Below are positions 1 through 64,000 of a stretch of 64,000 nucleotides of DNA, one piece after another. Each line of letters starts with the position of its first letter. Position 1 is the first letter of the stretch. The position numbers were made by a program, and so were the translations under genes. Below the pieces are notes generated by a model, which was not told the DNA's origin, ran no database searches, and saw only the letters and a program-made list of their open reading frames with translations. Source of the stretch: a virus; IMG/VR virus record IMGVR_UViG_3300036828_000755, positions 1 through 64,000 of that record, one strand, 5' to 3'.

Positions 1-420
1 CTAAAATACACTGAGGATGGCTGCTGGATCTGGACTGGTGGACTCTACAAGAAAACCTATGGCATATTCGCCTGGAGTAAACACAAGGTCGTGTACGCTC
101 ATCGAGCATCCTACGAACTATTCCTTGGAGCAATAAAAGAAGGCTTTAACGTTTTACACTCTTGCGATAATCCGCCATGCGTTAGGCCAAGTCACTTATT
201 CCAGGGAACCCAGTCAGACAATATTGCTGACTGCATCGCTAAAAACCGAAACTGCAAAGGTGAAGATTGCCATAAGCATACCTTAACTGAGGAAGACGTG
301 AAAATCATCAAGTTAAACCCAAACCTAAGCTACCAAATACTAAGTGAAATACTTGGCGTCAGTTATGACGCAGTGTATTGTGTAGCAAAAAACGTAAACT
401 GGAAGCACGTCACCATATGA
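1..420 (+). CDS. HNH homing endonuclease, 5' partial
   Basis: The reading frame is open from base 1, so the N-terminus lies outside the window; 139 codons are visible before TGA. The order of motifs is that of free-standing phage HNH endonucleases: a CWIWTG start, a YG pair, AHRASYELF, then the catalytic core VLHSCDNPPCV followed by PSHL and GTQSDN. The His of VLHSC, the Asn-Pro and the final HL are all present, so the nuclease core looks intact. Residues after about 90 look like a small helix-turn-helix DNA-binding tail. It would cut DNA to spread its own gene. Base composition is clearly more AT-rich than the genes that follow, a sign of recent mobility. Its stop overlaps the next start as ATGA. 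Confidence 0.88.
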   Translation, partial: LKYTEDGCWIWTGGLYKKTYGIFAWSKHKVVYAHRASYELFLGAIKEGFNVLHSCDNPPCVRPSHLFQGTQSDNIADCIAKNRNCKGEDCHKHTLTEEDVKIIKLNPNLSYQILSEILGVSYDAVYCVAKNVNWKHVTI

Positions 421-1361
421 AGCAGATGGTGGATGAGCTAGTGGTCAACGAGCAAGCAACGACGTTCTTCTTCGTGCCTGAGACGCCGATAGTGAGGAAG
501 TCGAAGAAGGACAAGCCATACCTGTGCCTGAAATTGCAGGACAAGACCGGGATCGTCGACGGCAGGGTCTGGGACTACCCCAATGGTTTTGATCCCCTAG
601 CAATAAAGAAGGGCTCCTTCATCAAGGTCAAGGCGAGCGTCGGTGAGTGGAACGATGTGATGCAGCTCTCGATAGAGAACATCAGGCTCGTCGTTCCAGC
701 AGACGAGGTCGACTTCGGGGACTTCTTCGAGAGATCGGTGAGGGATCCGCAAGACATGGCCGACGAGTTGGTCGACCTCTGGTCTGCCCAGACCGGCATC
801 AGCCACGTGTACAACCTGATGATGAACATCCTCATCAAGTACAAGGACAAGATCCTTGAGGCACCGGCAGGGAAGACGCTCCACCACGCCTACATTGGTG
901 GGCTGGTGGAGCACGTCCTGTCCATGTCCCAGGTAGCCATCCCAATATGCGAGCACTACAGGGTCGACAAGGACCTGATACTTGCAGCATGCTTCCTGCA
1001 CGACATCGGCAAGATCCAAGAGCTGACGTACCCCGTCGGCATCGGCTACAGCGTCGAGGGAAACCTCCTAGGGCACATCACCCTTGGGATGGACATGGTC
1101 AGCAGGGAGATCGACAACGTCGAGGGCTTCCCGCACAAGACGAAGGTAGCCCTGCTGCACCTGATAGCGTCCCACCACGGGTTGATGGAGTACGGCAGCC
1201 CGAGGGTGCCGCTCATGAAAGAGGCTGTGGTGTTTCACCTGGTAGACGCGTTGGACGCCAAGACCGCGCTCTGCGACAGGATCATCAAGAAAGGGACAGA
1301 CGACACCGGCACCACCGAGTGGGTCAAGGAACTCGGCGGACCAATGTTCGTCCTGGGCTAA
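417..1361 (+). CDS. OB-fold plus HD-domain 3'-5' exoribonuclease-like protein (YhaM type)
   Basis: A 314-residue protein. Roughly residues 10-95 form an OB-fold nucleic-acid-binding domain (KPYLCLKLQDKTG, then VDGRVWD). Roughly 140-300 form an HD phosphohydrolase domain with HH at 156-157, H166, the metal-binding pair H195-D196 in FLHDIGK, and a later SHH. This OB + HD order is that of YhaM/CBF1-type 3'-5' exoribonucleases, which degrade short or damaged RNA and can act on DNA. I chose ATG 417 because it overlaps the upstream TGA as ATGA and gives the usual length; an in-frame ATG at 378 would run far into the HNH gene. A role in nucleotide recycling or end trimming during replication is inference. 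Confidence 0.85.
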   Translation: MKQMVDELVVNEQATTFFFVPETPIVRKSKKDKPYLCLKLQDKTGIVDGRVWDYPNGFDPLAIKKGSFIKVKASVGEWNDVMQLSIENIRLVVPADEVDFGDFFERSVRDPQDMADELVDLWSAQTGISHVYNLMMNILIKYKDKILEAPAGKTLHHAYIGGLVEHVLSMSQVAIPICEHYRVDKDLILAACFLHDIGKIQELTYPVGIGYSVEGNLLGHITLGMDMVSREIDNVEGFPHKTKVALLHLIASHHGLMEYGSPRVPLMKEAVVFHLVDALDAKTALCDRIIKKGTDDTGTTEWVKELGGPMFVLG

Positions 1362-1366
1362 GCGAC

Positions 1367-1714
1367 ATGGAAGACGACCTAGACAAGTTAAGGAAGCGGT
1401 TGCCGAAGATCGTGGAGAGGCTGATGTTCTACGCCTATTTCCCGATAGAGGTGATGGAGCCGATCCTCGTCGAGCTGGAGAAGGGCTGCGCCGCCCCCAT
1501 ACTGACCTCGGACAGGAGGATTCCGAGGGACGTGGCCGAGCTCCTCGGCTCATTCCACGTGGAACCGACCACGACCGCGAAGGTCTACAGCGGGCAGGAG
1601 ATCCGGCAATGCCTTAGCGACCTGGTGGTCCGCGGCATAGACATTGACGCTATCCCAGGAGACAAGGACGTGCAGTACTTGTTCAATCTCCGAGACCAGG
1701 TGAGGCCAAACTAG
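1367..1714 (+). CDS. Conserved-looking small protein of unknown function
   Basis: A 115-residue protein starting at ATG 1367, six bases after the HD gene stop, and followed after one base by the dCMP deaminase start, so it lies inside the replication operon. The sequence is mainly helical and charged, with no Cys cluster, membrane segment or nucleotide-binding motif that I recognise. The frame stays open for a long way upstream inside the HD gene, but that part is out of frame with the HD protein and reads as Arg/Gln-rich shadow sequence, so I trimmed it to this Met. The function cannot be stated. Confidence 0.75.
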   Translation: MEDDLDKLRKRLPKIVERLMFYAYFPIEVMEPILVELEKGCAAPILTSDRRIPRDVAELLGSFHVEPTTTAKVYSGQEIRQCLSDLVVRGIDIDAIPGDKDVQYLFNLRDQVRPN

Positions 1715-1715
1715 C

Positions 1716-2255
1716 GTGAATAAGAGGCAGTCGTGGGATAGCTTTTTCTTGAACATCGCCAGGGAGTGCGCGACGATGGGGACCTGCTACCGCAGGCAGG
1801 TGGGCTGCGTGCTGGTCGATTCAAGGAATAGGATACTCTCCACTGGCTTCAACGGGCCGCCCCACGGTTGGCCGCACTGCCGGTACGACGAGGACAGCAG
1901 GTGCCCCGGTGCACTGGCCAAGTCGGGGACAGCACTAGACCAGTGCTACGCACTCCACAGCGAACAGAACGCGTTGGCACACTGCCCCGACAAGAGCAAG
2001 ATCTTCGCTTGCTATTGCACCGCTAGCCCGTGCGCCACGGTTTGTGTGAAAGAACTACTGCAAACCTCCTGTGTTAGGGTAGTCTTCCTAGAAGAATACT
2101 CCCAGCCAGAAGCAAGGGAGCTCTGGACCAGGTTTCCACTGATCGTCAACGACAAGTACGTGGGAACAACTATCAAGGTCCCGAGGACCTGGGAGCTATT
2201 CCAAGGAGAACATGATAGCGCAACTGCCGTTCCCAGAATTCCTGCCAAGTTCTGA
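1716..2255 (+). CDS. dcd: Deoxycytidylate (dCMP) deaminase
   Basis: A 179-residue protein starting at GTG 1716. It deaminates dCMP to dUMP and so feeds thymidylate synthesis. The zinc site is readable: His81 and the proton-shuttling Glu83 in the motif HSEQNAL, and Cys106 and Cys110 in SPCATVC. The N-terminal MGTCYRRQVGCVLVD and GFNGPPHG segments are typical of the ComEB/phage branch. One oddity is three residues between the two zinc cysteines, where the family normally has two (PCxxC). The gene overlaps the polymerase start by 44 bases, so the two are probably translated in a coupled way. No thymidylate synthase or deoxycytidylate modification gene is seen nearby. The symbol is given by function only. 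Confidence 0.9.
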   Translation: MNKRQSWDSFFLNIARECATMGTCYRRQVGCVLVDSRNRILSTGFNGPPHGWPHCRYDEDSRCPGALAKSGTALDQCYALHSEQNALAHCPDKSKIFACYCTASPCATVCVKELLQTSCVRVVFLEEYSQPEARELWTRFPLIVNDKYVGTTIKVPRTWELFQGEHDSATAVPRIPAKF

Positions 2256-4284
2256 CTGGCGTCCGCCAGACCACTTCCCGGAAATCTCAAAGGACAAGTA
2301 CTGGTCCATCGACGTCGAGTCCAGGGACGAGGACCTCGAGTCGAGGGGACCAGGATACATCAGGGGAGATGCCTACATCGTTGGGGTAGCCGTCGCAACC
2401 GAAGGGTTCCGCGGATACTTCCCATGCAGGCATGCACAGGGCTGCAACTTAGCCCCGAACGTCGTCTTCGACTGGTTGCGGGACCAGGTCAAGGGATTCC
2501 GTGGAGAGATCTACGGCGGAAACTTGCTATACGACGAGGAAGCACTGTGGTTCGAGAATATCAGGTTCCACGACGACGTCAAGAGGTACGATATACAGAT
2601 CGCGGAGCCCCTAATCGACGAGGAATCTCCCGAGGGTTACTCGGTCGAGGCACTCTCGCAAAAGTACCTCGGCATTGGCAAGGAGGAGCAGCTCCTATCA
2701 GAAGCTGCATCGAGGTACACCAAGGGCTACAAGGACAAGAGGTGCAAGCGACCAGTACCGTTCGACCCGAAGAGCGACCTGTGGAGGCTTCCCCCGGAAT
2801 ACGTCGGGGCGTACGGCGAGGGAGACGTCGACCGACCGCTGAGGATCTTCAGGGACCACCAGTCAAGGATCATCGACAAGGAAGACCTCGGCGACATCTT
2901 CAAGCTAGAGACGTCACTGACACCGATCCTCCTGAGGATGAGGATAGCAGGAATTGCGGTCGACCTCGAGGCGGCCCATAAGCTAGTCAAGGTGCTCACC
3001 TCATACATCGACAAGTTCTCGATGGACATCAAGGCCCTGGTAGGCTTCGACCCGAACGTCGACTCCGGCCAGGACCTCGTCAAGGCCTACAACATACTGA
3101 ACTTCAAGCTCCCGGAATTCAACATAGCCGACAACCTCCGCCTAACTGCCGCAGGCAACCCGTCGTTTACCGCAGACTGGTACGCCCAACAGCGTGACCC
3201 ACTTTCCAGGACGATCCTCAAGAAGAAGAAGCTGATGACGCTGAGGGACGACTTCGTCGTCGGCGACATAATCAAGGAATCAGTCAACGGCAGGCTCCAC
3301 TGCCAGTTCCAACAACTCAAGGCAGACAACACCGGTACCAGGTCCGGGAGGATGGCGGCCAGGAACCCGAACCTTCAGCAGGTCCCCGCTAGGCATGACG
3401 GCTGCGACAAGGGGTGCCCGAAGAATTGCCACGCCCACGTCTGGGCGTACGACGAGCCGGTGTGGGCGGACGAGGTCAGGAAACTCTTCGTGGCAGACGA
3501 GGGAAAGAGGTACTTCAAGGGTGACTACTCGCAGCAGGAGCCCAGGCTGCTGGTGCACTACGCCAGCCTCCTCAAGTTGCAGGGCGCCGACCTAGCCGTC
3601 AAGGCCTTCCGGGCCAACCCCCTGGTAGACTACCACCAGCTGACGACGGACATCATCAACGACAGGTCAGGGAGGCACTTCAAGCGGAAGCAGATCAAGG
3701 GAATAAACCTCGGCATCATGTACTCAATGGGGCTGAAGAAGCTCTGCAGGATGCTGGGGGTCTCGGTAGCTGAGGGCGTGGACATACTCAAGGAGTACCA
3801 CGCCGCGCTGCCCTTCGTCAAGAAACTCTCGTCCAAGGCGATGTCGATCGCGGAGGACAGGGGGTTCATAAGGACACTGCTGCGCAGGAAGCGGAGGTTC
3901 AACCTGTGGGAACCGGTCCACGACGAGAACGACGACCCGAACTACAGGCCGATGGGTCTCCCTAGGGAGCAGGCCGAGCAGGTCTGGCCAAACCGGAGGT
4001 TGCAGAGGTACGGGATACACAAGGCATTGAATGCCCTCATACAAGGATCTGCAGCCGACGAGACCAAGGAAGCGATGAGGGTGCTGTACTACGACCACGG
4101 GTACATCGCGGCACTGCAGGTGCACGATGAGCTGGGCGGCTCGGTCGTCGACATCGAGGAAGCAAGGATGGTGAAAGAGGTGATGGAAACGTGCGTAATA
4201 TTGCAAATACCGGTAGTCTGCGACGCGAAGCTGGGGCCCAGCTGGGGAGAGGCAAGGGAAACCGTGCATCGGTTGGCGGCATGA
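2212..4284 (+). CDS. polA: Family A DNA polymerase with 3'-5' exonuclease domain
   Basis: A 690-residue replicative polymerase. The proofreading domain is intact: D34 and E36 (IDVES), N104/D108 (NLLYD) and Y201/D205 (YGEGD). The polymerase motifs follow: RSGRMAARNPNLQQVP, motif A DYSQQEPR with D438, motif B with R492, K496 and L500 in the helix-O stretch ending GIMYSMG, and motif C VHDE with D639/E640. There is no 5'-nuclease domain. Position 762 of E. coli Pol I, usually Phe, is Leu500 here. Start ATG 2212 has the ribosome site AAGGAGAA just upstream and lies inside the dCMP deaminase gene. It is expected to act with the primase, the SSB-like protein and the helicases downstream. Confidence 0.96.
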   Translation: MIAQLPFPEFLPSSDWRPPDHFPEISKDKYWSIDVESRDEDLESRGPGYIRGDAYIVGVAVATEGFRGYFPCRHAQGCNLAPNVVFDWLRDQVKGFRGEIYGGNLLYDEEALWFENIRFHDDVKRYDIQIAEPLIDEESPEGYSVEALSQKYLGIGKEEQLLSEAASRYTKGYKDKRCKRPVPFDPKSDLWRLPPEYVGAYGEGDVDRPLRIFRDHQSRIIDKEDLGDIFKLETSLTPILLRMRIAGIAVDLEAAHKLVKVLTSYIDKFSMDIKALVGFDPNVDSGQDLVKAYNILNFKLPEFNIADNLRLTAAGNPSFTADWYAQQRDPLSRTILKKKKLMTLRDDFVVGDIIKESVNGRLHCQFQQLKADNTGTRSGRMAARNPNLQQVPARHDGCDKGCPKNCHAHVWAYDEPVWADEVRKLFVADEGKRYFKGDYSQQEPRLLVHYASLLKLQGADLAVKAFRANPLVDYHQLTTDIINDRSGRHFKRKQIKGINLGIMYSMGLKKLCRMLGVSVAEGVDILKEYHAALPFVKKLSSKAMSIAEDRGFIRTLLRRKRRFNLWEPVHDENDDPNYRPMGLPREQAEQVWPNRRLQRYGIHKALNALIQGSAADETKEAMRVLYYDHGYIAALQVHDELGGSVVDIEEARMVKEVMETCVILQIPVVCDAKLGPSWGEARETVHRLAA

Positions 4285-4442
4285 GGTTGCTGCCCGTAGG
4301 AGAGAGGTGCGGGAGGATCAGCGTGGAGGGTTCGTTCCTCGTCGACCTTACCCCGAATTACACAAGGAAGAGTGGGGAAGGGGACTCGAGGCACGACCTG
4401 ATGCTCCCGTTCTCCGGGACTGAGGAGGATACGCTACCATGA
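4281..4442 (+). CDS. Small hypothetical protein (53 residues)
   Basis: A 53-codon frame joined on both sides by ATGA overlaps: its ATG overlaps the polymerase TGA, and its TGA overlaps the ATG of the nuclease gene. That double coupling is the main argument that it is real. The protein is polar, with one Cys and no recognisable motif. The frame is open further upstream to 4191, but that would bury it in the polymerase gene. Function unknown; its place suggests a small replication accessory. Confidence 0.6.
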   Translation: MRLLPVGERCGRISVEGSFLVDLTPNYTRKSGEGDSRHDLMLPFSGTEEDTLP

Positions 4443-4897
4443 AGTCACAGGTGCTCGAGACCTATTTCTGGCAACAGGTCAAGGGAGGACTCGAGTCCCT
4501 GGACACCCACCTCTCGAGGGTGGAGAACACGGCAGGGACCGGCATATCGGACGTGACGGCCTGCCACCAAGGAATCGAGGTTTGGCTAGAACTCAAGATA
4601 GTGCACAGCAAGAGGCTGTACTTCAAGAACAGCCAAAGGATCTGGATAGCTAAGAGGACGGCCGTTGGCGGGAATGTCAAGGTGGTGGCGAGGAAGGACA
4701 GCGAACTCTTCGTCTGGGACGCGAGGCCCGTGGTGCTGGACTGCCCCCACACACCGTCGACCGACAACAAGGCGTTCTCCATCAAGGAAGACGACATGCC
4801 GGCCCCGCTGTACCACTGCCGCCAACCGTTCAACTGGAGGGAGATCAAGGCCACGATATTCGGGAAATCGGCGAACCAAGTCAAGGAGGGTTCCTAG
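4439..4897 (+). CDS. PD-(D/E)XK nuclease (VRR-NUC / Holliday-resolvase-like)
   Basis: A 152-residue protein with the PD-(D/E)XK core: E29-N30, G-T-G-I-S-D with D38, then the WLELK signature giving E51 and K53, followed by Q66 in NSQRIWI. The order E...GISDV...ELK...Q matches phage VRR-NUC or resolvase-type nucleases that cut branched or flap DNA. Family members normally act on replication or recombination intermediates. It is translated together with the preceding short gene (ATGA overlap) and ends the first plus-strand gene block; a promoter-like gap follows. The assignment to the fold is strong, the exact substrate is not known. Confidence 0.82.
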   Translation: MKSQVLETYFWQQVKGGLESLDTHLSRVENTAGTGISDVTACHQGIEVWLELKIVHSKRLYFKNSQRIWIAKRTAVGGNVKVVARKDSELFVWDARPVVLDCPHTPSTDNKAFSIKEDDMPAPLYHCRQPFNWREIKATIFGKSANQVKEGS

Positions 4898-4907
4898 GTT
4901 ATCAAAT

Positions 4908-4945
4908 CAGTATTCCCACAAATCAATTTGTAATATAATGGTAAG
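4908..4945 (+). promoter_or_regulatory. Promoter-like site with a palindromic spacer
   Basis: In an otherwise GC-rich region the 88-base gap before 4986 is AT-rich. It has an exact TATAAT at 4934-4939. A perfect inverted repeat ACAAAT-CA-ATTTGT (4918-4931) sits immediately upstream of this -10. The best -35 candidate is TTCCCA at 4913-4918 with a short 15-base spacer, so the -35 is weak; that together with the palindrome suggests a protein-controlled promoter for the SSB-like gene block. Transcript data are not available. Confidence 0.5.
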
Positions 4946-4985
4946 TGTAGGCAACAAAGCGAAACAAGGAAAGGAGCAGCAATAG

Positions 4986-5597
4986 ATGGACCTAACAGAG
5001 ATGATGGCCGCGGACGCGTCGAACGCCAAGAAGTCCCTGACGGCCGCGGACGAGGACCTGCAAGCGGTAGGAATCCTCGCGAACCACCAGCACTGGCTCG
5101 AGACGAGGCTCGACCTCGGGATCGTCTCCTCGATCAGCTCCCTCGATCCCAGCATCGGGGAACTGGAAGCCGCGCTAAAAGCAAAGAAGGAGGAGCTCAC
5201 GAAGATCAAGGAAGTCTCGCTCCCAAACGCGCTGGAGAAGTTCGGGATCTCGGAACTGAGGCTCGTCGACGGTTCCCTCGTCTCGGTCAAGGAGGAGGTC
5301 TACGCCGGCATCACCGAAGACAACAAGGAACCCGCGTTCAAGTGGCTCCGGGCAACGGGAAACGACGGGATCATCAAGAACGACGTCAACTGCGCATTTG
5401 GCAAGGGCCAGGACGCCGAGGCCAAGCAGCTGATCGACATGCTCATAGTCCAGGGTTACAGCTTCACGAACAAGTTCTCCGTCCACCCGTCAACCCTCAA
5501 GGCGTTCGTCCGAAAACAACTTGAGGCAGGGAGTCCGATCCCCACAGATGTGTTCTCGATCCACGTAAAGAAGGTAGCAACAGTCAAGGCCAAGTAA
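4986..5597 (+). CDS. Phage protein of unknown function upstream of the SSB-like gene
   Basis: A 203-residue protein led by a good ribosome site (AAGGAG, 4970-4975). The first third is helical and Lys/Glu-rich, with a coiled-coil tendency around residues 57-80. The rest is a compact mixed domain with well-spaced hydrophobics (VSVKEEVYAGI, NDGIIKNDV, SVHPSTLKAFV). I recognise it as a type often found next to phage single-strand-binding proteins but know no tested function. It is the first gene after the promoter-like gap and is separated from the SSB-like gene by 14 bases, so the two are probably made together in large amounts. Confidence 0.85.
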   Translation: MDLTEMMAADASNAKKSLTAADEDLQAVGILANHQHWLETRLDLGIVSSISSLDPSIGELEAALKAKKEELTKIKEVSLPNALEKFGISELRLVDGSLVSVKEEVYAGITEDNKEPAFKWLRATGNDGIIKNDVNCAFGKGQDAEAKQLIDMLIVQGYSFTNKFSVHPSTLKAFVRKQLEAGSPIPTDVFSIHVKKVATVKAK

Positions 5598-5611
5598 GAA
5601 GGAAAAGCACG

Positions 5612-6493
5612 ATGTCAACAGAAACGAAAGTCCTAGAACCAGAAAAAGAAACCGCCCTTGTGGAGCAAGACCAGGGGCAAGGGGTGGCCACCACGAAGGC
5701 ACCAACCACGGACATGTTCCAGGAGGACGCGGGCGGGGGCCTGGCCAACATTGGGTCGGCCGACTTCGCCATACCGTTCATACAGATCCTCCAGAAGGGA
5801 AGTCCGCAGGTAAGCAGGGCAAACGCCAAGTACATCAAGGGCGCAGCAGCCGGCATGATAATCAACACCGTCACAGGCAAGGTCGTGCCAGGCGAGCCAG
5901 ACGACAAGGATAGGCCGACGGGCATCCTGTTCATACCCTGCGGATACCAGAGCCAGCTCGTTCGCTGGAAGCCGAGGGACTCGGGCGGCGGGTTGGTCTG
6001 CCACTACAAGGAAGGTGACCCCGAATTGAAGAAGTTCAAGAGGAACGAGAGGGGCCAGCTGCTCGCCGACAACGGCGACCTCATCATCGACACGTCGTAC
6101 CACTTTGGCCTCGCACTCGACGAAGAACTCGGGTTTCCCGAGTACGCCGTCATCTCGATGGCGTCGACCCAGCGAAAGAAGTCCAGGACGTGGAACACCA
6201 TCATGCGGCGAATCATGTTCAAGAATTCACGAACTGGCGAAATATTCAACCCGCCGTCGTACAGCCACGCGTACAGGCTCACGACTGTCGGGGAAACGAA
6301 GGATACCTACGACTGGTATGGGTGGGCAATAGTCTCAGAGGGACAGTTGCAGGACGTCAACCTCTACAAGATGGCGAAGGAGTTCTCGCAGCAGGTAGCC
6401 TCCGGGAACGTCAAGGTGTCGGCGCCGCCGAACGAGTTCGAGTCGGAGGGGGTGGATGCGCCGCACCCCAACGGGGACGACATACCGTTCTAG
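5612..6493 (+). CDS. Putative single-stranded DNA-binding protein
   Basis: A 293-residue protein. The N-terminal 45 residues are polar and low in complexity. A central domain (about 50-240) includes FIQILQKGSPQVSR, an IINTVTGKV strand, and KPRDSGGGLV, a pattern seen in many phage proteins annotated as ssDNA-binding. The last residues are acidic and end in GDDIPF. This matches the C-terminal tip of bacterial SSB (DDDIPF), which recruits other replication proteins. The gene lies between a promoter-like site and a strong terminator, as expected for a protein made in bulk. The fold assignment is inference; the tip is directly visible. Confidence 0.75.
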   Translation: MSTETKVLEPEKETALVEQDQGQGVATTKAPTTDMFQEDAGGGLANIGSADFAIPFIQILQKGSPQVSRANAKYIKGAAAGMIINTVTGKVVPGEPDDKDRPTGILFIPCGYQSQLVRWKPRDSGGGLVCHYKEGDPELKKFKRNERGQLLADNGDLIIDTSYHFGLALDEELGFPEYAVISMASTQRKKSRTWNTIMRRIMFKNSRTGEIFNPPSYSHAYRLTTVGETKDTYDWYGWAIVSEGQLQDVNLYKMAKEFSQQVASGNVKVSAPPNEFESEGVDAPHPNGDDIPF

Positions 6494-6516
6494 CGATCTT
6501 TTCAATCCCGATCAGC

Positions 6517-6559
6517 GGCAGGACCCCAACTAGACCTGGGGTCTTGCCCACGTATTTTT
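6517..6559 (+). terminator. Rho-independent terminator after the SSB-like gene
   Basis: A 12-bp stem, GGCAGGACCCCA (6517-6528) with TGGGGTCTTGCC (6537-6548), closes an 8-base loop with a single G-U pair. It is followed by CACGTATTTTT, with the T run at 6555-6559. The T run starts a few bases late, so it may be partial, lowering expression of the primase and helicases relative to the SSB-like gene. Confidence 0.75.
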
Positions 6560-6575
6560 CGAGGAAAGAGATTGA

Positions 6576-8105
6576 ATGGATCGGCCAGCAACCGCCATAT
6601 TGGCCGAGAGGTTCATGCGACTCTTTGACGGCATGAGCCTGGCCTACGGTACGTACAACGTCAATGCTACCAGGGAAGACGGGAAGAGGGTCGGTGATGC
6701 TAGCACGGTGAGGGGGAAGGTTACCCACGAGCTCTGGGACAGGCACCTGACTGGGAAGCAGGGCTTGGGGGTCATCCCCATCAAGGAAGACAACACCTGC
6801 TCATTCGGCGCGATAGACGTCGACATCTACAACCTAGACCACAGGATGATAGCCTCCAAGATCAAGAGGCTCGGGTTGCCACTTGTCCCTTGCCGCACCA
6901 AGTCTGGTGGGGCGCACATCTACTGCTTCACGCAAGTTCCCGTGGCCGCTGCCAAGATGAAGTCCAAGCTGAGCGAGGTGGCGTCGTTCCTGGGCTTTGG
7001 CGGTCAGGAGATATTCCCCAAGCAGGCGCACATACTGGTTGACCAGGGCGACGTTGGCCAGTGGATCAACATGCCATACTTCAACGGCGTGAGGGGCATG
7101 CGGTACGCGATAACGGTGGAGGGCAACGCGCTCTCGGCCGACGACTTCGTCGGCTACGCGTACGAGAACCTTGCCACTGAAAGCTGGTTCAACGAGCTGC
7201 TCGTGATCGTGCAGGAGTTCGAGGAAGGCCCTCCCTGTCTCCAGGCACTGGCCCAGGTCGGCTATCCCAGTGGCACCCGCAACGACGGGTTGTACAACAT
7301 CGGCGTATTCCTGAAGCGGTCCAAGCCAGACAGCTGGGGGACCGACATCTTCGACTTCAACACCAAGTACATGCAGCCGCCGCTCACGAGTCCCGAAGTA
7401 CAGGGGGTCGTCAAGTCGCTGCGCAAGAAGGACTACGCGTACGCTTGCACGAAGCAGCCGATAGCCCAGCACTGCAACTCCGCGCTGTGCAGGACCAGGA
7501 AGTTCGGCGTGGGCAGCGGTACCACTGGTAGGTTCCCGATGCTCGGCGGACTGACCAAGCTGAACACCAAGCCGCCCATGTGGTTCTGGACGGTCGAGGG
7601 AGTCAGGATGGAGCTGACCACCCAGGACCTCCAGGACCCGCGGGCATTCCAGCGGCGGTGCATGGACTACCTCAACACCATGCCGCAGCTCCCCGGGGCG
7701 CCGGTGTGGCAGGCCGCGGTCCAGCACGCGATGGACACGGTGAACATCATAGAGGCCCCGGCGGACGCCTCGTCTGAGGGGCAGTTCTGGGAGATGGTGG
7801 AGAAGTTCTGCACTGGCAGGGCCCAGGCGATGTCGCTCGACGAGATAGTGTCTGGCAAGCCGTTCTCCGACAAGGGCAAGACATACTTCAGGATGGAGAG
7901 CTTGCTCTCGTTCCTGGGCAGGTACAAGTTCTACGAGTTCAAGAGCATCAAGGTTGCCTCGATGCTGAAGGACTACGGTGCCGAGCACCACTTCGACAGC
8001 CTCAAGGGCCGGGGAGTGAACTACTGGTCTATCAGGGAGTTCGCCAAGCAGACCGAGGGATTCGACGTCCCTGGCTCGGTCAAGGAAGGTGGGGACTCGT
8101 TCTGA
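6576..8105 (+). CDS. Archaeo-eukaryotic primase (AEP) superfamily primase
   Basis: A 509-residue protein. The AEP catalytic core is readable near the N-terminus: D81 and D83 in GAIDVDIYN bind the metals, and TKSGGAH (109-115, ending in His114) supplies the nucleotide-binding Ser and His. A following INMPYFNG segment resembles the part of the fold that carries the third acidic site in related primases. This arrangement resembles the primase domain of TOTE-type and phage primases. Around 290-310 a short Cys/His segment (C-x6-HC-x4-C) sits in a PriCT-like region, and the C-terminal 150 residues look like a helical winged domain. It would make primers for the family A polymerase. It follows a terminator, and its ATG 6576 has a GAGGAAAG ribosome site. 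Confidence 0.85.
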   Translation: MDRPATAILAERFMRLFDGMSLAYGTYNVNATREDGKRVGDASTVRGKVTHELWDRHLTGKQGLGVIPIKEDNTCSFGAIDVDIYNLDHRMIASKIKRLGLPLVPCRTKSGGAHIYCFTQVPVAAAKMKSKLSEVASFLGFGGQEIFPKQAHILVDQGDVGQWINMPYFNGVRGMRYAITVEGNALSADDFVGYAYENLATESWFNELLVIVQEFEEGPPCLQALAQVGYPSGTRNDGLYNIGVFLKRSKPDSWGTDIFDFNTKYMQPPLTSPEVQGVVKSLRKKDYAYACTKQPIAQHCNSALCRTRKFGVGSGTTGRFPMLGGLTKLNTKPPMWFWTVEGVRMELTTQDLQDPRAFQRRCMDYLNTMPQLPGAPVWQAAVQHAMDTVNIIEAPADASSEGQFWEMVEKFCTGRAQAMSLDEIVSGKPFSDKGKTYFRMESLLSFLGRYKFYEFKSIKVASMLKDYGAEHHFDSLKGRGVNYWSIREFAKQTEGFDVPGSVKEGGDSF

Positions 8106-8254
8106 TGAGCTGTGCGATGCACACGTACGACACGCTGGAAGCAGCGCAGAAGGAGATCATCATGCTGAGGAGGAAGTTCTCCGCCAACCGCCCAGGATAC
8201 AGGATCTACCTGTGCTTCACCTGTGGCAAGTACTACATCAAGCAGGAGGACTGA
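8105..8254 (+). CDS. Tiny Cys-containing protein (49 residues)
   Basis: The ATG at 8105 shares its A with the primase stop (TGATG), so translation is coupled. The 49-residue product has an early Cys3 and His6, then CFTCGKYY near the end, which may form a small zinc knuckle. The middle is basic (LRRKFSANRPGYR). The pattern is common among short phage and bacterial proteins of unknown role. Coupling to the primase suggests a replication accessory, which is inference. Confidence 0.65.
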   Translation: MSCAMHTYDTLEAAQKEIIMLRRKFSANRPGYRIYLCFTCGKYYIKQED

Positions 8255-8258
8255 GCAG

Positions 8259-8561
8259 GTGGTCAGGGACAAGCACACGCTGATCGAGCGCTTCCTCAAG
8301 AAGATCAGGAGGACTTCCAGGGAACACTGGATCTGGACAAGCACCACGGTCATCGAGAGGTCCGGGGACAAGGGCAGGAAGAAGCCGGTCATGTGGAACG
8401 GCGAGAAGAAGGTGTACGCGACCAGGCTCTCGTACGAGCTATTCAGGGGTCCGATCCCATTCGGGAAGGAGATAGTCAACGTCTGCGGCTACCCCTTCTG
8501 CGTGGCACCGAACCACCTAGAAGCAAGATCGAAGATGGACCTTTACTACTATAAGCCATGA
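8259..8561 (+). CDS. HNH-type protein with altered catalytic His
   Basis: Read from GTG 8259, which has AGGAGG nine bases upstream, the product has 100 residues. The layout copies the HNH family: HWIWTS, then YATRLSYELFRG, then the core. The core reads VNVCGYPFCVAPNHL. In active relatives, including the one at the left edge of this window, the first position is His (VLHSC); here it is Asn, so the general base appears to be lost. The last His and the two Cys remain. It may be a decaying homing endonuclease, or a DNA-binding protein that has lost cutting. Its stop overlaps the helicase start as ATGA. Confidence 0.75.
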   Translation: MVRDKHTLIERFLKKIRRTSREHWIWTSTTVIERSGDKGRKKPVMWNGEKKVYATRLSYELFRGPIPFGKEIVNVCGYPFCVAPNHLEARSKMDLYYYKP

Positions 8562-10072
8562 ACGAAGAAAAAACAAACATAGTTGTCGGCCCACCAGGCA
8601 CCGGAAAGACCACCACGCTGCTGGGAGTGGTGGAGGAAGCCCTGGCGAGCGGCACCAAGCCGAGCAGGATCGGGTTCATCAGCTTCACCAAGAAGGCGGC
8701 GGAAGAAGGCAAGACGAGGGCGTCCGAGCGGTTCGGGATAGACCCCGAAAACCTCCCCCACTTCAGGACCATCCACTCGTTCGCGTTCAGGCACCTGAAC
8801 ATGAGGAGGGACCAGGTCTTCGGCTGGCCGCACATCAGGGAACTTGGCAGGATGCTCGGGATAGACTTCAAGGGAAGGGGAGAAGTCGAGGACGGGGATA
8901 CGTATGGGATGAACTCGGCCGACAGGCTGCTTTTCCTCGAGGGTCTGGCGAGGAATGTCAAGCGCCCACTCAAGGAGATCTGGAACGAGGCGTTCGAGGA
9001 CGAGGTGGACTGGTGGGAGCTGGAGAGGTTCGCCAAGGCCCTGGCACTTTTCAAGAAGAGCAGGATGCTCTCGGACTTCACGGACCTGCTCGAGAGGTTC
9101 TGCGCGTCTCCCCCGCACTCGATGCCGGAACTGGACCTGCTGATAGTCGACGAGGCCCAGGACCTCAGCCTACTGCAGTGGGACGCGGTCGAGATGCTGG
9201 CGAGCAAGGCGAAGGTGATCCACACCGCGGGAGACGACGACCAGGCAATCTACCGGTGGTCCGGGGCAGACGTGGAGAAGTTCATCAACCTCCCAGGATC
9301 GTCGAAGATCCTGGACGTCAGCTACAGGATCCCGAACTCGGTGCACAAGCTGGCCGACTCGATCTCCAGGCAGATCACCAAGCGCAGGCCAAAGACCTGG
9401 TTCCCGAGGGCGGAGGTCGGGTCCGTCAACTGGTTCAGCAGCATCGGGGAGGTGGACCTGTCAAGTGGGACGTGGCTCCTCCTCGCCAGGAACGGGTACA
9501 TGCTCGACGAACTCGAGGACTCCTGCCTTAGCCAGGGGTTCTCGTTCACGTCGGTCAACCGCGACCCGCTGAAGAGTCCCGCGCTAGAGGCCATCAGGAT
9601 CTGGGAGAACCTCAGGCGAGGCAAGGAGGAGTCTTCCGAGAAGGTCCTGGAAGCCTTCAAGTTCCTCCCGACCTACCTGACCTCGGCAGTCCTGGTCAAG
9701 AAGCTCAAGGCAGACGAGTCGGACCGGATGTACGCGATGCCGGAACTCAGGCAACTCGGGCTGAGGACCGACGAGATCTGGCACAAGGCACTGGCAAAGA
9801 TCTCGGACAAGGAGCGCGACTTCTTCATCGCCGCCAGGAAGAGGGGCGAGCCACTCCTCAAGGCTCCCCGCATAAGGATCAGCACCATACACTCCGTGAA
9901 GGGCGGGCAGGCGGACCACGTCTTGCTCATGTCCGACATGTCGCACAGGACCTTCCTAAATTACCAGAGCAACCCGGACGACGAACTACGAGTGTGGTAC
10001 GTGGCCTCGACGAGGTGCCGGATTTCGCTTAACATCATCATGCCGAGGACCAACCTGAGTTTCGAATTCTAG
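8558..10072 (+). CDS. UvrD/PcrA-like superfamily 1 DNA helicase
   Basis: A 504-residue ATPase. Motif I is GPPGTGKTT (11-19), motif Ia ISFTKKAAEE, and motif Ic FRTIHSFAFR. Motif II is LIVDEAQDLS, motif III GDDDQAIYRWSGA, motif IV-like VSYRIPNSV, motif V TIHSVKGGQADHV and motif VI VWYVASTR. All are in the order of 3'-5' SF1A helicases. It is shorter than bacterial UvrD (about 720), with reduced 2B and C-terminal parts. It would unwind DNA ahead of the polymerase or clear bound proteins; no DnaB-type helicase is seen in the window. The gene lies between the HNH gene and the intein-bearing helicase. Confidence 0.93.
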   Translation: MNEEKTNIVVGPPGTGKTTTLLGVVEEALASGTKPSRIGFISFTKKAAEEGKTRASERFGIDPENLPHFRTIHSFAFRHLNMRRDQVFGWPHIRELGRMLGIDFKGRGEVEDGDTYGMNSADRLLFLEGLARNVKRPLKEIWNEAFEDEVDWWELERFAKALALFKKSRMLSDFTDLLERFCASPPHSMPELDLLIVDEAQDLSLLQWDAVEMLASKAKVIHTAGDDDQAIYRWSGADVEKFINLPGSSKILDVSYRIPNSVHKLADSISRQITKRRPKTWFPRAEVGSVNWFSSIGEVDLSSGTWLLLARNGYMLDELEDSCLSQGFSFTSVNRDPLKSPALEAIRIWENLRRGKEESSEKVLEAFKFLPTYLTSAVLVKKLKADESDRMYAMPELRQLGLRTDEIWHKALAKISDKERDFFIAARKRGEPLLKAPRIRISTIHSVKGGQADHVLLMSDMSHRTFLNYQSNPDDELRVWYVASTRCRISLNIIMPRTNLSFEF

Positions 10073-10082
10073 GAGGTAAGTC

Positions 10083-12434
10083 GTGGAAGCACCAGGAGAA
10101 TTCCCATTCAAGACGCAGCCATATAAGCATCAGCTAGATGCCTGGAGGATTTGCAAGGATAGGGAAGCGTACGCCCTGTTCATGGAGATGGGCTGCGTCG
10201 ACGGCGACTCGACGATTTCCTTGAACTGGTTTGGAAATTCCAGCAACAAGACGCTGAGGGAATTGCACGATCGAGGAGTGCAGCCAAGGAGGCAAGTTAG
10301 GTCTGGCAGGTGCGCCGCAACTCGGTCATTCGTCGAAGGCTCATTTCGACTAAACGAGATCCTCTCAATAGCGGACGTTGGTCAGAAGGAGTCGGTCACC
10401 CTGACGCTAGCTTCCGGGAGAACGATCGCGGTAACCCCCGAACACGAAATCCTTACCACGGAAGGTTGGGCGTGTGCCGCAGCAATCCCCATTGGCGCAG
10501 AAATACTAACGAACATCTCAAAAGAAGAATGGGACGAGCGAAAACGTTCCATAAGAATTCCGCCAATTCCCCCGTGCGCCTTGTGCGGAAACCCAGACAG
10601 CATCAGGACGAGGAAGTCGAAGTATTTCGGGTGGTGCAGATCCTGCACGATGATGTACGTGTCGAAGAACTCGGAAGGTTGGACAATCGACAAGGATGGG
10701 TACATCAGGGTTGGCGGACACAAGGATCATCCCCGTTGTTCAACTTCAGGACAAGTCCTCGAACACATACTCGTGATGGAGAAGAAGTTAGGGAGATACC
10801 TTGCGCCAGACGAGCGAGTACACCACCATGATAGGAACCCGAAGAACAACGAACCTGAAAACCTAGAACTTCGAACTGCTGCAACCCACCACGAGGACCA
10901 CGAATGGTTCAAGAACCTGAGGCAAGACGTTTTTACCCCAGTTCCTGACACGCTGAAGGCTGCTAAATCAGGAGGCAAGCGCCAGATGTACGACCTCATG
11001 ATGAGGTCCCCAAACAACAGCTTCATCGCCAACGGGATCGTGGTCCACAACTGTGGCAAGAGCAAGGTCATCTGCGACAACGCTGCCTACCTCCACATGG
11101 ACAACAAGATCAAGGGCCAGGTGGTCGTCGCACCCAAGGGGGTGTACATGAACTGGGTAGAGAACGAGTTGCCGGCCCACATGTCCGAGGCCATCAAGCA
11201 CGGGGTTGCCTACTGGTCGTCCACGGCCTCGAAGGACGAGAAGGCCGCAATCAAGAAACTCTACCAAGAAGGCGATTTCTTGCGGACCCTGGTCGTCAAC
11301 GTGGAGGCGCTGAACACCGAGAGGGCCGCGAACGAGGTCGTCAACTTCATGCAAAAGTTCCCGAGCATGATCACCGTGGACGAGTCGACGACCATCAAGA
11401 ACCCCGACGCCAAGCGGACCAAGATCCTCATCAACGTCGGCAAGTACGCGAAGTACCGGAGGATCTGCACCGGGAACCCGATCCCAAACGGCCCGCTCGA
11501 CCTGTACAGCCAGGCGGAATTCCTGAAGCAAAACCAGCTGGGGTTCGCCAACTACTACGCCTTCAGGAACAGGTTCGCGGTGATGCAGGACCAGAAGCTC
11601 GGGAGCCGGTCGTTCAAGAAGGTCGTCGGGTACAGGGAGCAGGACCTCCTCAAAAGGCTGATGAGGCAGTTCTCCTACATCATCAAGAAGGAGGACTGCC
11701 TCGACCTACCTCCCAAGGTCTACCAGGTCGTCGACGTCTCGATGGGCCCCAGGCAGGCCGAGGCCTATAACAAGATGGTCGAGGACGCGTATGTCCTGCT
11801 GAAGGACGGCTCCCAGGTAACGGCGCAGATGGTGATCACGCAACTCCTCAGGCTTCACCAGATCTCGTGCGGCTTCCTGAGGCCGGACGGGATGCCCGAG
11901 GTCCCGTTCGACGAGCCAAACGAGAGGATGGAGGCGCTGCTCAACCTCCTCGACCAGGCCCCGGGCAAGGTCATCGTCTGGGCCAACTACAGGTACAACA
12001 TCAGGCAGATAGTCGCCGGGATCAGCGAGAAGTACGGGAAAGGGACGGTCGTCGAGTACTACGGCGACACCAGCGACGACGATCGCCGGGATGCTAAGAG
12101 GAGTTTCCAGGACCCGGGGTCTCCCGTGAAGTACATGGTCTCGAACCCAGACACAGGCAAGTGGGGGAACACCTGGACACAGGCAACGACGGTCGTCTAC
12201 TACTCCAACAGCTACAACCTCGAGGCGAGGGAGCAGTCCGAGGACAGGGCCCACAGGATAGGGCAGGTCGGGGCCGTGCACGCGGAAGGGTGCGAGCCGT
12301 CCGTGTTGTACGTGGACCTGAAAGCCAGGGGGACGGTCGACGAGCGGATCATCCGCGTCCTAAAGAACAAGAAAAAGCTCACGGACGAGATTGTCACGTC
12401 CAATTGGAGGTGGTTGATTGGCGAGGCCGCCTAG
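10083..12434 (+). CDS. SNF2-like superfamily 2 helicase interrupted by an intein
   Basis: A 783-residue precursor, of which 286 residues are intein and 497 remain after splicing. The extein has YKHQLDAW (Q motif), Walker A rebuilt by splicing as MEMG-CGKSK, motif Ia VVVAPKGVYMNW, and motif II ITVDESTTIKN. It continues with CTGNPIPNGPLDLYSQ, the second core domain with VIVWANYR, and motif VI QSEDRAHRIGQ. This is an SNF2/Rad54-type ATPase that moves along double-stranded DNA; phage versions are linked to replication or strand exchange. GTG 10083 has AGGAGGT (10071-10077) upstream. The gene is the last of the plus-strand unit and ends shortly before paired stem-loops. Confidence 0.93.
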   Translation: MEAPGEFPFKTQPYKHQLDAWRICKDREAYALFMEMGCVDGDSTISLNWFGNSSNKTLRELHDRGVQPRRQVRSGRCAATRSFVEGSFRLNEILSIADVGQKESVTLTLASGRTIAVTPEHEILTTEGWACAAAIPIGAEILTNISKEEWDERKRSIRIPPIPPCALCGNPDSIRTRKSKYFGWCRSCTMMYVSKNSEGWTIDKDGYIRVGGHKDHPRCSTSGQVLEHILVMEKKLGRYLAPDERVHHHDRNPKNNEPENLELRTAATHHEDHEWFKNLRQDVFTPVPDTLKAAKSGGKRQMYDLMMRSPNNSFIANGIVVHNCGKSKVICDNAAYLHMDNKIKGQVVVAPKGVYMNWVENELPAHMSEAIKHGVAYWSSTASKDEKAAIKKLYQEGDFLRTLVVNVEALNTERAANEVVNFMQKFPSMITVDESTTIKNPDAKRTKILINVGKYAKYRRICTGNPIPNGPLDLYSQAEFLKQNQLGFANYYAFRNRFAVMQDQKLGSRSFKKVVGYREQDLLKRLMRQFSYIIKKEDCLDLPPKVYQVVDVSMGPRQAEAYNKMVEDAYVLLKDGSQVTAQMVITQLLRLHQISCGFLRPDGMPEVPFDEPNERMEALLNLLDQAPGKVIVWANYRYNIRQIVAGISEKYGKGTVVEYYGDTSDDDRRDAKRSFQDPGSPVKYMVSNPDTGKWGNTWTQATTVVYYSNSYNLEAREQSEDRAHRIGQVGAVHAEGCEPSVLYVDLKARGTVDERIIRVLKNKKKLTDEIVTSNWRWLIGEAA
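10194..11051 (+). other. Homing intein with HNH endonuclease domain
   Basis: It covers residues 38-323 of the helicase. Block A begins CVDGDSTIS at the splice Cys. Block B is TPEHEIL (TxxH). A CALC...CRSC zinc pair (about 160-180) and an HNH_3-like domain (GYIRVGG, EHILVMEKKLGRYL, VHHHDRNPKNN, PENLEL) make up the homing part. Block F/G is NSFIANGIVVHN, followed by Cys324 as the +1 nucleophile. Every residue needed for splicing that I can check is present. Arg codon use differs from the extein: 10 of 23 are AGG and 9 are CGA or AGA, whereas 11 of the first 13 in the neighbouring helicase are AGG. Confidence 0.95.
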
Positions 12435-12449
12435 GACAACTGGTCATCC

Positions 12450-12497
12450 ACTCGGTTCCGGAAGAGTTGGTTGGTGAAACCAACAAATTGACCGAGT
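12450..12497 (+). terminator. Two-tier inverted repeat after the helicase gene
   Basis: The outer arms are ACTCGGT (12450-12456) and ACCGAGT (12491-12497). The inner arms are GTTGGTT (12466-12472) and AACCAAC (12478-12484). It lies 16 bases after the last plus-strand stop. No clear T run follows on the plus strand, so it may act as an RNA-stabilising structure or a weak terminator. Confidence 0.45.
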
Positions 12498-12542
12498 AAT
12501 ATCCCATAGCCAAATTTTGACGGTTTTGGTCTGTCCGAGCCT

Positions 12543-12580
12543 CGTCGCCCTCGTTTCCTTGTGAAGGAACTTGGGCGACG
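12543..12580. terminator. Bidirectional stem-loop between the convergent units
   Basis: The outer stem CGTCGCCC (12543-12550) / GGGCGACG (12573-12580) and inner stem GTTTCCTT / AAGGAAC form a long hairpin with a GTG loop. It lies 108 bases after the plus-strand helicase and 18 bases after the end of the last minus-strand gene, the place where a shared terminator is expected. It lacks a strong U tract on either side. Confidence 0.55.
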
Positions 12581-12598
12581 GTGCTCGTCGACCCAGGC

Positions 12599-13099
12599 CT
12601 ATGGGTGCAGGTTGACCGTGATGCTGGACGATGCCCCGCCGGTGTCCTTGGCCGTGATCGTGTCGCTGGAGTTGGCGGTGATCGTCGCCGGAGCAGTATA
12701 GAGCCCGGTCTGGTCGATCGTCCCCGTTCCCTGCACGGACCAGGTGAGCGTGTCCGTGACGGTGTTGCCACTGTTGTCGGTGATGGTCGCGGTGAACTGC
12801 TGCGTCCCAGCTGGTCCGAGCGACACGCCGAAGGGGGCGAGCGCTATCCGGTTCCCGGCCGTGACGGAGGTGGTGGTCTGGCTGTTGCCCCACTGGTCGC
12901 TCACGGTGCAGGTGTTGTTGCTGCCCCCTGAAACGCTGTGGACGCTCGCGGTGCAGGAAGCCCACGTGGTTCCCATGAGCGTGGTCATGGCGTCGAAGAT
13001 TGCCTGGACCTGGGTCGCGTCCATGGCCTTCGGCGTCACGCCATGGTGGGCACGAGCCGTAGTTGTTGTGGGGTGTTCCATCACTTTTCCTTCTTCCAT
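12599..13099 (-). CDS. Bacterial Ig-like domain protein
   Basis: A 166-residue protein. The first ~60 residues look helical and polar. Residues ~90-166 form a bacterial Ig-like repeat: LGPAGTQQFTATITD, LTWSVQGTGTIDQTGLYTAP, then SSDTITAKD and a closing SITVNL strand. Phages often carry such domains on virion proteins, where they bind weakly to cell-surface sugars. The wording of this domain is close to that common in acidobacterial surface proteins (from memory, not searched). It is the last gene of the late unit, with ribosome site AAGGAGA before ATG 13099. Confidence 0.8.
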   Translation of the reverse strand: MEEGKVMEHPTTTTARAHHGVTPKAMDATQVQAIFDAMTTLMGTTWASCTASVHSVSGGSNNTCTVSDQWGNSQTTTSVTAGNRIALAPFGVSLGPAGTQQFTATITDNSGNTVTDTLTWSVQGTGTIDQTGLYTAPATITANSSDTITAKDTGGASSSITVNLHP

Positions 13100-13125
13100 A
13101 CTTGTTCTCCTTTTCTTCTATTCGG

Positions 13126-13380
13126 TTATCGAACCGCCCCGCCTGCTGCGGGTTCCTCGCTCGCGCGAACCAGCTCTCGCCGATTTTCCGCGAGCTTCCA
13201 GCTTCCCTGCAACTTGTGGATGCGGGCAAAGTAGCTCAGCGTCGCGTTTCGGGCAATGTTTATCTGCGCCGACATGGCGCGCTCCTGCGTGTCGAGGTCG
13301 GCGAGCGCGCCGATGGCCGCGTCGTCGAGTGGGTAAGAGTCAGTTTCTGCTGTGGTTGTTACTTCTTCTTCTTGTTTCAT
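13126..13380 (-). CDS. Small hypothetical protein at the 3' end of the late unit
   Basis: An 84-residue acidic protein with a helical middle (TQERAMSAQINIARNATLSYFARIHKLQ). An AAAGGAAAA ribosome site precedes ATG 13380. There is no membrane segment, so it is not an obvious holin. Small proteins of this kind follow tail-fibre genes in several phage groups, but I know no function. Confidence 0.7.
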   Translation of the reverse strand: MKQEEEVTTTAETDSYPLDDAAIGALADLDTQERAMSAQINIARNATLSYFARIHKLQGSWKLAENRRELVRASEEPAAGGAVR

Positions 13381-13411
13381 GGTTTTCCTTTACGTTAGTT
13401 TCCTGCTCAAA

Positions 13412-13888
13412 TCAGTCAAGCTTCCATGCGCCAGCAGGTGGCGCAGAATTCGGGTCAAGGATCTGGTCGGCGCGGGCCTGCGTGATGAGCCCGACCTGCG
13501 CCTCGAAGTTCACAGCGTCGATGACGTTCTGGTGGGTGATGTTGATGGCGTCGTTGGCGATCATCGACGTGTTGATGGTGTTCATCCTTTCGAGGTCCTT
13601 TTTCTTGACGAGGTAGTTCACGTAGTTGTCCACCATCATCAATTCGTCCAGCATATAGCGGGCGCGGAAATGCTGCGTCGAGAACGTGGTCTTGGCCGGG
13701 ACCGGTTCGGGCGGCGGCAATTTCGGCGGCGTGAAGGTGGTCCCGTCGTAGGCCCACCCGATGCCGGGCATCGGGTCCATGCCCGTGATGTCCACCGACC
13801 CCGGGTACCACTTGTCCATGAAGGCCTGGTCAGCAACTACGACGTTGGCGACGATGCCGTCTTCTACTACTGCGTGTGTCTGTTCCAT
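13412..13888 (-). CDS. Putative tail-fibre accessory protein
   Basis: A 158-residue protein. The N-terminal half has GIVANVVVAD, a Trp-rich turn and the stretch PGIGWAYDGTTFTPPKLPP, which is typical of small proteins encoded after phage tail fibres (fibre assembly or capping type). The C-terminal half is helical and charged. It has 23 bases to the next gene and an AGAAGAGATAA leader. The position after the two glycine-rich fibres supports a fibre-related job; this is inference. Confidence 0.7.
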   Translation of the reverse strand: MEQTHAVVEDGIVANVVVADQAFMDKWYPGSVDITGMDPMPGIGWAYDGTTFTPPKLPPPEPVPAKTTFSTQHFRARYMLDELMMVDNYVNYLVKKKDLERMNTINTSMIANDAINITHQNVIDAVNFEAQVGLITQARADQILDPNSAPPAGAWKLD

Positions 13889-13890
13889 AG

Positions 13891-14130
13891 TTATCTCTTC
13901 TCAGAAAAAACGTGCTCGGTGGCAACCCACTGCGACCAGCGAAATGGCGTAGGGAAGTACGACATGGCTGTGGCAACGGCCTTCGCCTCCGCCTCGCTGT
14001 ATCGCTTCGCCTTCAGCGGGTCGGTCGTAAGCCACCCTCCCTCTCCTTTTGGGGGACCGGCCCACCACCCGTCAAACTTTCCCCCAGGCTTGGATTCGAC
14101 GAACCAACAGGCGTCGTTTGCGTGTCCCAT
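13891..14130 (-). CDS. Small hypothetical protein
   Basis: Read from ATG 14130 it has 79 residues; GGCGGGGAG lies just upstream. The frame extends to another ATG at 14154, which would overlap the fibre gene end by 13 bases and lacks a ribosome site. The protein is aromatic-rich (CWFVES, FDGWWAGPPKGEGGW, FRWSQWV). Function unknown. Confidence 0.6.
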   Translation of the reverse strand: MGHANDACWFVESKPGGKFDGWWAGPPKGEGGWLTTDPLKAKRYSEAEAKAVATAMSYFPTPFRWSQWVATEHVFSEKR

Positions 14131-14141
14131 GTTCTCCCCGC

Positions 14142-17100
14142 CTATTCGAACCACGTGACGATGCAGATGCCGGAACCGCCAACACCGCCCTGGTACTGGT
14201 AAGAACCGCCACCACCGCCGCCGGAATTTGCAGCGGCTGGTGCAGGGATTCCGCCTCCCCCATTGCCGGGCGCTCCCCCGTTCGACCCTGATCCTGGACC
14301 GCCGCCCTGTGACCCCGGAATGCTTCCACCACCGCCACCGCCGCCATACCCGTACAGCCCGGGGCCGCCATTGCCTCCCTGATAAAAGGAGCTCGAAGCA
14401 CTCATATAGAACATCACTCCCATTTCACCCGCGCCGCCTGCACCGCCACCGCCACCATACCCGAAATAACTGTAGCCACCACCGGAACCTAAAGGTCCTC
14501 CCGAAGCACCACCGCTGGCACCGGCAGAACCAGCCCCTCCGGCGGCGCTCAGCAGTCCGCCAAAACTGGAAGTACCACCGCCGGCCTGAGCACCGCCACC
14601 GCCACCGACGGTCACGGCAACAGCGGCAGTCACCTGGACCGTCCTCAACATGACGGCGCCACCGCCGCCCCCGCCACCGCTGTTGGCCCCGCCACCGCCA
14701 CCGCCCACCAGCAGGACCGTGACCCAACCACCAGCCGCGAGCAATGCGGCAGACGGAGTGAAGGTGCCGGACCCGTTAAAGACTTGCTGCGGATTCTTGG
14801 GAGCGCCGCCAGCTGCCAGCGGCGTACCGTTTACTCGGTAAGCGCCGGTGATGTTCACGTCACCAGCTACGTTCAACGGATAAGTCGTCGCAGCGCCATT
14901 GATGGCAACGTAGCCATTACCGTTATTGAACGTAATCGGACGAAGACTGTTCCACGATCCGTAAGGGTCGCCTGAGGCTGTCAACAGCAAGTATGTGCTG
15001 CTTCCGTCATTCCTCCAGAAGGACGAGATGGACGAGCTGAACATTCGAAACTGACCGAAACCGCCGCTGGTCATTAAGCCGACCACTTCGCCGCTGAATC
15101 GACCTGTGCCGACAACATCGAGCGCATCGCCGGGCGTGATGGTGCCAATTCCTACGAAGCCATTCGATGCCTGGAGAACTACTGCCGGAGCTGGCGTGCC
15201 TGCTGTTCCGACCTTGAGCCACATGTTGCCGCTGCCGTCCGTACCGATGCCGGACCAGTTGACGGAGCTGAAATTGTAAAGCTGAATGTTGGCATCGGTG
15301 ACGGCTGGCGCTGTCATGCCACCGGAAGCCGTCCCAAGTAAATTTCCCTTAGCGACGGTATTCAACGCGCCTGTCAGGTGAATATTGCCTATGACATCCA
15401 GTGCGGATCCAGGAGTAGCAGTACCTATACCGACCATGCCGGAACTGGACGTGATCGAAGCCGTCCAGCTCCCGGCGCCGTAGTCGTACATGGTCCAGCT
15501 TCCGCCGGGTGCCGGATTCAGTGCCAAGCTGTTGCCTCCGCTGCCCTGCACCACGAACGCCGTTCCCCCTGCTGATTTGACGACCAGCCCCGTAGTCATC
15601 GACACTGACGGTGGTGAACCGCCAGGCAAAGCGGTGCCGATCCCGACCAGGCCGGCAGAAGTTATCGTGACCGCAAGCGTGCCAGCCCTGATGTTGTCCC
15701 AATTACCACCGTTCGAGATCTTCAACTTGAAGGCGTCGCCTGTGTCAACACCTATGTTCCAGACGGTCTGTGCCTGTACCCGGAACGCCAGGATTGGATT
15801 GTAGGACGTCTGGTTCGGTACGTCGATGGCGAGGATGCTGTCAGCCGTGCTGGAGAGAACGTGCAGGGGCTGCAGGGGAGCAGTAATGCCTATGCCGACG
15901 TTGCCAGCAGAAGTTATCACAGCTTTAATGGTTCCGGCAAACTGAAAATTGATCGCAGCCAGGGTGGTGACTGACGGCGCGCTGCCAATCGCCATGTTTG
16001 TGATTGTCAGCGCCGGAGCGCCTACCTGAGTGGCCAGAAGCTCAACCGCGGAACCCCTGGCATCGAGGTTGAGGTAGCTGTTGTTGGCAGGATCGGGCTG
16101 ATTAAAGATCTGCACCGCCCCATAGCCACCGGTGAAACTGTCGCTCTGTAGGCCGGCCAGCACCTTCAATATCGTCTGCGTGGCGCTGGCTCCGGTCGCC
16201 TGCATTTTCAGGGAACCCTGAGCCGTGATCGGTGACGTATTTGTGAGCACGATCGGCGTATTCGTGTTGGCAAAATTCAGCGTGCCAAGGTTGTTCAGGT
16301 TGTGGGTCGCTGCATCGATGTCCTGCGCCCACGGCGTCTGCGACCCGGTGACCGGAACCCCGTTGATGCGGAAAGCCCCGGTGCAGTTCACGTCGCCGGC
16401 CACGTCGAGCTTGTACGCAGGGGAGGTTGTGCCAATGCCAACGTTGCCGCTGTCCACGACCGTCAGGAGATCCGTCACCGTGCTGACATTTTGCTTTGAG
16501 ATCGCCAACCGCCACCCAGAATTGTCGGTGCCAAAGACCAGCCGGTTCGAGATCGGGGACGCGCCGCCCGTCGCCATGTAGAGGCTGCCGACCTGGCCCG
16601 CAGGATTCCCAGCATAGACTCCTGTCGATCCGTGGACGGTGCCAACCACGTCTAGTGCATACCCAGGAGTCTGTGTTCCGATGCCAACACTGCCGCCCAT
16701 GAGGTACAGGCCGGAAGTGGCAAACGTCATCGGCGTATACCCCGATTGAGCTGAGTTCACGGACTCCAAGATGATGCCAGCGGCAGTGTATCCAAAAGAG
16801 GCTGCATCACCGCGGAAATTGAGCATGCGATCCGCGCCCGCGCTAACAACCAGCGGATATGTAGGAGCGGAGCCAATACCCACGTAACCGTTGCTCGAAA
16901 GAACCATCTGCGGGGTGCCTGTATTCGGGTCGATGCCGGCCCCGAACGTGAGCTGGTTGTTGTTCACCCCGATGCCATAAGCCGTTGCACCGGTGAGGTA
17001 CGTGGCAACCTTGACCGGGGCCAGGTTTGTGCCACACCCGATGACAGGGCTGGTGGCGCTGGTGGCCGAGATCTGGCCCGACACTGTCAGCGCACAAGTT

Positions 17101-20100
17101 GGCGTAGCGCCGATTCCTACGCTACCGGCGAAATAGGACGGCGCTGTTGCGCCCTGCATAATCGCCCAATTACCGGGTCCGGCAGGTGGGGCGACGATGT
17201 ACAGGCCATAGTTGGTGGTGGCGCCGGAGGCGTTGGCGTACAGTGCGACATTGAGCGTTGCGCCAGAACCAATCGCCTGCCCCAACAGGGCATAGTTACT
17301 GCCCGTGGTGGCTTGGGTCGTGGTGTTGATGCAGGAACCCGTAGTGGTCGAACCGAAGACACTGTTGCCGCTCACCGACAGCGCGCCGCCGGAATCCGGT
17401 GCGCTGATGGTGACGTTGCCCGCCGCGCTGACCTGAAGTCTGGTTGTGGCGTTAGAACCACTGGAAAGATTAACCACGCTTGCACCAGCCCAAACCGTGA
17501 CGCCGCCGTTGTAGCTGATGAGTTGCAGTGTGTCATCGCACCATACGTCTCCAAGTCCTGCCTGCTGCCAGGTCATTCCCAAGTGCCTGCCTGCCGGGCT
17601 GGTGGTGATAAAGCCATACCCATAAGAGGCGTTGCTGACCCCGACACTATTAGATGAAGTAATTGCGGCAGTTGAATTGATTCCGCCACCTGCAACCGTC
17701 ACGCTGTTGAAGGTGGCGTCACCGGCCCCGGTGATCTTTGCGCTGCCGCTGTTCGTGCCGAACGCGGGGCTAGCTCCCGTGCTGGTAGCGTTGTACCAGA
17801 CGGCGTTGAAAGTACCGTTCGCATTTAAGTAGGCGCCGGCGTTGCCGATATTCACCTGGCCGCCCGAGCGCATCAGCTTCAGGGTGCCGAAGGTGGAGCC
17901 GGTGGTGTTGGCGATCTCCATGGCGGACCGCAGCATCGCACCGTCGTAGTATCCGAAAACGTTGGTAGCCCCGGCGCTTCCGTCACCGGGCATAAAATTG
18001 ACCGAGTTACCGGCCTTACCGCTTAGTGTTACCCCGGCCAGGAATTCCCCTGTCGCGGCCTGATTGGGATTTATCAGCAGGTGTGAAGTGCCGCCGAATC
18101 CTACGTAAAAAACACTGCTGATATACCCCCCACCCGTCACGTCCAAGGCGCCCGCAGGAGCAGCCGAGCTGCCGAGCTTCAGCCAACCCTGGCTGACGTC
18201 GAAGCAAAGGTACGTGTTGCCGTTGCCGAGGTACGAATAGATGTAGGTACCCGTGTGGTACCAGCAGGCGTTGGACGAGCCACATATCAGCCCCGCGCTG
18301 GACGTGACATAGGAAAGGTTGTTGGGCTGAATCCCGACAACCAGGTTTTGTCCGGATGAACTGACGAACTGCGCGGCGGCCCAATTCGTGGTGTTGGACT
18401 GTGTCACCGAGATTTGGAAATTAGGCTGCGAAACGTCTACAAAAGCAGTGGCATTTCCGGCAAGAGACGTATAGAAGGCCCCGCTTGACTTGATCGAGGA
18501 CTTCGTCGTCCCGGAAAACTGAAAGTTGATCTGGTTCAGTCCACTGCTGCTGTCTCCGCCAATGTTCAGCGTGGTGAGGAGTGTCGCCGGGGTACCGTTT
18601 GTTGTGCACAGGAGTGAGGCAACAGCGCCCGACGTGTACAAAAAAAGATGCGCACTGTTGGTCCAGTCTGGCCCGTTGCAGGCACGGACGCCGGCATAGT
18701 ACCCGGCACCTCCCGGAGTCACAAACAGGTTGCTGGCGGTATTGGCAGTATTGGTGATGTTCACATATCCAACAAATGTCGCGCCACCCGCCGTGACCGT
18801 GCCTACGTTGCTGAGGTTGTGACCGGCTGCATCGATGTTCTGCGTCCACGGAGTCTGGCCGCCGGACGCCTGTATCGCCACGCCATTGATGCGGAAAACG
18901 CCGCTGACGTTCGCGTCGCCGTTCACGTCGAGGGCGTAGGCCGGGGAGGTTTTGCCGATCCCTACGAAGCCTGTCCAGTCCGCTTCGATGGCCAGCGTGG
19001 TAACACCCGCACCGGTAGAAACGAAAACATCAAATCTTCGCCCTTGGTTCCCATCTCGGGTCCAGCGCAGAAAACCATAACCAAAACCAGCCCCACCCAT
19101 CGAGACGTCAGCGAAGTTGATGTAGTTGTTCGTGCTTCCGGAAGCAGACAAAAGCAGTAGCGAAGGATTCACCGCGCTGCTGAACAGGCTGGCCTGCCCG
19201 CTCACGGTCAGCGGAACGCCGGAATCGGGAGCGTTGATGGTCACGTTGCCTGCGGCACTGATGACCAGGCGGCTGGCTGCGCCTGTCCCTGATGCAACGG
19301 ATAGTCCGGCAGGACAGCTCAGGACCCCCGAACTCCCCGAAGTCTGGTATAGCTGCATGGTCGCGGTTGATGTCGCCAGGTACAGGCCTGCGTACGATGT
19401 GCCATCCGGCTGATTCACGATCAGTCCCCAACTTTGACCAGCCACCAAATTGGCGTACATTGCTGTGTTGGTGTTGATGGTGCCGACGACGTTGAGAGCA
19501 TTGCCGGAATCCGGCGCATTGATGGTTACTGTACCCGCAGAATTGATCGTCAACCGCTGCTTGCCGTTCGTCGTAACCAGGGCAATAAAATTGCCGTTGA
19601 TATCTGCTTCACCGTTCGCGGGATCAAGGCGAAGATAGGGACTGTAAGCGCCCTTGGTCTGGACGATAATCTGGTCGTAGTTGTTGAGGCCGATGTAGGC
19701 ATCTCCTGCTGTCCCGGTCCCTCCGGGAATCGTGAAGTGGACGCCGGCAATATCGCTGTACGAGTTGCTGCTCTGGTTCACCGTGAACCCATAACTGGTT
19801 CCCGCTCCAATAGAAGTCGTGACGCTGCTGGCCCCTGTCAGGCTGAATCCGGCTGCATTAATGTTCTGCAGCCACGGAGTCTGCGCCGTGCTGCCGGTGG
19901 TGCCAATTGGAGTGCCGTTCACCCGGAACGTGCCGGTAACGTTCACATCGCCGGAGACATCCACCGAGTAGGCGGGCGCGGTTTTACCTATCCCTAACTG
20001 AGCACTGGTCGTCAGCACCATCTGCGGAACGCCCACGTTGGGGTCGATGGCCGCCCCAAACGTAAGCTGGCTGGCGGCGACACCGATACCGTAAGCAGCA

Positions 20101-23100
20101 CCACTGCCCGACCAGGTGGCTATTTTAACTGGAGCCGCGTTGGTCCCGCACGCGATCACAGGACTGATTGTGCTGGTGGCTGAAATCTGTCCCGCTACAG
20201 TCAAAGCCACGCCTGAATCCGGGGCATTGATCGTGACCTGCCCTGCCGGGCCAATGACCATCCGGTTAAGGCCGCTGCCACCAGTTGCAAGGTTTATAGC
20301 AAAAGCACTCTCAGTTCGGAGGTAGAGGGGACCGGCAAGGCTCTGCACGTAGCCGCCACCTGCGCCTGCCATGTTGAGCACGCTGTACGTGTAACCGTCT
20401 TGCTGGTTGATCTGCACAGAGCCAGTGGCATCGACCACCAGTCTGCTGCTGTTGTTTGTGATGAGGCACATCGGGTGAGCCGACTGCGCTCCCACATAAA
20501 CGGGTCCGGCGTCGATGGCCTGAAGTTTGGCGTACACATCGTTCTTGCTCTTGATCAGGATCATCGGGTTTGGCGACGCGCTGGAGGCTGCGATGTTGGC
20601 GCCGGCTGCGCCCGCCTGTAACTGATCCGCGTCGCCTACCCGCAGTACTCCTTTCAAATACGTGTCGCCAGCCGCCGTCAAACCGTAGCCGGAATCCGGG
20701 GGATTGATGTTGACGTTGCCGGCAGAGTTGATATACAGGCGCAAAAGGCTGTTGGTCTTCAGGTTTACGCCACCAGCGCCCACAGCGGTTAACGCGACAC
20801 TGGCTGCATCTGTCGTCATCGACCCACCGCCAGTGGTCCCCACAAGAGGACTATTGACGCTGTGGAACGTGGCATCACCCGCGCCGGTGATGGTGGCGGC
20901 GTTCGAGGGCGTATTAAAGCAGAGGTTCCCACCGGGATTGGTAGCGACGAAGTTGGCGCCTGTTATGGTGCCGTTAGACGCGGCTATTGCCGTGCCTACG
21001 ATGGTCCCGTCACTGAGGACGTGGAAGTTGTTGTTCGAGTTCTGGAACGTGTTGTGGACCGCGCCGGTGGCGTCTCCTATGAAAGCGCCGTTGCCGGTGA
21101 TGCTGACCCCGTACCCTGCGAGGCCGGCCACCGTCAGCGCAGTGCCGGAATCCGGGGCGTTGATCTGCACGTTACCTGCGGAATTGACGATTACACGATT
21201 GGCGCTGCTGGCCCCGGTCTGGACATAAACACTGCCAGCGGCTGCCGGAATCAGTACGACGTTGTTGATGTCGACGTTGACAGCTGCTCCCCCGGAAGCA
21301 AAAAGGGTGACCGGTGTCCCGTAGCTGCCTATGGAGCAAACCCCGCTTGTGCCAGGATTGATGGACATCTCGAATCCCTGCCCTGTCGAATTGATCAAGT
21401 ACAACCCGGCACGGTTGGATGCGCTCGTCTGCTGGATCTGAAGCTGGTAGTACTGGGTTGTAGGATCGTAAGTTAAGACTCCGGGTCCGGCCGTCGTTAT
21501 GGCACCAGTCGAACTAATCGACGCCTTGGTCACTTGCTGAAACACGAAGTTGACAGCGGTCAGGGCCGGGTGATCCCAACTGCCAATAACCAGGGTAGTG
21601 GCTGGATTCGTTGGCACACCAGTTCTTCGCGCCAGCAGGCCCAAAGGACTCGTATAGCCAGAAATGGAAACATAGTCACTGTTGGCGGGGTCAGAATCGA
21701 CAAAGAACATCATGCCCGATCCTCCGCCACCGGAAGACTTGTAAAGGCGCAGAATGGCGTCGTTGGCGTCCGTTCTCTGGAAGTCAAAGTAGGCGCCCGC
21801 AGTACCAAACACCCGAAAATTATCGACCGTCACAGCGTGGGCAGCCCCTGCGCCCGGAATTATGACGCTGCCCAAGTTGTTCAGGCTGTAGGTATTCGCG
21901 TCGATGTTCTGCAACCACGGTGTCTGGTTCCCGGCAGCAGCCCCGGACCCAACTATCTGCCAGGCGCTACCGCCGAGCGAGTACATCAGGTGGTTCAGCG
22001 CCTTATCGTAGTAGATCGAGGCATTCCCAGACGTGGGCAAGGGACCAGCCGAGTCATGTCCCCCGAGGTGGAACGCGCCCGAGCAGTTCACGTCGCCGTT
22101 CACGTCCAAGGTGTAGGCTGGCGTGGTGATGCCAACGCCTAGGAGTCCGCCGGACGTGAGGACCATCTGCGGGGTGCCCGAATTCGGATCGATCTGGGCC
22201 CCGAAAGTAAGTTGGCTAGGCATGACGCCCACGCCATAGGCGTTGGCTCCGCCGGCATTGTAGGTGGCAATCCTTATGGGTGCCAGGGCAGTTGCACAGG
22301 AGATGGCGGGGTTGGCCGAGTTCGGTATGCTGATGTTGCTGATCGTGGCGTTGCCGCTAACAGTCAAGGTGTTGCCGGAGTCCGGCGCACCGATGTTGAC
22401 GTTCCCTGCGGAAGTAACGACAAGGCGGGTAGTTAGCGAACTTCCGGTTTGTAGGTAGATTCCCCCCAATGGGGCTTTAGCGACCACGTTCGTGCCGGAG
22501 TAGATGTCGAGCTCGGTCGAGGACTGCACCAGGGGCGTCGTTACACTGTGGAAGATAGCGTCGCCTGCGCCAGTGATGGTGGCGGAGTTGGACGGGGTCG
22601 AGAAGCAAATGGCTGAGCCGGTGTTCGTGGCAGCGTAGTTACTGCTAGTCACGCCAGCGGTCGCGTTCAACGGGCCCTCAACCTTTACGGTTGTCCAGAA
22701 ATCCGCCGTGCCCTGGAACTGGGTGTTGCCGGTGGCCGTGTCCACCTGGAGAAAATTCTTCCACGCGGTGACCTGCGCAGCAGGCGTGCCTGCAGCAGCT
22801 ACGTAGAAGGCCACCGACCCGGGGGAATCGCTGAAGCTGCTGATCCTAAACGCATCGGCGTTGATGCGGTACGCCCAATAGCCGGAAGCAACGTTCCAGT
22901 CAGCGTTCATGGTGATGCCGCCCGCCGGACTACCGGCCACGGTCCCAACGCCCGCCGCTACCCGGCCAGACCTCACGCTGTTGAACACGGCATCCCCGGC
23001 ACCCGTGATGGCTGCAGCGTTAAGTGGCGTGGAAAAGGCGATGCCGGAACCACCGACGCCGGAACTGATCGATCCATCGACAGTTAACGATACCCCGCCA

Positions 23101-23477
23101 GAATCTGGGGCAAGCACCTCCACCATTCCCGTAGAATTCACGATGACTCGACTCTTCTTGTTGGTGTCCAGGGTGATGGATCCGTTTGGGTCGTCCGCGG
23201 CCAGCAACATGCCCTGGCCCATCCAAAGCGAGCTGGAGGCACTGCCAGCGATGCTGTTGAGGTTGTTCAGGTTGTACGCGGCAGCATCGATGTCCTGCAT
23301 CCACGGGGTCTGGCCAACCGACGATGCCGACCCACCATCGACGGCCGTACCAGTGGAGTCGTAGACCAGGACGTGCCCCGACGTGAAGGATCCGGCAGCC
23401 ATCTGGAACTTGATGCCGTTTCCTAGCCTGTCGCCGGTGATTACCTGGTCGAAGTTTACCGTGCCCCTGTTTGCCAT
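14142..23477 (-). CDS. Giant tail fibre / adhesin with glycine-rich tip (3111 residues)
   Basis: One open frame of 3111 residues. The N-terminus (MANRGTVNFDQVI, then TAVDGG) resembles that of the next fibre upstream and probably attaches to the tail. The body is a chain of related modules. Each contains some of: TPWxQxIDAAxxNLNN, GIGTxxPAYxLDVxGDVNxTGxFRVNG, GNVxINAPDSGxxLTVxG, and ITGAGDAxFxSV. This gives a repetitive beta-rich shaft. The last ~230 residues (about 14145-14830) start QQVFNGSGTFTPSAALLAAGG and become glycine-rich blocks ending GGVGGSGICIVTWFE, the pattern of polyglycine adhesin tips. It probably decides host range. Confidence 0.93.
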   Translation of the reverse strand: MANRGTVNFDQVITGDRLGNGIKFQMAAGSFTSGHVLVYDSTGTAVDGGSASSVGQTPWMQDIDAAAYNLNNLNSIAGSASSSLWMGQGMLLAADDPNGSITLDTNKKSRVIVNSTGMVEVLAPDSGGVSLTVDGSISSGVGGSGIAFSTPLNAAAITGAGDAVFNSVRSGRVAAGVGTVAGSPAGGITMNADWNVASGYWAYRINADAFRISSFSDSPGSVAFYVAAAGTPAAQVTAWKNFLQVDTATGNTQFQGTADFWTTVKVEGPLNATAGVTSSNYAATNTGSAICFSTPSNSATITGAGDAIFHSVTTPLVQSSTELDIYSGTNVVAKAPLGGIYLQTGSSLTTRLVVTSAGNVNIGAPDSGNTLTVSGNATISNISIPNSANPAISCATALAPIRIATYNAGGANAYGVGVMPSQLTFGAQIDPNSGTPQMVLTSGGLLGVGITTPAYTLDVNGDVNCSGAFHLGGHDSAGPLPTSGNASIYYDKALNHLMYSLGGSAWQIVGSGAAAGNQTPWLQNIDANTYSLNNLGSVIIPGAGAAHAVTVDNFRVFGTAGAYFDFQRTDANDAILRLYKSSGGGGSGMMFFVDSDPANSDYVSISGYTSPLGLLARRTGVPTNPATTLVIGSWDHPALTAVNFVFQQVTKASISSTGAITTAGPGVLTYDPTTQYYQLQIQQTSASNRAGLYLINSTGQGFEMSINPGTSGVCSIGSYGTPVTLFASGGAAVNVDINNVVLIPAAAGSVYVQTGASSANRVIVNSAGNVQINAPDSGTALTVAGLAGYGVSITGNGAFIGDATGAVHNTFQNSNNNFHVLSDGTIVGTAIAASNGTITGANFVATNPGGNLCFNTPSNAATITGAGDATFHSVNSPLVGTTGGGSMTTDAASVALTAVGAGGVNLKTNSLLRLYINSAGNVNINPPDSGYGLTAAGDTYLKGVLRVGDADQLQAGAAGANIAASSASPNPMILIKSKNDVYAKLQAIDAGPVYVGAQSAHPMCLITNNSSRLVVDATGSVQINQQDGYTYSVLNMAGAGGGYVQSLAGPLYLRTESAFAINLATGGSGLNRMVIGPAGQVTINAPDSGVALTVAGQISATSTISPVIACGTNAAPVKIATWSGSGAAYGIGVAASQLTFGAAIDPNVGVPQMVLTTSAQLGIGKTAPAYSVDVSGDVNVTGTFRVNGTPIGTTGSTAQTPWLQNINAAGFSLTGASSVTTSIGAGTSYGFTVNQSSNSYSDIAGVHFTIPGGTGTAGDAYIGLNNYDQIIVQTKGAYSPYLRLDPANGEADINGNFIALVTTNGKQRLTINSAGTVTINAPDSGNALNVVGTINTNTAMYANLVAGQSWGLIVNQPDGTSYAGLYLATSTATMQLYQTSGSSGVLSCPAGLSVASGTGAASRLVISAAGNVTINAPDSGVPLTVSGQASLFSSAVNPSLLLLSASGSTNNYINFADVSMGGAGFGYGFLRWTRDGNQGRRFDVFVSTGAGVTTLAIEADWTGFVGIGKTSPAYALDVNGDANVSGVFRINGVAIQASGGQTPWTQNIDAAGHNLSNVGTVTAGGATFVGYVNITNTANTASNLFVTPGGAGYYAGVRACNGPDWTNSAHLFLYTSGAVASLLCTTNGTPATLLTTLNIGGDSSSGLNQINFQFSGTTKSSIKSSGAFYTSLAGNATAFVDVSQPNFQISVTQSNTTNWAAAQFVSSSGQNLVVGIQPNNLSYVTSSAGLICGSSNACWYHTGTYIYSYLGNGNTYLCFDVSQGWLKLGSSAAPAGALDVTGGGYISSVFYVGFGGTSHLLINPNQAATGEFLAGVTLSGKAGNSVNFMPGDGSAGATNVFGYYDGAMLRSAMEIANTTGSTFGTLKLMRSGGQVNIGNAGAYLNANGTFNAVWYNATSTGASPAFGTNSGSAKITGAGDATFNSVTVAGGGINSTAAITSSNSVGVSNASYGYGFITTSPAGRHLGMTWQQAGLGDVWCDDTLQLISYNGGVTVWAGASVVNLSSGSNATTRLQVSAAGNVTISAPDSGGALSVSGNSVFGSTTTGSCINTTTQATTGSNYALLGQAIGSGATLNVALYANASGATTNYGLYIVAPPAGPGNWAIMQGATAPSYFAGSVGIGATPTCALTVSGQISATSATSPVIGCGTNLAPVKVATYLTGATAYGIGVNNNQLTFGAGIDPNTGTPQMVLSSNGYVGIGSAPTYPLVVSAGADRMLNFRGDAASFGYTAAGIILESVNSAQSGYTPMTFATSGLYLMGGSVGIGTQTPGYALDVVGTVHGSTGVYAGNPAGQVGSLYMATGGASPISNRLVFGTDNSGWRLAISKQNVSTVTDLLTVVDSGNVGIGTTSPAYKLDVAGDVNCTGAFRINGVPVTGSQTPWAQDIDAATHNLNNLGTLNFANTNTPIVLTNTSPITAQGSLKMQATGASATQTILKVLAGLQSDSFTGGYGAVQIFNQPDPANNSYLNLDARGSAVELLATQVGAPALTITNMAIGSAPSVTTLAAINFQFAGTIKAVITSAGNVGIGITAPLQPLHVLSSTADSILAIDVPNQTSYNPILAFRVQAQTVWNIGVDTGDAFKLKISNGGNWDNIRAGTLAVTITSAGLVGIGTALPGGSPPSVSMTTGLVVKSAGGTAFVVQGSGGNSLALNPAPGGSWTMYDYGAGSWTASITSSSGMVGIGTATPGSALDVIGNIHLTGALNTVAKGNLLGTASGGMTAPAVTDANIQLYNFSSVNWSGIGTDGSGNMWLKVGTAGTPAPAVVLQASNGFVGIGTITPGDALDVVGTGRFSGEVVGLMTSGGFGQFRMFSSSISSFWRNDGSSTYLLLTASGDPYGSWNSLRPITFNNGNGYVAINGAATTYPLNVAGDVNITGAYRVNGTPLAAGGAPKNPQQVFNGSGTFTPSAALLAAGGWVTVLLVGGGGGGANSGGGGGGGAVMLRTVQVTAAVAVTVGGGGGAQAGGGTSSFGGLLSAAGGAGSAGASGGASGGPLGSGGGYSYFGYGGGGGAGGAGEMGVMFYMSASSSFYQGGNGGPGLYGYGGGGGGGSIPGSQGGGPGSGSNGGAPGNGGGGIPAPAAANSGGGGGGSYQYQGGVGGSGICIVTWFE

Positions 23478-23478
23478 G

Positions 23479-26400
23479 TCATTCGCTCCACGTCACGATC
23501 ACTATGCCGGAACCACCATTGCCACCGTAACCCGAGACACCAAGACCTCCACCGCCACCTCCCGAGTTTGCTACCGCATTTATCGTAGTTTGGGCGCTTC
23601 CGCCACCGGGACCGCCCAGACTGTGGTAGCTGTAGGTATTTCCCGACGTGCCACCAAAGCCGCCACCACCACCATACCCATCAATGCCCGGACCACCGCA
23701 TCCCCCAGCTACATTCCCTCCTGGGGCGACCGTGGCTGGTCCGGCCGGGCCGCCTGCTCCCGCGCCACCGCTGTAGTTGGCACCCGGAGTCACGAACGGG
23801 CTATTTCCGCTGTTTCCCCCAAGACCTGTTTGAACATTCACACCGCCGGCCCCGGGACCGCCGCCCGTCACCGACAAACTGCCGAATGAGGTCGTACCTC
23901 CCGCAGCACCAGCCGCATAATATCCGCCAGCTCCACCACCGCCAACAGTAACAGCTGTGGCCCCATTAACCGTGGTCCAGCGTTTCAGCACACCACCACC
24001 ACCCCCACCACCTCCGTAAACTCCGCCATTAACCGCGTTGGGGGCGCCACCACCACCGCCACCACCCACCATGAAAACGAAGACGGTCCCGCCGGCCGCG
24101 AGCAGCGCCGCAGAAGGGGTAAACGTGCCAGAAGCCGTAAACACCTGTTGAAAAGTTTTCCCAGCACCGCCACCGGTAACTATCGGTGTACCGTTCACGC
24201 GGTAAGCACCAGTCACGTTCACGTCGCCCGTTACATCTACGGCATAGGCCGGTTGCTTGGAGCCGCCAATTCCACAAAGACCTCCGGCAGGCTGAAGCAA
24301 AAGCAGCCCACCCGACGGACCACCAGCAGTTGCCTGGATAACGCCACTCCAGTTCGGGACCGCTGCAAAGCCTAGCTGTAAACGATAAGCGACGTTGTTG
24401 CTCTGTTCCCCGATCGCGAACTGGTTTGCTGTTGCCAGTGTGGTTTGATTTGGGGCGATGATCGAGACCACCTCGTTTGGGGCAGTTGTCCCAAAGCCCG
24501 CATTACCATTAGTGAGAAATGTCAGCCAGTTTGGGGTAAATGCTCCCGTGGTACCTGCCCCAATGCCGAAGCTGCTCGATGATTGCCCGTGCCCAATACC
24601 AGCGACCGTGGTTCCGGCCCGAATAAAAGCAAGGTGCGAACCAACGTGCCCCGTCGTCTCGCGCGTGATGTTCACCGCCGCGTATGCGCCGCCGTCTATG
24701 TTTCCGTTGGCCCCGACGTTCAACGCCGGTATGCCGGAGCCGGTCAATACGCGAGCATTGCCAGCCACATCCAGGGATGCCGAAGGACTAACACCATTTA
24801 TTCCAACTGCACCCGGAACAAGAATCATGGTAGCGGTCAGGGGCGCGATCGCTCCCGCCGAGCCGCCCGGGCAGGTATACAAATTGATGACGTTGTTACT
24901 GGCCCCGGTTGACGCCCAAAACATCATCGCTGGACCGGCCGCGCGATAAACCCAATTGGACCCGTTGTAGTAGAGGTTGATCCCGAGCGAATTCTGCAGA
25001 CCACACTCGAAGCCAGCGGTTCCGTAGGCGGCGTTGAACGAGCGGACGTAGCCGGTCGCGTGGACGTCGCCTGTCACATCAAGTGGGTACCCTGGCGCAG
25101 CATTACCGATGCCAACGTTGCCTACACTGGTAATCACGGCCCTGGTCATTGCATTGAACGTGAAATCGATCTCCGCCAACGCACTACCAGAACCACCGAT
25201 CTGAAATTTCGTGATCGGGGCAGCAGGAGTACCGTAGGAGTTCGTCAGCAAGGAAGCAATGCCGCTGTTGCTGGACTGGATCACCATCACGCCGGCATTG
25301 GTCGCGTCCGTCGAGTTCCCGAGGGTAATGTTGGAGTATCCAGTGCTAACCGTATCACCACTATACAGATAAAAGGAAGTATAGCTGGCGCCATGTCCCA
25401 TGACATACAAGGTGGGATAGGTGGCCGACGCCTGCCACATCCTGGTCCCGGCAGATGCGCTGCTGCCTTGCTGCACAGTAATCGACGGGACATTGTTCAA
25501 GTTAAAGTTGTTCGCGTTGATGTTCGAGGTCCAGGGGGTTTGGGGTGCGCCGCCGGTGCCGATGGCCGTCCCGTTGACCCTGAAGGTGCCGGTGATGTTG
25601 CAGTCCCCGGCGACGTCGAGCGCGTATGCAGGCGTGCTGGTCCTGATGCCGACTCCCGTGGCCGTGATGTACGCCCCCAGGACCGCGCCGCTGCCGTCCC
25701 CGCTGAGGAGCCCGAGCTGCAGCGCGCCGTACCCCGCTGCCGTGCCACCGCTCCCAAAGATCCTGCTTACCGGGGTAGCGCCCCCTGTGTAGCAGTCCAC
25801 GTAGAGGGTGTTGACGAACGACGTGGTGTACGCGCCAACCTTGATGTTGCCGAACAAAGCCGCCCCCGCACCGGTGATGGCGGCCGTGTTCGAGGGAGTC
25901 GAGAAGGCGAGCACGGAGCCGGTCGCCTTGCTGTAGAATGCCCCGTTCGACAGCACCGACGCCTGAGCCACGCCGGCAAATATGAAGTCGATCCCCGTGA
26001 TCTTTCCCTGGTTAGTTTCGCCAATCTCCATCCTGCTAATCGGGTTGGTGGGCGTGCCTGAGTGGATCACGTAGAGGCCCGCGTCCGAACCACCCTCGCT
26101 GCCGGCAAACATGGCGAGGCTCGAGCAGTTGTTCGGGTCCACTCCGTTGTAGGCGAATATCTGCGCCCCATATCCGTTGGACGACGGGAACACCGACGCG
26201 TTGCCCCAGTTGTTTGCCGCGGCAGGCTTGATCGTCAGGCTGCCACCACTGAGGGCCCCACCAGTCGAAAGCGACGTGGCCACGATGCTCCCATTGTTGA
26301 GGACGCGGAAGGCGTTGTCCGAGTTCTGGAAAGTGTTGTGAGTTGCCCCTGTTGAATCCCCGATGAATGCCCCGTTGCCAGTGACGCTGACGCCGTAGCC

Positions 26401-29367
26401 ACCAAGGCCGGCAACCGTTAGGGGAACCCCTGAGTCCGGTGCGCCGACGACCACGTTGCCAGCATTGCCTACGGTGAACCGGTTCGCGTTGCCACTGTTG
26501 CCGCTGGTCTGAACGTTGAAGGTCGTGCTCGCGTAGAAGTTGATCGCGCCGCCATAGCCCAGCAGCCAGAAATCATGGGTGCTGCAAACAACCGAGCCAT
26601 AGCCATACTGAGACCACTGCAACGCAAGCGAATTTCCGCTCCCATCATAAACGCTTATACCAGGATAAGTGGAAGTGTCGGGAGCACGAACAACCAAGCC
26701 ATACTGAGGACCCCCGGAAGGCGTGGTCGACTGAACCTGCCCATTGACAGTCAAGGGAATCCCGGAATCTGGCTTGTTGATGGTGACGTTGCCGGCATTG
26801 CTGACCACCACGCGGGCCAGCAAAGAACTCCCAGTCTGGAGTTGAACATACGAATTAGGACACTGTATCGCGAGCGTGCTCGTCTGCGCGCCCAAGGTGA
26901 GCCCGGCCCCAAACACCTGCAAGGTGTCGTCGCACCAGACATCCCCGAGACCCGCCTGCTGCCAGTACATGCCCATTCGTTTGCTAGTGCCGCCGTAGTA
27001 GAGCTGCACCATCGGTATCGCGGTGGAATCTGCCGGGGTAATCGTCATCCCCGTCTGCTGCCCCGAAGGAACATTGATCAGCAAATTCTTGGTCGTGACG
27101 GTGTTGAACAGGGAATCTCCCTGACCATTGATGTAGGCAGTATTGCCGTTGGTTTCGAAGGCAAGGTTTGTGCCGCTGGCCCCGCTCAAGAACGTGCCCA
27201 CAGGAAGGATCGAGGCCATCGGCGTGTTGGCCCCGAACACGAAGTCGATCCCCGTGATGCCTGCCCCAGTGGCCGGCGTGTAGTTGCCTATCGAAAGTCG
27301 GGTGATGTGGGCTGCCGAAGCAGAGCTCGCGTAGACCAGCAATCCCGCCGTTCCAGGACTATCACTCTTCGAAGTCAAGAAGATGCGGTCAGCAGCGGAC
27401 GTGGCGTTGTACAAGGAAAGCGTAGTGCCGCTCGCATCATCGCCGGGGAACAGCTGAAGGCCGACCGGGCCAGTGCCAGACGGCCTCAGCTCCGGCTGAC
27501 TGAAGCGGGTATCAAGCACGAACTGGCTTCCTGAAGGACCAAACTGAAGACTTGCAAGGTTTTTCAGGCTATAGTTCGCGGCGTTGATGTCGCTAGCCCA
27601 GGGGGTTTGGGGGCCACCACTGCCAGCAGCAGACGCGTTGCCGTACCAAGCCACGTGCCAGTTGCCGGTCCTCGGAGCAACGGTGTACGTGATGGTTTTT
27701 CCACTCAACGTGTAGTCGGTTCCCGGGTTCTGAGCTATGCCGTTCAAGGTGAGCATCAAGGCAGATGGTCCCGGAGTACCGGACAGCGTGAAGACCGCGT
27801 TGGACCCGTCGATGGTGCCTGAGGGGACTTCGCTGGCCCACGGCGTAGAGCCCACGGGCGCCGCGACCGAGATAGTGCCGTCGGCCGCCACGCTGACGTT
27901 CGCCCCTATCTTCACGCCGCCGAGCAGTGACGCGGTCGCAGGTGACAAGGAATAGGGAGCAGGAGCACCGGTGATCTTGTTCCACGCGAGGGACGAGATC
28001 CACACCGGGTTGGAGTAGGAGCTGATAGTTGAAACCGCGTCGGTGACCATCGCCGCGGTATAGTCCCCCGCAGCCGCTACCACTGCACCCGTTCGATTGA
28101 ACACGCTGACAACCGCACCGCCAGCGCTGATCGCTACCCCATTGACCCTGAAAACACCGGTGCAGTTCACGTCTCCCGCGACGTCGAGCGCGTAGGCCGG
28201 GGAAGCATTGCTGATGCCAAGGGGTCCAGCAAGGTTCAGCAGTTGGTGGTTGGCTGCGTCGATGTTCCCCGTCCACGGCGACTGTGACCCGGCACCCGGG
28301 GCCGCGACCGAGATAGTACCGTCGGCTGCCACGTTGACGTTTGCCCCAATCTTCACGCCGCCGAGCAACGCAGCTGTTGCTGCAGGCAACGTATAGGCTG
28401 AACCGGGAGCAGCAACGGAGATCGTTCCGTCAGCAGCCACGCTTACGTTCGCACCGATCTTCACACCACCGAGCAGAGTCGTGGTCGCAGCAGACAAGGC
28501 GTACGGGGCTGCGACCGAGATCGTGCCGTCAGCAGACACACCGACGTTCGCGCCGACCTTCACACCACCTAGGATCGTGACAGTCGCAGGAGGAAGCGTG
28601 TAGGACCCGCCGCTAGGCGGCGCAACAGAAATAGTACCGTCGGCCGCAACACTGACGTTCGCGCCGATCTTCACGCCGCCGAGGATCGATGCGGTCGCTG
28701 GCGGCAGCGTGTAGGACCCACCGCTAGGTGGCGCAACAGAGATGGTGCCGTCCCCCGCGACCGAGATGTTCGCGCCAACCTTCACACCCCCGAGCAACGT
28801 CGCAGTCGCAGCTGGAAGAGAATAGGGGGAGGGAGCTCCGGTGATCTTGCCCCAGGCAAGGCTAGCGATCCACGACGGATTCGAGTAAGAACTCGCCGTA
28901 GAAACAGCGTTGGTGACCATCGCCGCCGTGTAGTCCCCCGCCACGGCGACGACGTCGCCTTTCCGGTTGAAAACGCTCGACACAGCGCTAGCTGTCCCGG
29001 AAGGCAGGTCCGCCGCCACGAGCACGCGAAAGACCGGTGGACCGGATCCAGAAGAAGGGCCCGCGTACACCGTGTTCTGCGGCTGCGAGGCCTTGGCAAC
29101 TGCTAAAGTTCCAGCAGCCGTTATTGGGGAACCACCGACCGTGAATTCCCCGGGCATGGTGAGCGCAACGCTGGTGACCGTTCCACCACCAGTTCCCGTT
29201 CCACCGCCCGGCGTCACCCCGCCGTCTACGACGTCTCCGACGTCGTTGAACACGGCCGCGTTCCCATTCTTGGTAGAGCCACCGCCAAACATCTGGATTT
29301 GGTTGCCGGTCCCATTGCGAGCCGTGTCGCGGATCTGACTATAGTCGATCTTGCCCCTGTCAAACAT
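23479..29367 (-). CDS. Large tail fibre with glycine-rich tip (1962 residues)
   Basis: A 1962-residue fibre. The N-terminus (MFDRGKIDYSQI, then DVVDGG) is paralogous to the 3111-residue fibre. Residues ~160-380 hold tandem units of the type LPAATATLLGGVKVGANxSVxxDGTISVA, as in many prophage fibres, and the block VFNRxGxVVAxAGDYTAAMVTxAVST occurs twice. The shaft then uses the same GNVxIxxPDSG and PAYALDVAGDxNxTG modules as its neighbour. The last ~230 residues are a glycine-rich domain ending GGSGIVIVTWSE. Ribosome site GTGGAGAAC lies before ATG 29367, and eight bases overlap the gene upstream. Role: receptor binding, alone or as partner of the larger fibre. Confidence 0.93.
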   Translation of the reverse strand: MFDRGKIDYSQIRDTARNGTGNQIQMFGGGSTKNGNAAVFNDVGDVVDGGVTPGGGTGTGGGTVTSVALTMPGEFTVGGSPITAAGTLAVAKASQPQNTVYAGPSSGSGPPVFRVLVAADLPSGTASAVSSVFNRKGDVVAVAGDYTAAMVTNAVSTASSYSNPSWIASLAWGKITGAPSPYSLPAATATLLGGVKVGANISVAGDGTISVAPPSGGSYTLPPATASILGGVKIGANVSVAADGTISVAPPSGGSYTLPPATVTILGGVKVGANVGVSADGTISVAAPYALSAATTTLLGGVKIGANVSVAADGTISVAAPGSAYTLPAATAALLGGVKIGANVNVAADGTISVAAPGAGSQSPWTGNIDAANHQLLNLAGPLGISNASPAYALDVAGDVNCTGVFRVNGVAISAGGAVVSVFNRTGAVVAAAGDYTAAMVTDAVSTISSYSNPVWISSLAWNKITGAPAPYSLSPATASLLGGVKIGANVSVAADGTISVAAPVGSTPWASEVPSGTIDGSNAVFTLSGTPGPSALMLTLNGIAQNPGTDYTLSGKTITYTVAPRTGNWHVAWYGNASAAGSGGPQTPWASDINAANYSLKNLASLQFGPSGSQFVLDTRFSQPELRPSGTGPVGLQLFPGDDASGTTLSLYNATSAADRIFLTSKSDSPGTAGLLVYASSASAAHITRLSIGNYTPATGAGITGIDFVFGANTPMASILPVGTFLSGASGTNLAFETNGNTAYINGQGDSLFNTVTTKNLLINVPSGQQTGMTITPADSTAIPMVQLYYGGTSKRMGMYWQQAGLGDVWCDDTLQVFGAGLTLGAQTSTLAIQCPNSYVQLQTGSSLLARVVVSNAGNVTINKPDSGIPLTVNGQVQSTTPSGGPQYGLVVRAPDTSTYPGISVYDGSGNSLALQWSQYGYGSVVCSTHDFWLLGYGGAINFYASTTFNVQTSGNSGNANRFTVGNAGNVVVGAPDSGVPLTVAGLGGYGVSVTGNGAFIGDSTGATHNTFQNSDNAFRVLNNGSIVATSLSTGGALSGGSLTIKPAAANNWGNASVFPSSNGYGAQIFAYNGVDPNNCSSLAMFAGSEGGSDAGLYVIHSGTPTNPISRMEIGETNQGKITGIDFIFAGVAQASVLSNGAFYSKATGSVLAFSTPSNTAAITGAGAALFGNIKVGAYTTSFVNTLYVDCYTGGATPVSRIFGSGGTAAGYGALQLGLLSGDGSGAVLGAYITATGVGIRTSTPAYALDVAGDCNITGTFRVNGTAIGTGGAPQTPWTSNINANNFNLNNVPSITVQQGSSASAGTRMWQASATYPTLYVMGHGASYTSFYLYSGDTVSTGYSNITLGNSTDATNAGVMVIQSSNSGIASLLTNSYGTPAAPITKFQIGGSGSALAEIDFTFNAMTRAVITSVGNVGIGNAAPGYPLDVTGDVHATGYVRSFNAAYGTAGFECGLQNSLGINLYYNGSNWVYRAAGPAMMFWASTGASNNVINLYTCPGGSAGAIAPLTATMILVPGAVGINGVSPSASLDVAGNARVLTGSGIPALNVGANGNIDGGAYAAVNITRETTGHVGSHLAFIRAGTTVAGIGHGQSSSSFGIGAGTTGAFTPNWLTFLTNGNAGFGTTAPNEVVSIIAPNQTTLATANQFAIGEQSNNVAYRLQLGFAAVPNWSGVIQATAGGPSGGLLLLQPAGGLCGIGGSKQPAYAVDVTGDVNVTGAYRVNGTPIVTGGGAGKTFQQVFTASGTFTPSAALLAAGGTVFVFMVGGGGGGGAPNAVNGGVYGGGGGGGGVLKRWTTVNGATAVTVGGGGAGGYYAAGAAGGTTSFGSLSVTGGGPGAGGVNVQTGLGGNSGNSPFVTPGANYSGGAGAGGPAGPATVAPGGNVAGGCGGPGIDGYGGGGGFGGTSGNTYSYHSLGGPGGGSAQTTINAVANSGGGGGGLGVSGYGGNGGSGIVIVTWSE
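28280..28830 (-). repeat. Tandem ~105-bp coding repeats in the 1962-residue fibre
   Basis: Five adjacent units of about 35 residues, each holding an (A/I)LLGGVKxGANxSVxxDGTISVA core. A sixth single copy lies apart near 27850-27940. Copies are close enough in DNA to recombine. Confidence 0.8.
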
Positions 29368-29701
29368 TCTTGTTCTCCACTACTGTGGTAAGCTCCTTTG
29401 CTAGGGGCTCAGCCCATACCAAGTCGCGCGTGACCATCGACAGCTGATCAAGGATTTCCAGCAGTTTGCGAGCTTCCTCACGGACGATGGGAAATTCGAT
29501 CGGTGGCATGGTTTTTATGTCATCGGAAATGATGAGGCCGTTCGCCACGGGTTTGGTTAGTGATTGCATCGCCTCGTCCGTGATACCGAGGCGATCGCGC
29601 ATATCCTGTAAACTGCGGAGATCCTTGCGTTGGCCCTGGTGATTGTCCAGCATAATGGCAAGGCGCAAGGCTTGCAACATTGTCAGTGTGATTGTTTTCA
29701 T
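29360..29701 (-). CDS. Hypothetical protein between fibre genes
   Basis: A 113-residue, largely helical protein starting MKTITLTMLQALRLA, with charged segments (GQRKDLRSLQDMRDRLGI, REEARKLLEILDQL). The ribosome site is weak. It overlaps the following fibre start by eight bases. No known motif; a chaperone or regulator for the fibres is possible from position only. Confidence 0.75.
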   Translation of the reverse strand: MKTITLTMLQALRLAIMLDNHQGQRKDLRSLQDMRDRLGITDEAMQSLTKPVANGLIISDDIKTMPPIEFPIVREEARKLLEILDQLSMVTRDLVWAEPLAKELTTVVENKNV

Positions 29702-29715
29702 AGTTGTTTTTCAGC

Positions 29716-32700
29716 TTAGGGTAGGTTTGGGTAGTTTGGGTTGCCGGTGAACTGAAAGTAGGTGATGATTCCGTGGTTAATGTACATCGTAGCTACGTAC
29801 CTGTCATCTGAACTCATGAAAACAATGGCGCCGCCATTGTTTGAGACGCCAGTATTTGAACCTGTGGCGTCAGCCGTATTGGTATAGTAAGTCCCTGCTT
29901 GAACTGACCCGGTAGCGCTGAAGGACGCGCAGCCTATGCTGCCAGCCACAACCAAGCCACCTGCAGAGCTCAACGTCATCTGCGGAACACCTACACCTTG
30001 CCTCATGTCCTGGTAGGCTGCAAACGTCAATTGGTTGTTGGCCACCCCCATGCCGTAACCGATGGTGCCAGAAGTCCAGGTAGCAACCTTGATCGGGGCC
30101 AGGTTAGAATTTGTGGCGATCAGTTGCGGGCCGATGATGATGAAATCACTACCGTTCATCTGTGCGAGGGCATAGTACGAGCCACCGTTGAACGACACAA
30201 GCAGCTTAGTGGACGTGGCGTACAGGTAGCCGAAATTAGGGTTGCCAACAGTCCCGGCCGGGTCACCTGGCTGATTTTTCAGGGCAATATAGGGCGTGAT
30301 CAGTTCCCCGCATATGACGGCCCCATTCCCATCCACAACAAAAGACGAGTTGTTGTTCCTAAAAGCTGTAGGAGCCTGGCCGGGAGCCCCGGTAGGCGCC
30401 GTAGAAGTGAACGAGCCGGCTGAAAGACCGCCAGTGACTGCGAACGAGCCGGTTGAAAAAGCGCCAGTAACCGCCAGGTTGCCGCCCATCGAGACGTTAC
30501 CCGAAGCATTGTCGATCTGCATCGGGAACGGCGCCTTCCAAATCCCGAAGGGATCACCGTTGTTGGTGATCATGAAATACGTGGTGGTTCCGTCGTTTCG
30601 GATAAAGAAGCCATAGCCACCGTAGTAGGCGCGAAATTGCCCATATGATTCGGTACCAGCAGCACCGCTTCCAAGGGTAGACCGGACCCCGGGACAGGTG
30701 ACCATGCCAAGGCTAGTTACCGTGAAGTTGGTGCCGCCCGCCGTTAGCGCGTTTGTTACGGTGACCAACCCAGCAGTATTATAGGTCAGCACATCGCCAA
30801 CACCAGTGCTGTCCCACAACCTAGTTATGTCAGATGAGCGATAGAGGCAGGAATAGTTGGCGGTAACACGATCCGTGAGGTAGTACCCCGTACCCGAGCC
30901 TGAGATGTGCAGAGCACCATCCCAGGTAAGACCAGCACTAGCACCGAAAGCACCGTTATTGTTGTACTGCACCATCGTGTTTGTCCCCGCCGCCGAACCA
31001 GCACCAATGGCGTGGTAGCCCGCACCATCTAGCGAAAGGTACAGCGCCGTCGAAGTAGCATACAAGAAAGCGAAGTTCTTGCCACCCCCCGTCCCGGTGG
31101 GGTCACCGGTCTGGTTCTTCAAAGCTATGTAGGACGGGATAAGTTCACCACACTGTACCGCACCGTTGCCATCCACAGAAAAAATGCTGGGGCTCGACAA
31201 CTGAAACGCAAGTGGCGCACTACCGGGAGCACCACTCGACGCAGTCGACGTGAAATTGATCGAACTAACACTGGTCCCGTTGTAGGTGAAGTTAGCTGAA
31301 GCTCCCCACGCATTGTTGTTGTTGTACACGACCTGGGTATTGAGTCCCGGCACCGGTGGAACGCCTATGGGGTTGTAGCCCATGCCGTTGAGCGAAAGGT
31401 AAAGCTGCGTCGATGTGGCATACAAAAAAGCATAGTTCCCCCCTCCCCCTGTTCCAGTAGGATCCCCTAACTGATTCTTCAAGCAGATGTAGGAAGGTAT
31501 GAGCTGCCCGCACTGCACGGCACCGTTGCCGTCCACTGAAAAAGTACTCGCATTCGACAGCTGAAATGGGTAGGCTGGCCCAAATGACGTTGCGGAAGCC
31601 CTGAACGTGGGAGCGGTAACTTGCCCAATGGCTACTTGCCCACCGTTGACCACGGCTGTTCCGGGCGCATTCTTATTAAAGACGAAGTTGGCCGAGGCGC
31701 CCCACGCATTGTTGTCGTTGAACACTACCTGTGTATCGGTCCCAGGCGGAGGCACCCCACCTATCGGGTGATAGCCCACGCCATTGAGCGAAAGGTAAAG
31801 CTGCGTCGAAGTGGCATACAGGAAAGCATAGTTCTGCCCACCACCTGTCCCAGTAGGATCCCCTGACTGGTTCTTTAAGCAGATATAGGAAGATATGAGC
31901 TGCCCACACTGCAACGCGCCATTGCCATCGACAGAAAACGTTGACGGGTTCGACAGCTGAAATGGGTAACTCGGGCCAAACGATGTTGAGGATGCCCTGA
32001 ACGTTGGGGCAGTAAGCTGTCCCGTTGCCATGTGCGCGCCACCTACGGAGATTGACCCAAGCGCAGCCTTATCATAGACGAAGTTGGCCGAGGTGCCCCA
32101 CGCATTGTTGTCATTGAACACCACTTGGGTGTCGGTCCCAGGAGGTGCTACGAGTATCGGGTGATAGCCCGTACCACTGAACGAGACGTACAACTGCGTC
32201 GAGGTCGCGTACAGGAAAGCAAAGTTCAGGCCACCGCCTGTTCCGGTAGGATCCCCAGACTGATTCTTCAAGCAAACGAAAGAAGGTATGAGCTGCCCAC
32301 ACTGGATCGCGCCGTTGCCATCAACAGAAAACGTAGACGGGTTTTGTAGCTGAAACGGGTAACTCGGGCCAAACGACGCTGCCGAAGCCCTGAACGTTGG
32401 GGCAGTGAGCTGCCCCGTGGGCTGTTGTCCACCGTTGACAACGTTCGTTCCGGGAGCATTCTTGTCGAACACAAAGAAGGACGACGCGCCCCACGTGTTG
32501 TTGTCGTTGAAGGTGACCTGCGTGTCTGTTCCTGGCGGCGCCGTGAGTATCGGGTAATACGTCCCACCATTGGCCGAGAACATCAGCTGCGTCTGGGTCG
32601 AGTACAGGTAGCCAAATCCGGTGTTGTGCGCCGTGCCAGGGGGATCCGCTGCTTGGTTCACCAAGGCGATGTAAGCAGGGATCAGCTCTTGGCATAGCAA

Positions 32701-35700
32701 ATTCCCTTCGCCATCCACGTTAAATAGTCCAGGGTTCTGAAGCTGAAACGGGTAGTTCGTCCCGACCGAATCTGAGGAAGCCCTGAACATGGGAGCTGTA
32801 AGTTGCCCGATAGCTACCTGCGGACCGCCCAATGGTGGGTGTACCCCTAGCGCATTCTTGTCATAGACGAATTGGTTTGACGCACCCCACAAACCACTGT
32901 CATTGAACACCACCTGGGTATCGTCTCCCGGCGGTACCGCGCTCAATGTATGGTACGTTCCCCCGTTTATCGACAACATCAGTTGAGTATCGGTCGAATA
33001 CAGGTAGGCGTAGTTCTTGTTACCGAGCGTTCCTAGCGGATCACTGGCGGGTGATTCGCCCGGCTGATTCTTCAAAGCTATGTACGAAGGAATGAGCTCA
33101 CCGCACTGCAACGCCCCGTTGCCGTCCACCGAAAAGATGACCGGGTTTGCCAGTTGAAACGCCATGGGGGCTGAGCCCGGAGGTCCACTCGACGCGTTCG
33201 AAATAAAGCCCGGCGCTGAAACGTTGGTCCCGTCGAACGTGAAGACGGTTGATGCGCCCAAGGCTATGGATCCGGTTGCATCCTGTTTGTTGAACACGAC
33301 CTGCGTGTCACCCCCGGTCACCAGGGCCACGACCTGGTACGGCCAACCATCTGGAGAAAACATCAACCTCGTCCCGGTCGAGTACAGGTAACCAAAACCA
33401 GGATTTTGAAGGGTACCTACAGGATCCCCTGGCTGGTCCACGAGAGCGATGTAGGCTGGGATGAGTTCCTGGCATATCAGGTCCCCATTGCCATCCACGC
33501 TAAAGAGACCAGGATTTTGCAGCTGAAATGGGTAATTGTAGTTCGTCGAAATTGAGGATGCCCGGAACAAGGGAGCGGTGACTCGCCCGACACCGGGAGT
33601 ATTATCGGGATTTTTCTCGTAGACGAAGTCGGCAACAGCTCCCCACAAATTGTTGTCGTTGAACACCACCTGGGTATCACTTCCGGGGGGTATCGCGCTC
33701 AAGGGATAGTACGTGCCGCCGTTGATTGACAACCACAGCTGCGAGTCGGTCGCATACATGTAAGCCCAACCAACGTTGCCAACAGTTAGAGGAGGATCAC
33801 TACTTGGGGATTGGGCACCCGGCCCACCCTGGTTAGCGAAAGCAATGAATTGCGTAATAAATTCCTGGCACTGCATCGCCCCGTTGCCGTCCACCGAAAA
33901 AAGTTGGGGATTCGCCAACTGAAACGCGAGTGGTGCAGAACCCGGGAGACCAGACTGTGCCTGCGAGTTAAAGTTGGTCGCGATAATGCCAGTGTTTGCT
34001 CCCCCAGCCACCGTGACGTTCTGGCCGTCGTACACGAAGTTTGGGCTCGCGGCGAATGAGCCGTTCAAGTTGTAGATTACCTCGGTGCTATCGCCAGGGG
34101 GAACATCTCCTGCCTTGGTGGTGCCATAGAAGACGATGTGCCAGTCCCCGGGAAATGGCGCAACTGCGTAGGTGATCTTGTTGGCGTTTATCGTGAAGTC
34201 GATTCCCTTGTGCTGCTCAACGCCATTCAGGGAAAGGAGCAAGACTCCGGCAGGCGTCTCGGAAATCGTGAAGACCGCGTTGTTGCCGTCTATCGTTCCC
34301 GAGGGAACCTCTTGCAAAATGCCAACACTTGCGCCTGGAATTACGCCACCGCCACCGCCACCACCGCCGCCACTGATGACCCCGTTACCAACCGAGTCGT
34401 AGGCTAACTCATACGCAACGCCCATCGCCGTCGACAACTCGTAGGGGTACGTCAACTCAAGGTGCGTGTCGTCCGTTATGGTATCGATCGGCCACGGAAC
34501 CCCGTTCACCGTGATAACCCCGAGGTTCATGTCGGTGGTGAAGGTCGTCCCCTCCCCAACGACGGTCGTTGACCCGGTCGTGACGTCAACAGATCCATCA
34601 GAATACGTCGACAGGTACAGTCCCCTCGCTGCCGAGTTCGTGCCGCCAGAAGTAGAGGACAAGTCATAGGCAAACCCCGAGTTGCGGACATATGCCCCAA
34701 GGGAAGCAAAAGGGGTCCCCGTCAAGAGGTGGACCAACGCCACGTTAGTCGTCCCAATTATTAGGTTTAGCAGGGATAGGGAACTGTTGAAGTCGGTAAA
34801 CCGCTGGAAGTTGATGGTGGCGTCCTGGTCGTTGACCTGGTAGATGTTGTTCTCGATCGAAAGTATCCCTCCCTCGATGTGGTATATGTCCGATGTTGGG
34901 AAGCCCGTGCTGGACCTTGGGTTCGGCCTAGTCCACCTGCTGTCGCAGTCCCTGATAATCCTGACAGACCCATTGATAGCGAAGATCCTGTAACCGTTGG
35001 ACGAGCAATTCTGCTCGGCAAGCACGTAGGGTCCTGCGCTGAAACCGTCGACAAGCAGGTCAGCCCAGTTGGTGCTGAAGCTCCCTCCCCTGATATCCAC
35101 GTTCGAAGCTTGACCGTACGCTGTCACGAACCCACCATCTGAGTAGGTTCCCGGGCTGCCACTCATTGGGATCGTGAACGTCACGTTGTCAACGACGGCG
35201 CACTCCTGCGCATTGACGATGTTGAAGGCGGCGGGGTTCACCGACCAGATGCTAACAGGATTTCCAGCTGCCAAGTTGTGGGCATTGGTCGTGACTACGG
35301 TAAGAATCCCGGACGCCCACGTTGCGGAGGAAATGGGACCACCCTGGTTGCTGGAGCAAACATACCCGTAGTTCCCGGTCGACCCGTTTGCCTGGGCACC
35401 TGAATCCAACAGCGAGTAGTTGTAGGCAACCGTCCCCTGGACCCACCAGCCCGCGTCCCTAAACCCAAGGAACTGCACACGGTTGAACATCGCGAAGTCG
35501 TTGTTGATGTCCTGGCCAAATGCGCGGAAGACGAACCTCGTCGCGTCTTTGTCACTCGTGACTACGCAGTCCTCGAGCAAGAACTGCTGAGAAGTCTCCA
35601 CGCCGTTTGCCGAAACCTCAAAGACGTGGGAGATCGGCTTAGCTGCCTTGATCGTGACCTGGAAGTGGTGGAAGTGTGGCTTGAAGCATCCCACAAAACT

Positions 35701-35994
35701 AAACATCGGCCCTACTGCCGCACCGCCCCAGGTGAAGTTCGTCGAGGAGCCCGAACCAAACATCTCGAAGCCCATGGTCGTGGTGATCGTCAGGGTCTTG
35801 GTAATTAGGAACGTGCCAGGGGGAAACGAGAGCGTTGCGGGATATAGGGAAGTGATTCGCTTGGCTGCCGAGTCAATGGCTGACTGTATCGCGGCCGTGT
35901 CGTCCGCAACCCCGTCCCCCACGACGCCAAACATCTTAGCGTCTAGGTTGTCTCCCAAGAAATCGCTGACGGTCCTCTCTGCTGCCGTTGACAT
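29716..35994 (-). CDS. Tail spike/fibre with pectate-lyase-type N-terminal domain and long repeats
   Basis: A 2092-residue protein. Residues ~15-420 form a right-handed beta-helix of the pectate-lyase-3 type: MFGVVGDGVADDTAAIQSAID followed by LSFPPGTFLI and regular beta coils. This is common in depolymerising phage spikes. Residues ~540-620 give a polyglycine linker and a BppU-like strand domain. From ~635 to ~1670 there are eight repeats of about 129 residues, then a partial ninth. The C-terminus has the GYGMGVANNQLTFAAYQD type also present in the 3111-residue fibre. GGAGGTGA precedes ATG 35994. Sugar-cleaving residues cannot be fixed by eye. Confidence 0.9.
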   Translation of the reverse strand: MSTAAERTVSDFLGDNLDAKMFGVVGDGVADDTAAIQSAIDSAAKRITSLYPATLSFPPGTFLITKTLTITTTMGFEMFGSGSSTNFTWGGAAVGPMFSFVGCFKPHFHHFQVTIKAAKPISHVFEVSANGVETSQQFLLEDCVVTSDKDATRFVFRAFGQDINNDFAMFNRVQFLGFRDAGWWVQGTVAYNYSLLDSGAQANGSTGNYGYVCSSNQGGPISSATWASGILTVVTTNAHNLAAGNPVSIWSVNPAAFNIVNAQECAVVDNVTFTIPMSGSPGTYSDGGFVTAYGQASNVDIRGGSFSTNWADLLVDGFSAGPYVLAEQNCSSNGYRIFAINGSVRIIRDCDSRWTRPNPRSSTGFPTSDIYHIEGGILSIENNIYQVNDQDATINFQRFTDFNSSLSLLNLIIGTTNVALVHLLTGTPFASLGAYVRNSGFAYDLSSTSGGTNSAARGLYLSTYSDGSVDVTTGSTTVVGEGTTFTTDMNLGVITVNGVPWPIDTITDDTHLELTYPYELSTAMGVAYELAYDSVGNGVISGGGGGGGGGVIPGASVGILQEVPSGTIDGNNAVFTISETPAGVLLLSLNGVEQHKGIDFTINANKITYAVAPFPGDWHIVFYGTTKAGDVPPGDSTEVIYNLNGSFAASPNFVYDGQNVTVAGGANTGIIATNFNSQAQSGLPGSAPLAFQLANPQLFSVDGNGAMQCQEFITQFIAFANQGGPGAQSPSSDPPLTVGNVGWAYMYATDSQLWLSINGGTYYPLSAIPPGSDTQVVFNDNNLWGAVADFVYEKNPDNTPGVGRVTAPLFRASSISTNYNYPFQLQNPGLFSVDGNGDLICQELIPAYIALVDQPGDPVGTLQNPGFGYLYSTGTRLMFSPDGWPYQVVALVTGGDTQVVFNKQDATGSIALGASTVFTFDGTNVSAPGFISNASSGPPGSAPMAFQLANPVIFSVDGNGALQCGELIPSYIALKNQPGESPASDPLGTLGNKNYAYLYSTDTQLMLSINGGTYHTLSAVPPGDDTQVVFNDSGLWGASNQFVYDKNALGVHPPLGGPQVAIGQLTAPMFRASSDSVGTNYPFQLQNPGLFNVDGEGNLLCQELIPAYIALVNQAADPPGTAHNTGFGYLYSTQTQLMFSANGGTYYPILTAPPGTDTQVTFNDNNTWGASSFFVFDKNAPGTNVVNGGQQPTGQLTAPTFRASAASFGPSYPFQLQNPSTFSVDGNGAIQCGQLIPSFVCLKNQSGDPTGTGGGLNFAFLYATSTQLYVSFSGTGYHPILVAPPGTDTQVVFNDNNAWGTSANFVYDKAALGSISVGGAHMATGQLTAPTFRASSTSFGPSYPFQLSNPSTFSVDGNGALQCGQLISSYICLKNQSGDPTGTGGGQNYAFLYATSTQLYLSLNGVGYHPIGGVPPPGTDTQVVFNDNNAWGASANFVFNKNAPGTAVVNGGQVAIGQVTAPTFRASATSFGPAYPFQLSNASTFSVDGNGAVQCGQLIPSYICLKNQLGDPTGTGGGGNYAFLYATSTQLYLSLNGMGYNPIGVPPVPGLNTQVVYNNNNAWGASANFTYNGTSVSSINFTSTASSGAPGSAPLAFQLSSPSIFSVDGNGAVQCGELIPSYIALKNQTGDPTGTGGGKNFAFLYATSTALYLSLDGAGYHAIGAGSAAGTNTMVQYNNNGAFGASAGLTWDGALHISGSGTGYYLTDRVTANYSCLYRSSDITRLWDSTGVGDVLTYNTAGLVTVTNALTAGGTNFTVTSLGMVTCPGVRSTLGSGAAGTESYGQFRAYYGGYGFFIRNDGTTTYFMITNNGDPFGIWKAPFPMQIDNASGNVSMGGNLAVTGAFSTGSFAVTGGLSAGSFTSTAPTGAPGQAPTAFRNNNSSFVVDGNGAVICGELITPYIALKNQPGDPAGTVGNPNFGYLYATSTKLLVSFNGGSYYALAQMNGSDFIIIGPQLIATNSNLAPIKVATWTSGTIGYGMGVANNQLTFAAYQDMRQGVGVPQMTLSSAGGLVVAGSIGCASFSATGSVQAGTYYTNTADATGSNTGVSNNGGAIVFMSSDDRYVATMYINHGIITYFQFTGNPNYPNLP
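30985..34095 (-). repeat. Eight tandem ~389-bp repeats in the spike gene
   Basis: Each unit encodes about 129 residues with the same landmarks: DTQVVFND(N)xxWG, a VYDK turn, G(Q)xTAPxFRASS, YPFQLxNPxxFSVDGNGxxxC, LIPxYIxLKNQxGDP, FLYATSTQLYLSxNGxGY. Units 5 to 7 (about 31350-32550) are nearly identical to each other, pointing to recent duplication or gene conversion. Confidence 0.9.
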
Positions 35995-35995
35995 G

Positions 35996-38900
35996 CTAGT
36001 ACGTCACCTCCACCCCGTCCCAAGTAACACTGTTGCCAGCAGCATCTTGCGGAGGACTGTAGATCTCCCGAAATGGCTGATACTGCATTGGGTAGGAGTT
36101 ACCGTTGACGTCCACGGTTGCCACCTGGATAAGCACAGATGCCGAGGACAACTGAGTTACTACGCCGGACGCTACCGGAAAAGTTCCCCGAATAGTGGTA
36201 GCCGTTGACCCGTCTGAGTTAATTTTTGGGGTATAGAACGGAGTAAAGTTCCTCGCCAACACGATGAATACGGTGGTTGCATCAGGCATGATGTCCCACG
36301 TCCCGTTGATGGTGAACACCGTAGCTGTGTTAGAGGCAATCGTTTTTATGGAGCTGCCAAACCCAGTCCCACCAACTATCATAATGGAATTTCCGGCGTC
36401 CTGGTCTACGGTAAGCCCGTTTTGGCCATACCAGTTAACGAAATTTGGGTCACCGATCGTGTTGACCGTTATGGAGCTCGACATCGCCCTCATTACCACG
36501 ACATCTCCTGCCTTAAAGAGCTGGTTGCTATGCGCAATAAATTCAAGCGTGTTGAGCGTGCTTGTCGCTATCTTTGCGGTAGCTATCGGTTGAGGATTTG
36601 CGTTCGCCCTAAAATATAGGACGATCGTGTAGTTGACCCACTGTGAGTCTGTCCACTGCGCATCGTTGAACGTCAACGTCATAGGCCAGGTGTTGCCCAC
36701 CCTCTGGCCAAGTGTTACTTTCGAAATAACTTCCCCCCAAACACCGCCGTGGGCAATCTCGGTCTGCTGTATCTCAAACCCAAAGAAGTTTGGGTCCGGG
36801 AGACCTGAAAAGGTAGTATTATAGGCCGTCAACATCACGGTAGTCGGGTTCCCATTCGCATCTGTGTCAACGATTACTACCCCTGGACTCTGGTAAGTCA
36901 TGTGCAAGATGTCGGGTCCCATGTAGACCGACATGGATGAGGTTGTGCCCGAAGGCCAGTAAATCTTCGATATCGTGATCGTGTTGGTGTTAGTTCCCTG
37001 TGGAACCGTTGCATGTACCAGGATCGAGATGGGGCCCTCCAAACCGCCAGAGCTCAAGATAACGTAGTATGCTCCGGGAAGAATACTGCCGCCAGTATTG
37101 GCCGTGGTCGCAAACAGGGGGACTTGGGGAGGAGCATTCGTGGAAGCAACATTGACTGGGGCATTGCCGAAGATGTTGATCGTCCCCGGGACGTTCGAGA
37201 AATCAAAGGAAAAGTTGAATGTGTTCTGGCCACTGCTGAGGTTTAGGCCAGGTTTCCACGGGTATGGCAATCCGCCGTGCCTCCCTAACTGGGCTGCTCT
37301 CTGGAATGGGGCAGGGTCTTGACCATAGGCATCGGTATACCAGATGTCCTGGTGGAACCTAAATTGAAGTGTCCAACTTTCACCGTCTAGTCCTGGGGCA
37401 GCCGACATCAACCTCACTAGCTGGTTCGACATCCCAAGCTGGTCATAGTTCACGGCGCAGATGCAGCCGACCCTACTGGCAAGGTGAGCTGCCTTGGCTG
37501 TCGTCGTGAAACTAAAGAATTCGGTTCCTCCAGCGTCAAACCTGTTGTTGCCATACAGCGCCTTGGACAACTCCACGTTAGCTCGCCGAATAGCCTGGTC
37601 GAAGTTGTCTATCCCCATGACCTGCAGCTGCTCATCTATCCTTTGGTTTCCGGAGGACACATACCCGTCAGGGTCTATCAGCGTCAAGGAATCGACGACC
37701 CAGACGTTTGCCGAATCTTGGAAAGAGAACGCGACAGTGTTCGCCGTATCGTTGAGTGACCGACCCTCCAACTTCAACGAATCCTTGACGATTGAGTTGG
37801 CACCGTCGAACACGTAGGCCAAGTAACCGTTTGCCCCAGTCCCGTCTGCCCTCATAGAAGGATACGGGCTGTTGAAGTTTGACCCGTCTATGGGATCTGG
37901 TTGCTGGTCCGCAACCGTTAACTCAAGGTTGCACTGCAACTTGCCATTGGACGGGTTCCTGCTGAGCACTATCCCGGCACAATTCCTTATGCTTAGGACG
38001 GCCTGCGCAAAGGTTTGGCGGTTCGAGGTGGAAAAGCACAGGGAACACCTGAAACGGGCGTGCGTCGCCGAGTTGCCGTTGATGTCGGTGTAGCTTATCT
38101 GTTGGGCGCAAATCGAAGCAGCATTATACCACGTCGGCACGTCGAAGTCAGACAAGACGAACGGGCCCCAGATCGCAAGCAAGTCCATCAGTACCCAAAC
38201 GGGATTTGCCGAAGTTATCGAAGTTAAGTTAGCGTCGAGGCCTGGCACAGAAACAACGCCGTCGCTGTAGCCCACGTCCACCGTAAGTGGGAGGTAGAAC
38301 ACCGCCCCACCCGTCCCAGACCACCCGCCAGGGATAGTCACAACCCCTGGTGGGCCAGCAGCCACGGCAGAGGTGACGTACGAACCGTCCGGGACGCCGG
38401 AATTCCCCGACACGTAGATCGTCATCCCGACGGTGATGTCGATGTTGGTTGCTCCAGGACCAAACGTCAAGTCCGTGTTGGCCCCATTCGACGTAGCAGT
38501 AGTTACCTCGTACGCGTGCAGGCAGTTTGGGAAATCTACCAGGACCTGGACACTCGGTATGGAACCAGGCGCAGCAAGTTGGGAGAGGATCACCACCTCT
38601 ATGACGCACTGCGAACCGTGCGGGTCCCCCTTACTATCGTAGATCTTGTCACCATTGACGTAGCCATTCCTTCCCCCTCCCCTGCGAGAGCCATCGGCCG
38701 CGCCCATGACCCTAAAGGTGAACGTGACATCAGAACTATTGAACGGGATGTCGACGCCATTAGCTATGACCTTCTTCACTGTGGCTGGTTGAACTGGGGC
38801 CATGCAAACCACGCACTCGGCCCTGTCTGAGTTCGGGTCACCGGCTGGGGCAAGCACGGTGGCGTCCACGAACTGCGACCCATACCCAATGTTGTAGAAC

Positions 38901-39832
38901 GTCGTGCCAGTGGCGGGATTCGGGGTGTTGAACCCGTACTGATATGCTGCTCCTGGGTTGGTGTACTGCGTCCCTCCCCACCCTTGTGGGGCCAACCAAA
39001 CATTGCCAGGGAAGCGAGCTGTCGCGTTCCCTTGCTGATCTTTCGTGATGTCGCCGTCGGGGGCAAGTGTCCCTGAGTAGTTTCCCAACCTAGCCATGCA
39101 CCCTTGCGTCAAGGTCTTCTTGCCCGAACCACAGGACCTGGTGTAGTCGCACATCACGTACAGACCATTGCCATCCGTTATCTTGTCACCGTTCGGGTCA
39201 GTCAAGTTGGCGGTCGTCCTGTTTCCTGGGCCACCCTGGTCTGGGGAATAGCCACAACCCCAGTACGGGGAGAATGGGTTAATGAGCCCATCAAGCCTTT
39301 GCGCGGCGGTGCTCGGGAATTGGAAACTACACCGATTTTGGTTTGGGAAATTCGGGACAAACAACCTTGTCAAGCTCTGGCGAGCTTGCGCAGAAACGGT
39401 AAGGATGCCGTTCCCGGTTATGTTCGGCTTATCGAGTATGAAGTCCCAGGAGTAATAGTTCGTCGAAAACGCGTTCGTCGGGATGTCCCAAAGCAAGAAA
39501 ATGACCTTGACTGTTCCTCCCCTCCACCCGTGGGAATTTGCGTGGTTGTTCCAGATCTCAAAATCCCCGTCCGCAATCTCAAGTGAAATCGACCCCGGGA
39601 TATCGTACCCCTGCTGGGACAATGCCTGTATCTGCTCAATCGTGTTCTGGACCAGCCTCGACTGGTACGTGTTCCCGTTATACGTAACATCGATGGCACC
39701 TAAGCTAGGGGTAGTGGAGAACCTGCACACGTCCCCGTCAACGGCGGTGATCTCACACAAGACAAGTGGCTTAGGAATTGGCCCATACGGGACAACCCCT
39801 GTTTCTTTCCCTTGCTCGATGGTGAACGCCAT
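35996..39832 (-). CDS. Tail hub / tip protein with lambda gpL-like N-terminal domain
   Basis: A 1278-residue protein after the distal tail gene. The N-terminal ~260 residues resemble minor tail protein L of lambda (BR0599 type). They carry C168, C193 (WGCGYSP), C228 and C234 (MCDYTRSC) and C245 (GCMARLGNYSG), the cysteines expected to hold an iron-sulphur cluster in gpL. The remainder (about 330-1278) contains repeated beta domains, some fibronectin-like, as in central tail-tip proteins. It would close the tail tube and carry the fibres. Fusion of an L-like part to a J-like hub is inference from order and length. Confidence 0.78.
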   Translation of the reverse strand: MAFTIEQGKETGVVPYGPIPKPLVLCEITAVDGDVCRFSTTPSLGAIDVTYNGNTYQSRLVQNTIEQIQALSQQGYDIPGSISLEIADGDFEIWNNHANSHGWRGGTVKVIFLLWDIPTNAFSTNYYSWDFILDKPNITGNGILTVSAQARQSLTRLFVPNFPNQNRCSFQFPSTAAQRLDGLINPFSPYWGCGYSPDQGGPGNRTTANLTDPNGDKITDGNGLYVMCDYTRSCGSGKKTLTQGCMARLGNYSGTLAPDGDITKDQQGNATARFPGNVWLAPQGWGGTQYTNPGAAYQYGFNTPNPATGTTFYNIGYGSQFVDATVLAPAGDPNSDRAECVVCMAPVQPATVKKVIANGVDIPFNSSDVTFTFRVMGAADGSRRGGGRNGYVNGDKIYDSKGDPHGSQCVIEVVILSQLAAPGSIPSVQVLVDFPNCLHAYEVTTATSNGANTDLTFGPGATNIDITVGMTIYVSGNSGVPDGSYVTSAVAAGPPGVVTIPGGWSGTGGAVFYLPLTVDVGYSDGVVSVPGLDANLTSITSANPVWVLMDLLAIWGPFVLSDFDVPTWYNAASICAQQISYTDINGNSATHARFRCSLCFSTSNRQTFAQAVLSIRNCAGIVLSRNPSNGKLQCNLELTVADQQPDPIDGSNFNSPYPSMRADGTGANGYLAYVFDGANSIVKDSLKLEGRSLNDTANTVAFSFQDSANVWVVDSLTLIDPDGYVSSGNQRIDEQLQVMGIDNFDQAIRRANVELSKALYGNNRFDAGGTEFFSFTTTAKAAHLASRVGCICAVNYDQLGMSNQLVRLMSAAPGLDGESWTLQFRFHQDIWYTDAYGQDPAPFQRAAQLGRHGGLPYPWKPGLNLSSGQNTFNFSFDFSNVPGTINIFGNAPVNVASTNAPPQVPLFATTANTGGSILPGAYYVILSSGGLEGPISILVHATVPQGTNTNTITISKIYWPSGTTSSMSVYMGPDILHMTYQSPGVVIVDTDANGNPTTVMLTAYNTTFSGLPDPNFFGFEIQQTEIAHGGVWGEVISKVTLGQRVGNTWPMTLTFNDAQWTDSQWVNYTIVLYFRANANPQPIATAKIATSTLNTLEFIAHSNQLFKAGDVVVMRAMSSSITVNTIGDPNFVNWYGQNGLTVDQDAGNSIMIVGGTGFGSSIKTIASNTATVFTINGTWDIMPDATTVFIVLARNFTPFYTPKINSDGSTATTIRGTFPVASGVVTQLSSASVLIQVATVDVNGNSYPMQYQPFREIYSPPQDAAGNSVTWDGVEVTY

Positions 39833-39838
39833 AGTAGT

Positions 39839-40594
39839 TTAAAACGTGTTCTCTAGGGAAACCTGGACATCTGTCTCGTCTGGTCCGCTGCACGTGAACG
39901 ACAAATCGTCTGACCCATACCTTACCGTAAAACTTTGCCCATCCTCGTCAACGAACGGGAATAGGTACGCCATCCCCCAGTTGGCGATGAAGTGCGACTT
40001 AAGGTTGGCGAACTCAGCATCCCTGAGTCGCTGATAGGAAAGCATCCACCCCATCAAACCGTCTGTAGGATACCCCGAAAGTCCCCCGCCAAATTCTGGG
40101 GAAGTGTACTTGATGCCCGGCCTAGTCTTCGTCACGATTGTCTGGAAATTCTTCTTCTGTGAATAGGGCAGCGTGCTGATGGCCCCGTTCCACAAGACGG
40201 GGAACCGCAGGCCAGCTTGTCCTGGGGAATAGTTCTGCGTAACTGTCTGTGTCAAGCTCAACGGCGCGTCGTAGTACGTGCTCTTGTTTTCGGAACCAAT
40301 GAAGCTGTCAGAGTCAAGGCTCAGGTTGTCGTACGTGTCGGGTCCAAGGGTCAACGTTAGGTCTGTCCCATACTGGCCCAAGGAACCAGTAACGGCATTC
40401 TTGATCACGTTCTTCTGGGCCTGGCTCAGTATGGCGTACGGAAGTTGGAAGCTGAACAACGCAGAAGGCTGGACAACGTACCTCTGCTCGGAACCGTTCT
40501 GGAACCTCCCAATCACGGTCTTAAAAGAGATGGTCATCGTGAACGGGTAAAGGGCCGCGGACGTTCCCCTGATAATTGGCAGTGGTACTGGCAT
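39839..40594 (-). CDS. Distal tail / minor tail protein (DUF2460-like)
   Basis: A 251-residue protein between the tape measure and the hub, the usual place of distal tail or minor tail protein M/DUF2460 members. The C-terminal part has the family-like run of a Leu/Trp-rich helix, LKSHFIANWGMAYLFPFVDEDG, then the strands FTVRYGSDDLSF. No catalytic motif. Start ATG 40594 has GCGAGGT upstream. Likely a structural ring protein at the tail end. Confidence 0.75.
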   Translation of the reverse strand: MPVPLPIIRGTSAALYPFTMTISFKTVIGRFQNGSEQRYVVQPSALFSFQLPYAILSQAQKNVIKNAVTGSLGQYGTDLTLTLGPDTYDNLSLDSDSFIGSENKSTYYDAPLSLTQTVTQNYSPGQAGLRFPVLWNGAISTLPYSQKKNFQTIVTKTRPGIKYTSPEFGGGLSGYPTDGLMGWMLSYQRLRDAEFANLKSHFIANWGMAYLFPFVDEDGQSFTVRYGSDDLSFTCSGPDETDVQVSLENTF

Positions 40595-40597
40595 GGT

Positions 40598-43500
40598 CTA
40601 CCTCGCTGCCCTCTGGACTTCCCTCGTTAGTAGGCTGTGTCCATCTTGCAAAGATTTAGCCGTCGCAAGCCCAACAGACCTGTTATTCTTCTGCAAATAA
40701 TCGTGGAAGCTGTTCGCGTCAAGCGTATGAACCGTGTAGTTGTTGTTGACCGTTACAGGGGGTTGTGGGGTAGGCGTGCGAGCCCCCGGGTTCACGATGG
40801 AGCCGAACTGGCTAGTCTGACCGCCCGGGACGTCGTAGTAGGTCGGTGGCCCGCCCAACAGCCCGTGCGTTTGCTTCCACACGAATCCCTGCGTGACGAG
40901 CGGGTACGGGCTAAAGTTGGAGGTGCGGAGTTGCCCCTTGACCCCTATGTCGGCGAAGGTCCCGGCAGAACTCGCCGTCACGTTCAAGGCTTGCGGGGCG
41001 AGGTACTGCCTCGCTTGAAGCATGTTGGATATGTCCTGGGCCCTCCTTGCAGGATTATTTATCATGCTACCGACGAGGGACGTCCCCATAGCCACACCAG
41101 CGAGTATCGCCTTTGAGATTGGCTCCGGGTCAATTATGGCGGCAGCCCCCAGCAGTGCCCCGGTTCCCTCGAGAGCTCCCCCAGCGCCGCCCCTCCTGAA
41201 GTCCTTGACTGCCTGGTAGGCCGCTATCCCTGCGGCCGCAACGCTCACGGCTGTGCCTATCGTGTTGGCCTGCGTCACAGCTGGCCTAGGACTGACGGGA
41301 GCAAGCGGTGGAAGTTCTTCTTCACCAGTGTCTATCCCAGGACTCACCGGGGCAAGCGGAGGTAAATCTTCTCCCTGGTATGCGCTAGCAAAGGCAAGTC
41401 CACCTCCACCTCCACCAATCAACGGAGTCCCTGCCAGGGCCCCGGCATTGCCGGAAAGGATTGATGCGTCCTGCCCAGGAAACAACGTTTCTGAACGATC
41501 TTGGTAAGCTTGGTCATCAAAGCTTATCGCAGTCGAGGTAGCAACTCCCCTATCCCCAGGCTGGTACCCAGGAAGCTGTGGATTCATGAACCCGAACTGG
41601 TAAGGCGTTATGGAGGGAGTGCCTCCCCACTCTGGGCCAAGGTTTGGGGGACCAACCCACCCGACCCTCCCACCGCCAAGGGCACCCATTGTCCCGCCAC
41701 TCGAGAGTCCGGGGGTAATTCCCAGGTTCTTCTCCATCTCGAGAAGTCTTGCCGTCAACCTGTTCAAGGCGTCGGTATTCTTGTCGGTGGCCGTGGTATT
41801 TTTCACGGTGACCACGTTCAACTGCGCGTCGATCTCCTCCTTTGTCGGGACCTTGGTGCCGAGCATCGTCCCACTCAGCATCTTCCCAAGCCAGGTGGGG
41901 GTGTGCACCGGATTACCTTGCTTGTCATACGTCACATTTTCCAACCCGGGCAAGAACATCTTGACGTCCTTCAACGTGTCGACCATGAAGTTCCCGAAAA
42001 CCTTGGAACCAAAACTCCTGAACTGGTCAGTCATGAAGCTCTTTATCGCGGGACCACGGTTGTACTGTGAGAAAGCTTGGAAGATTCCCTCGGAGAGGCT
42101 CCTGATCTCCTCGAGGTGCTGCTTGCGAAGGTCAAGCATCTGCTTGAGCTTCTCCATCTCAGCCTCACGAATTTGTTCTTCCTTCGTCTGTTCTGCCTCA
42201 AGTGTCTGGTCCCTGGCCTCGAACTCGGCCTGGATGTTCTTTAGCCGAAGCGTGTGTATGTTCTCGGCCGCAGCCATCTCCTCGTTCTGGCCAACGGCAA
42301 TACCCTGCAAGTATTCAACCCTGCTTTGCGTAACTTCGCCGATAGACTTGGCAAGCCTCTCACGGGCAGTATCGATCTCTTGCTCAACAACCTTTATGCT
42401 GTCGATCGCAGCCCTTGAGTTGGCCTGAGCCATGGCCAAGTCCCTCTGATTCTTCAAGGGGCCCTGACCCTCTATCGTTGTATATTTCTTGCGTTCCTCG
42501 TACGCTTCCTCAATCTCAGCAACCTGAGCTTTTCGGGTTCGCTGGATCTCGTCCAATGCCCTGTAAGCTGGAGACTGTCGCTTGTTAGCCTTAGCACTGA
42601 TCGTGCGATCGATCTGCATCGCAAGGTCTTGGCTGTCCTTGAACATGGCGATGCGCTGTTCAGCATCAGAGCCCAGCAGTTCCTTGTTATACCTCTTAAT
42701 ACCAGTGGTAAGCTCATCGAAGATTGCTACCTGTTCTTCAAGTCTCTTGTTTTCATCCTGGATTCCGCTTGTTGAGTCCATCCGAATCTGGGCTGCCGCA
42801 GTCATTGCATCGACGACGCTTCCGGTAGCTCCAGGTTTATCGAGGAGGTCCTGGGCAGCGATGCTAGCATCCCGAAGCTGTGACTTCTCCAACATCGCCT
42901 GGGTTGCCCGCTTTCTTTCGGTATCAAGTCGAATGATTGCGCTGTCCCTCTCAACTTCATTCGCGACGACCTGCTTATTATAGTCGTCAACATTATTCAA
43001 GAGTTTCAACGTCTTCTTGGCCGTGTTTTCCTTAACAATGTAAACGTCCAATATCGCCTGCTTCTCAGAGGCATAGTTCCCAATCGTGACGTTGGACTGG
43101 ATCTTCTCAATCGCCAGCTGATCCCTGGTCTGCCCAATCTGGGCCTGGGTCATCCTGTTAAGTTTACCAAGTTGGATGTCGCGGTTTTCCACAGCTTTAT
43201 CAGTAACATTCTTCCTGAGTTGGTCAAAATTCTCGAGTCTCTTCCTTCCAAGTTCACCGCCACCCAGCCCGGTAACCATCAGGTCTAGTTGGCGCTTCGC
43301 AACAGGATCATTAGCCTTGGCTCCTGCCTGCACCTCCTTGATCTTTTTTCCTAAAACGTCTATGTTAGCAATTTCTTGCTCATAGTCGAGCATGATCTTC
43401 TCACGAGGACTCCCCATCGACTTACGGGCACGAAGACCAACGTTGCCAAGTTCGCTGTACTTTTCATCAAGCTTATTCAACTTACCCTCGGCCTCAAGCA

Positions 43501-46500
43501 TCTCAGAAATGAATGCCTGGATCTGTGCCCTCTCGGTATTGATGATCAAGACATCGCCCTTTGCTTCTGCTTCACTCGCAGCCTTTTGGAGGTCGCTCTC
43601 CCTCACGATGGCGCCAGGCTTAACGGTGCCACCAGTATAGGCAGAAAACTTCTTCGCGAGTTCTTCCTGACTTTCTTTTTTTCGCTGACCCTCAGATTTC
43701 TTACGAGAAAACGAGCTAAACAACGTCCCAAACATCCCTAGTTCAGGATTCCCCTCAAAACCCGCCAAGAGCGCGCTCAAGACCCCATTCTTTCCCTTAA
43801 TATCTGCGATATACTTATCAAGGGCCTTAACACGGGCGTTATATTCCTCGCCGAGCCTACCTGTGAGATCTTCCTCAAGCACCATCCTGGTGCTTATGTC
43901 AGCTTTTATTTGCTCGAGTAATTGGTTTCTACTAGCCATGGCTTCTGGAGAACCGTCGCCAGAAGACTTACTTAACTTGTCAAAATCTGCAGCTGTTTTC
44001 TTCTTATAAAAATCTACGCGTTCCTTGGAATTGTCGGCGATGTCCTTGGCAGCGTCCTCGTTCATCATACCGTATGCGGCCAGGCCAACGGCTGCTGACG
44101 CAACCTTGAGTGGCAGTGGGATCACGGGTGTTGCCGCAAGAAACCTCATGAAAGAAAACGTGCCTAAGGCGCCCAAGGCTGCTGATATCGCTGTAAGAAC
44201 CTTTGCATACCTTGCCATGGCAGCAGAATTGTCGTCGGCGTACTTCACACCCTTTGACAGCATGCCAACAAACTTCGTAAACTCTGGCAAAAATGCCTTG
44301 CCAACCGAGTACTGCAGCTCAACCACGTTTTGCTCAAAAAGCTTAAGCTGTCCACCGGCCGTCATTAGGGACTTCTCATAAAGTCCATTAGCCTTTGCTC
44401 CCTCAAGGATAACGGCATTGAGCAAAGCTTGACGCTTCTCAACCTCGCTAGCAGGGCCAGTTTTTCCCTCAGCCTTTCGCTCTATGTTTAGCTGACGATT
44501 GACCTGCAACATGCTCACCGGGAGACCCATGCGGTGCAATGTCATGGTTAATCCGGTTGAGATGCCGGTAATGAGCCTCTCAGCTGCCTCAGACGGTGTT
44601 TGACCTGTGATTACCGAAACATTCTGAGCAACCTTGGCTAGCTGACCAGCCTTGCCAACATCAAGTTGCGCAAATATCATCTTCTGGACAAGCTGATTAG
44701 CAGACTCAGTTGTCATATTGAGCTTCTTAACGTTCTGGACGCTCCCCATCACGGCGTCAACGTCAAGCGCATTTATCTTGGCTATTTCCTTAGTAGAAAA
44801 CACCAGCGTGTCAACCTGCGCAGCATAGGTCGCCATCTGCTTAACGCCAGCAAAAACGGCTGACCCAGCCGACGCCAACATCGATGCCCCGACCCCAAAC
44901 CCGAGGTATCCTTCCCTGGAGCCAAACGCCCGACCACCACCGCCGCCACCACCCGCGCCACCGCCGGGCCCGCCCCCGCCAGGACCACCACCCCTGGCAT
45001 CCTCTGACTTGACGTACCTTACCTTTGCCTCGTACTCTTTTCTGTAAGCTGTCTGCCTCTTCTTACTCTGGTCTTCTTCCTTCTTATTTATGTCCATCTG
45101 GATCTTGGTAGAAGTCCCAGCAAACTTCCTCTCGTTGTCTATCCTAGCCTGGTCAGCCTTTTCCCTGGCCGCGGCCCTCCTCTTCTCGATCAAGCCTATC
45201 TGATTATCGATCTGCTCCTCAGCCGCGACCCGACCCTCGCCAACATCCGAAATCTTCGACTTGGCCCTCTCCTCGAGCGTACGACCACCGAGCATCGTGT
45301 AGTATCTTTTCTCATACTGCTGCCTGGCTTCTTCCAACTCAGCCGAACCACCGTACATAGCCCTCGCTGCTGCGGTCGAGGTCTGCCTTCGAAGAGTCTC
45401 CAACTTATCGAACTTGGGAAATGGCCCTTCCTGCCCCGGCTCAAGTCCCCAGTCACCGGGAGACAACCGACTTGCCTCACTCCTGTACCTAGCCCTTATC
45501 ATCCTAAGCTGAGGGTCACGAATCGAACTCTCCAATCTTTCTTGTATGTCCGCATCAGTAAGCCCGAGCCTTTTCTTGGAAGCACGAAGTTTTCTCCCAA
45601 GACGACCCTGGGCCTTTACCGCGTCGCTGTAGCGCTTCTCTGCATCTAGCTCAGCAAAAGCTAGGTTAGTCGTCCTCTCCTCGTAGGTGCCCTGGATTCC
45701 CTCGAGGCGACCTCGTGCGATTCGTGTGATAGCAGCCCGGCGAGCTTGCAGCCTGGATACCTGGGCATCGAACGAGGCCTCAGTCCCAGCTAAGCCTAAT
45801 CCTAGCGCAGATTCCCTGGACCCACGACGCCTCGCGGCTTCCTCCATCTTTGCCTTAGCAGTAACATCCCTGAATTCGTTTAGTTTACGGGCAGCAGCAT
45901 CAACGGCGTCGGCCAGGTTCTTGAGCCTTGACTGAAGAGCATCGTACCTCATCTGCGCCCGAGGATCATCAGCACTTGGCGGTCCAAAGGGCGCTCCCCT
46001 GTTTACCCTAGACTCGGCCGACTCTGGCGGCTCGAGGGGGTGGCGACCAGCCTTCGTTCGATCCCGCATCTCCTTGATTTTCCGGTACAAGGGATACAGT
46101 CCAAAGGACATGAAGTCAAGGTTACCAAACCCAGCCTCACTACCACCCCTCCCACCCCCAAGGTCGCCCATCCCCCTCAATGCCTCACCAATGAGGTTTC
46201 GGTGGGCACGGGGTTGGAAACTGGCACCGGTGGCCCCCGAGAAGAAATCCCTCTGTGCTTGGGCAATCTTCGCAGCCGCTAGGCGCCTACCGATTACTTG
46301 TCCCTCGGTCATTATCGAGGTAAGTCCCCTGAACCTGGGGTCCTCGAAACCGACCTGGTTAGCCATCTGCGCAGCCGGGCGAATAGCTAACATGGCTGGC
46401 TTTTCCCGATATCTACTAATGAACGAAGCGATCGCTTTTTGACTATATGGGGGAGCCGCGCGCTGCGCCCACGGCGAACTCAGCATGCTGGCAAATTCTG

Positions 46501-48103
46501 CCCGCAGATCCTCTTTCTTCCCTCTGTCAGCTGCCTCGAACTGGGCCATTTCCCGAGCAATCCCGAAACCAGGTTCTTGCACCTGCCTATAATGCGTGTT
46601 TATTCCCTGCATCAAAGCAAGCGCAAGCTCGTCCCCGTGCCTTATGTCTTCCTTGACTTGGCGACCCCTGCCACGGCCCTGTTGAATTCCTTCCTGATGC
46701 CTGGCTTGCCTCTCGTACTGGGTCAAGAAGGCGGCAGAACTAGCTGGTCCAGACATGATCGCCATGTTCCTGTAGAACGATTCGATCACCCCGATTCGCC
46801 TATCAAGACCAATGGCTGCCGCACCGATTAGTCCAGGGGTTGTTTCGGGAGCAACGCCAGAACCTTTCTTGATACCGTAATCGGTACTACGAGATGGGCG
46901 ACGCGACCTAGCCTCGATGCCGCCCTCTATAGTTGCTATGACGTGCTGCGCATAGACTTCGTGACCCTCATCATCGTAAGCAGCAGCCCTTCTCCTATAC
47001 CTCGCAACAGGAGACATGTATCGCGTCGCACCGCCACCGATCCGACTCTGCAAGTTCTCCAGTATCTCATCTGCCTGTTGCTTAACCGTTGCCAATATCT
47101 GCTGCTGCCTCGTCAACGGCCCCTGGTTGGCGAGCAACTGCGCCATGTATGGCTGCCCACCGAGCGGTGACCTAGATGCAAGAAGTCTGAGCGAACCTCC
47201 CACATCCCCCTGTGTTCGGTGAGCTTGACCAGCATCAATCCCATGAAACCTAATGAGATCCTGAAGAGATCGGGATTCGAAGCCGTGCATCCTCCACGGT
47301 ATTCCCCTCAAAGAATCCATCCAGATCTTTGAAGCCACGTAAGGAACAAGTTGTTGGACGAACTTCTTATCAAAGGGAGCGTTGTGGGCAATGAGGAAGT
47401 CAGCCTTATTGACCAAGTGACGTATCATGGTCGTCGAGATCGCCTGACCCTTGAGCAATTCAGCTGACAGACCTGGAGAAAGAAACTGGTGACGGCCCTG
47501 GTAACTCAGCTGCTGCATCCCCGTGTAGCTCTTCAACACCTTACCAAATTCCCCAGTTTCCTTGTTGAAGGAAAACAGTGTTGCGGTAAGCTCAACAACC
47601 TGATGCTTGAGGGCTTTTAACCCAGTCGTCTCCGTGTCTATGAAGAGTGCTTGGCCCATCACCTTTCCCTTGGTGACAGGGTCATACATCCCTTGCCGAG
47701 TGGCCATCTGCCGCTGTATTAGGGCCCCGTGCTTCTCGAGTTCCCTCCGAAGTGCAGCAGTCCCACTAGTCTCGGCAATCCTGGTAGCAGCAGTCTCCGC
47801 CATCCTCTCCAACCGATACGGCGTGTACCGGTTCAAGACTTGCTGGGCAGTCATCAGGACGCCCGCAGAAGACCCTATGCCAGCCGTCCTCTTCTCGAGT
47901 GCCCTGATGCTTGGCTCAATCCTCTGGATTGCCTCGACTATGTCGCCGACAGATTTGCCAGCAGCAACAGCTCGACGAACAACGCCGTCCAACGACATCG
48001 AGAGTCGGGACGCAAGCTTGTCCGCGTCCTGCATCTCGGCCTTGCCTTGGTTGGTGAAGCGAAGTACTACGCTCAGTATTTCGTCGTCAAACAGTTGCGC
48101 CAT
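40598..48103 (-). CDS. Tape measure protein with embedded DEDDh exonuclease domain
   Basis: A 2501-residue protein, the longest helical gene product here, placed after the G/GT chaperone as tape measures are. Residues 1-150 are helical. Residues ~150-310 are a complete DnaQ-like DEDDh domain. Residues ~310-1050 are charged and helical with a Gly linker. Hydrophobic segments occur near 1065-1090 (GASMLASAGSAVFAGV), near 1310-1360 and near 2330-2400. Long coiled coils fill 1400-2100. At about 1.5 angstrom per residue the tail would be about 375 nm long. It sets tail length and is likely passed into the envelope during DNA entry. No peptidoglycan hydrolase motif was seen. Confidence 0.93.
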   Translation of the reverse strand: MAQLFDDEILSVVLRFTNQGKAEMQDADKLASRLSMSLDGVVRRAVAAGKSVGDIVEAIQRIEPSIRALEKRTAGIGSSAGVLMTAQQVLNRYTPYRLERMAETAATRIAETSGTAALRRELEKHGALIQRQMATRQGMYDPVTKGKVMGQALFIDTETTGLKALKHQVVELTATLFSFNKETGEFGKVLKSYTGMQQLSYQGRHQFLSPGLSAELLKGQAISTTMIRHLVNKADFLIAHNAPFDKKFVQQLVPYVASKIWMDSLRGIPWRMHGFESRSLQDLIRFHGIDAGQAHRTQGDVGGSLRLLASRSPLGGQPYMAQLLANQGPLTRQQQILATVKQQADEILENLQSRIGGGATRYMSPVARYRRRAAAYDDEGHEVYAQHVIATIEGGIEARSRRPSRSTDYGIKKGSGVAPETTPGLIGAAAIGLDRRIGVIESFYRNMAIMSGPASSAAFLTQYERQARHQEGIQQGRGRGRQVKEDIRHGDELALALMQGINTHYRQVQEPGFGIAREMAQFEAADRGKKEDLRAEFASMLSSPWAQRAAPPYSQKAIASFISRYREKPAMLAIRPAAQMANQVGFEDPRFRGLTSIMTEGQVIGRRLAAAKIAQAQRDFFSGATGASFQPRAHRNLIGEALRGMGDLGGGRGGSEAGFGNLDFMSFGLYPLYRKIKEMRDRTKAGRHPLEPPESAESRVNRGAPFGPPSADDPRAQMRYDALQSRLKNLADAVDAAARKLNEFRDVTAKAKMEEAARRRGSRESALGLGLAGTEASFDAQVSRLQARRAAITRIARGRLEGIQGTYEERTTNLAFAELDAEKRYSDAVKAQGRLGRKLRASKKRLGLTDADIQERLESSIRDPQLRMIRARYRSEASRLSPGDWGLEPGQEGPFPKFDKLETLRRQTSTAAARAMYGGSAELEEARQQYEKRYYTMLGGRTLEERAKSKISDVGEGRVAAEEQIDNQIGLIEKRRAAAREKADQARIDNERKFAGTSTKIQMDINKKEEDQSKKRQTAYRKEYEAKVRYVKSEDARGGGPGGGGPGGGAGGGGGGGRAFGSREGYLGFGVGASMLASAGSAVFAGVKQMATYAAQVDTLVFSTKEIAKINALDVDAVMGSVQNVKKLNMTTESANQLVQKMIFAQLDVGKAGQLAKVAQNVSVITGQTPSEAAERLITGISTGLTMTLHRMGLPVSMLQVNRQLNIERKAEGKTGPASEVEKRQALLNAVILEGAKANGLYEKSLMTAGGQLKLFEQNVVELQYSVGKAFLPEFTKFVGMLSKGVKYADDNSAAMARYAKVLTAISAALGALGTFSFMRFLAATPVIPLPLKVASAAVGLAAYGMMNEDAAKDIADNSKERVDFYKKKTAADFDKLSKSSGDGSPEAMASRNQLLEQIKADISTRMVLEEDLTGRLGEEYNARVKALDKYIADIKGKNGVLSALLAGFEGNPELGMFGTLFSSFSRKKSEGQRKKESQEELAKKFSAYTGGTVKPGAIVRESDLQKAASEAEAKGDVLIINTERAQIQAFISEMLEAEGKLNKLDEKYSELGNVGLRARKSMGSPREKIMLDYEQEIANIDVLGKKIKEVQAGAKANDPVAKRQLDLMVTGLGGGELGRKRLENFDQLRKNVTDKAVENRDIQLGKLNRMTQAQIGQTRDQLAIEKIQSNVTIGNYASEKQAILDVYIVKENTAKKTLKLLNNVDDYNKQVVANEVERDSAIIRLDTERKRATQAMLEKSQLRDASIAAQDLLDKPGATGSVVDAMTAAAQIRMDSTSGIQDENKRLEEQVAIFDELTTGIKRYNKELLGSDAEQRIAMFKDSQDLAMQIDRTISAKANKRQSPAYRALDEIQRTRKAQVAEIEEAYEERKKYTTIEGQGPLKNQRDLAMAQANSRAAIDSIKVVEQEIDTARERLAKSIGEVTQSRVEYLQGIAVGQNEEMAAAENIHTLRLKNIQAEFEARDQTLEAEQTKEEQIREAEMEKLKQMLDLRKQHLEEIRSLSEGIFQAFSQYNRGPAIKSFMTDQFRSFGSKVFGNFMVDTLKDVKMFLPGLENVTYDKQGNPVHTPTWLGKMLSGTMLGTKVPTKEEIDAQLNVVTVKNTTATDKNTDALNRLTARLLEMEKNLGITPGLSSGGTMGALGGGRVGWVGPPNLGPEWGGTPSITPYQFGFMNPQLPGYQPGDRGVATSTAISFDDQAYQDRSETLFPGQDASILSGNAGALAGTPLIGGGGGGLAFASAYQGEDLPPLAPVSPGIDTGEEELPPLAPVSPRPAVTQANTIGTAVSVAAAGIAAYQAVKDFRRGGAGGALEGTGALLGAAAIIDPEPISKAILAGVAMGTSLVGSMINNPARRAQDISNMLQARQYLAPQALNVTASSAGTFADIGVKGQLRTSNFSPYPLVTQGFVWKQTHGLLGGPPTYYDVPGGQTSQFGSIVNPGARTPTPQPPVTVNNNYTVHTLDANSFHDYLQKNNRSVGLATAKSLQDGHSLLTREVQRAAR
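47174..47656 (-). other. DnaQ-like DEDDh 3'-5' exonuclease domain inside the tape measure
   Basis: Residues ~150-310. ExoI is ALFIDTETTG with D156 and E158. ExoII is FLIAHNAPFDKKFV with H240, N241 and D245. ExoIII is AHRTQGDVGGSLRLL with H295 and D300, the His-x4-Asp spacing of the DEDDh class. All five catalytic positions are present in the right order, and the frame is continuous with tape-measure sequence on both sides. Confidence 0.9.
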
Positions 48104-48109
48104 CTCTAA

Positions 48110-48981
48110 TTACCGACGTCCTTTTGTTTGGGATTGGGACTGCTGTTGGCGAGGGACTTCCCTGATAGAGGCCGACTGCAGAGCATCGACCCTCGCCTGT
48201 TCATCTTGGAGGAGCACGAACGCATCTACGATGCGGGACGGCCATTGCAAAAGATCCCCGCCGTAGGGAGCCGCGCCGAACTCCTTCATTATCTTGGTTC
48301 GCGCGAAAAGTTGTATCAACTCCGTAGACTTAGTTGATATGAGTGAGACAGGGCACTCGCTAGTTTCGGTGCCTGAGATGTTGAACGGACGACCGTGGTG
48401 GTCGTGGTATCCTGCTTCCCAGCATGACGCCCTCTTCGGGTCTACATGGTCTGGGAAATAGGTATTACAATTTCTTTGTTGCCAGTATCCCCTTCGCTTA
48501 CACCGTCCACAATCGAAGACTTCTGACTCATGTCCGCCGGTGCGCCAGAAATGGTAGGCGATGGTGAGTTTTTTCTTTCTGCGCCATTCAGCTCTGACTC
48601 CGACTTGATCGCGTCGATGACCTCGTCAAACAGTGCGGACGGGAAATCCTTCCAATCCTCGACGCCGAGCGGCTTCCCGTCAGACTCGATCCCGTCTATC
48701 CGCTTCAAGCCCCACAGGAGCCAGGCAGGGTTCACGGTGCCGAGCATGATACCGTCCAACTCTTCTTGTAGTTCGAGCCACTTAGCAGTGTCGCGGGTCT
48801 CCTCGTCGACCTGCTCAATGCTCGCTTGCTCCTTGATGATCTCACGTATCCTGCGGTTCGGCCCGGAGATCTTGGACCTCAGCTCAAGTCTTCGGCCCTC
48901 AGTCATCTTGTGCAAATAAAAAACGACGCCTTCGAAGATCTGAGACTCGCGGCGCCTGAGAGTCTCATGCTTATAGACCAT
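48110..48981 (-). CDS. Tail assembly chaperone long form (GT) made by -1 frameshift
   Basis: Frameshift product of 290 residues: the first 138 from the short chaperone frame, then 152 from the -1 frame read from base 48568 to the stop at 48110. The -1 frame is open throughout. It encodes a protein-like extension with cysteines (FDCGRCKRRGYW, RNCNTYF, RASCWEAGYHDHH, SECPVSL), then a helical tail (ELIQLFARTKIMKEFG). Lambda G/GT and its relatives use the same design: the T part recruits the major tail protein to the tape measure. The Cys cluster suggests a zinc-stabilised T domain. The tape measure starts seven bases after its stop. Confidence 0.85.
48442..48981 (-). CDS. Tail assembly chaperone short form (G)
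   Basis: A 179-residue unshifted product with a helical, acidic body and a polar C-terminal tail rich in Ser and Pro. It lies between the major tail protein and the tape measure, as lambda gpG does. AAGGAAG precedes ATG 48981. The last 41 codons overlap the -1 frame of the long form. Short and long forms together would coat the tape measure until tube assembly. Confidence 0.85.
   Translation of the reverse strand: MVYKHETLRRRESQIFEGVVFYLHKMTEGRRLELRSKISGPNRRIREIIKEQASIEQVDEETRDTAKWLELQEELDGIMLGTVNPAWLLWGLKRIDGIESDGKPLGVEDWKDFPSALFDEVIDAIKSESELNGAERKNSPSPTISGAPADMSQKSSIVDGVSEGDTGNKEIVIPISQTM
48568..48574 (-). other. Programmed -1 frameshift slippery heptamer A_AAA_AAC
   Basis: On the minus strand the heptamer AAAAAAC begins at 48574. 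The 0-frame codons are AAA (137) and AAC (138), so the phase fits X_XXY_YYZ exactly. It lies about 125 bases before the 0-frame stop. Confidence 0.88.
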
Positions 48982-49006
48982 GTTTAAAACTTCCTTTTTG
49001 GGAAAT

Positions 49007-49047
49007 CGGGGAGTCCGAACGACTCCCCGGTTCTACGGAACGTAGAA
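49007..49047 (-). terminator. Tandem hairpins after the major tail protein gene
   Basis: Two perfect stems follow the stop: TTCTACG/CGTAGAA (49031-49047, loop of 3) and CGGGGAGTC/GACTCCCCG (49007-49029, loop of 5). The U tract after them is poor (ATTTCCC), so the pair probably slows transcription or protects the 3' end of the abundant tail-tube message rather than stopping it fully. Confidence 0.5.
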
Positions 49048-49052
49048 TTTGG

Positions 49053-50339
49053 TTATGCGATGACGAGTGAAAATTCATCTCGGACCGCGAGCGACGTCGT
49101 CGTCGCCCTGCTGTCTGCATAAGAGGCATCGAACCGAAGTTGTCCATCACCCAAGACGTGGGCGGCTAAGTAGACGTTCTTGAGCAAGAACACGAAGGTG
49201 TTACCAACGTTGGTCCCAAGGTTAATGGCGAAGTCGACCGGGATCTTGTTGTCGCCCCACGACTTGATGGTGTTCACGGCCACCGTGTCGTCGTCATAGA
49301 CGTTGAACGTAAGTGTTATGTTCCTAACATCACCCTCAGGCAAGCTCGGGTAGTAGCTACCGAAGGTATCCCTCACAAGGAGATTGTTCGTCTGCACGCG
49401 GATCGTTGCGTTACGAATAGTAGGGAATGAGGCTGAGCCCGTGGAGAACGTTGCACCGTCCGTCGTCGATGCAGCCTGACCCGCCACGAAGCGCCCAGTA
49501 AATCCCGGGATGATGTTACCGCTCGTCACTGGGGCAGTAGGTTCAGGAGGGAAGGTCAACAAGCCTCCCTTTTGGTAGACGTCAGAATTCCCGTAGTCCT
49601 TGCTCCTCAGCACCCAGTAACAGTCGCCGTTCGCCTGCCACGTGGCAACGTCCTGGTTGAAATTGAACGTCGACTCAGTGACGAGGCAGGTGTTGCCAAC
49701 CCTCTGGTCCAACGTCGTCGGCGTCCTGAAAGACCAAAGGGAAAACTGCGCGATCTCGTCCACGAACGTGTACTGTAGCTTGACCCTGCTCGCGGTCCCA
49801 CCTGCACCAGCACCTTGCCCATTGCCAATAGACCCACACAACGTCAACGTAGTTGAGCTTGCGGCAAAGGCGTACCAGGTGCCATTAGCATTGGTATTGA
49901 TGGTATGTCCAGTGACCGTCACAACCTCGAATGATCCTGAAGGAATCCCGTGCGCGCCACAAGATACCACGATAGGTGTTGCATCGGTCGAGGACGTGAC
50001 AGCCGTCGAACCAACACCAACCGCAGCAGTCTGCCCAAAAATGGCATAGAGCAGCGGGTCAGCATCTGGAGCAACGCCAGGTGTCCCGTTGCCAACAAGG
50101 GACATCTCTATGCTCCAGCGCCCCATCCTGCGACCACCGACCATCCCTTCCATCGAGCGGGTGCCGGTCTTATCAGCGCGCTCGAGCAAGGCCACTTCGT
50201 TCTGCAACTCCATGCGGATGAACCTGCACGCGTTGGCGTTGCCCACGGTTGCCGTGCCCGATGTATTTGGGATGATCCCAAACGCTGGCTGTTGCTGAAG
50301 ATACGCGCGTTCAAGTCGCGAGAAAGAATACTGTGCCAT
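49053..50339 (-). CDS. Major tail (tube) protein
   Basis: A 428-residue beta-rich protein upstream of the G/GT chaperone genes, the standard place of the tail tube subunit. The sequence has regular strands and an inserted Gly/Thr/Ser-rich domain at about 100-190 (TDATPIVVSCGAHGI ... GNGQGAGAGG), which looks like an Ig-like decoration. The C-terminus ends with strands LAVRDEFSLVIA. AAGGAGA lies before ATG 50339. It would stack in rings around the tape measure. No enzyme motif. Confidence 0.85.
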   Translation of the reverse strand: MAQYSFSRLERAYLQQQPAFGIIPNTSGTATVGNANACRFIRMELQNEVALLERADKTGTRSMEGMVGGRRMGRWSIEMSLVGNGTPGVAPDADPLLYAIFGQTAAVGVGSTAVTSSTDATPIVVSCGAHGIPSGSFEVVTVTGHTINTNANGTWYAFAASSTTLTLCGSIGNGQGAGAGGTASRVKLQYTFVDEIAQFSLWSFRTPTTLDQRVGNTCLVTESTFNFNQDVATWQANGDCYWVLRSKDYGNSDVYQKGGLLTFPPEPTAPVTSGNIIPGFTGRFVAGQAASTTDGATFSTGSASFPTIRNATIRVQTNNLLVRDTFGSYYPSLPEGDVRNITLTFNVYDDDTVAVNTIKSWGDNKIPVDFAINLGTNVGNTFVFLLKNVYLAAHVLGDGQLRFDASYADSRATTTSLAVRDEFSLVIA

Positions 50340-50366
50340 CTATTTCAGGTTCTCCTTTTCTTACGG

Positions 50367-50717
50367 TTATCTAGCAACAAGCTCAGGATCTGAAACAACA
50401 TCCCCAGCTTCAGCGAGTGTTTGCCGACGATCTATCAGCATGCACCTTCGCGTCTCGCGATAAATTTCCTGGGCCACCACGAGCTTTTCCAAGAACGAGC
50501 TCGTGGCGCTGAAGCGAGAACCAATTGAGCCGTACTTGTCCAACTCGCCTTGCGTAAAATTGATTCGCTTGAAATCTTCCTCTGAGATGAACGCCGCACC
50601 ACCAAGTACAGCTTCAAGATACGTTTGCTCACTCAACGCAGCCCGCTGGCCAACGGAGTCGAACTCGCGATCCCCTATAAAGGAAGAATCACCACCGACG
50701 TATCTGCAAGAAATCAC
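50367..50717 (-). CDS. Small neck-region protein of unknown function
   Basis: Read from GTG 50717 (AGGAGT seven bases upstream) it has 116 residues; a longer TTG start at 50768 has no ribosome site. The body is helical (QRAALSEQTYLEAVLGGAAF, EKLVVAQEIYRETRR). It lies between the tail-completion and major tail genes. Function unknown; a neck or tail-tube accessory is inferred from order. Confidence 0.7.
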   Translation of the reverse strand: MISCRYVGGDSSFIGDREFDSVGQRAALSEQTYLEAVLGGAAFISEEDFKRINFTQGELDKYGSIGSRFSATSSFLEKLVVAQEIYRETRRCMLIDRRQTLAEAGDVVSDPELVAR

Positions 50718-50794
50718 TTTCCGGACTCCTACAAAAATTGTAACACAAACGAATGTACAAGGGTACAAAAAAGTTTCGTACCTTGTGTGGAAAC

Positions 50795-51325
50795 TTACAG
50801 GTGGTACCCGAACATCATCGAGAAACCGATGAGCTGCTTAAAGTTTTGGGCCGCGAAGAGCAATGGTCCTCGCTTACACTGGATCTGCCCATTGTAGACC
50901 AGGGGTTCCAACCAGTCCTGGTTCTGGACCCTGTTCATCACGTCAAGGACGACGTCCTCAACGCAGTTGCAGTACTTCTCGTGGTCCTGCAACCCCTTGA
51001 TGTTTCCCCAAGACATGTGAACCTCGAAGATGCACCTTACTGCCCCAGAGAACTGGGTAAACCTCTGCTCGCCAGTCTGACCCGACTCCTTGATATAGAG
51101 GCAAGAAAAAGGGTACCTGATGAGGCCGGTCTTCTCAAGCATGTCAGGATCGATCTGCGCCTTGTAGAAGTTCGTGCTAGACGTGCTGAAGTCAAACTTA
51201 GCAAATGAGGGCGGAAGACCATACACGGCAGCATTAGCAACGAACCCCGGGTTATACCCGGTCAGGGGGTCGCTGAGCCTCTTGTAGACGCCGTCAAGGA
51301 CCTGCTGACTGACCTTATTTAGCAC
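50795..51325 (-). CDS. Putative tail terminator / tail completion protein
   Basis: A 176-residue protein from GTG 51325, overlapping the previous gene's stop by 11 bases. It has a mixed alpha/beta sequence with FEVHMSWGNIKG and VEDVVLDVMNRVQ in the second half. Placement directly upstream of the tail tube block is that of tail terminator (gpU-like) proteins, which cap the tube. Sequence support for the family is weak by eye. Confidence 0.65.
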   Translation of the reverse strand: MLNKVSQQVLDGVYKRLSDPLTGYNPGFVANAAVYGLPPSFAKFDFSTSSTNFYKAQIDPDMLEKTGLIRYPFSCLYIKESGQTGEQRFTQFSGAVRCIFEVHMSWGNIKGLQDHEKYCNCVEDVVLDVMNRVQNQDWLEPLVYNGQIQCKRGPLLFAAQNFKQLIGFSMMFGYHL

Positions 51326-51725
51326 GCTTGAAGACCTCCAAGATCGTGGTCCACAAGTCCCGCTTCACCTCTTCTCGGTCCACCCTGGCAAAACCCACGA
51401 ACCTCCTACGGATGTTCTGGTAGTTACCTATCTGCGCAGCACGGCCGTAGATGGTCATCCTCATCTCCGTCTCGTTCAAGAAATGGGAGATGTCGTAGTT
51501 CGGCGACTGGAACAACCTTGCCGCATGCTCGAGCGGTCGGCTGTGAAGGTGAGGTTTTTCGGGATACTTATATGGGGCGAACGAAGCGCCGAACAAGTCG
51601 GTGCCCCGCTTCAACCTGTTCTGGGTCCTAACGGTCTGCTCCTCCATGACGTGGGTAGAATTGCCAAACGTCGATGTTGCGGCGATCAGCCTCCTGATAC
51701 CTGTGATGCGAGTCGTCGAAACCAT
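51315..51725 (-). CDS. Putative virion morphogenesis (neck / tail completion) protein
   Basis: A 136-residue basic protein starting at ATG 51725, which shares a base with the upstream stop (TGATG) and has GGAGG before it. Features such as GTDLFGASFAPYKYPEK, ARLFQSPNY and RRFVGFARVDREEVKRDLW resemble gpS/HK97 gp10-like tail completion proteins that bridge head and tail. The open frame continues upstream to 51908, but that part is antisense-like Arg-rich sequence inside the neighbouring gene. Confidence 0.75.
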   Translation of the reverse strand: MVSTTRITGIRRLIAATSTFGNSTHVMEEQTVRTQNRLKRGTDLFGASFAPYKYPEKPHLHSRPLEHAARLFQSPNYDISHFLNETEMRMTIYGRAAQIGNYQNIRRRFVGFARVDREEVKRDLWTTILEVFKRAK

Positions 51726-52504
51726 CAAGCAGCCTCCTGCAACGCCCACCAATGCCTGCACCCGTACCCGCCACCAACATCGAAGACCCCCGGCAACTGC
51801 CCATTGTCGAGCGCGTCTATCTCCTTTCGAGACAGTTCTTTCCCAAGGAGCCGCGAACAAAAGCTCCTCGACTTGTCGTCGACGGGACCGACGTAGACGT
51901 AGCGGCACTGGTGCCCGTTTTCTTCCAAAGTTCGGTAGTGCAAATTTCCTGTCATTCTAAAGAATAGTATCAGTTGGTCCTTAGCAACGAGTTCCACGTC
52001 ATTCAACCTCCGAACGACCGTGGATATCCCTGTGACTAACTCAGACAGGTTGACCTCACCCAGGGACCTAGACAAAAGGTTCCGAAGTGCCAGGCCAACC
52101 CTGAGCACGTGGCCCTCTATTGCCCCTATTGCTGCAGCAGCCTGGTTTCCAAGCAACTCGTGGTCGTCGCTGTCTAGCTGAACTTCTGGGAGGTCCCCCA
52201 TCTCGGCGTACATCTCCCTGAACTCGTCAACCTGGTCGACGAACGTCTCGATCAACGCGAGTATCGAGGGGTAGAACCCTGACCTGTTGAGTTCCCGGTG
52301 GAACACGTTCTCGAAGTCAAGTATCACGACCGAGTTTTCGGGCACCTGCCTAACTACCCCATCCTTGACAATCAACCTCTCAAGGAAGTAGCTAGAAAAA
52401 CTTTCTATGAGCAAGTCCACCTCGTCTCGTATTTGACCAGTGAAGTACGAGATCAAGGACTGCATGCGAGAAGCATGCGCATCTACCTTTGCCTGGGAAA
52501 CCAC
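51725..52504 (-). CDS. Minor head protein with Mu gpF / SPP1 gp7-type C-terminal motif
   Basis: A 259-residue protein from GTG 52504, overlapping the upstream stop by one base. The N-terminal ~180 residues are helical. The C-terminus has the head-morphogenesis signature: YVGPVDDKSRSFCSRLLGKE, an EIDAL helix, NGQLPGVFDVGGGYGCRHWW. In relatives (Mu gpF, SPP1 gp7) this protein enters the prohead with the portal and aids DNA delivery. Here it sits in the neck block instead of beside the portal, a small rearrangement. Confidence 0.82.
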   Translation of the reverse strand: MVSQAKVDAHASRMQSLISYFTGQIRDEVDLLIESFSSYFLERLIVKDGVVRQVPENSVVILDFENVFHRELNRSGFYPSILALIETFVDQVDEFREMYAEMGDLPEVQLDSDDHELLGNQAAAAIGAIEGHVLRVGLALRNLLSRSLGEVNLSELVTGISTVVRRLNDVELVAKDQLILFFRMTGNLHYRTLEENGHQCRYVYVGPVDDKSRSFCSRLLGKELSRKEIDALDNGQLPGVFDVGGGYGCRHWWALQEAA

Positions 52505-53487
52505 TACGCCCTTTGCCTCATCGGCACCAAGCTAAGTCTGCGGGTTGGCCACTGCCCGAGACCAGCCGTCGGCCCACTAAAAATTGGGTCCGCGTCCAAC
52601 GTGTATGTTTCCACGTCAATTGGGATGGGCACAGTGTTCTGCAAGAACAGCACGCCGCCAGCAACCGGGGAGACGTACACGTTCCAGTGCGTTGCCTTCA
52701 GTGGCGAAACAACCACCACCAAGACCTGCGCAGGGTCCTGGATTCCCGTCGGAGGGACGAGCGTCGAGATGTCGACGGAGATGACGTTCCCCGGTGACAT
52801 GTTAACGGTGATCCTGTCAGCAAGTTCCGACTCAGCATTGTTAACATTCGACGGATCTAGGTACAAGTTAGCCTGCGACATGTCGACGTACGAGATGACG
52901 ACGTCGCACTGGGTCCCGTCGAGCGTACCGTTGCCTGGGACCAGCGACACGTTGGCGTAGTCCCAGCTCCCAGAGTTCCTCGTAAAATACGAGGCTGGGG
53001 CGTACAGGGGGCGGAGGACGATAGGTATGCCTAGCCCAAAGAGCGTTGGCTGCACCCTCCTCGTCAGCTCATCCTTGTAGAGGTTCATCTTCTTCTCGTA
53101 CCTGTCGTTCACGGTGCGGGCAAAAGCATTCCTATAGAAGATCCTCAATGTCCAGAAAACGGCGAACTGCTTGATCCAATTCCACGCTGCTCCCGTGTCG
53201 CTGGACACGCAAACCTGCGTCAAGGCCGCCTTTACCCTGACGGAGTTTCCGATGCCAACGTTCAGGACGGCGGCAAGATGGTTGGCCGTGAGGTCGCCGG
53301 AGTTCAGGTAGCCTCCGAAAGCAACCATGAGCTTCTGGAGCTCGTTGGCAGTTTCCTCGATCCCGGCCCGAATGAGCCCGTTGTCCCCCTCAAGCGTGAT
53401 GGACTCGTTGTCAGCAACTACCTGGGTCTCCCCGTCAATCCTCATCAGATCATTGGTTGTAACGAAGATCTTGTCGGTGAAGAGCAA
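52504..53487 (-). CDS. Putative head-tail connector / neck protein
   Basis: Read from TTG 53487 it has 327 residues; GGGAGG (53493-53498) lies five bases upstream and a terminator lies just beyond. A longer frame to 53604 would cross that terminator and the end of the previous gene, so I rejected it. The first ~170 residues are helical with a WTLRIFYRNAFARTVNDRYEKKMNLYKDE stretch typical of connector (gp6-like) proteins. The rest is beta-rich with VDISTLVPPTG and WNVYVSPVAGG, an Ig-like fold. A structural part of the neck is inferred. Confidence 0.72.
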   Translation of the reverse strand: MLFTDKIFVTTNDLMRIDGETQVVADNESITLEGDNGLIRAGIEETANELQKLMVAFGGYLNSGDLTANHLAAVLNVGIGNSVRVKAALTQVCVSSDTGAAWNWIKQFAVFWTLRIFYRNAFARTVNDRYEKKMNLYKDELTRRVQPTLFGLGIPIVLRPLYAPASYFTRNSGSWDYANVSLVPGNGTLDGTQCDVVISYVDMSQANLYLDPSNVNNAESELADRITVNMSPGNVISVDISTLVPPTGIQDPAQVLVVVVSPLKATHWNVYVSPVAGGVLFLQNTVPIPIDVETYTLDADPIFSGPTAGLGQWPTRRLSLVPMRQRA

Positions 53488-53504
53488 TCGAACCTCCCTA
53501 CTCC

Positions 53505-53548
53505 TAAAACAAAAATGGGGGCCAGACGGTGTCCCGCCGAGCCCCCAT
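53505..53548 (-). terminator. Rho-independent terminator downstream of head protein gene
   Basis: On the minus strand the perfect stem ATGGGGGC / GCCCCCAT (53541-53548 with 53515-53522) is followed by TTTTTGTTTTAG. It separates the capsid block from the neck genes and would make capsid messages more abundant. Confidence 0.8.
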
Positions 53549-53566
53549 AGATCCGTGCTGCTGAAT

Positions 53567-53935
53567 TTATGATTCCAGCCAGGCTCGGTATGTGCAACTC
53601 CCACCAGCCTCGATGTTGGAGAGCTTGAGGCGAAGCGTAGCGCCAGCCACGCCCAGCCGAAGGTCGGGAAAGTCCTGCTTCTTGAAAGACTTCACCTTGT
53701 CGGCGGAACTGACGAGCGCGCCCTTGAAGCTTACCGCTGGGCCCGAGAGCGAAGCGGTAAAACCGTTGATCGAGTCCTCGAAGACGAACCGAACTAGTGG
53801 GACAGCTGAACCGGAGTCGGACAACTGCGAAACGTTCAACTTCAGCGTCCAGTCGCCGGTGATACCGGAAGTGTCTATGCCAACGCCCGTATAGGGAGCT
53901 GTCTGCGTCTGCGAATCAATCTGCGTGAGGGTCAT
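53567..53935 (-). CDS. Small head protein, possible capsid decoration protein
   Basis: A 122-residue beta-rich protein lacking Cys until C115. It has a TGDWTLKLNVSQLSDSGS strand pair, FVFEDSINGFTASLSGPAVSF, and a final GSCTYRAWLES. A strong ribosome site (AAGGAAGAGGT) and an immediate downstream terminator suggest high-level production. It is close behind the capsid gene, where decoration proteins are found. Function inferred from position and composition only. Confidence 0.75.
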   Translation of the reverse strand: MTLTQIDSQTQTAPYTGVGIDTSGITGDWTLKLNVSQLSDSGSAVPLVRFVFEDSINGFTASLSGPAVSFKGALVSSADKVKSFKKQDFPDLRLGVAGATLRLKLSNIEAGGSCTYRAWLES

Positions 53936-53981
53936 TTTCTGTTACCTCTTCCTTTTGAATTCCGGACGTATCCGGTACGAA

Positions 53982-54362
53982 TCACTCTGTCGGAACCTGG
54001 GACTTGGGACCCCGGCCCTTCTGTGCCGGCATCACGGTGGCATTGAGCGCCTGATTCGATTCTGCCCCACCGGTCACGATGACGTACTGCTGCTTCTTCT
54101 GCTGCTCTGCTCGGATGTGGGTCTTGAGCTGCTCTTCCTGCCACGAGTAGAATCGCTCGATCTCTTCCTCGCTCGATTCCCTGTGGGTCCCGTCCGTGAT
54201 CACTCGGGCAGCATTGCGGCAAGTCGCGCTCGCGATCGCGCCGGGGGTGGAGTTCCTTTCCCGATAAAAGAGGGAAGTAACGTGCACGACCCCGTCAGAA
54301 TGCTTTGCCTGGAGCTCCGCCTCTTTTGCTCGAAGGTCGGAGAAGTACTGCTTCAAATCCAT
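53982..54362 (-). CDS. Hypothetical head-region protein
   Basis: A 126-residue helical protein (MDLKQYFSDLRAKEAELQAKH, SSEEEIERFYSWQEEQLKTHIRAEQQKK), with a polar tail PAQKGRGPKSQVPTE. It lies between the capsid and decoration-like genes with a poor ribosome site. It could be a small internal head protein or a gp-type head completion factor; there is no motif to decide. Confidence 0.75.
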   Translation of the reverse strand: MDLKQYFSDLRAKEAELQAKHSDGVVHVTSLFYRERNSTPGAIASATCRNAARVITDGTHRESSEEEIERFYSWQEEQLKTHIRAEQQKKQQYVIVTGGAESNQALNATVMPAQKGRGPKSQVPTE

Positions 54363-54387
54363 GTTTATGGTCCCCTAAACAGGTCAA

Positions 54388-54409
54388 GGCCGCGCTTGCA
54401 GACGCGGCC
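54388..54409 (-). terminator. GC-rich hairpin after the capsid gene
   Basis: A 7-bp stem GGCCGCG/CGCGGCC with an 8-base loop, 27 bases after the major capsid stop. There is no proper U tract (TTGACCTG follows), so it is a weak terminator or a 3'-end protecting structure. Confidence 0.4.
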
Positions 54410-54435
54410 AACGACCAGTGGAAATGCGGCGAGGT

Positions 54436-55335
54436 TTAGCTGAGCACCTGCAGCCCGAACACGTTGCGAAGGACGGCGACGCCATAGAGCACGTCGACGG
54501 TAAACTGCTGCGCAAGGGTATTGGGGGCATAGCTCAACACTACGCGCATACCGAAGTTCCCGAGGGTGGCATACTCCGCCACGGCACCGGTATTCGGGAG
54601 AGGCTTGGGAAGCATGCGCATCACGAGGGCAAAGGCGTCCCGAGCAAAGGCAAGGTTGTACGTGGTGTTGCCAACCTTGGAAACGTACTGGCTGCGCATG
54701 ACAAAGAAATTCTTGAGTCTGCCGACCTGGCCAGACGGGATGACGTTCGAATACTCGGGCGAAACCTTGTCTTCCGAGAACCGCTGGATCTGGCGCATGT
54801 CAGAATAGGTCGAGCCGCTAACGAGCAAGAACTTCGGCAAGGAGTCGGAGACCTTCGCGTTGAACAGCGCAGTTTCAGCGCTATCGACCACGGATTCCGT
54901 GATCGTCGTGTTCCCGGTACCGACCAACGTGTTCGCAGTCAAGTTGAGGTAAAGCTGGGTAAGGTCGGTCTCGATTCGTTCCGCCAGCGAGATGATCGCT
55001 GGCATCATGTACATCTGGAGCAAGTCCGGGTGTGCCAGCACCCTCGTAACGTCCGGGATCTGGAAAGACGATTCCGCGTGCGTGTTGATGACCACCTGCG
55101 CATTACCAAGGCTGGGGTTCTGCGTCGCAACAGACCCGCCTTCTGCAATGTTGTTGGCGGCCATGACTGGCGGAATCGGTATATTGACGGTGTCCCCCTG
55201 GTTGGCGAGGTCTGCCTCATACGACCTGTTGACCAGGTTCCCCATGACGAGGTTACCGACCAACGCCGGCAAGGCGTCCGCCGCAACAAGTTTTACGATC
55301 GCATCAGCAACATTTGCTGAGGTAATGGCTGGCAT
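54436..55335 (-). CDS. Major capsid protein
   Basis: A 299-residue protein in the HK97-fold class, of the P22-coat-like branch by sequence style: VADAIVKLVAADALPALVGN, NLVNRSYEADLANQGDTVNIPIPP, a helical ERIETDLTQLYLNL spine, and PKFLLVSGSTYSDMRQIQRF. It is preceded by the scaffold gene, as is standard. AAAGGGAG precedes ATG 55335. About 300 residues fits a capsid protein without a fused protease or delta domain. Self-assembles into the shell around the scaffold. Confidence 0.88.
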   Translation of the reverse strand: MPAITSANVADAIVKLVAADALPALVGNLVMGNLVNRSYEADLANQGDTVNIPIPPVMAANNIAEGGSVATQNPSLGNAQVVINTHAESSFQIPDVTRVLAHPDLLQMYMMPAIISLAERIETDLTQLYLNLTANTLVGTGNTTITESVVDSAETALFNAKVSDSLPKFLLVSGSTYSDMRQIQRFSEDKVSPEYSNVIPSGQVGRLKNFFVMRSQYVSKVGNTTYNLAFARDAFALVMRMLPKPLPNTGAVAEYATLGNFGMRVVLSYAPNTLAQQFTVDVLYGVAVLRNVFGLQVLS

Positions 55336-55359
55336 CTAGTTGGCTCCCTTTCTTTTTTA

Positions 55360-56145
55360 TTACGCGTTCTGTAGCGCAGCGCCAATGGACGCCACTATGC
55401 TATCTCGAACATCGGACTTCATGCCGACCTTGATATCGTTCAAGTCGGCCTTAACTCCCATTCGAACTCCAGGACTCGCTGGTGCTCCTGAACCCGAGGC
55501 GCCAGAGGCACGCAACAGGTAGGAATGTTCCTTGGTAAGGAAATCCTTGACAAAGGCATCGATCGGGAAATCACTACCGTTAATCGTGCCAACGAAGGAA
55601 CCGTCGTCAAGTTTCCGTACAGCTGGCTCAACCAGCGTGAAGGCCGTGTTCGAGGCCGCGTCGCTGATGAAGTGCATGTTCCCGAGCGCCTGCCTCACCG
55701 TCCCGTGCCGACTGGAAGTTTCCGCACGCTTCTCGGCCTCTTCCTTCTCCTTGCGAAGCGTCTCAATCTGCTGTCCCTGCGCCTTAGTCGTGTCCTGCAA
55801 CTGCTTAAGCAGGACATTGGTCTGGGGATCCGGGTTACCACCACCCTGTGGAGTGGGGTTCGGGTTCGGGCTCGGGTTCGGGCTCAACTTCCCTATAGCG
55901 TCGTTGATAGAAGTGAGGGAAGCATTGATCGGCGTAAGCTGCTCCTGGATAGCGGGAGCAAGCCCCTCCTTCTTAAACTTGTCGAGGGCCCCGGCCATCT
56001 TCGCCTCAACTACCTTGTTGACCTCGGTAATGACAGCTTCCATCGTCAACACAGCATTTGGGTCCGCGCCTCCCGCACCTCCCGCACCCCCAGCAACTCC
56101 TGCCGGCGCCATGAGTGGGCCCGCGTGAAACCTGTTAGTCAACAT
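55360..56145 (-). CDS. Capsid scaffolding protein
   Basis: A 261-residue protein. There is a Gly/Ala-rich start, a helix (EAVITEVNKVVEAKMAGALDKF), a Pro/Asn linker of repeated NPNP type, then a coiled coil (TNVLLKQLQDTTKAQGQQIETLRKEKEEAEKRAE), and an Ala/Gly/Ser-rich end. This composition and the position immediately before the capsid gene are typical for scaffold proteins, which leave the prohead during maturation. No protease is found nearby. GAGGAG precedes ATG 56145. Confidence 0.85.
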   Translation of the reverse strand: MLTNRFHAGPLMAPAGVAGGAGGAGGADPNAVLTMEAVITEVNKVVEAKMAGALDKFKKEGLAPAIQEQLTPINASLTSINDAIGKLSPNPSPNPNPTPQGGGNPDPQTNVLLKQLQDTTKAQGQQIETLRKEKEEAEKRAETSSRHGTVRQALGNMHFISDAASNTAFTLVEPAVRKLDDGSFVGTINGSDFPIDAFVKDFLTKEHSYLLRASGASGSGAPASPGVRMGVKADLNDIKVGMKSDVRDSIVASIGAALQNA

Positions 56146-56173
56146 TTATCTAAGACTCCTCGATTCAGTTTTC

Positions 56174-56202
56174 ATTTTAGCACGCCGAAACAAAACAGGT
56201 AA
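56174..56202 (-). promoter_or_regulatory. Possible promoter before the scaffold-capsid block
   Basis: The 126-base gap upstream of the scaffold gene is AT-rich. On the minus strand TAAAAT (56179-56174) could be a -10 and TTACCT (56202-56197) a poor -35 with a 17-base spacer. It would boost capsid expression. Only one hexamer is good. Confidence 0.3.
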
Positions 56203-56271
56203 TAACTATTTTGCCTACGTCTTAAAAGTTGTTGCCGCAGAACGTCCAGGAATTTTTGTTTCTCCTCTCAT

Positions 56272-57414
56272 TTATGGAACGTACTTCACACGGTTGCCGT
56301 CAGCCGGGTCATACCAAAGCTGTTTCGATCCGGCCGCCGGAGCCACTGATGGCAGTGCTGAAACTGCCAGCGTCGGCGTGGTCAGTGCTGGGCCGGTGTC
56401 ATCCGGCGTACCGATGGTGCAATGGCCGCTATAGTCGATGATCAGCCGATTGGTTTCGTTTCCGCTGGTTCTGAACCAAATCCCGCTGCCCCCGCGTCCA
56501 GTGATTATGAGGTCGCTGCAATAGAGGCGAAACGATGACAGTCCACCGTTGATCGTGGCGCAGTGGACCACGTTGTTCGTCATGACCAGGTCATCCACCA
56601 AAGTCAGCGATGCTCCCGCGTCATCGGTGGCCCCGATGGTGCAGTGCCCTGCGGAATCGATTGACAATCGCTGTGTTGGCGTGCTTCCAGTCAACAAAGA
56701 CAGACTGCCGGATGTAGTAAAGAGGTTGTGACCCGCCGCATCAATGTCGAAAGACCACGGCGTTTGCGTGGCTGGGTTTCCCTGCAATCCTTGTGGTCCG
56801 GTTAAACCCTGGGCACCGGTTGGACCTGTTGCTCCGGGTGCGCCATCGGCGCCGGGAACGCCCTGCGGTCCGCTGCTGCCAGCAGGACCAGCAACACCCT
56901 GCGGTCCCTGCGATCCGGTTGCTCCGGTTAAGCCCTGCGGCCCAGCCAGGCCCTGCGGCCCGGGTGGTCCCTGGATGTTGCCCGCATCCGTCCACGTCGT
57001 GTTCCAGACCCAAATGTGGTCCGTGTCCTGCGTGATGTAAGCGTCGCCGGCATTGGCTGATGCGGGCAGATCCGCATGCGTCGGCACGCTGCCAAGCAGC
57101 TTGATGCCGGTGCCGGGAGTGCCTTGCGGACCGGGAGTGCCTTGCGGACCGACGGCTCCGGTTGAACCGGGAGGGCCTTGCGGTCCCTGTGTTCCGGGCG
57201 ATCCCTGCAAACCCTGCGGCCCCTGCATTCCGGGAGGCCCCGAGGAACCGGTGGGACCAGCTGGGCCTGGTGCTCCCTGCGGACCGGGCGGTCCCGGTGG
57301 TCCGGCTAAGCTGGCTTGGCTGATTCCCACGGAAAACTGCACCTTGGGTACAATAGTAGCAGAAAATGTCTGGCCAAGAACTACGGGAGCAGGAGATTTT
57401 TCGGTAGGAGTCAA
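56272..57414 (-). CDS. Collagen-like fibre protein
   Basis: Read from TTG 57414 (GAGG seven bases upstream) it has 380 residues. Two collagen-like G-x-x blocks, about 37-105 and 148-215 ([13 protein letters not shown] pattern), flank a [15 protein letters not shown] ... DAYITQD domain typical of phage fibre spacers. The C-terminal 150 residues use fibre modules also found in the giant fibres ([30 protein letters not shown]) and end NRVKYVP. It probably forms a trimeric head or neck fibre, since it lies in the head block rather than the tail block. Confidence 0.85.
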
Positions 57415-57418
57415 GGGT

Positions 57419-57829
57419 TTACCTCGCAATCAATGCCGCTGTTTTTGGGGAATTAAGCGGCACGCGGACAGAACCTGGGGCCAACCTTGCGGCAGCCGAC
57501 CTAGTTATGTCCTTGGTCACCTGCACAGTACCAGCCAGCAAGGTCGTGACCCACGAGTTGGCGTCCATAATCTGAAGATCCCAAACATATGTTGCCTGGT
57601 TCAAGTTAAGCGTCACGTTGTGCGTCAGGACCATCGTGATGGTATTCCCAACAATGCTGCACTGGAATTGCGCAGCCACGATGGAGTTGGAATCAGCAGG
57701 GCCTAGGCGAACCTGTGACTGGGCGACGTACCCAGTCAAGTCAGCGACTGTGCCGTCCGTATTCAGGACGGTGACCGTTGCTATGAAGTCATCGCCCTGG
57801 TAAATTTCAAGGTTCGCTAAGCCAGGCAT
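57419..57829 (-). CDS. Small beta-sandwich partner of the collagen-like protein (BppU-N-like)
   Basis: A 136-residue protein with [43 protein letters not shown] and [25 protein letters not shown]. This strand order is that of the Ig-like domain found at the start of baseplate upper proteins and in small phage proteins paired with collagen-like fibres. Its stop lies five bases before the collagen gene start, so they are co-translated. Probably an anchor that fixes the collagen-like fibre to the virion. Confidence 0.75.
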
Positions 57830-57839
57830 GGTCTTGTTG

Positions 57840-58115
57840 TTACTTCTTTACAGCATGAGCCTCGTGGCTAGTTTCTGCCGTCGTTGCGAGCGCTGGGTTA
57901 CTGCCGACCAACGTCAAGATCTGGGCAATCGTCGGCTGTGCACCAACGTCAGAATCAGAACCTCGTCCAGCAGAGTTATTCGCCTTTCCCCAGTTAACCC
58001 GGTCCAGGTATTCGTCGACTTGCCGAAGCTGGTACGGCTTAAGCGAGCCAAGGGTAGAAGACGCCAGGGCATTGAACTGCGCGGTCGTCAAGCGAGTGTA
58101 CGGAACTTTAGGCAC
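57840..58115 (-). CDS. Small hypothetical protein after portal
   Basis: A 91-residue protein starting at GTG 58115 with AAAGGAG upstream. The first half is helical (TRLTTAQFNALASSTLGSLKPYQLRQVDEYLDRVNW), the second polar. No known motif. Position directly after the portal suggests a small head protein. Confidence 0.7.
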   Translation of the reverse strand: MPKVPYTRLTTAQFNALASSTLGSLKPYQLRQVDEYLDRVNWGKANNSAGRGSDSDVGAQPTIAQILTLVGSNPALATTAETSHEAHAVKK

Positions 58116-58127
58116 GTTGTTTCTCCT

Positions 58128-59840
58128 TTATTTTGGGGTGTTTGGTGACGGACCCGCGCCACCTCGTCCAGGGGGTTGTATGGGACCCTTGCTGCCGGGA
58201 GATGGTAAAGCTCCCTTGTTGCCTTGAGATCCCAGGGCTCCCTTGAGGCCCTGCTTCGCCATCTCGACGCGCTTCTTGAACTCGTCTTCCTCGCGTTCTT
58301 CGATGGTTGGTCCCGCGTCGATCTCCTTGTAAACCTTGTCAATCTCCTCGCGGTTCGCGTCCACCATCCAGGCCTTGGCAACCTTCTTGTAGAGGTACTT
58401 CTCGAACAGCTCGGAGGGAACCTTGATGCTGAGGACTGAACTGACGGCGAAGACTTCCTCCGTCGTCATGTCCTCCTGGAAAGTGAACCCACGAACATCG
58501 GGATGTATGCCCTCATCCTTGTGCGCGTCGCGAACATCTACCAGGACGTCTTGCATATGACGACGGAGGTCGTCCCCCATGCCAGCCAGGATCTGCTTGG
58601 CTGGGGACATCTCGAGCTGCTTACTCTTGCCGGATTGCATGGCAGGGGTTGCCCGCATGCTGCGGCCCTGCGCCTGCAAGTTCATGGACCTGAAGCACTC
58701 CTCCCTCAGCGACTCCACTCGCTTGGCAGAATGCACGAAACTCTTGCCTTCTGGCTCAGACCACATGTACTCCGTGCCTGCGGGAAACTGAAGGTAGCCG
58801 CTCTCCGTCTGCGTCATGTTCGTCGTGTCGACGTCGCCGATGATGATCGGGATCGCCAAGTTGGACATGAACAACGACCAGGCGAGCGTGTTGTCCTGGT
58901 TAAGGTGATCTACCAGAAGGAGGTAGGCTCGGTTGGCGAGCCACAGCCCCTCGCTGAGGAGGACCCTGCGAACAGGCAAACGATTCTTGTGAGAAAGCGC
59001 GTGCTGCCCGCGACGAATGAGCACAGCCATTCGGCCAGTATCATCGTAGCCGACCCTAACTTGCTCCTCGTTTTTTCTCCGATCCTCGTATACCCGGTAT
59101 TCAGCCCTGTCATAGTAGTACCACGTCGTGACTATCTCCCGCTCCCCAAGGAAGTCCTGGTCCTCAACCTCGGTCTTTATGACCGCCCACCGAAGTTCTC
59201 CCCTCTCGTCTGTTCGCCAATTGATGACGTTCAATGGCGTGTAGGCAGCGAGGTGTGGCTCGAGCAGCCCGCGACTCTTCTCCTCCTCGAGGGTTTTCGG
59301 CGGTTCTTCTCCCTCGCCTAGCGACGTCAAGTCCGTGAGTACCCAGGCAGAACCATATGTCAGCAAGAACTGGAACGTCTTCTTCCAGAAATCGATGTAC
59401 GAGAGCCCGAGCCCGTCGCAATTCTCGAGGAAGTCGCTGAAGAACCCCGTGTCCCGCTTCTTCCCTTGCTGATCGAAGAAGATCTCCGGCAATGTGTCAA
59501 ACATCGCGGCGCCATACCACCCGAGCCCGGTACCTAGTATATTCTGGTACGTGAAGCGGTCCATGCGAGCGGCGTAGACTTCCTCATCTTCCCTCGGCCT
59601 CTTCTTGAGGACGCGCTCGCACTTGGCTTTCAGGTAGGACCCGCCCTCATACATCAGGGACAAGTCAACCCAGGCCTCGAAACGGGAAGCAAACTCGGGG
59701 TGCTGCTGGTTAAGCTTGTTGACGGCGACGTACTTGTCGCTCGAGGTAGCCCCGACGGGGAATATGGCATTATTGCCCTGGCCATAAACTCCCGGCGCGC
59801 CCACGAACGTCATTGTAGGATTTATCGGTGTTGTGGCCAC
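58128..59840 (-). CDS. Portal protein
   Basis: A 570-residue protein with the sequence style of large phage portals (DUF4055-like). It has an N-terminal helical wing with YLKAKCERVLKKRP, a middle beta domain (INWRTDERGELRWAVIKTEVED, REIVTTWYYYDRAEYRVYED), and a stem and crown with long helices. A low-complexity C-terminus is rich in Gly, Pro, Ser and Lys (about 530-570). It starts at GTG 59840. It forms the dodecameric ring through which TerL pumps DNA. Confidence 0.88.
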   Translation of the reverse strand: MATTPINPTMTFVGAPGVYGQGNNAIFPVGATSSDKYVAVNKLNQQHPEFASRFEAWVDLSLMYEGGSYLKAKCERVLKKRPREDEEVYAARMDRFTYQNILGTGLGWYGAAMFDTLPEIFFDQQGKKRDTGFFSDFLENCDGLGLSYIDFWKKTFQFLLTYGSAWVLTDLTSLGEGEEPPKTLEEEKSRGLLEPHLAAYTPLNVINWRTDERGELRWAVIKTEVEDQDFLGEREIVTTWYYYDRAEYRVYEDRRKNEEQVRVGYDDTGRMAVLIRRGQHALSHKNRLPVRRVLLSEGLWLANRAYLLLVDHLNQDNTLAWSLFMSNLAIPIIIGDVDTTNMTQTESGYLQFPAGTEYMWSEPEGKSFVHSAKRVESLREECFRSMNLQAQGRSMRATPAMQSGKSKQLEMSPAKQILAGMGDDLRRHMQDVLVDVRDAHKDEGIHPDVRGFTFQEDMTTEEVFAVSSVLSIKVPSELFEKYLYKKVAKAWMVDANREEIDKVYKEIDAGPTIEEREEDEFKKRVEMAKQGLKGALGSQGNKGALPSPGSKGPIQPPGRGGAGPSPNTPK

Positions 59841-59850
59841 TTATTCAGAA

Positions 59851-60063
59851 TCACTCCAATTCATCGATAATCTGCACAATCTTTTCCCTACCAAGGAACA
59901 GCCACGCCTCGTCGTTGAACACGTGCAACGAGAAGAGCGCACGGGCAAGTTTGATGTCCTCGGCTACTCGCACGCAAGTAGGCCACAGGACACTCAAATC
60001 TGCCCTGCGCATCTCAGCATACCACAATTCCCTGATGATTTGTAGCAGGCCTTTGAATTCCAC
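59851..60063 (-). CDS. Small hypothetical protein before portal
   Basis: A 70-residue protein from GTG 60063, rich in helix formers and aromatic residues (LLQIIRELWYAEMRRADLSVLWPTCVR). It sits tightly between the PEP-CTERM-like gene and the portal. No motif that I recognise, no clear membrane segment. Confidence 0.65.
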   Translation of the reverse strand: MEFKGLLQIIRELWYAEMRRADLSVLWPTCVRVAEDIKLARALFSLHVFNDEAWLFLGREKIVQIIDELE

Positions 60064-60065
60064 GT

Positions 60066-60800
60066 TCAGTTGCTGCGCAAATAAAGTCCACGATTCCTTC
60101 TGACAAAGATCAACCCTAACCCAGCGATCGCCAAGAGGATCGATGCCGGTTCAACTGTTGCTGAAGTGGTGAGCGAGGTGCTCGCACTCCAGTTCAAGTC
60201 CTCGCCCGCTGCCAACGTAATTGTGAACGCTTCATCGATCGAGTAAGGGGCAGAAAGCGAAGGAATGACGGCAGACTTGTCGTTGGAGAACGACCCTGCT
60301 GAAACGACCGGTGGCGTAGACAGGCCGGACGCGAAGGCCCCCGCCACGCAAGTTGACCCGAGCGGGTTAACCGTGGCAAGCACATCGGCAGAATTGACGC
60401 AGCTCTGGTAGGACATGGTACTCCCAGATGTCCCAACAACTACCGTCCCACCGACGTGGCTGAGCAGCGCGATGTTCGGCCCCACGGGCATGGTGAACTG
60501 GTCCGCAGAAATCTGGATCTGTATCGTTTGAGAAGTAGACGACAAGTTGTCCAGGTCAACGTTGGCCGACAGCAAATCAGCAAGCGTCGAGGTTCCCGGG
60601 TTGTTCGAAGTTGCGCCCAGGAGCGTGATCTGGAGCGGCGGCCCAGCCACGTTGGCGCAGCTTACCGGGGCCGGTGACACACTGTCGCAGGTCACCAGCG
60701 GCCCCGCCCCAACCTGGTACTGGATCTGGATTGTCCCACAATCCGCAACTGCAGCAAAAGCTGCTAGGTATGCGGAAAGCATAAGTATTGTTTTCTTCAT
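60066..60800 (-). CDS. Secreted protein with PEP-CTERM-like sorting tail
   Basis: A 244-residue protein. It has a Sec-type signal peptide (MKKTILMLSAYLAAFAAVA, residues 1-19), then a Thr/Ser-rich beta domain of about 190 residues with four to five Cys. The last 29 residues form a PEP-CTERM-like tail: EPAS at 217-220, a hydrophobic segment (ILLAIAGLGLIFV), then RRNRG. In exosortase systems such tails direct proteins to the outer surface and are cut near the PEP site. The first Pro of PEP is Val here. The gene has a strong GGAGGT and fits tightly between the ATP-grasp and small gene, so it is part of the late operon. Its job in the phage is unknown. Confidence 0.85.
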   Translation of the reverse strand: MKKTILMLSAYLAAFAAVADCGTIQIQYQVGAGPLVTCDSVSPAPVSCANVAGPPLQITLLGATSNNPGTSTLADLLSANVDLDNLSSTSQTIQIQISADQFTMPVGPNIALLSHVGGTVVVGTSGSTMSYQSCVNSADVLATVNPLGSTCVAGAFASGLSTPPVVSAGSFSNDKSAVIPSLSAPYSIDEAFTITLAAGEDLNWSASTSLTTSATVEPASILLAIAGLGLIFVRRNRGLYLRSN

Positions 60801-60802
60801 CT

Positions 60803-62140
60803 CTATCTTACCTCCATCAAAAGCTCAGGCGATCCTTCGCCGTTGCCTACCGAACATCCTTCTTGTTCCATGACCTCGGCGTGCATCTTGCTCAACTCCT
60901 CGTTCAAGTCCGTGCGGTACTGCTTATTCGGTATGATCAACTCGTCGAGCAACTCGTACGGCTCGTCGAATGCCTCGTAGCAATCGTCCGCCATCCCAAT
61001 CGCGTCCGCAACCACGCCCGACCCAACAGAATGGACCAGGCCATCACCGTCAGCCATGACCTCGAACAGGTAGAAGCAATCTTCCTTTCCTTCTGGTATC
61101 CCACGGATTGGCACACCAACGTTCGGGCAAACTTTCTCTATGTCCGACAATTTCTTAGCTTCAAGAGGGTATGGGGGGATGGTGACGCGAACAGCTGCAC
61201 CAAACTGGTCTGTCATGTTCACGGCCGAGGCCTGACCCTTGGCAACGTCGGACATGAACTTCCCAACCCCTCCACGGAGCATCTTTATCAAGGTCGGCAT
61301 AGCATCATAGCCGAACCTTGGGGTCCACTCAAGGCCCCACACCCCCTCCCCGTTGACCACGGTGTTCAGGTCCATCGGGCCAACGTACCCGGACTCGACG
61401 ATGAGCCTCTCGGCCCTCAATATCCCCTCACTGATTATCCTGCAAGTCTCGTCGTGCTCGGCCCACACGAGGTTTCCAGCACACCCGGTCGCTTGTCCCA
61501 GCTCCCCGTTCAAGGCTTTCTTGACCTCTACGGTATGGTTCAACGGACGCAAGAAGCGGTTGCCGTCGCACCATGCCTCCGTTGAAACACACACGCCCTC
61601 CTTGAACTCTTGCAAGATGAACGACTCAATTTCCTTCCCAAAATACTTGTCAACGTACTCCGCCCACCTGACCAAGTCGTCGCCATCGTGGGAGCAGTAC
61701 GTCAACGAGCAAGGGAGATCCTTGCCCGAGGGCTTGAAGACGAACCTCTTGCCATCGTCGTGTTCTTCCAGGAACGACCTGACCTCGTCCACGCTGAAGT
61801 CGTCGAACTTCGCCGTGTACGGTACCTTGATCCCGGCCTGCTCCATCAAGTTCAGCCCAAACATCCTGTCCTGCTCAAGCTCATCGGCAAACACCGAGCC
61901 CGCCACGGTCGCGAATCCTTCTTTACGGAGGTTGTCGGCAATGTCTCCCATGCCGGAAAAGTCGAATACCACGACCGTACCTTCTGCGGGCTCGATCTTC
62001 TCTGTCTTGGGTATCAGCCCGTCCCAGACAGAGCGATAGTCGGGCTGGTTGATGTACAGCTCAACCTGGTTTCCCTCCTGCTCAATCTGGTGAAGGAGGT
62101 GCGCGCCCTCCCCGACGTTCGACACCATCAAGAATCTCAT
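60803..62140 (-). CDS. ATP-grasp ligase, PurD (GAR synthetase)-like
   Basis: A 445-residue protein. The start MRFLMVSNVGEGAHLLHQI mimics the PurD N-terminal domain. The ATP-grasp core includes FVFKPSGKDLP (ATP-binding Lys), ILQEFKEGVCVSTEAWCDG, and MDLNTVVNGEGVWGLEWTPRFGYDAMP, where the Glu and Asn/Arg-type residues bind Mg-ATP. The C-terminal domain differs from PurD. PurD joins glycine to phosphoribosylamine; whether this one does so, or joins another carboxylate and amine, cannot be read from sequence. Its position in the virion operon, not with nucleotide genes, argues against plain purine synthesis. Confidence 0.85.
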   Translation of the reverse strand: MRFLMVSNVGEGAHLLHQIEQEGNQVELYINQPDYRSVWDGLIPKTEKIEPAEGTVVVFDFSGMGDIADNLRKEGFATVAGSVFADELEQDRMFGLNLMEQAGIKVPYTAKFDDFSVDEVRSFLEEHDDGKRFVFKPSGKDLPCSLTYCSHDGDDLVRWAEYVDKYFGKEIESFILQEFKEGVCVSTEAWCDGNRFLRPLNHTVEVKKALNGELGQATGCAGNLVWAEHDETCRIISEGILRAERLIVESGYVGPMDLNTVVNGEGVWGLEWTPRFGYDAMPTLIKMLRGGVGKFMSDVAKGQASAVNMTDQFGAAVRVTIPPYPLEAKKLSDIEKVCPNVGVPIRGIPEGKEDCFYLFEVMADGDGLVHSVGSGVVADAIGMADDCYEAFDEPYELLDELIIPNKQYRTDLNEELSKMHAEVMEQEGCSVGNGEGSPELLMEVR

Positions 62141-62539
62141 CTACAGTGCCTCTACCCTCGCGTCATGGATTTGCCAGTTCACGCCAGCTTGGGAAGCTAC
62201 CAACCTCTCCACTATGTCGGCAATCAGGTGTTGCCTGTGGTACGGTGCAAGCGGAGAATTACCGGGCTCAGGCAACGAGTCCTCGTTCCGGTTCTGCTCG
62301 TAGAACTTGTCGAAGTCATCGATCGCGTTCTCGGACACGAGGCATTCCCTGCAGAGCGTCGCCTCGATCAGCTCATGTATCGCCACCAGCATGTTGCTCG
62401 CGTGATCACCCGTGTCGGAGACCCGGATCCGGAGACCTTCAGACAAGAACTGCCAATCGCCGCAAGTCTCGTACCTCTGATCCTTGTGCGGGATAACTTC
62501 TGCCAAGAAGAGGAACTTGTTACCCGACGCTGTACCCAA
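62141..62539 (-). CDS. Hypothetical protein with HExxE motif
   Basis: Read from TTG 62539 (GGGGGAGGT seven bases upstream) it has 132 residues and overlaps the previous stop by 20 bases; the longer frame to 62608 has no start signal. The centre reads NMLVAIHELIEATLC, giving His-Glu-x-x-Glu on a helix, followed by a conserved-looking DDFDKFYEQNR. This could bind a metal, but it is not the HExxH of standard zinc proteases. Function unknown. Confidence 0.65.
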   Translation of the reverse strand: MGTASGNKFLFLAEVIPHKDQRYETCGDWQFLSEGLRIRVSDTGDHASNMLVAIHELIEATLCRECLVSENAIDDFDKFYEQNRNEDSLPEPGNSPLAPYHRQHLIADIVERLVASQAGVNWQIHDARVEAL

Positions 62540-62813
62540 CGTAGGGACCTCCCCCGCTAGCGGAACTGTCGATCTCGAACTGCGAAAGGTCGAGAGCGTT
62601 CTGCCCACTACCGCTCGCTAAGATGAAAGCACTCGAGACCGTCGGCCTCATGGTGGCAATCACAAAGCCCGAGGGATCCTTTATAAAGACGCTTCCCGCA
62701 TCAGCCGGGTCGTACGTGACGATGATAGAGTGGATCGCCTTCCTCACGAGCGACAACTTGACAGGAGTACCCGAAGATGGCACCGGAACTTTTCCCAACC
62801 CTATCCATTGCAT
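62520..62813 (-). CDS. Small beta-rich virion-type protein, copy 2
   Basis: A 97-residue paralogue of the next gene upstream. Shared landmarks: MQWIGLGKV, DxADAGxVFIKDxxGxVIA, SGSGQNAxDL and the end GGxGPYVGYS(V/L)G. The two are about half identical and equal in length. Strand-rich composition and location next to TerL suggest a small head or decoration protein. AAGGAG precedes ATG 62813. Confidence 0.78.
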   Translation of the reverse strand: MQWIGLGKVPVPSSGTPVKLSLVRKAIHSIIVTYDPADAGSVFIKDPSGFVIATMRPTVSSAFILASGSGQNALDLSQFEIDSSASGGGPYVGYSVG

Positions 62814-62822
62814 CTGATCTCC

Positions 62823-63116
62823 TTACCCAAGGCTATACCCAACGTACGGCCCCCTACCACCTGTTGGGGCGTCTATCCAATACTCATTGAGGTCCATGGC
62901 ATTCTGCCCACTCCCACTATCGAGTGACACCGGGGACGTCGTGTTAGGGCCCAGGGCCGCGATGACGTTTCCCGTCCGATCCTTGATGAACACCGCACCA
63001 GCGTCTGCTGAATCGTACGTCAGCATGATGGAGTGGACCTTCTTCGGTACCGGGGAAAGGTAGACAGGGGTTCCCGGGGTACCGACGGCAACTTTTCCTA
63101 GGCCAATCCACTGCAT
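62823..63116 (-). CDS. Small beta-rich virion-type protein, copy 1
   Basis: A 97-residue protein next to TerL, with a strong GAAGGAGGAG ribosome site. It is the tandem partner of the following 97-residue gene. The differences are spread along the length, so the duplication is old and both copies are probably kept by selection. Composition (Gly, Val, Thr, Asp) fits a small beta-sandwich structural protein. Unknown function. Confidence 0.78.
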   Translation of the reverse strand: MQWIGLGKVAVGTPGTPVYLSPVPKKVHSIMLTYDSADAGAVFIKDRTGNVIAALGPNTTSPVSLDSGSGQNAMDLNEYWIDAPTGGRGPYVGYSLG

Positions 63117-63133
63117 GCGGTTCTCCTCCTTCT

Positions 63134-64000
63134 CTACTGCAGGATACCCTTCCTCGAAGTTGCCTTGGCACGAAGGGAGTAGTTGTACTCGACCATGTAT
63201 CCCAGGGCATCGCTGATGTGCGTGCGCTTCGCGTCGCTCTTGTCGAGCAAGCCAGTGATGACGCCGTCCGAATTCGCCTGGTACGAAACCTTCTTAAAAT
63301 CTTTGATAAGCTCGGGACACTTCGTGTCGTCGACGTACAGCCTCGTCGTCCCGTCCGCCGACTTAAGCATGGTGTTGACGGCGTTCACGCGGTCCACGAT
63401 CATCGGGTTCGACTTGCGACGGACGAACTTGTAGTGCATGAACGGTTCCATCCCCATGTACTCGGCCACGATTTGCCAGTTGGTCTTCTGGCTCTGCGAG
63501 GACCTCTGCGTCCCCGCCGCATCCCCGTATATCTCGACCTCGAGCGTGTAGTTCACCTTGTACTTCTGCAATTCCTGGATGAGCCTGGGCATCATGCTCG
63601 GCGTGTTGCTCTTCGGGAGCACCAGCTCCTCCAAGATCTCGCACCGCTCCATCATCCTGACCGTGTTCCCCTTGTCGTATTGCCCGATGACCACGCACAT
63701 CGGGTCGACGTTGAAGTCGATTGCCACGAATAGTTGCATGCGTGTGTCGCGGACCAGTCGCTTACAATGGAGTGTCTCGTCGAACTGGTGGTAGGCGTTG
63801 CCATCCTCGGCCTCGTCCCCCGGTCGCTGCTGAAATAGCGCGAACCAATCTCGAAGGTTGATGCTCTTGAACCTCGCAAGGTCCCGCTCATCGTACCTGT
63901 CGGGGCAGAGCGGCTCTCCCTTGGAGCGACCAAGTATGTCGTGCCAATTGCGGTCGGATTCTTCACGAATAACCTCGCTGATGCTCTTGGTGAATATCGG
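63134..64000 (-). CDS. Terminase large subunit, nuclease part (5' partial)
   Basis: The frame is open to the right edge, so the ATPase half lies outside the window; 288 residues are visible. An early WFALFQQRPGDEAEDGNAYHQF marks the link between ATPase and nuclease in gp17-type terminases. The RNase H-like nuclease follows: FVAIDFNVDP (first Asp, codon at 63718), YGDAAG (second acidic site), and HISDALGYMVEY (third Asp). The protein cuts and pumps genome DNA into the prohead. The internal ATG at 63739 is not the start because coding sequence continues upstream. Confidence 0.93.
   Translation of the reverse strand, partial: PIFTKSISEVIREESDRNWHDILGRSKGEPLCPDRYDERDLARFKSINLRDWFALFQQRPGDEAEDGNAYHQFDETLHCKRLVRDTRMQLFVAIDFNVDPMCVVIGQYDKGNTVRMMERCEILEELVLPKSNTPSMMPRLIQELQKYKVNYTLEVEIYGDAAGTQRSSQSQKTNWQIVAEYMGMEPFMHYKFVRRKSNPMIVDRVNAVNTMLKSADGTTRLYVDDTKCPELIKDFKKVSYQANSDGVITGLLDKSDAKRTHISDALGYMVEYNYSLRAKATSRKGILQ

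Follow-up and report, generated by a model that had tools for sequence, protein, structure and literature searches.

The locus described here raises the question of whether a phage tape measure protein (TMP) can carry an exonuclease and, if so, what such an enzyme would do in a phage tail. It lies in a stretch of 64,000 nucleotides, referred to here as the window, which is part of an IMG/VR phage record of 131,754 bases. An earlier note on this DNA had proposed that a DnaQ-like DEDDh exonuclease domain is built into a TMP, and had pointed out that other tape measures contain lysozyme or peptidase domains. The latter is indeed the case, since muralytic and peptidase domains have been described in TMPs, and the former is upheld by profile matches, the predicted fold, synteny and a match of the carrier protein to phrog_28. 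The open reading frame in question (40598-48103, minus strand) starts with ATG, contains no internal stop codon and encodes 2501 residues.

The genes surrounding this frame were compared with those of related phages. These relatives comprise six IMG/VR contigs that were found through the tail-tube protein and a seventh that was found through a tail-tube alignment. Six distinct TMPs are represented in all (those of the window, L008, L010, L011, L009/L012 and L014), which are exclusively metagenomic and include no cultured member. In the window, the genes on the minus strand encode, in this order, terminase, portal, scaffold, major head protein and, further along, tail-tube-like protein, chaperone and TMP. 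The tail-tube-like protein (49053..50339, minus strand), which is named by position and conservation only, is 63-76% identical to its counterparts in the relatives, and it is located directly upstream of a tail assembly chaperone pair of the lambda G/GT type (48110..48981, minus strand). This pair consists of a 0-frame ORF (48442-48981), in which the slippery heptamer A AAA AAC (48568..48574, minus strand) is in the right phase, and of a -1 frame extension to about 48110 that stops approximately 7 bases before the TMP start. Overlapping chaperone frames were also observed in L008, L010, L011 and L012, and the heptamer A AAA AAC is present in L014 too. Downstream of the TMP, on the same strand, follow a putative distal tail protein with a weak resemblance to DUF2460 (39839..40594; E-value 0.0037, which is below the cut-off), a protein of 1278 residues and then giant ORFs of 3111, 1962 and 2092 residues (14142-35994, minus strand), which are probably tail fibres or adhesins. 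The core of the TMP (residues 1050-1420; 43844..44956, minus strand) is conserved in all relatives and matched phrog_28, the PHROGs family 'tail length tape measure protein', with an E-value of 2.8e-5, a family that was matched by the cores of two of the five family members. None of the Pfam TMP families matched the window protein, and no signal was obtained when its core was compared by hhalign with lambda gpH and the TP901-1 TMP. With a tail tube and a frameshifting chaperone encoded upstream, distal tail genes downstream and a core that matches the PHROGs TMP family, the 2501-residue ORF is, as judged from its sequence and context, a tape measure protein. Elsewhere in the window, on the plus strand, we observed two proteins with matches to Pfam DUF7307 (Pam3 gp33-like) and Pam3_Gp34 (4986-6493), a match to the AEP-TOTE archaeo-eukaryotic primase domain, which is named after a conflict system (6576-8105), and an SNF2-type helicase (10083-12434) that is split by an intein-like segment (Intein_splicing E-value 2.6e-8, just below the cut-off) with an HNH endonuclease (E-value 3e-8).

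The putative exonuclease domain corresponds to residues 150-310 of the TMP (47174..47656, minus strand). The five DEDDh residues that had been placed in this part of the uninterrupted frame were found at exactly the positions given in the earlier note and in the right order: D156 and E158 in the Exo I motif D156-T157-E158 (codons at 47630..47638), D245 in an HNAPFD motif (codon at 47369..47371), and H295 and D300 in the Exo III motif H295-x4-D300 (47204..47221), all on the minus strand. Taken alone, the bare motif is weak proof, because a DxE..D..HxxxxD pattern with the same spacings appeared in 60 of 500 shuffles of so long a protein (12%); a stricter pattern that includes neighbouring residues appeared in none of 2000 shuffles. 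An HMM search and a structure prediction had been suggested in the earlier note as checks of the proposed domain, and both agree with it. In a PHROGs profile search, TMP residues 100-306 matched phrog_192 ('DNA polymerase exonuclease subunit') with an E-value of 1.4e-18. The Pfam RNase_T profile scored 19.2 bits against a cut-off of 24, so that Pfam alone would miss the domain. Comparison with stand-alone phage DnaQ proteins by hhalign gave a probability of 99.7% and an E-value of 8.7e-26, and a PDB profile search returned the exonucleases of DinG (2.9e-8) and PolC (2.8e-7), and also Cas2-DEDDh. The domain part of the AlphaFold model, with pLDDT values mostly between 70 and 90, shows a DnaQ-like, RNase H-like exonuclease fold. 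Foldseek matched this model to DinG, TREX2, RNase T and the DnaQ domain of S. thermophilus (Cas2-DnaQ); for the structures 8zef, 6a45, 8h2f and 3ngy the E-values ranged from 1.5e-6 to 5e-5 with a probability of 1.00. A chance origin of the motif is excluded by the profile matches and the predicted fold. Residues 150-310 are confirmed as a DEDDh exonuclease domain, of the 3'-5' type, by profile, predicted fold and invariant catalytic residues.

A fusion of this kind could in principle reflect misassembly or a frame break between the domain and the tape measure, which the earlier note had named as a finding that would refute it. This explanation was ruled out, because the frame across the fusion is also uninterrupted in the relatives L008, L010, L011 and L009/L012, which are independent contigs. 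L009 and L012 are contigs from different metagenomes, and their TMP residues 1-1050 are identical. The syntenic TMPs of L008, L010 and L011 have lengths of 2666, 2460 and 2576 residues, respectively; those of L009/L012 and L014 are cut by contig ends. Besides the window protein, the TMPs of L008, L010 and L009/L012 contain an exonuclease domain with all five catalytic residues. The L011 TMP has kept the homologous region (hhalign probability 96.8%, E-value 2.6e-10) but has lost the catalytic residues, while the L014 TMP is without the exonuclease domain.

The pattern of conservation bears on whether the domain is an enzyme or a building block. When the four TMP domains with an active site were aligned with one stand-alone DnaQ (about 195 columns), 20 columns were invariant and these include all five catalytic residues, an outcome with a chance probability of 7e-6. 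Among the four TMPs, the catalytic residues are unchanged down to identities of 28-40%. The exonuclease part of L012 is divergent, with an identity of 28%, and its best 50 Foldseek matches included no DnaQ. The fold could serve purely as an N-terminal plug, spacer or docking domain in which catalysis is vestigial, and the retention of the region without catalytic residues in L011 is in line with this. However, a plug leaves the invariance of five catalytic residues in four TMPs unexplained, and the entire domain is absent from L014, which makes a structural role alone unlikely. Between the window and L008, the domain has a pN of 0.256 and a pS of 0.84, the latter being saturated, and amino-acid identity amounts to 58% for the domain, 64% for the TMP core and 43% for the coil. 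By these comparisons, the exonuclease domain is under purifying selection, with a constraint that nearly equals that of the TMP core and exceeds that of the coil. In a tree with nine stand-alone phage exonucleases, the four TMP domains that have an active site form one clade (support 98/97); at the level of sequence, a single origin of the TMP exonuclease domains is thereby shown.

A comparison of L012 with L014 revealed how this part of the TMP varies. In DNA, the head and tail genes common to these two contigs are 96.5-98% identical, while the 300 nucleotides before the TMP are 100% identical. From the first TMP codons onwards, about 890 residues of L012 and about 460 residues of L014 show no DNA similarity, after which the two proteins rejoin with 119 of 120 residues identical at L012 residues 942-1061. 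The cassette of L012 is 427 residues longer than that of L014, which is roughly the size of two enzyme domains. A block that follows the exonuclease (residues 388-506 of the window TMP, IEGGIEAR...STDYGIK; 46586..46942, minus strand) is kept also in the exonuclease-less L014. We conclude from these alignments that the N-terminal part of about 590 residues is an accessory cassette, which is replaced or lost in close relatives. Because it is lost in L014 or dead in L011, the cassette is dispensable in some relatives.

This turnover has consequences for one of the roles that the earlier note had considered, namely the trimming of DNA ends. An exonuclease at the neck might trim or hold the leading 3' end for ejection or circularisation, and the location would be appropriate: in phage 80alpha the TMP N-termini are located at the neck, adjacent to the end of the DNA, with the C-termini pointing to the tip (PMC11661146), and the exonuclease described here is N-terminal as well. 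Nevertheless, the domain is absent from L014, whose head and tail genes, where shared, are nearly identical to those of L012, and the L011 copy is dead, which together disfavour the trimming of packaged ends. In addition, the cassettes of relatives hold enzymes that act on free nucleotides. We therefore consider DNA-end processing in the virion improbable.

The latter enzymes were found at a shared insertion site (residues 544-563; 46415..46474, minus strand), which is empty in the window TMP and in L010, where 12 and 11 residues, respectively, separate the anchors, and which is filled in L008 and L012. In L008 it holds about 155 residues with a predicted DUF4406 / nucleoside 2-deoxyribosyltransferase-type domain (L008:13870-14262) that matched phrog_355 nucleoside 2-deoxyribosyltransferase with an E-value of 5.5e-21 and PF14359 with an E-value of 1.3e-16; no sequence relative of this domain was found in the PDB. 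In L012 the site is occupied by a dCMP deaminase (phrog_174 E-value 4.1e-22; PF00383 E-value 2.5e-13) in which the HAE and PCxxC motifs are present and which Foldseek matched to human and T4 dCMP deaminase. The window encodes a stand-alone dCMP deaminase, to which the L012 domain is only 24% identical; it is therefore not a recent copy of this gene. Thus, the TMPs of L008 and L012 each have two enzyme domains and the window protein has one. The earlier note did not mention this exchangeable cassette or the additional enzymes in relatives. Enzymes of three unrelated types, two of which occupy one site, together with a frequent turnover, are what one might expect if the TMP N-terminus simply tolerated insertions and collected functionless fragments of nucleotide-metabolism genes. 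Such neutral inserts would decay, as has happened in L011, but the active sites of the exonuclease and the deaminase are intact and purifying selection is near the level of the TMP core, so that neutral capture appears very unlikely.

We also considered the possibility that the domain is an intracellular enzyme for replication or proofreading, which is injected for the next round of infection or acts before assembly, the fusion being a mode of expression or packaging. The nearest relatives of the domain are stand-alone exonucleases of the replication type. A separate exonuclease copy elsewhere in the phage was rejected, since the TMP was the sole phrog_192 match in three large phage records of 117-132 kb (G000, G001 and G002), and the lack of a separate gene is in favour of an intracellular enzyme. 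On the other hand, the family A DNA polymerase of the phage shows its own D-x-E motif at the N-terminus, as read by eye; TMPs are made late in infection; and the domain is missing in L014. Altogether, we regard a function in replication or proofreading as unlikely.

According to the earlier note, no tape measure with such an exonuclease had been described, and none was found in the collections or literature searched. No tape measure was found when 84,980 genomes of bacteria and archaea were scanned for tail-tube, exonuclease and TMP N-terminal patterns, where it should be noted that these are short peptide patterns that can miss distant relatives. Likewise, no tape measure was present among the matches listed from a tblastn search of 50,697 phage records, which cover 60 of 91 phage records. 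The exonucleases matched in those scans stand alone; in two cases they are fused to a helicase. A match in a Xanthomonas phage (H43) was dismissed, because it is antisense to an annotated gene. IMG/VR pattern scans by major head protein, TMP core and the block behind the domain produced no further fused TMP. We thus found no second lineage of the TMP-exonuclease fusion in IMG/VR, the 84,980 genomes or the 50,697 phage records. The literature on tape measures with an exonuclease, DnaQ or deaminase yielded no phage example, with thin coverage of subscription journals. Two further observations were made. In Syntrophomonadaceae (L135:6100-8277 and L141:8378-10447), an exonuclease of the same subfamily follows a PIF1-like helicase (named by eye) as a C-terminal fusion. 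Hundreds of proteins are related to the major head protein (54436-55335, minus strand), of which the 80 listed have identities of mostly about 67%. They are located for the most part on short IMG/VR contigs, and next to the more distant of them no TMP of the present type was found.

Taken together, we are moderately inclined to regard the exonuclease domain as an accessory, cassette-borne and catalytically competent-looking enzyme that is probably injected. The TMP would occupy the lumen of the tail, its N-terminus being oriented towards the head and adjacent to the leading end of the DNA, as in 80alpha, and would pass into the envelope along with the ejected genome. TMPs exit the tail and are thought to form a channel across the membrane (PMC11445458), and the lambda TMP comes near inner-membrane proteins and the defence nuclease SNIPE during injection (PMC13190303). 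The exonuclease would then exit the tail at a late stage, in proximity to the DNA, and may act at or inside the inner membrane or in the cytoplasm as infection starts. It could degrade the 3' ends of DNA or RNA that belongs to the host, to competitors or to a defence system, as the earlier note had partly suggested; alternatively, it may take part in nucleotide processing with the dCMP deaminase or DUF4406/deoxyribosyltransferase-type partner domains in the cassettes of some relatives. As the partner domains have deoxynucleotides or derivatives of these as substrates, joint nucleic-acid degradation and nucleotide handling, or the destruction of nucleotide-based defence signals, is plausible. 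An argument against delivery is that a folded domain of 160 residues is a tight fit in a tail tube with a width of about 4 nm (PMC9022992). A broader proposal, which we put forward tentatively as possible but short of probable, is that the TMPs of this group load a swappable cassette of nucleic-acid or nucleotide enzymes in every tail and deliver it with the genome for first-strike counter-defence or takeover before phage gene expression.

These findings suggest that nucleic-acid enzymes may be among the cargo of phage tails. If this is true, the known cargo of tape measures would be widened from cell-wall enzymes to nucleic-acid enzymes, and a link would exist between phage TMPs and the recently described TMP-derived effectors of injection systems with swappable domains. 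L012 and L014 represent a natural experiment, in which nearly identical neighbouring head and tail genes are combined with different cassettes, on the entry of TMP termini and the selection acting on them. Point mutants make it possible to test what portion of the TMP enters the cytoplasm and whether enzymes are delivered through siphophage tails.

Enzyme-bearing TMPs and swappable TMP-like effectors were already known, whereas no phage TMP with nucleic-acid enzymes was found in the collections and literature searched. T5 pb2, with a zinc carboxypeptidase/muralytic activity, and the mycobacteriophage TM4 TMP, with a peptidoglycan-hydrolase motif (as cited in PMC11445458, PMC5099701 and PMC13277306), likewise have an enzyme domain within the tape measure; their enzymes target cell wall or protein, as far as these citing papers describe them, whereas those described here are nucleic-acid or nucleotide enzymes in an N-terminal, head-proximal position. 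The domain shares its predicted fold and catalytic motif with the DEDDh domains of DinG, PolC, Cas2-DEDDh, TREX2 and RNase T, which are cellular or CRISPR proteins with other partners. The stand-alone phrog_192 exonucleases of Rhizobium phage RHph_TM30 and Agrobacterium phage Atu_ph07 belong to the same family, with the same active site and 28-31% identity, but stand-alone phage DnaQ-like exonucleases are encoded by separate genes, comprise about 190-300 residues and are not fused to a structural protein. Polyvalent proteins, from phages and conjugative elements, are also large, predicted to be injected with the DNA and equipped with nucleic-acid or nucleotide enzyme domains; their description (PMC5512222) is without tape measure, DnaQ or deoxyribosyltransferase, whereas in the present case it is the tape measure that bears the enzyme domains. 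A further parallel is provided by the TMP-derived effectors of actinobacterial contractile injection systems (Sle1 type, Tme), reported in 2026, which have variable C-terminal domains (PMC13277306). As in the present case, a TMP-related protein in a tail-like tube carries exchangeable domains, one of which is cytidine-deaminase-like. Unlike the present case, these are bacterial injection systems, the variable domain is C-terminal and no nuclease is mentioned (PMC13277306). The TMP gene described here is placed between head genes and tail genes in a phage record, and DUF4157, the core domain or partner that marks the Sle1/Tme effectors, had no match in the window TMP or its four flanking proteins; by these features, the protein is not an effector of this type.
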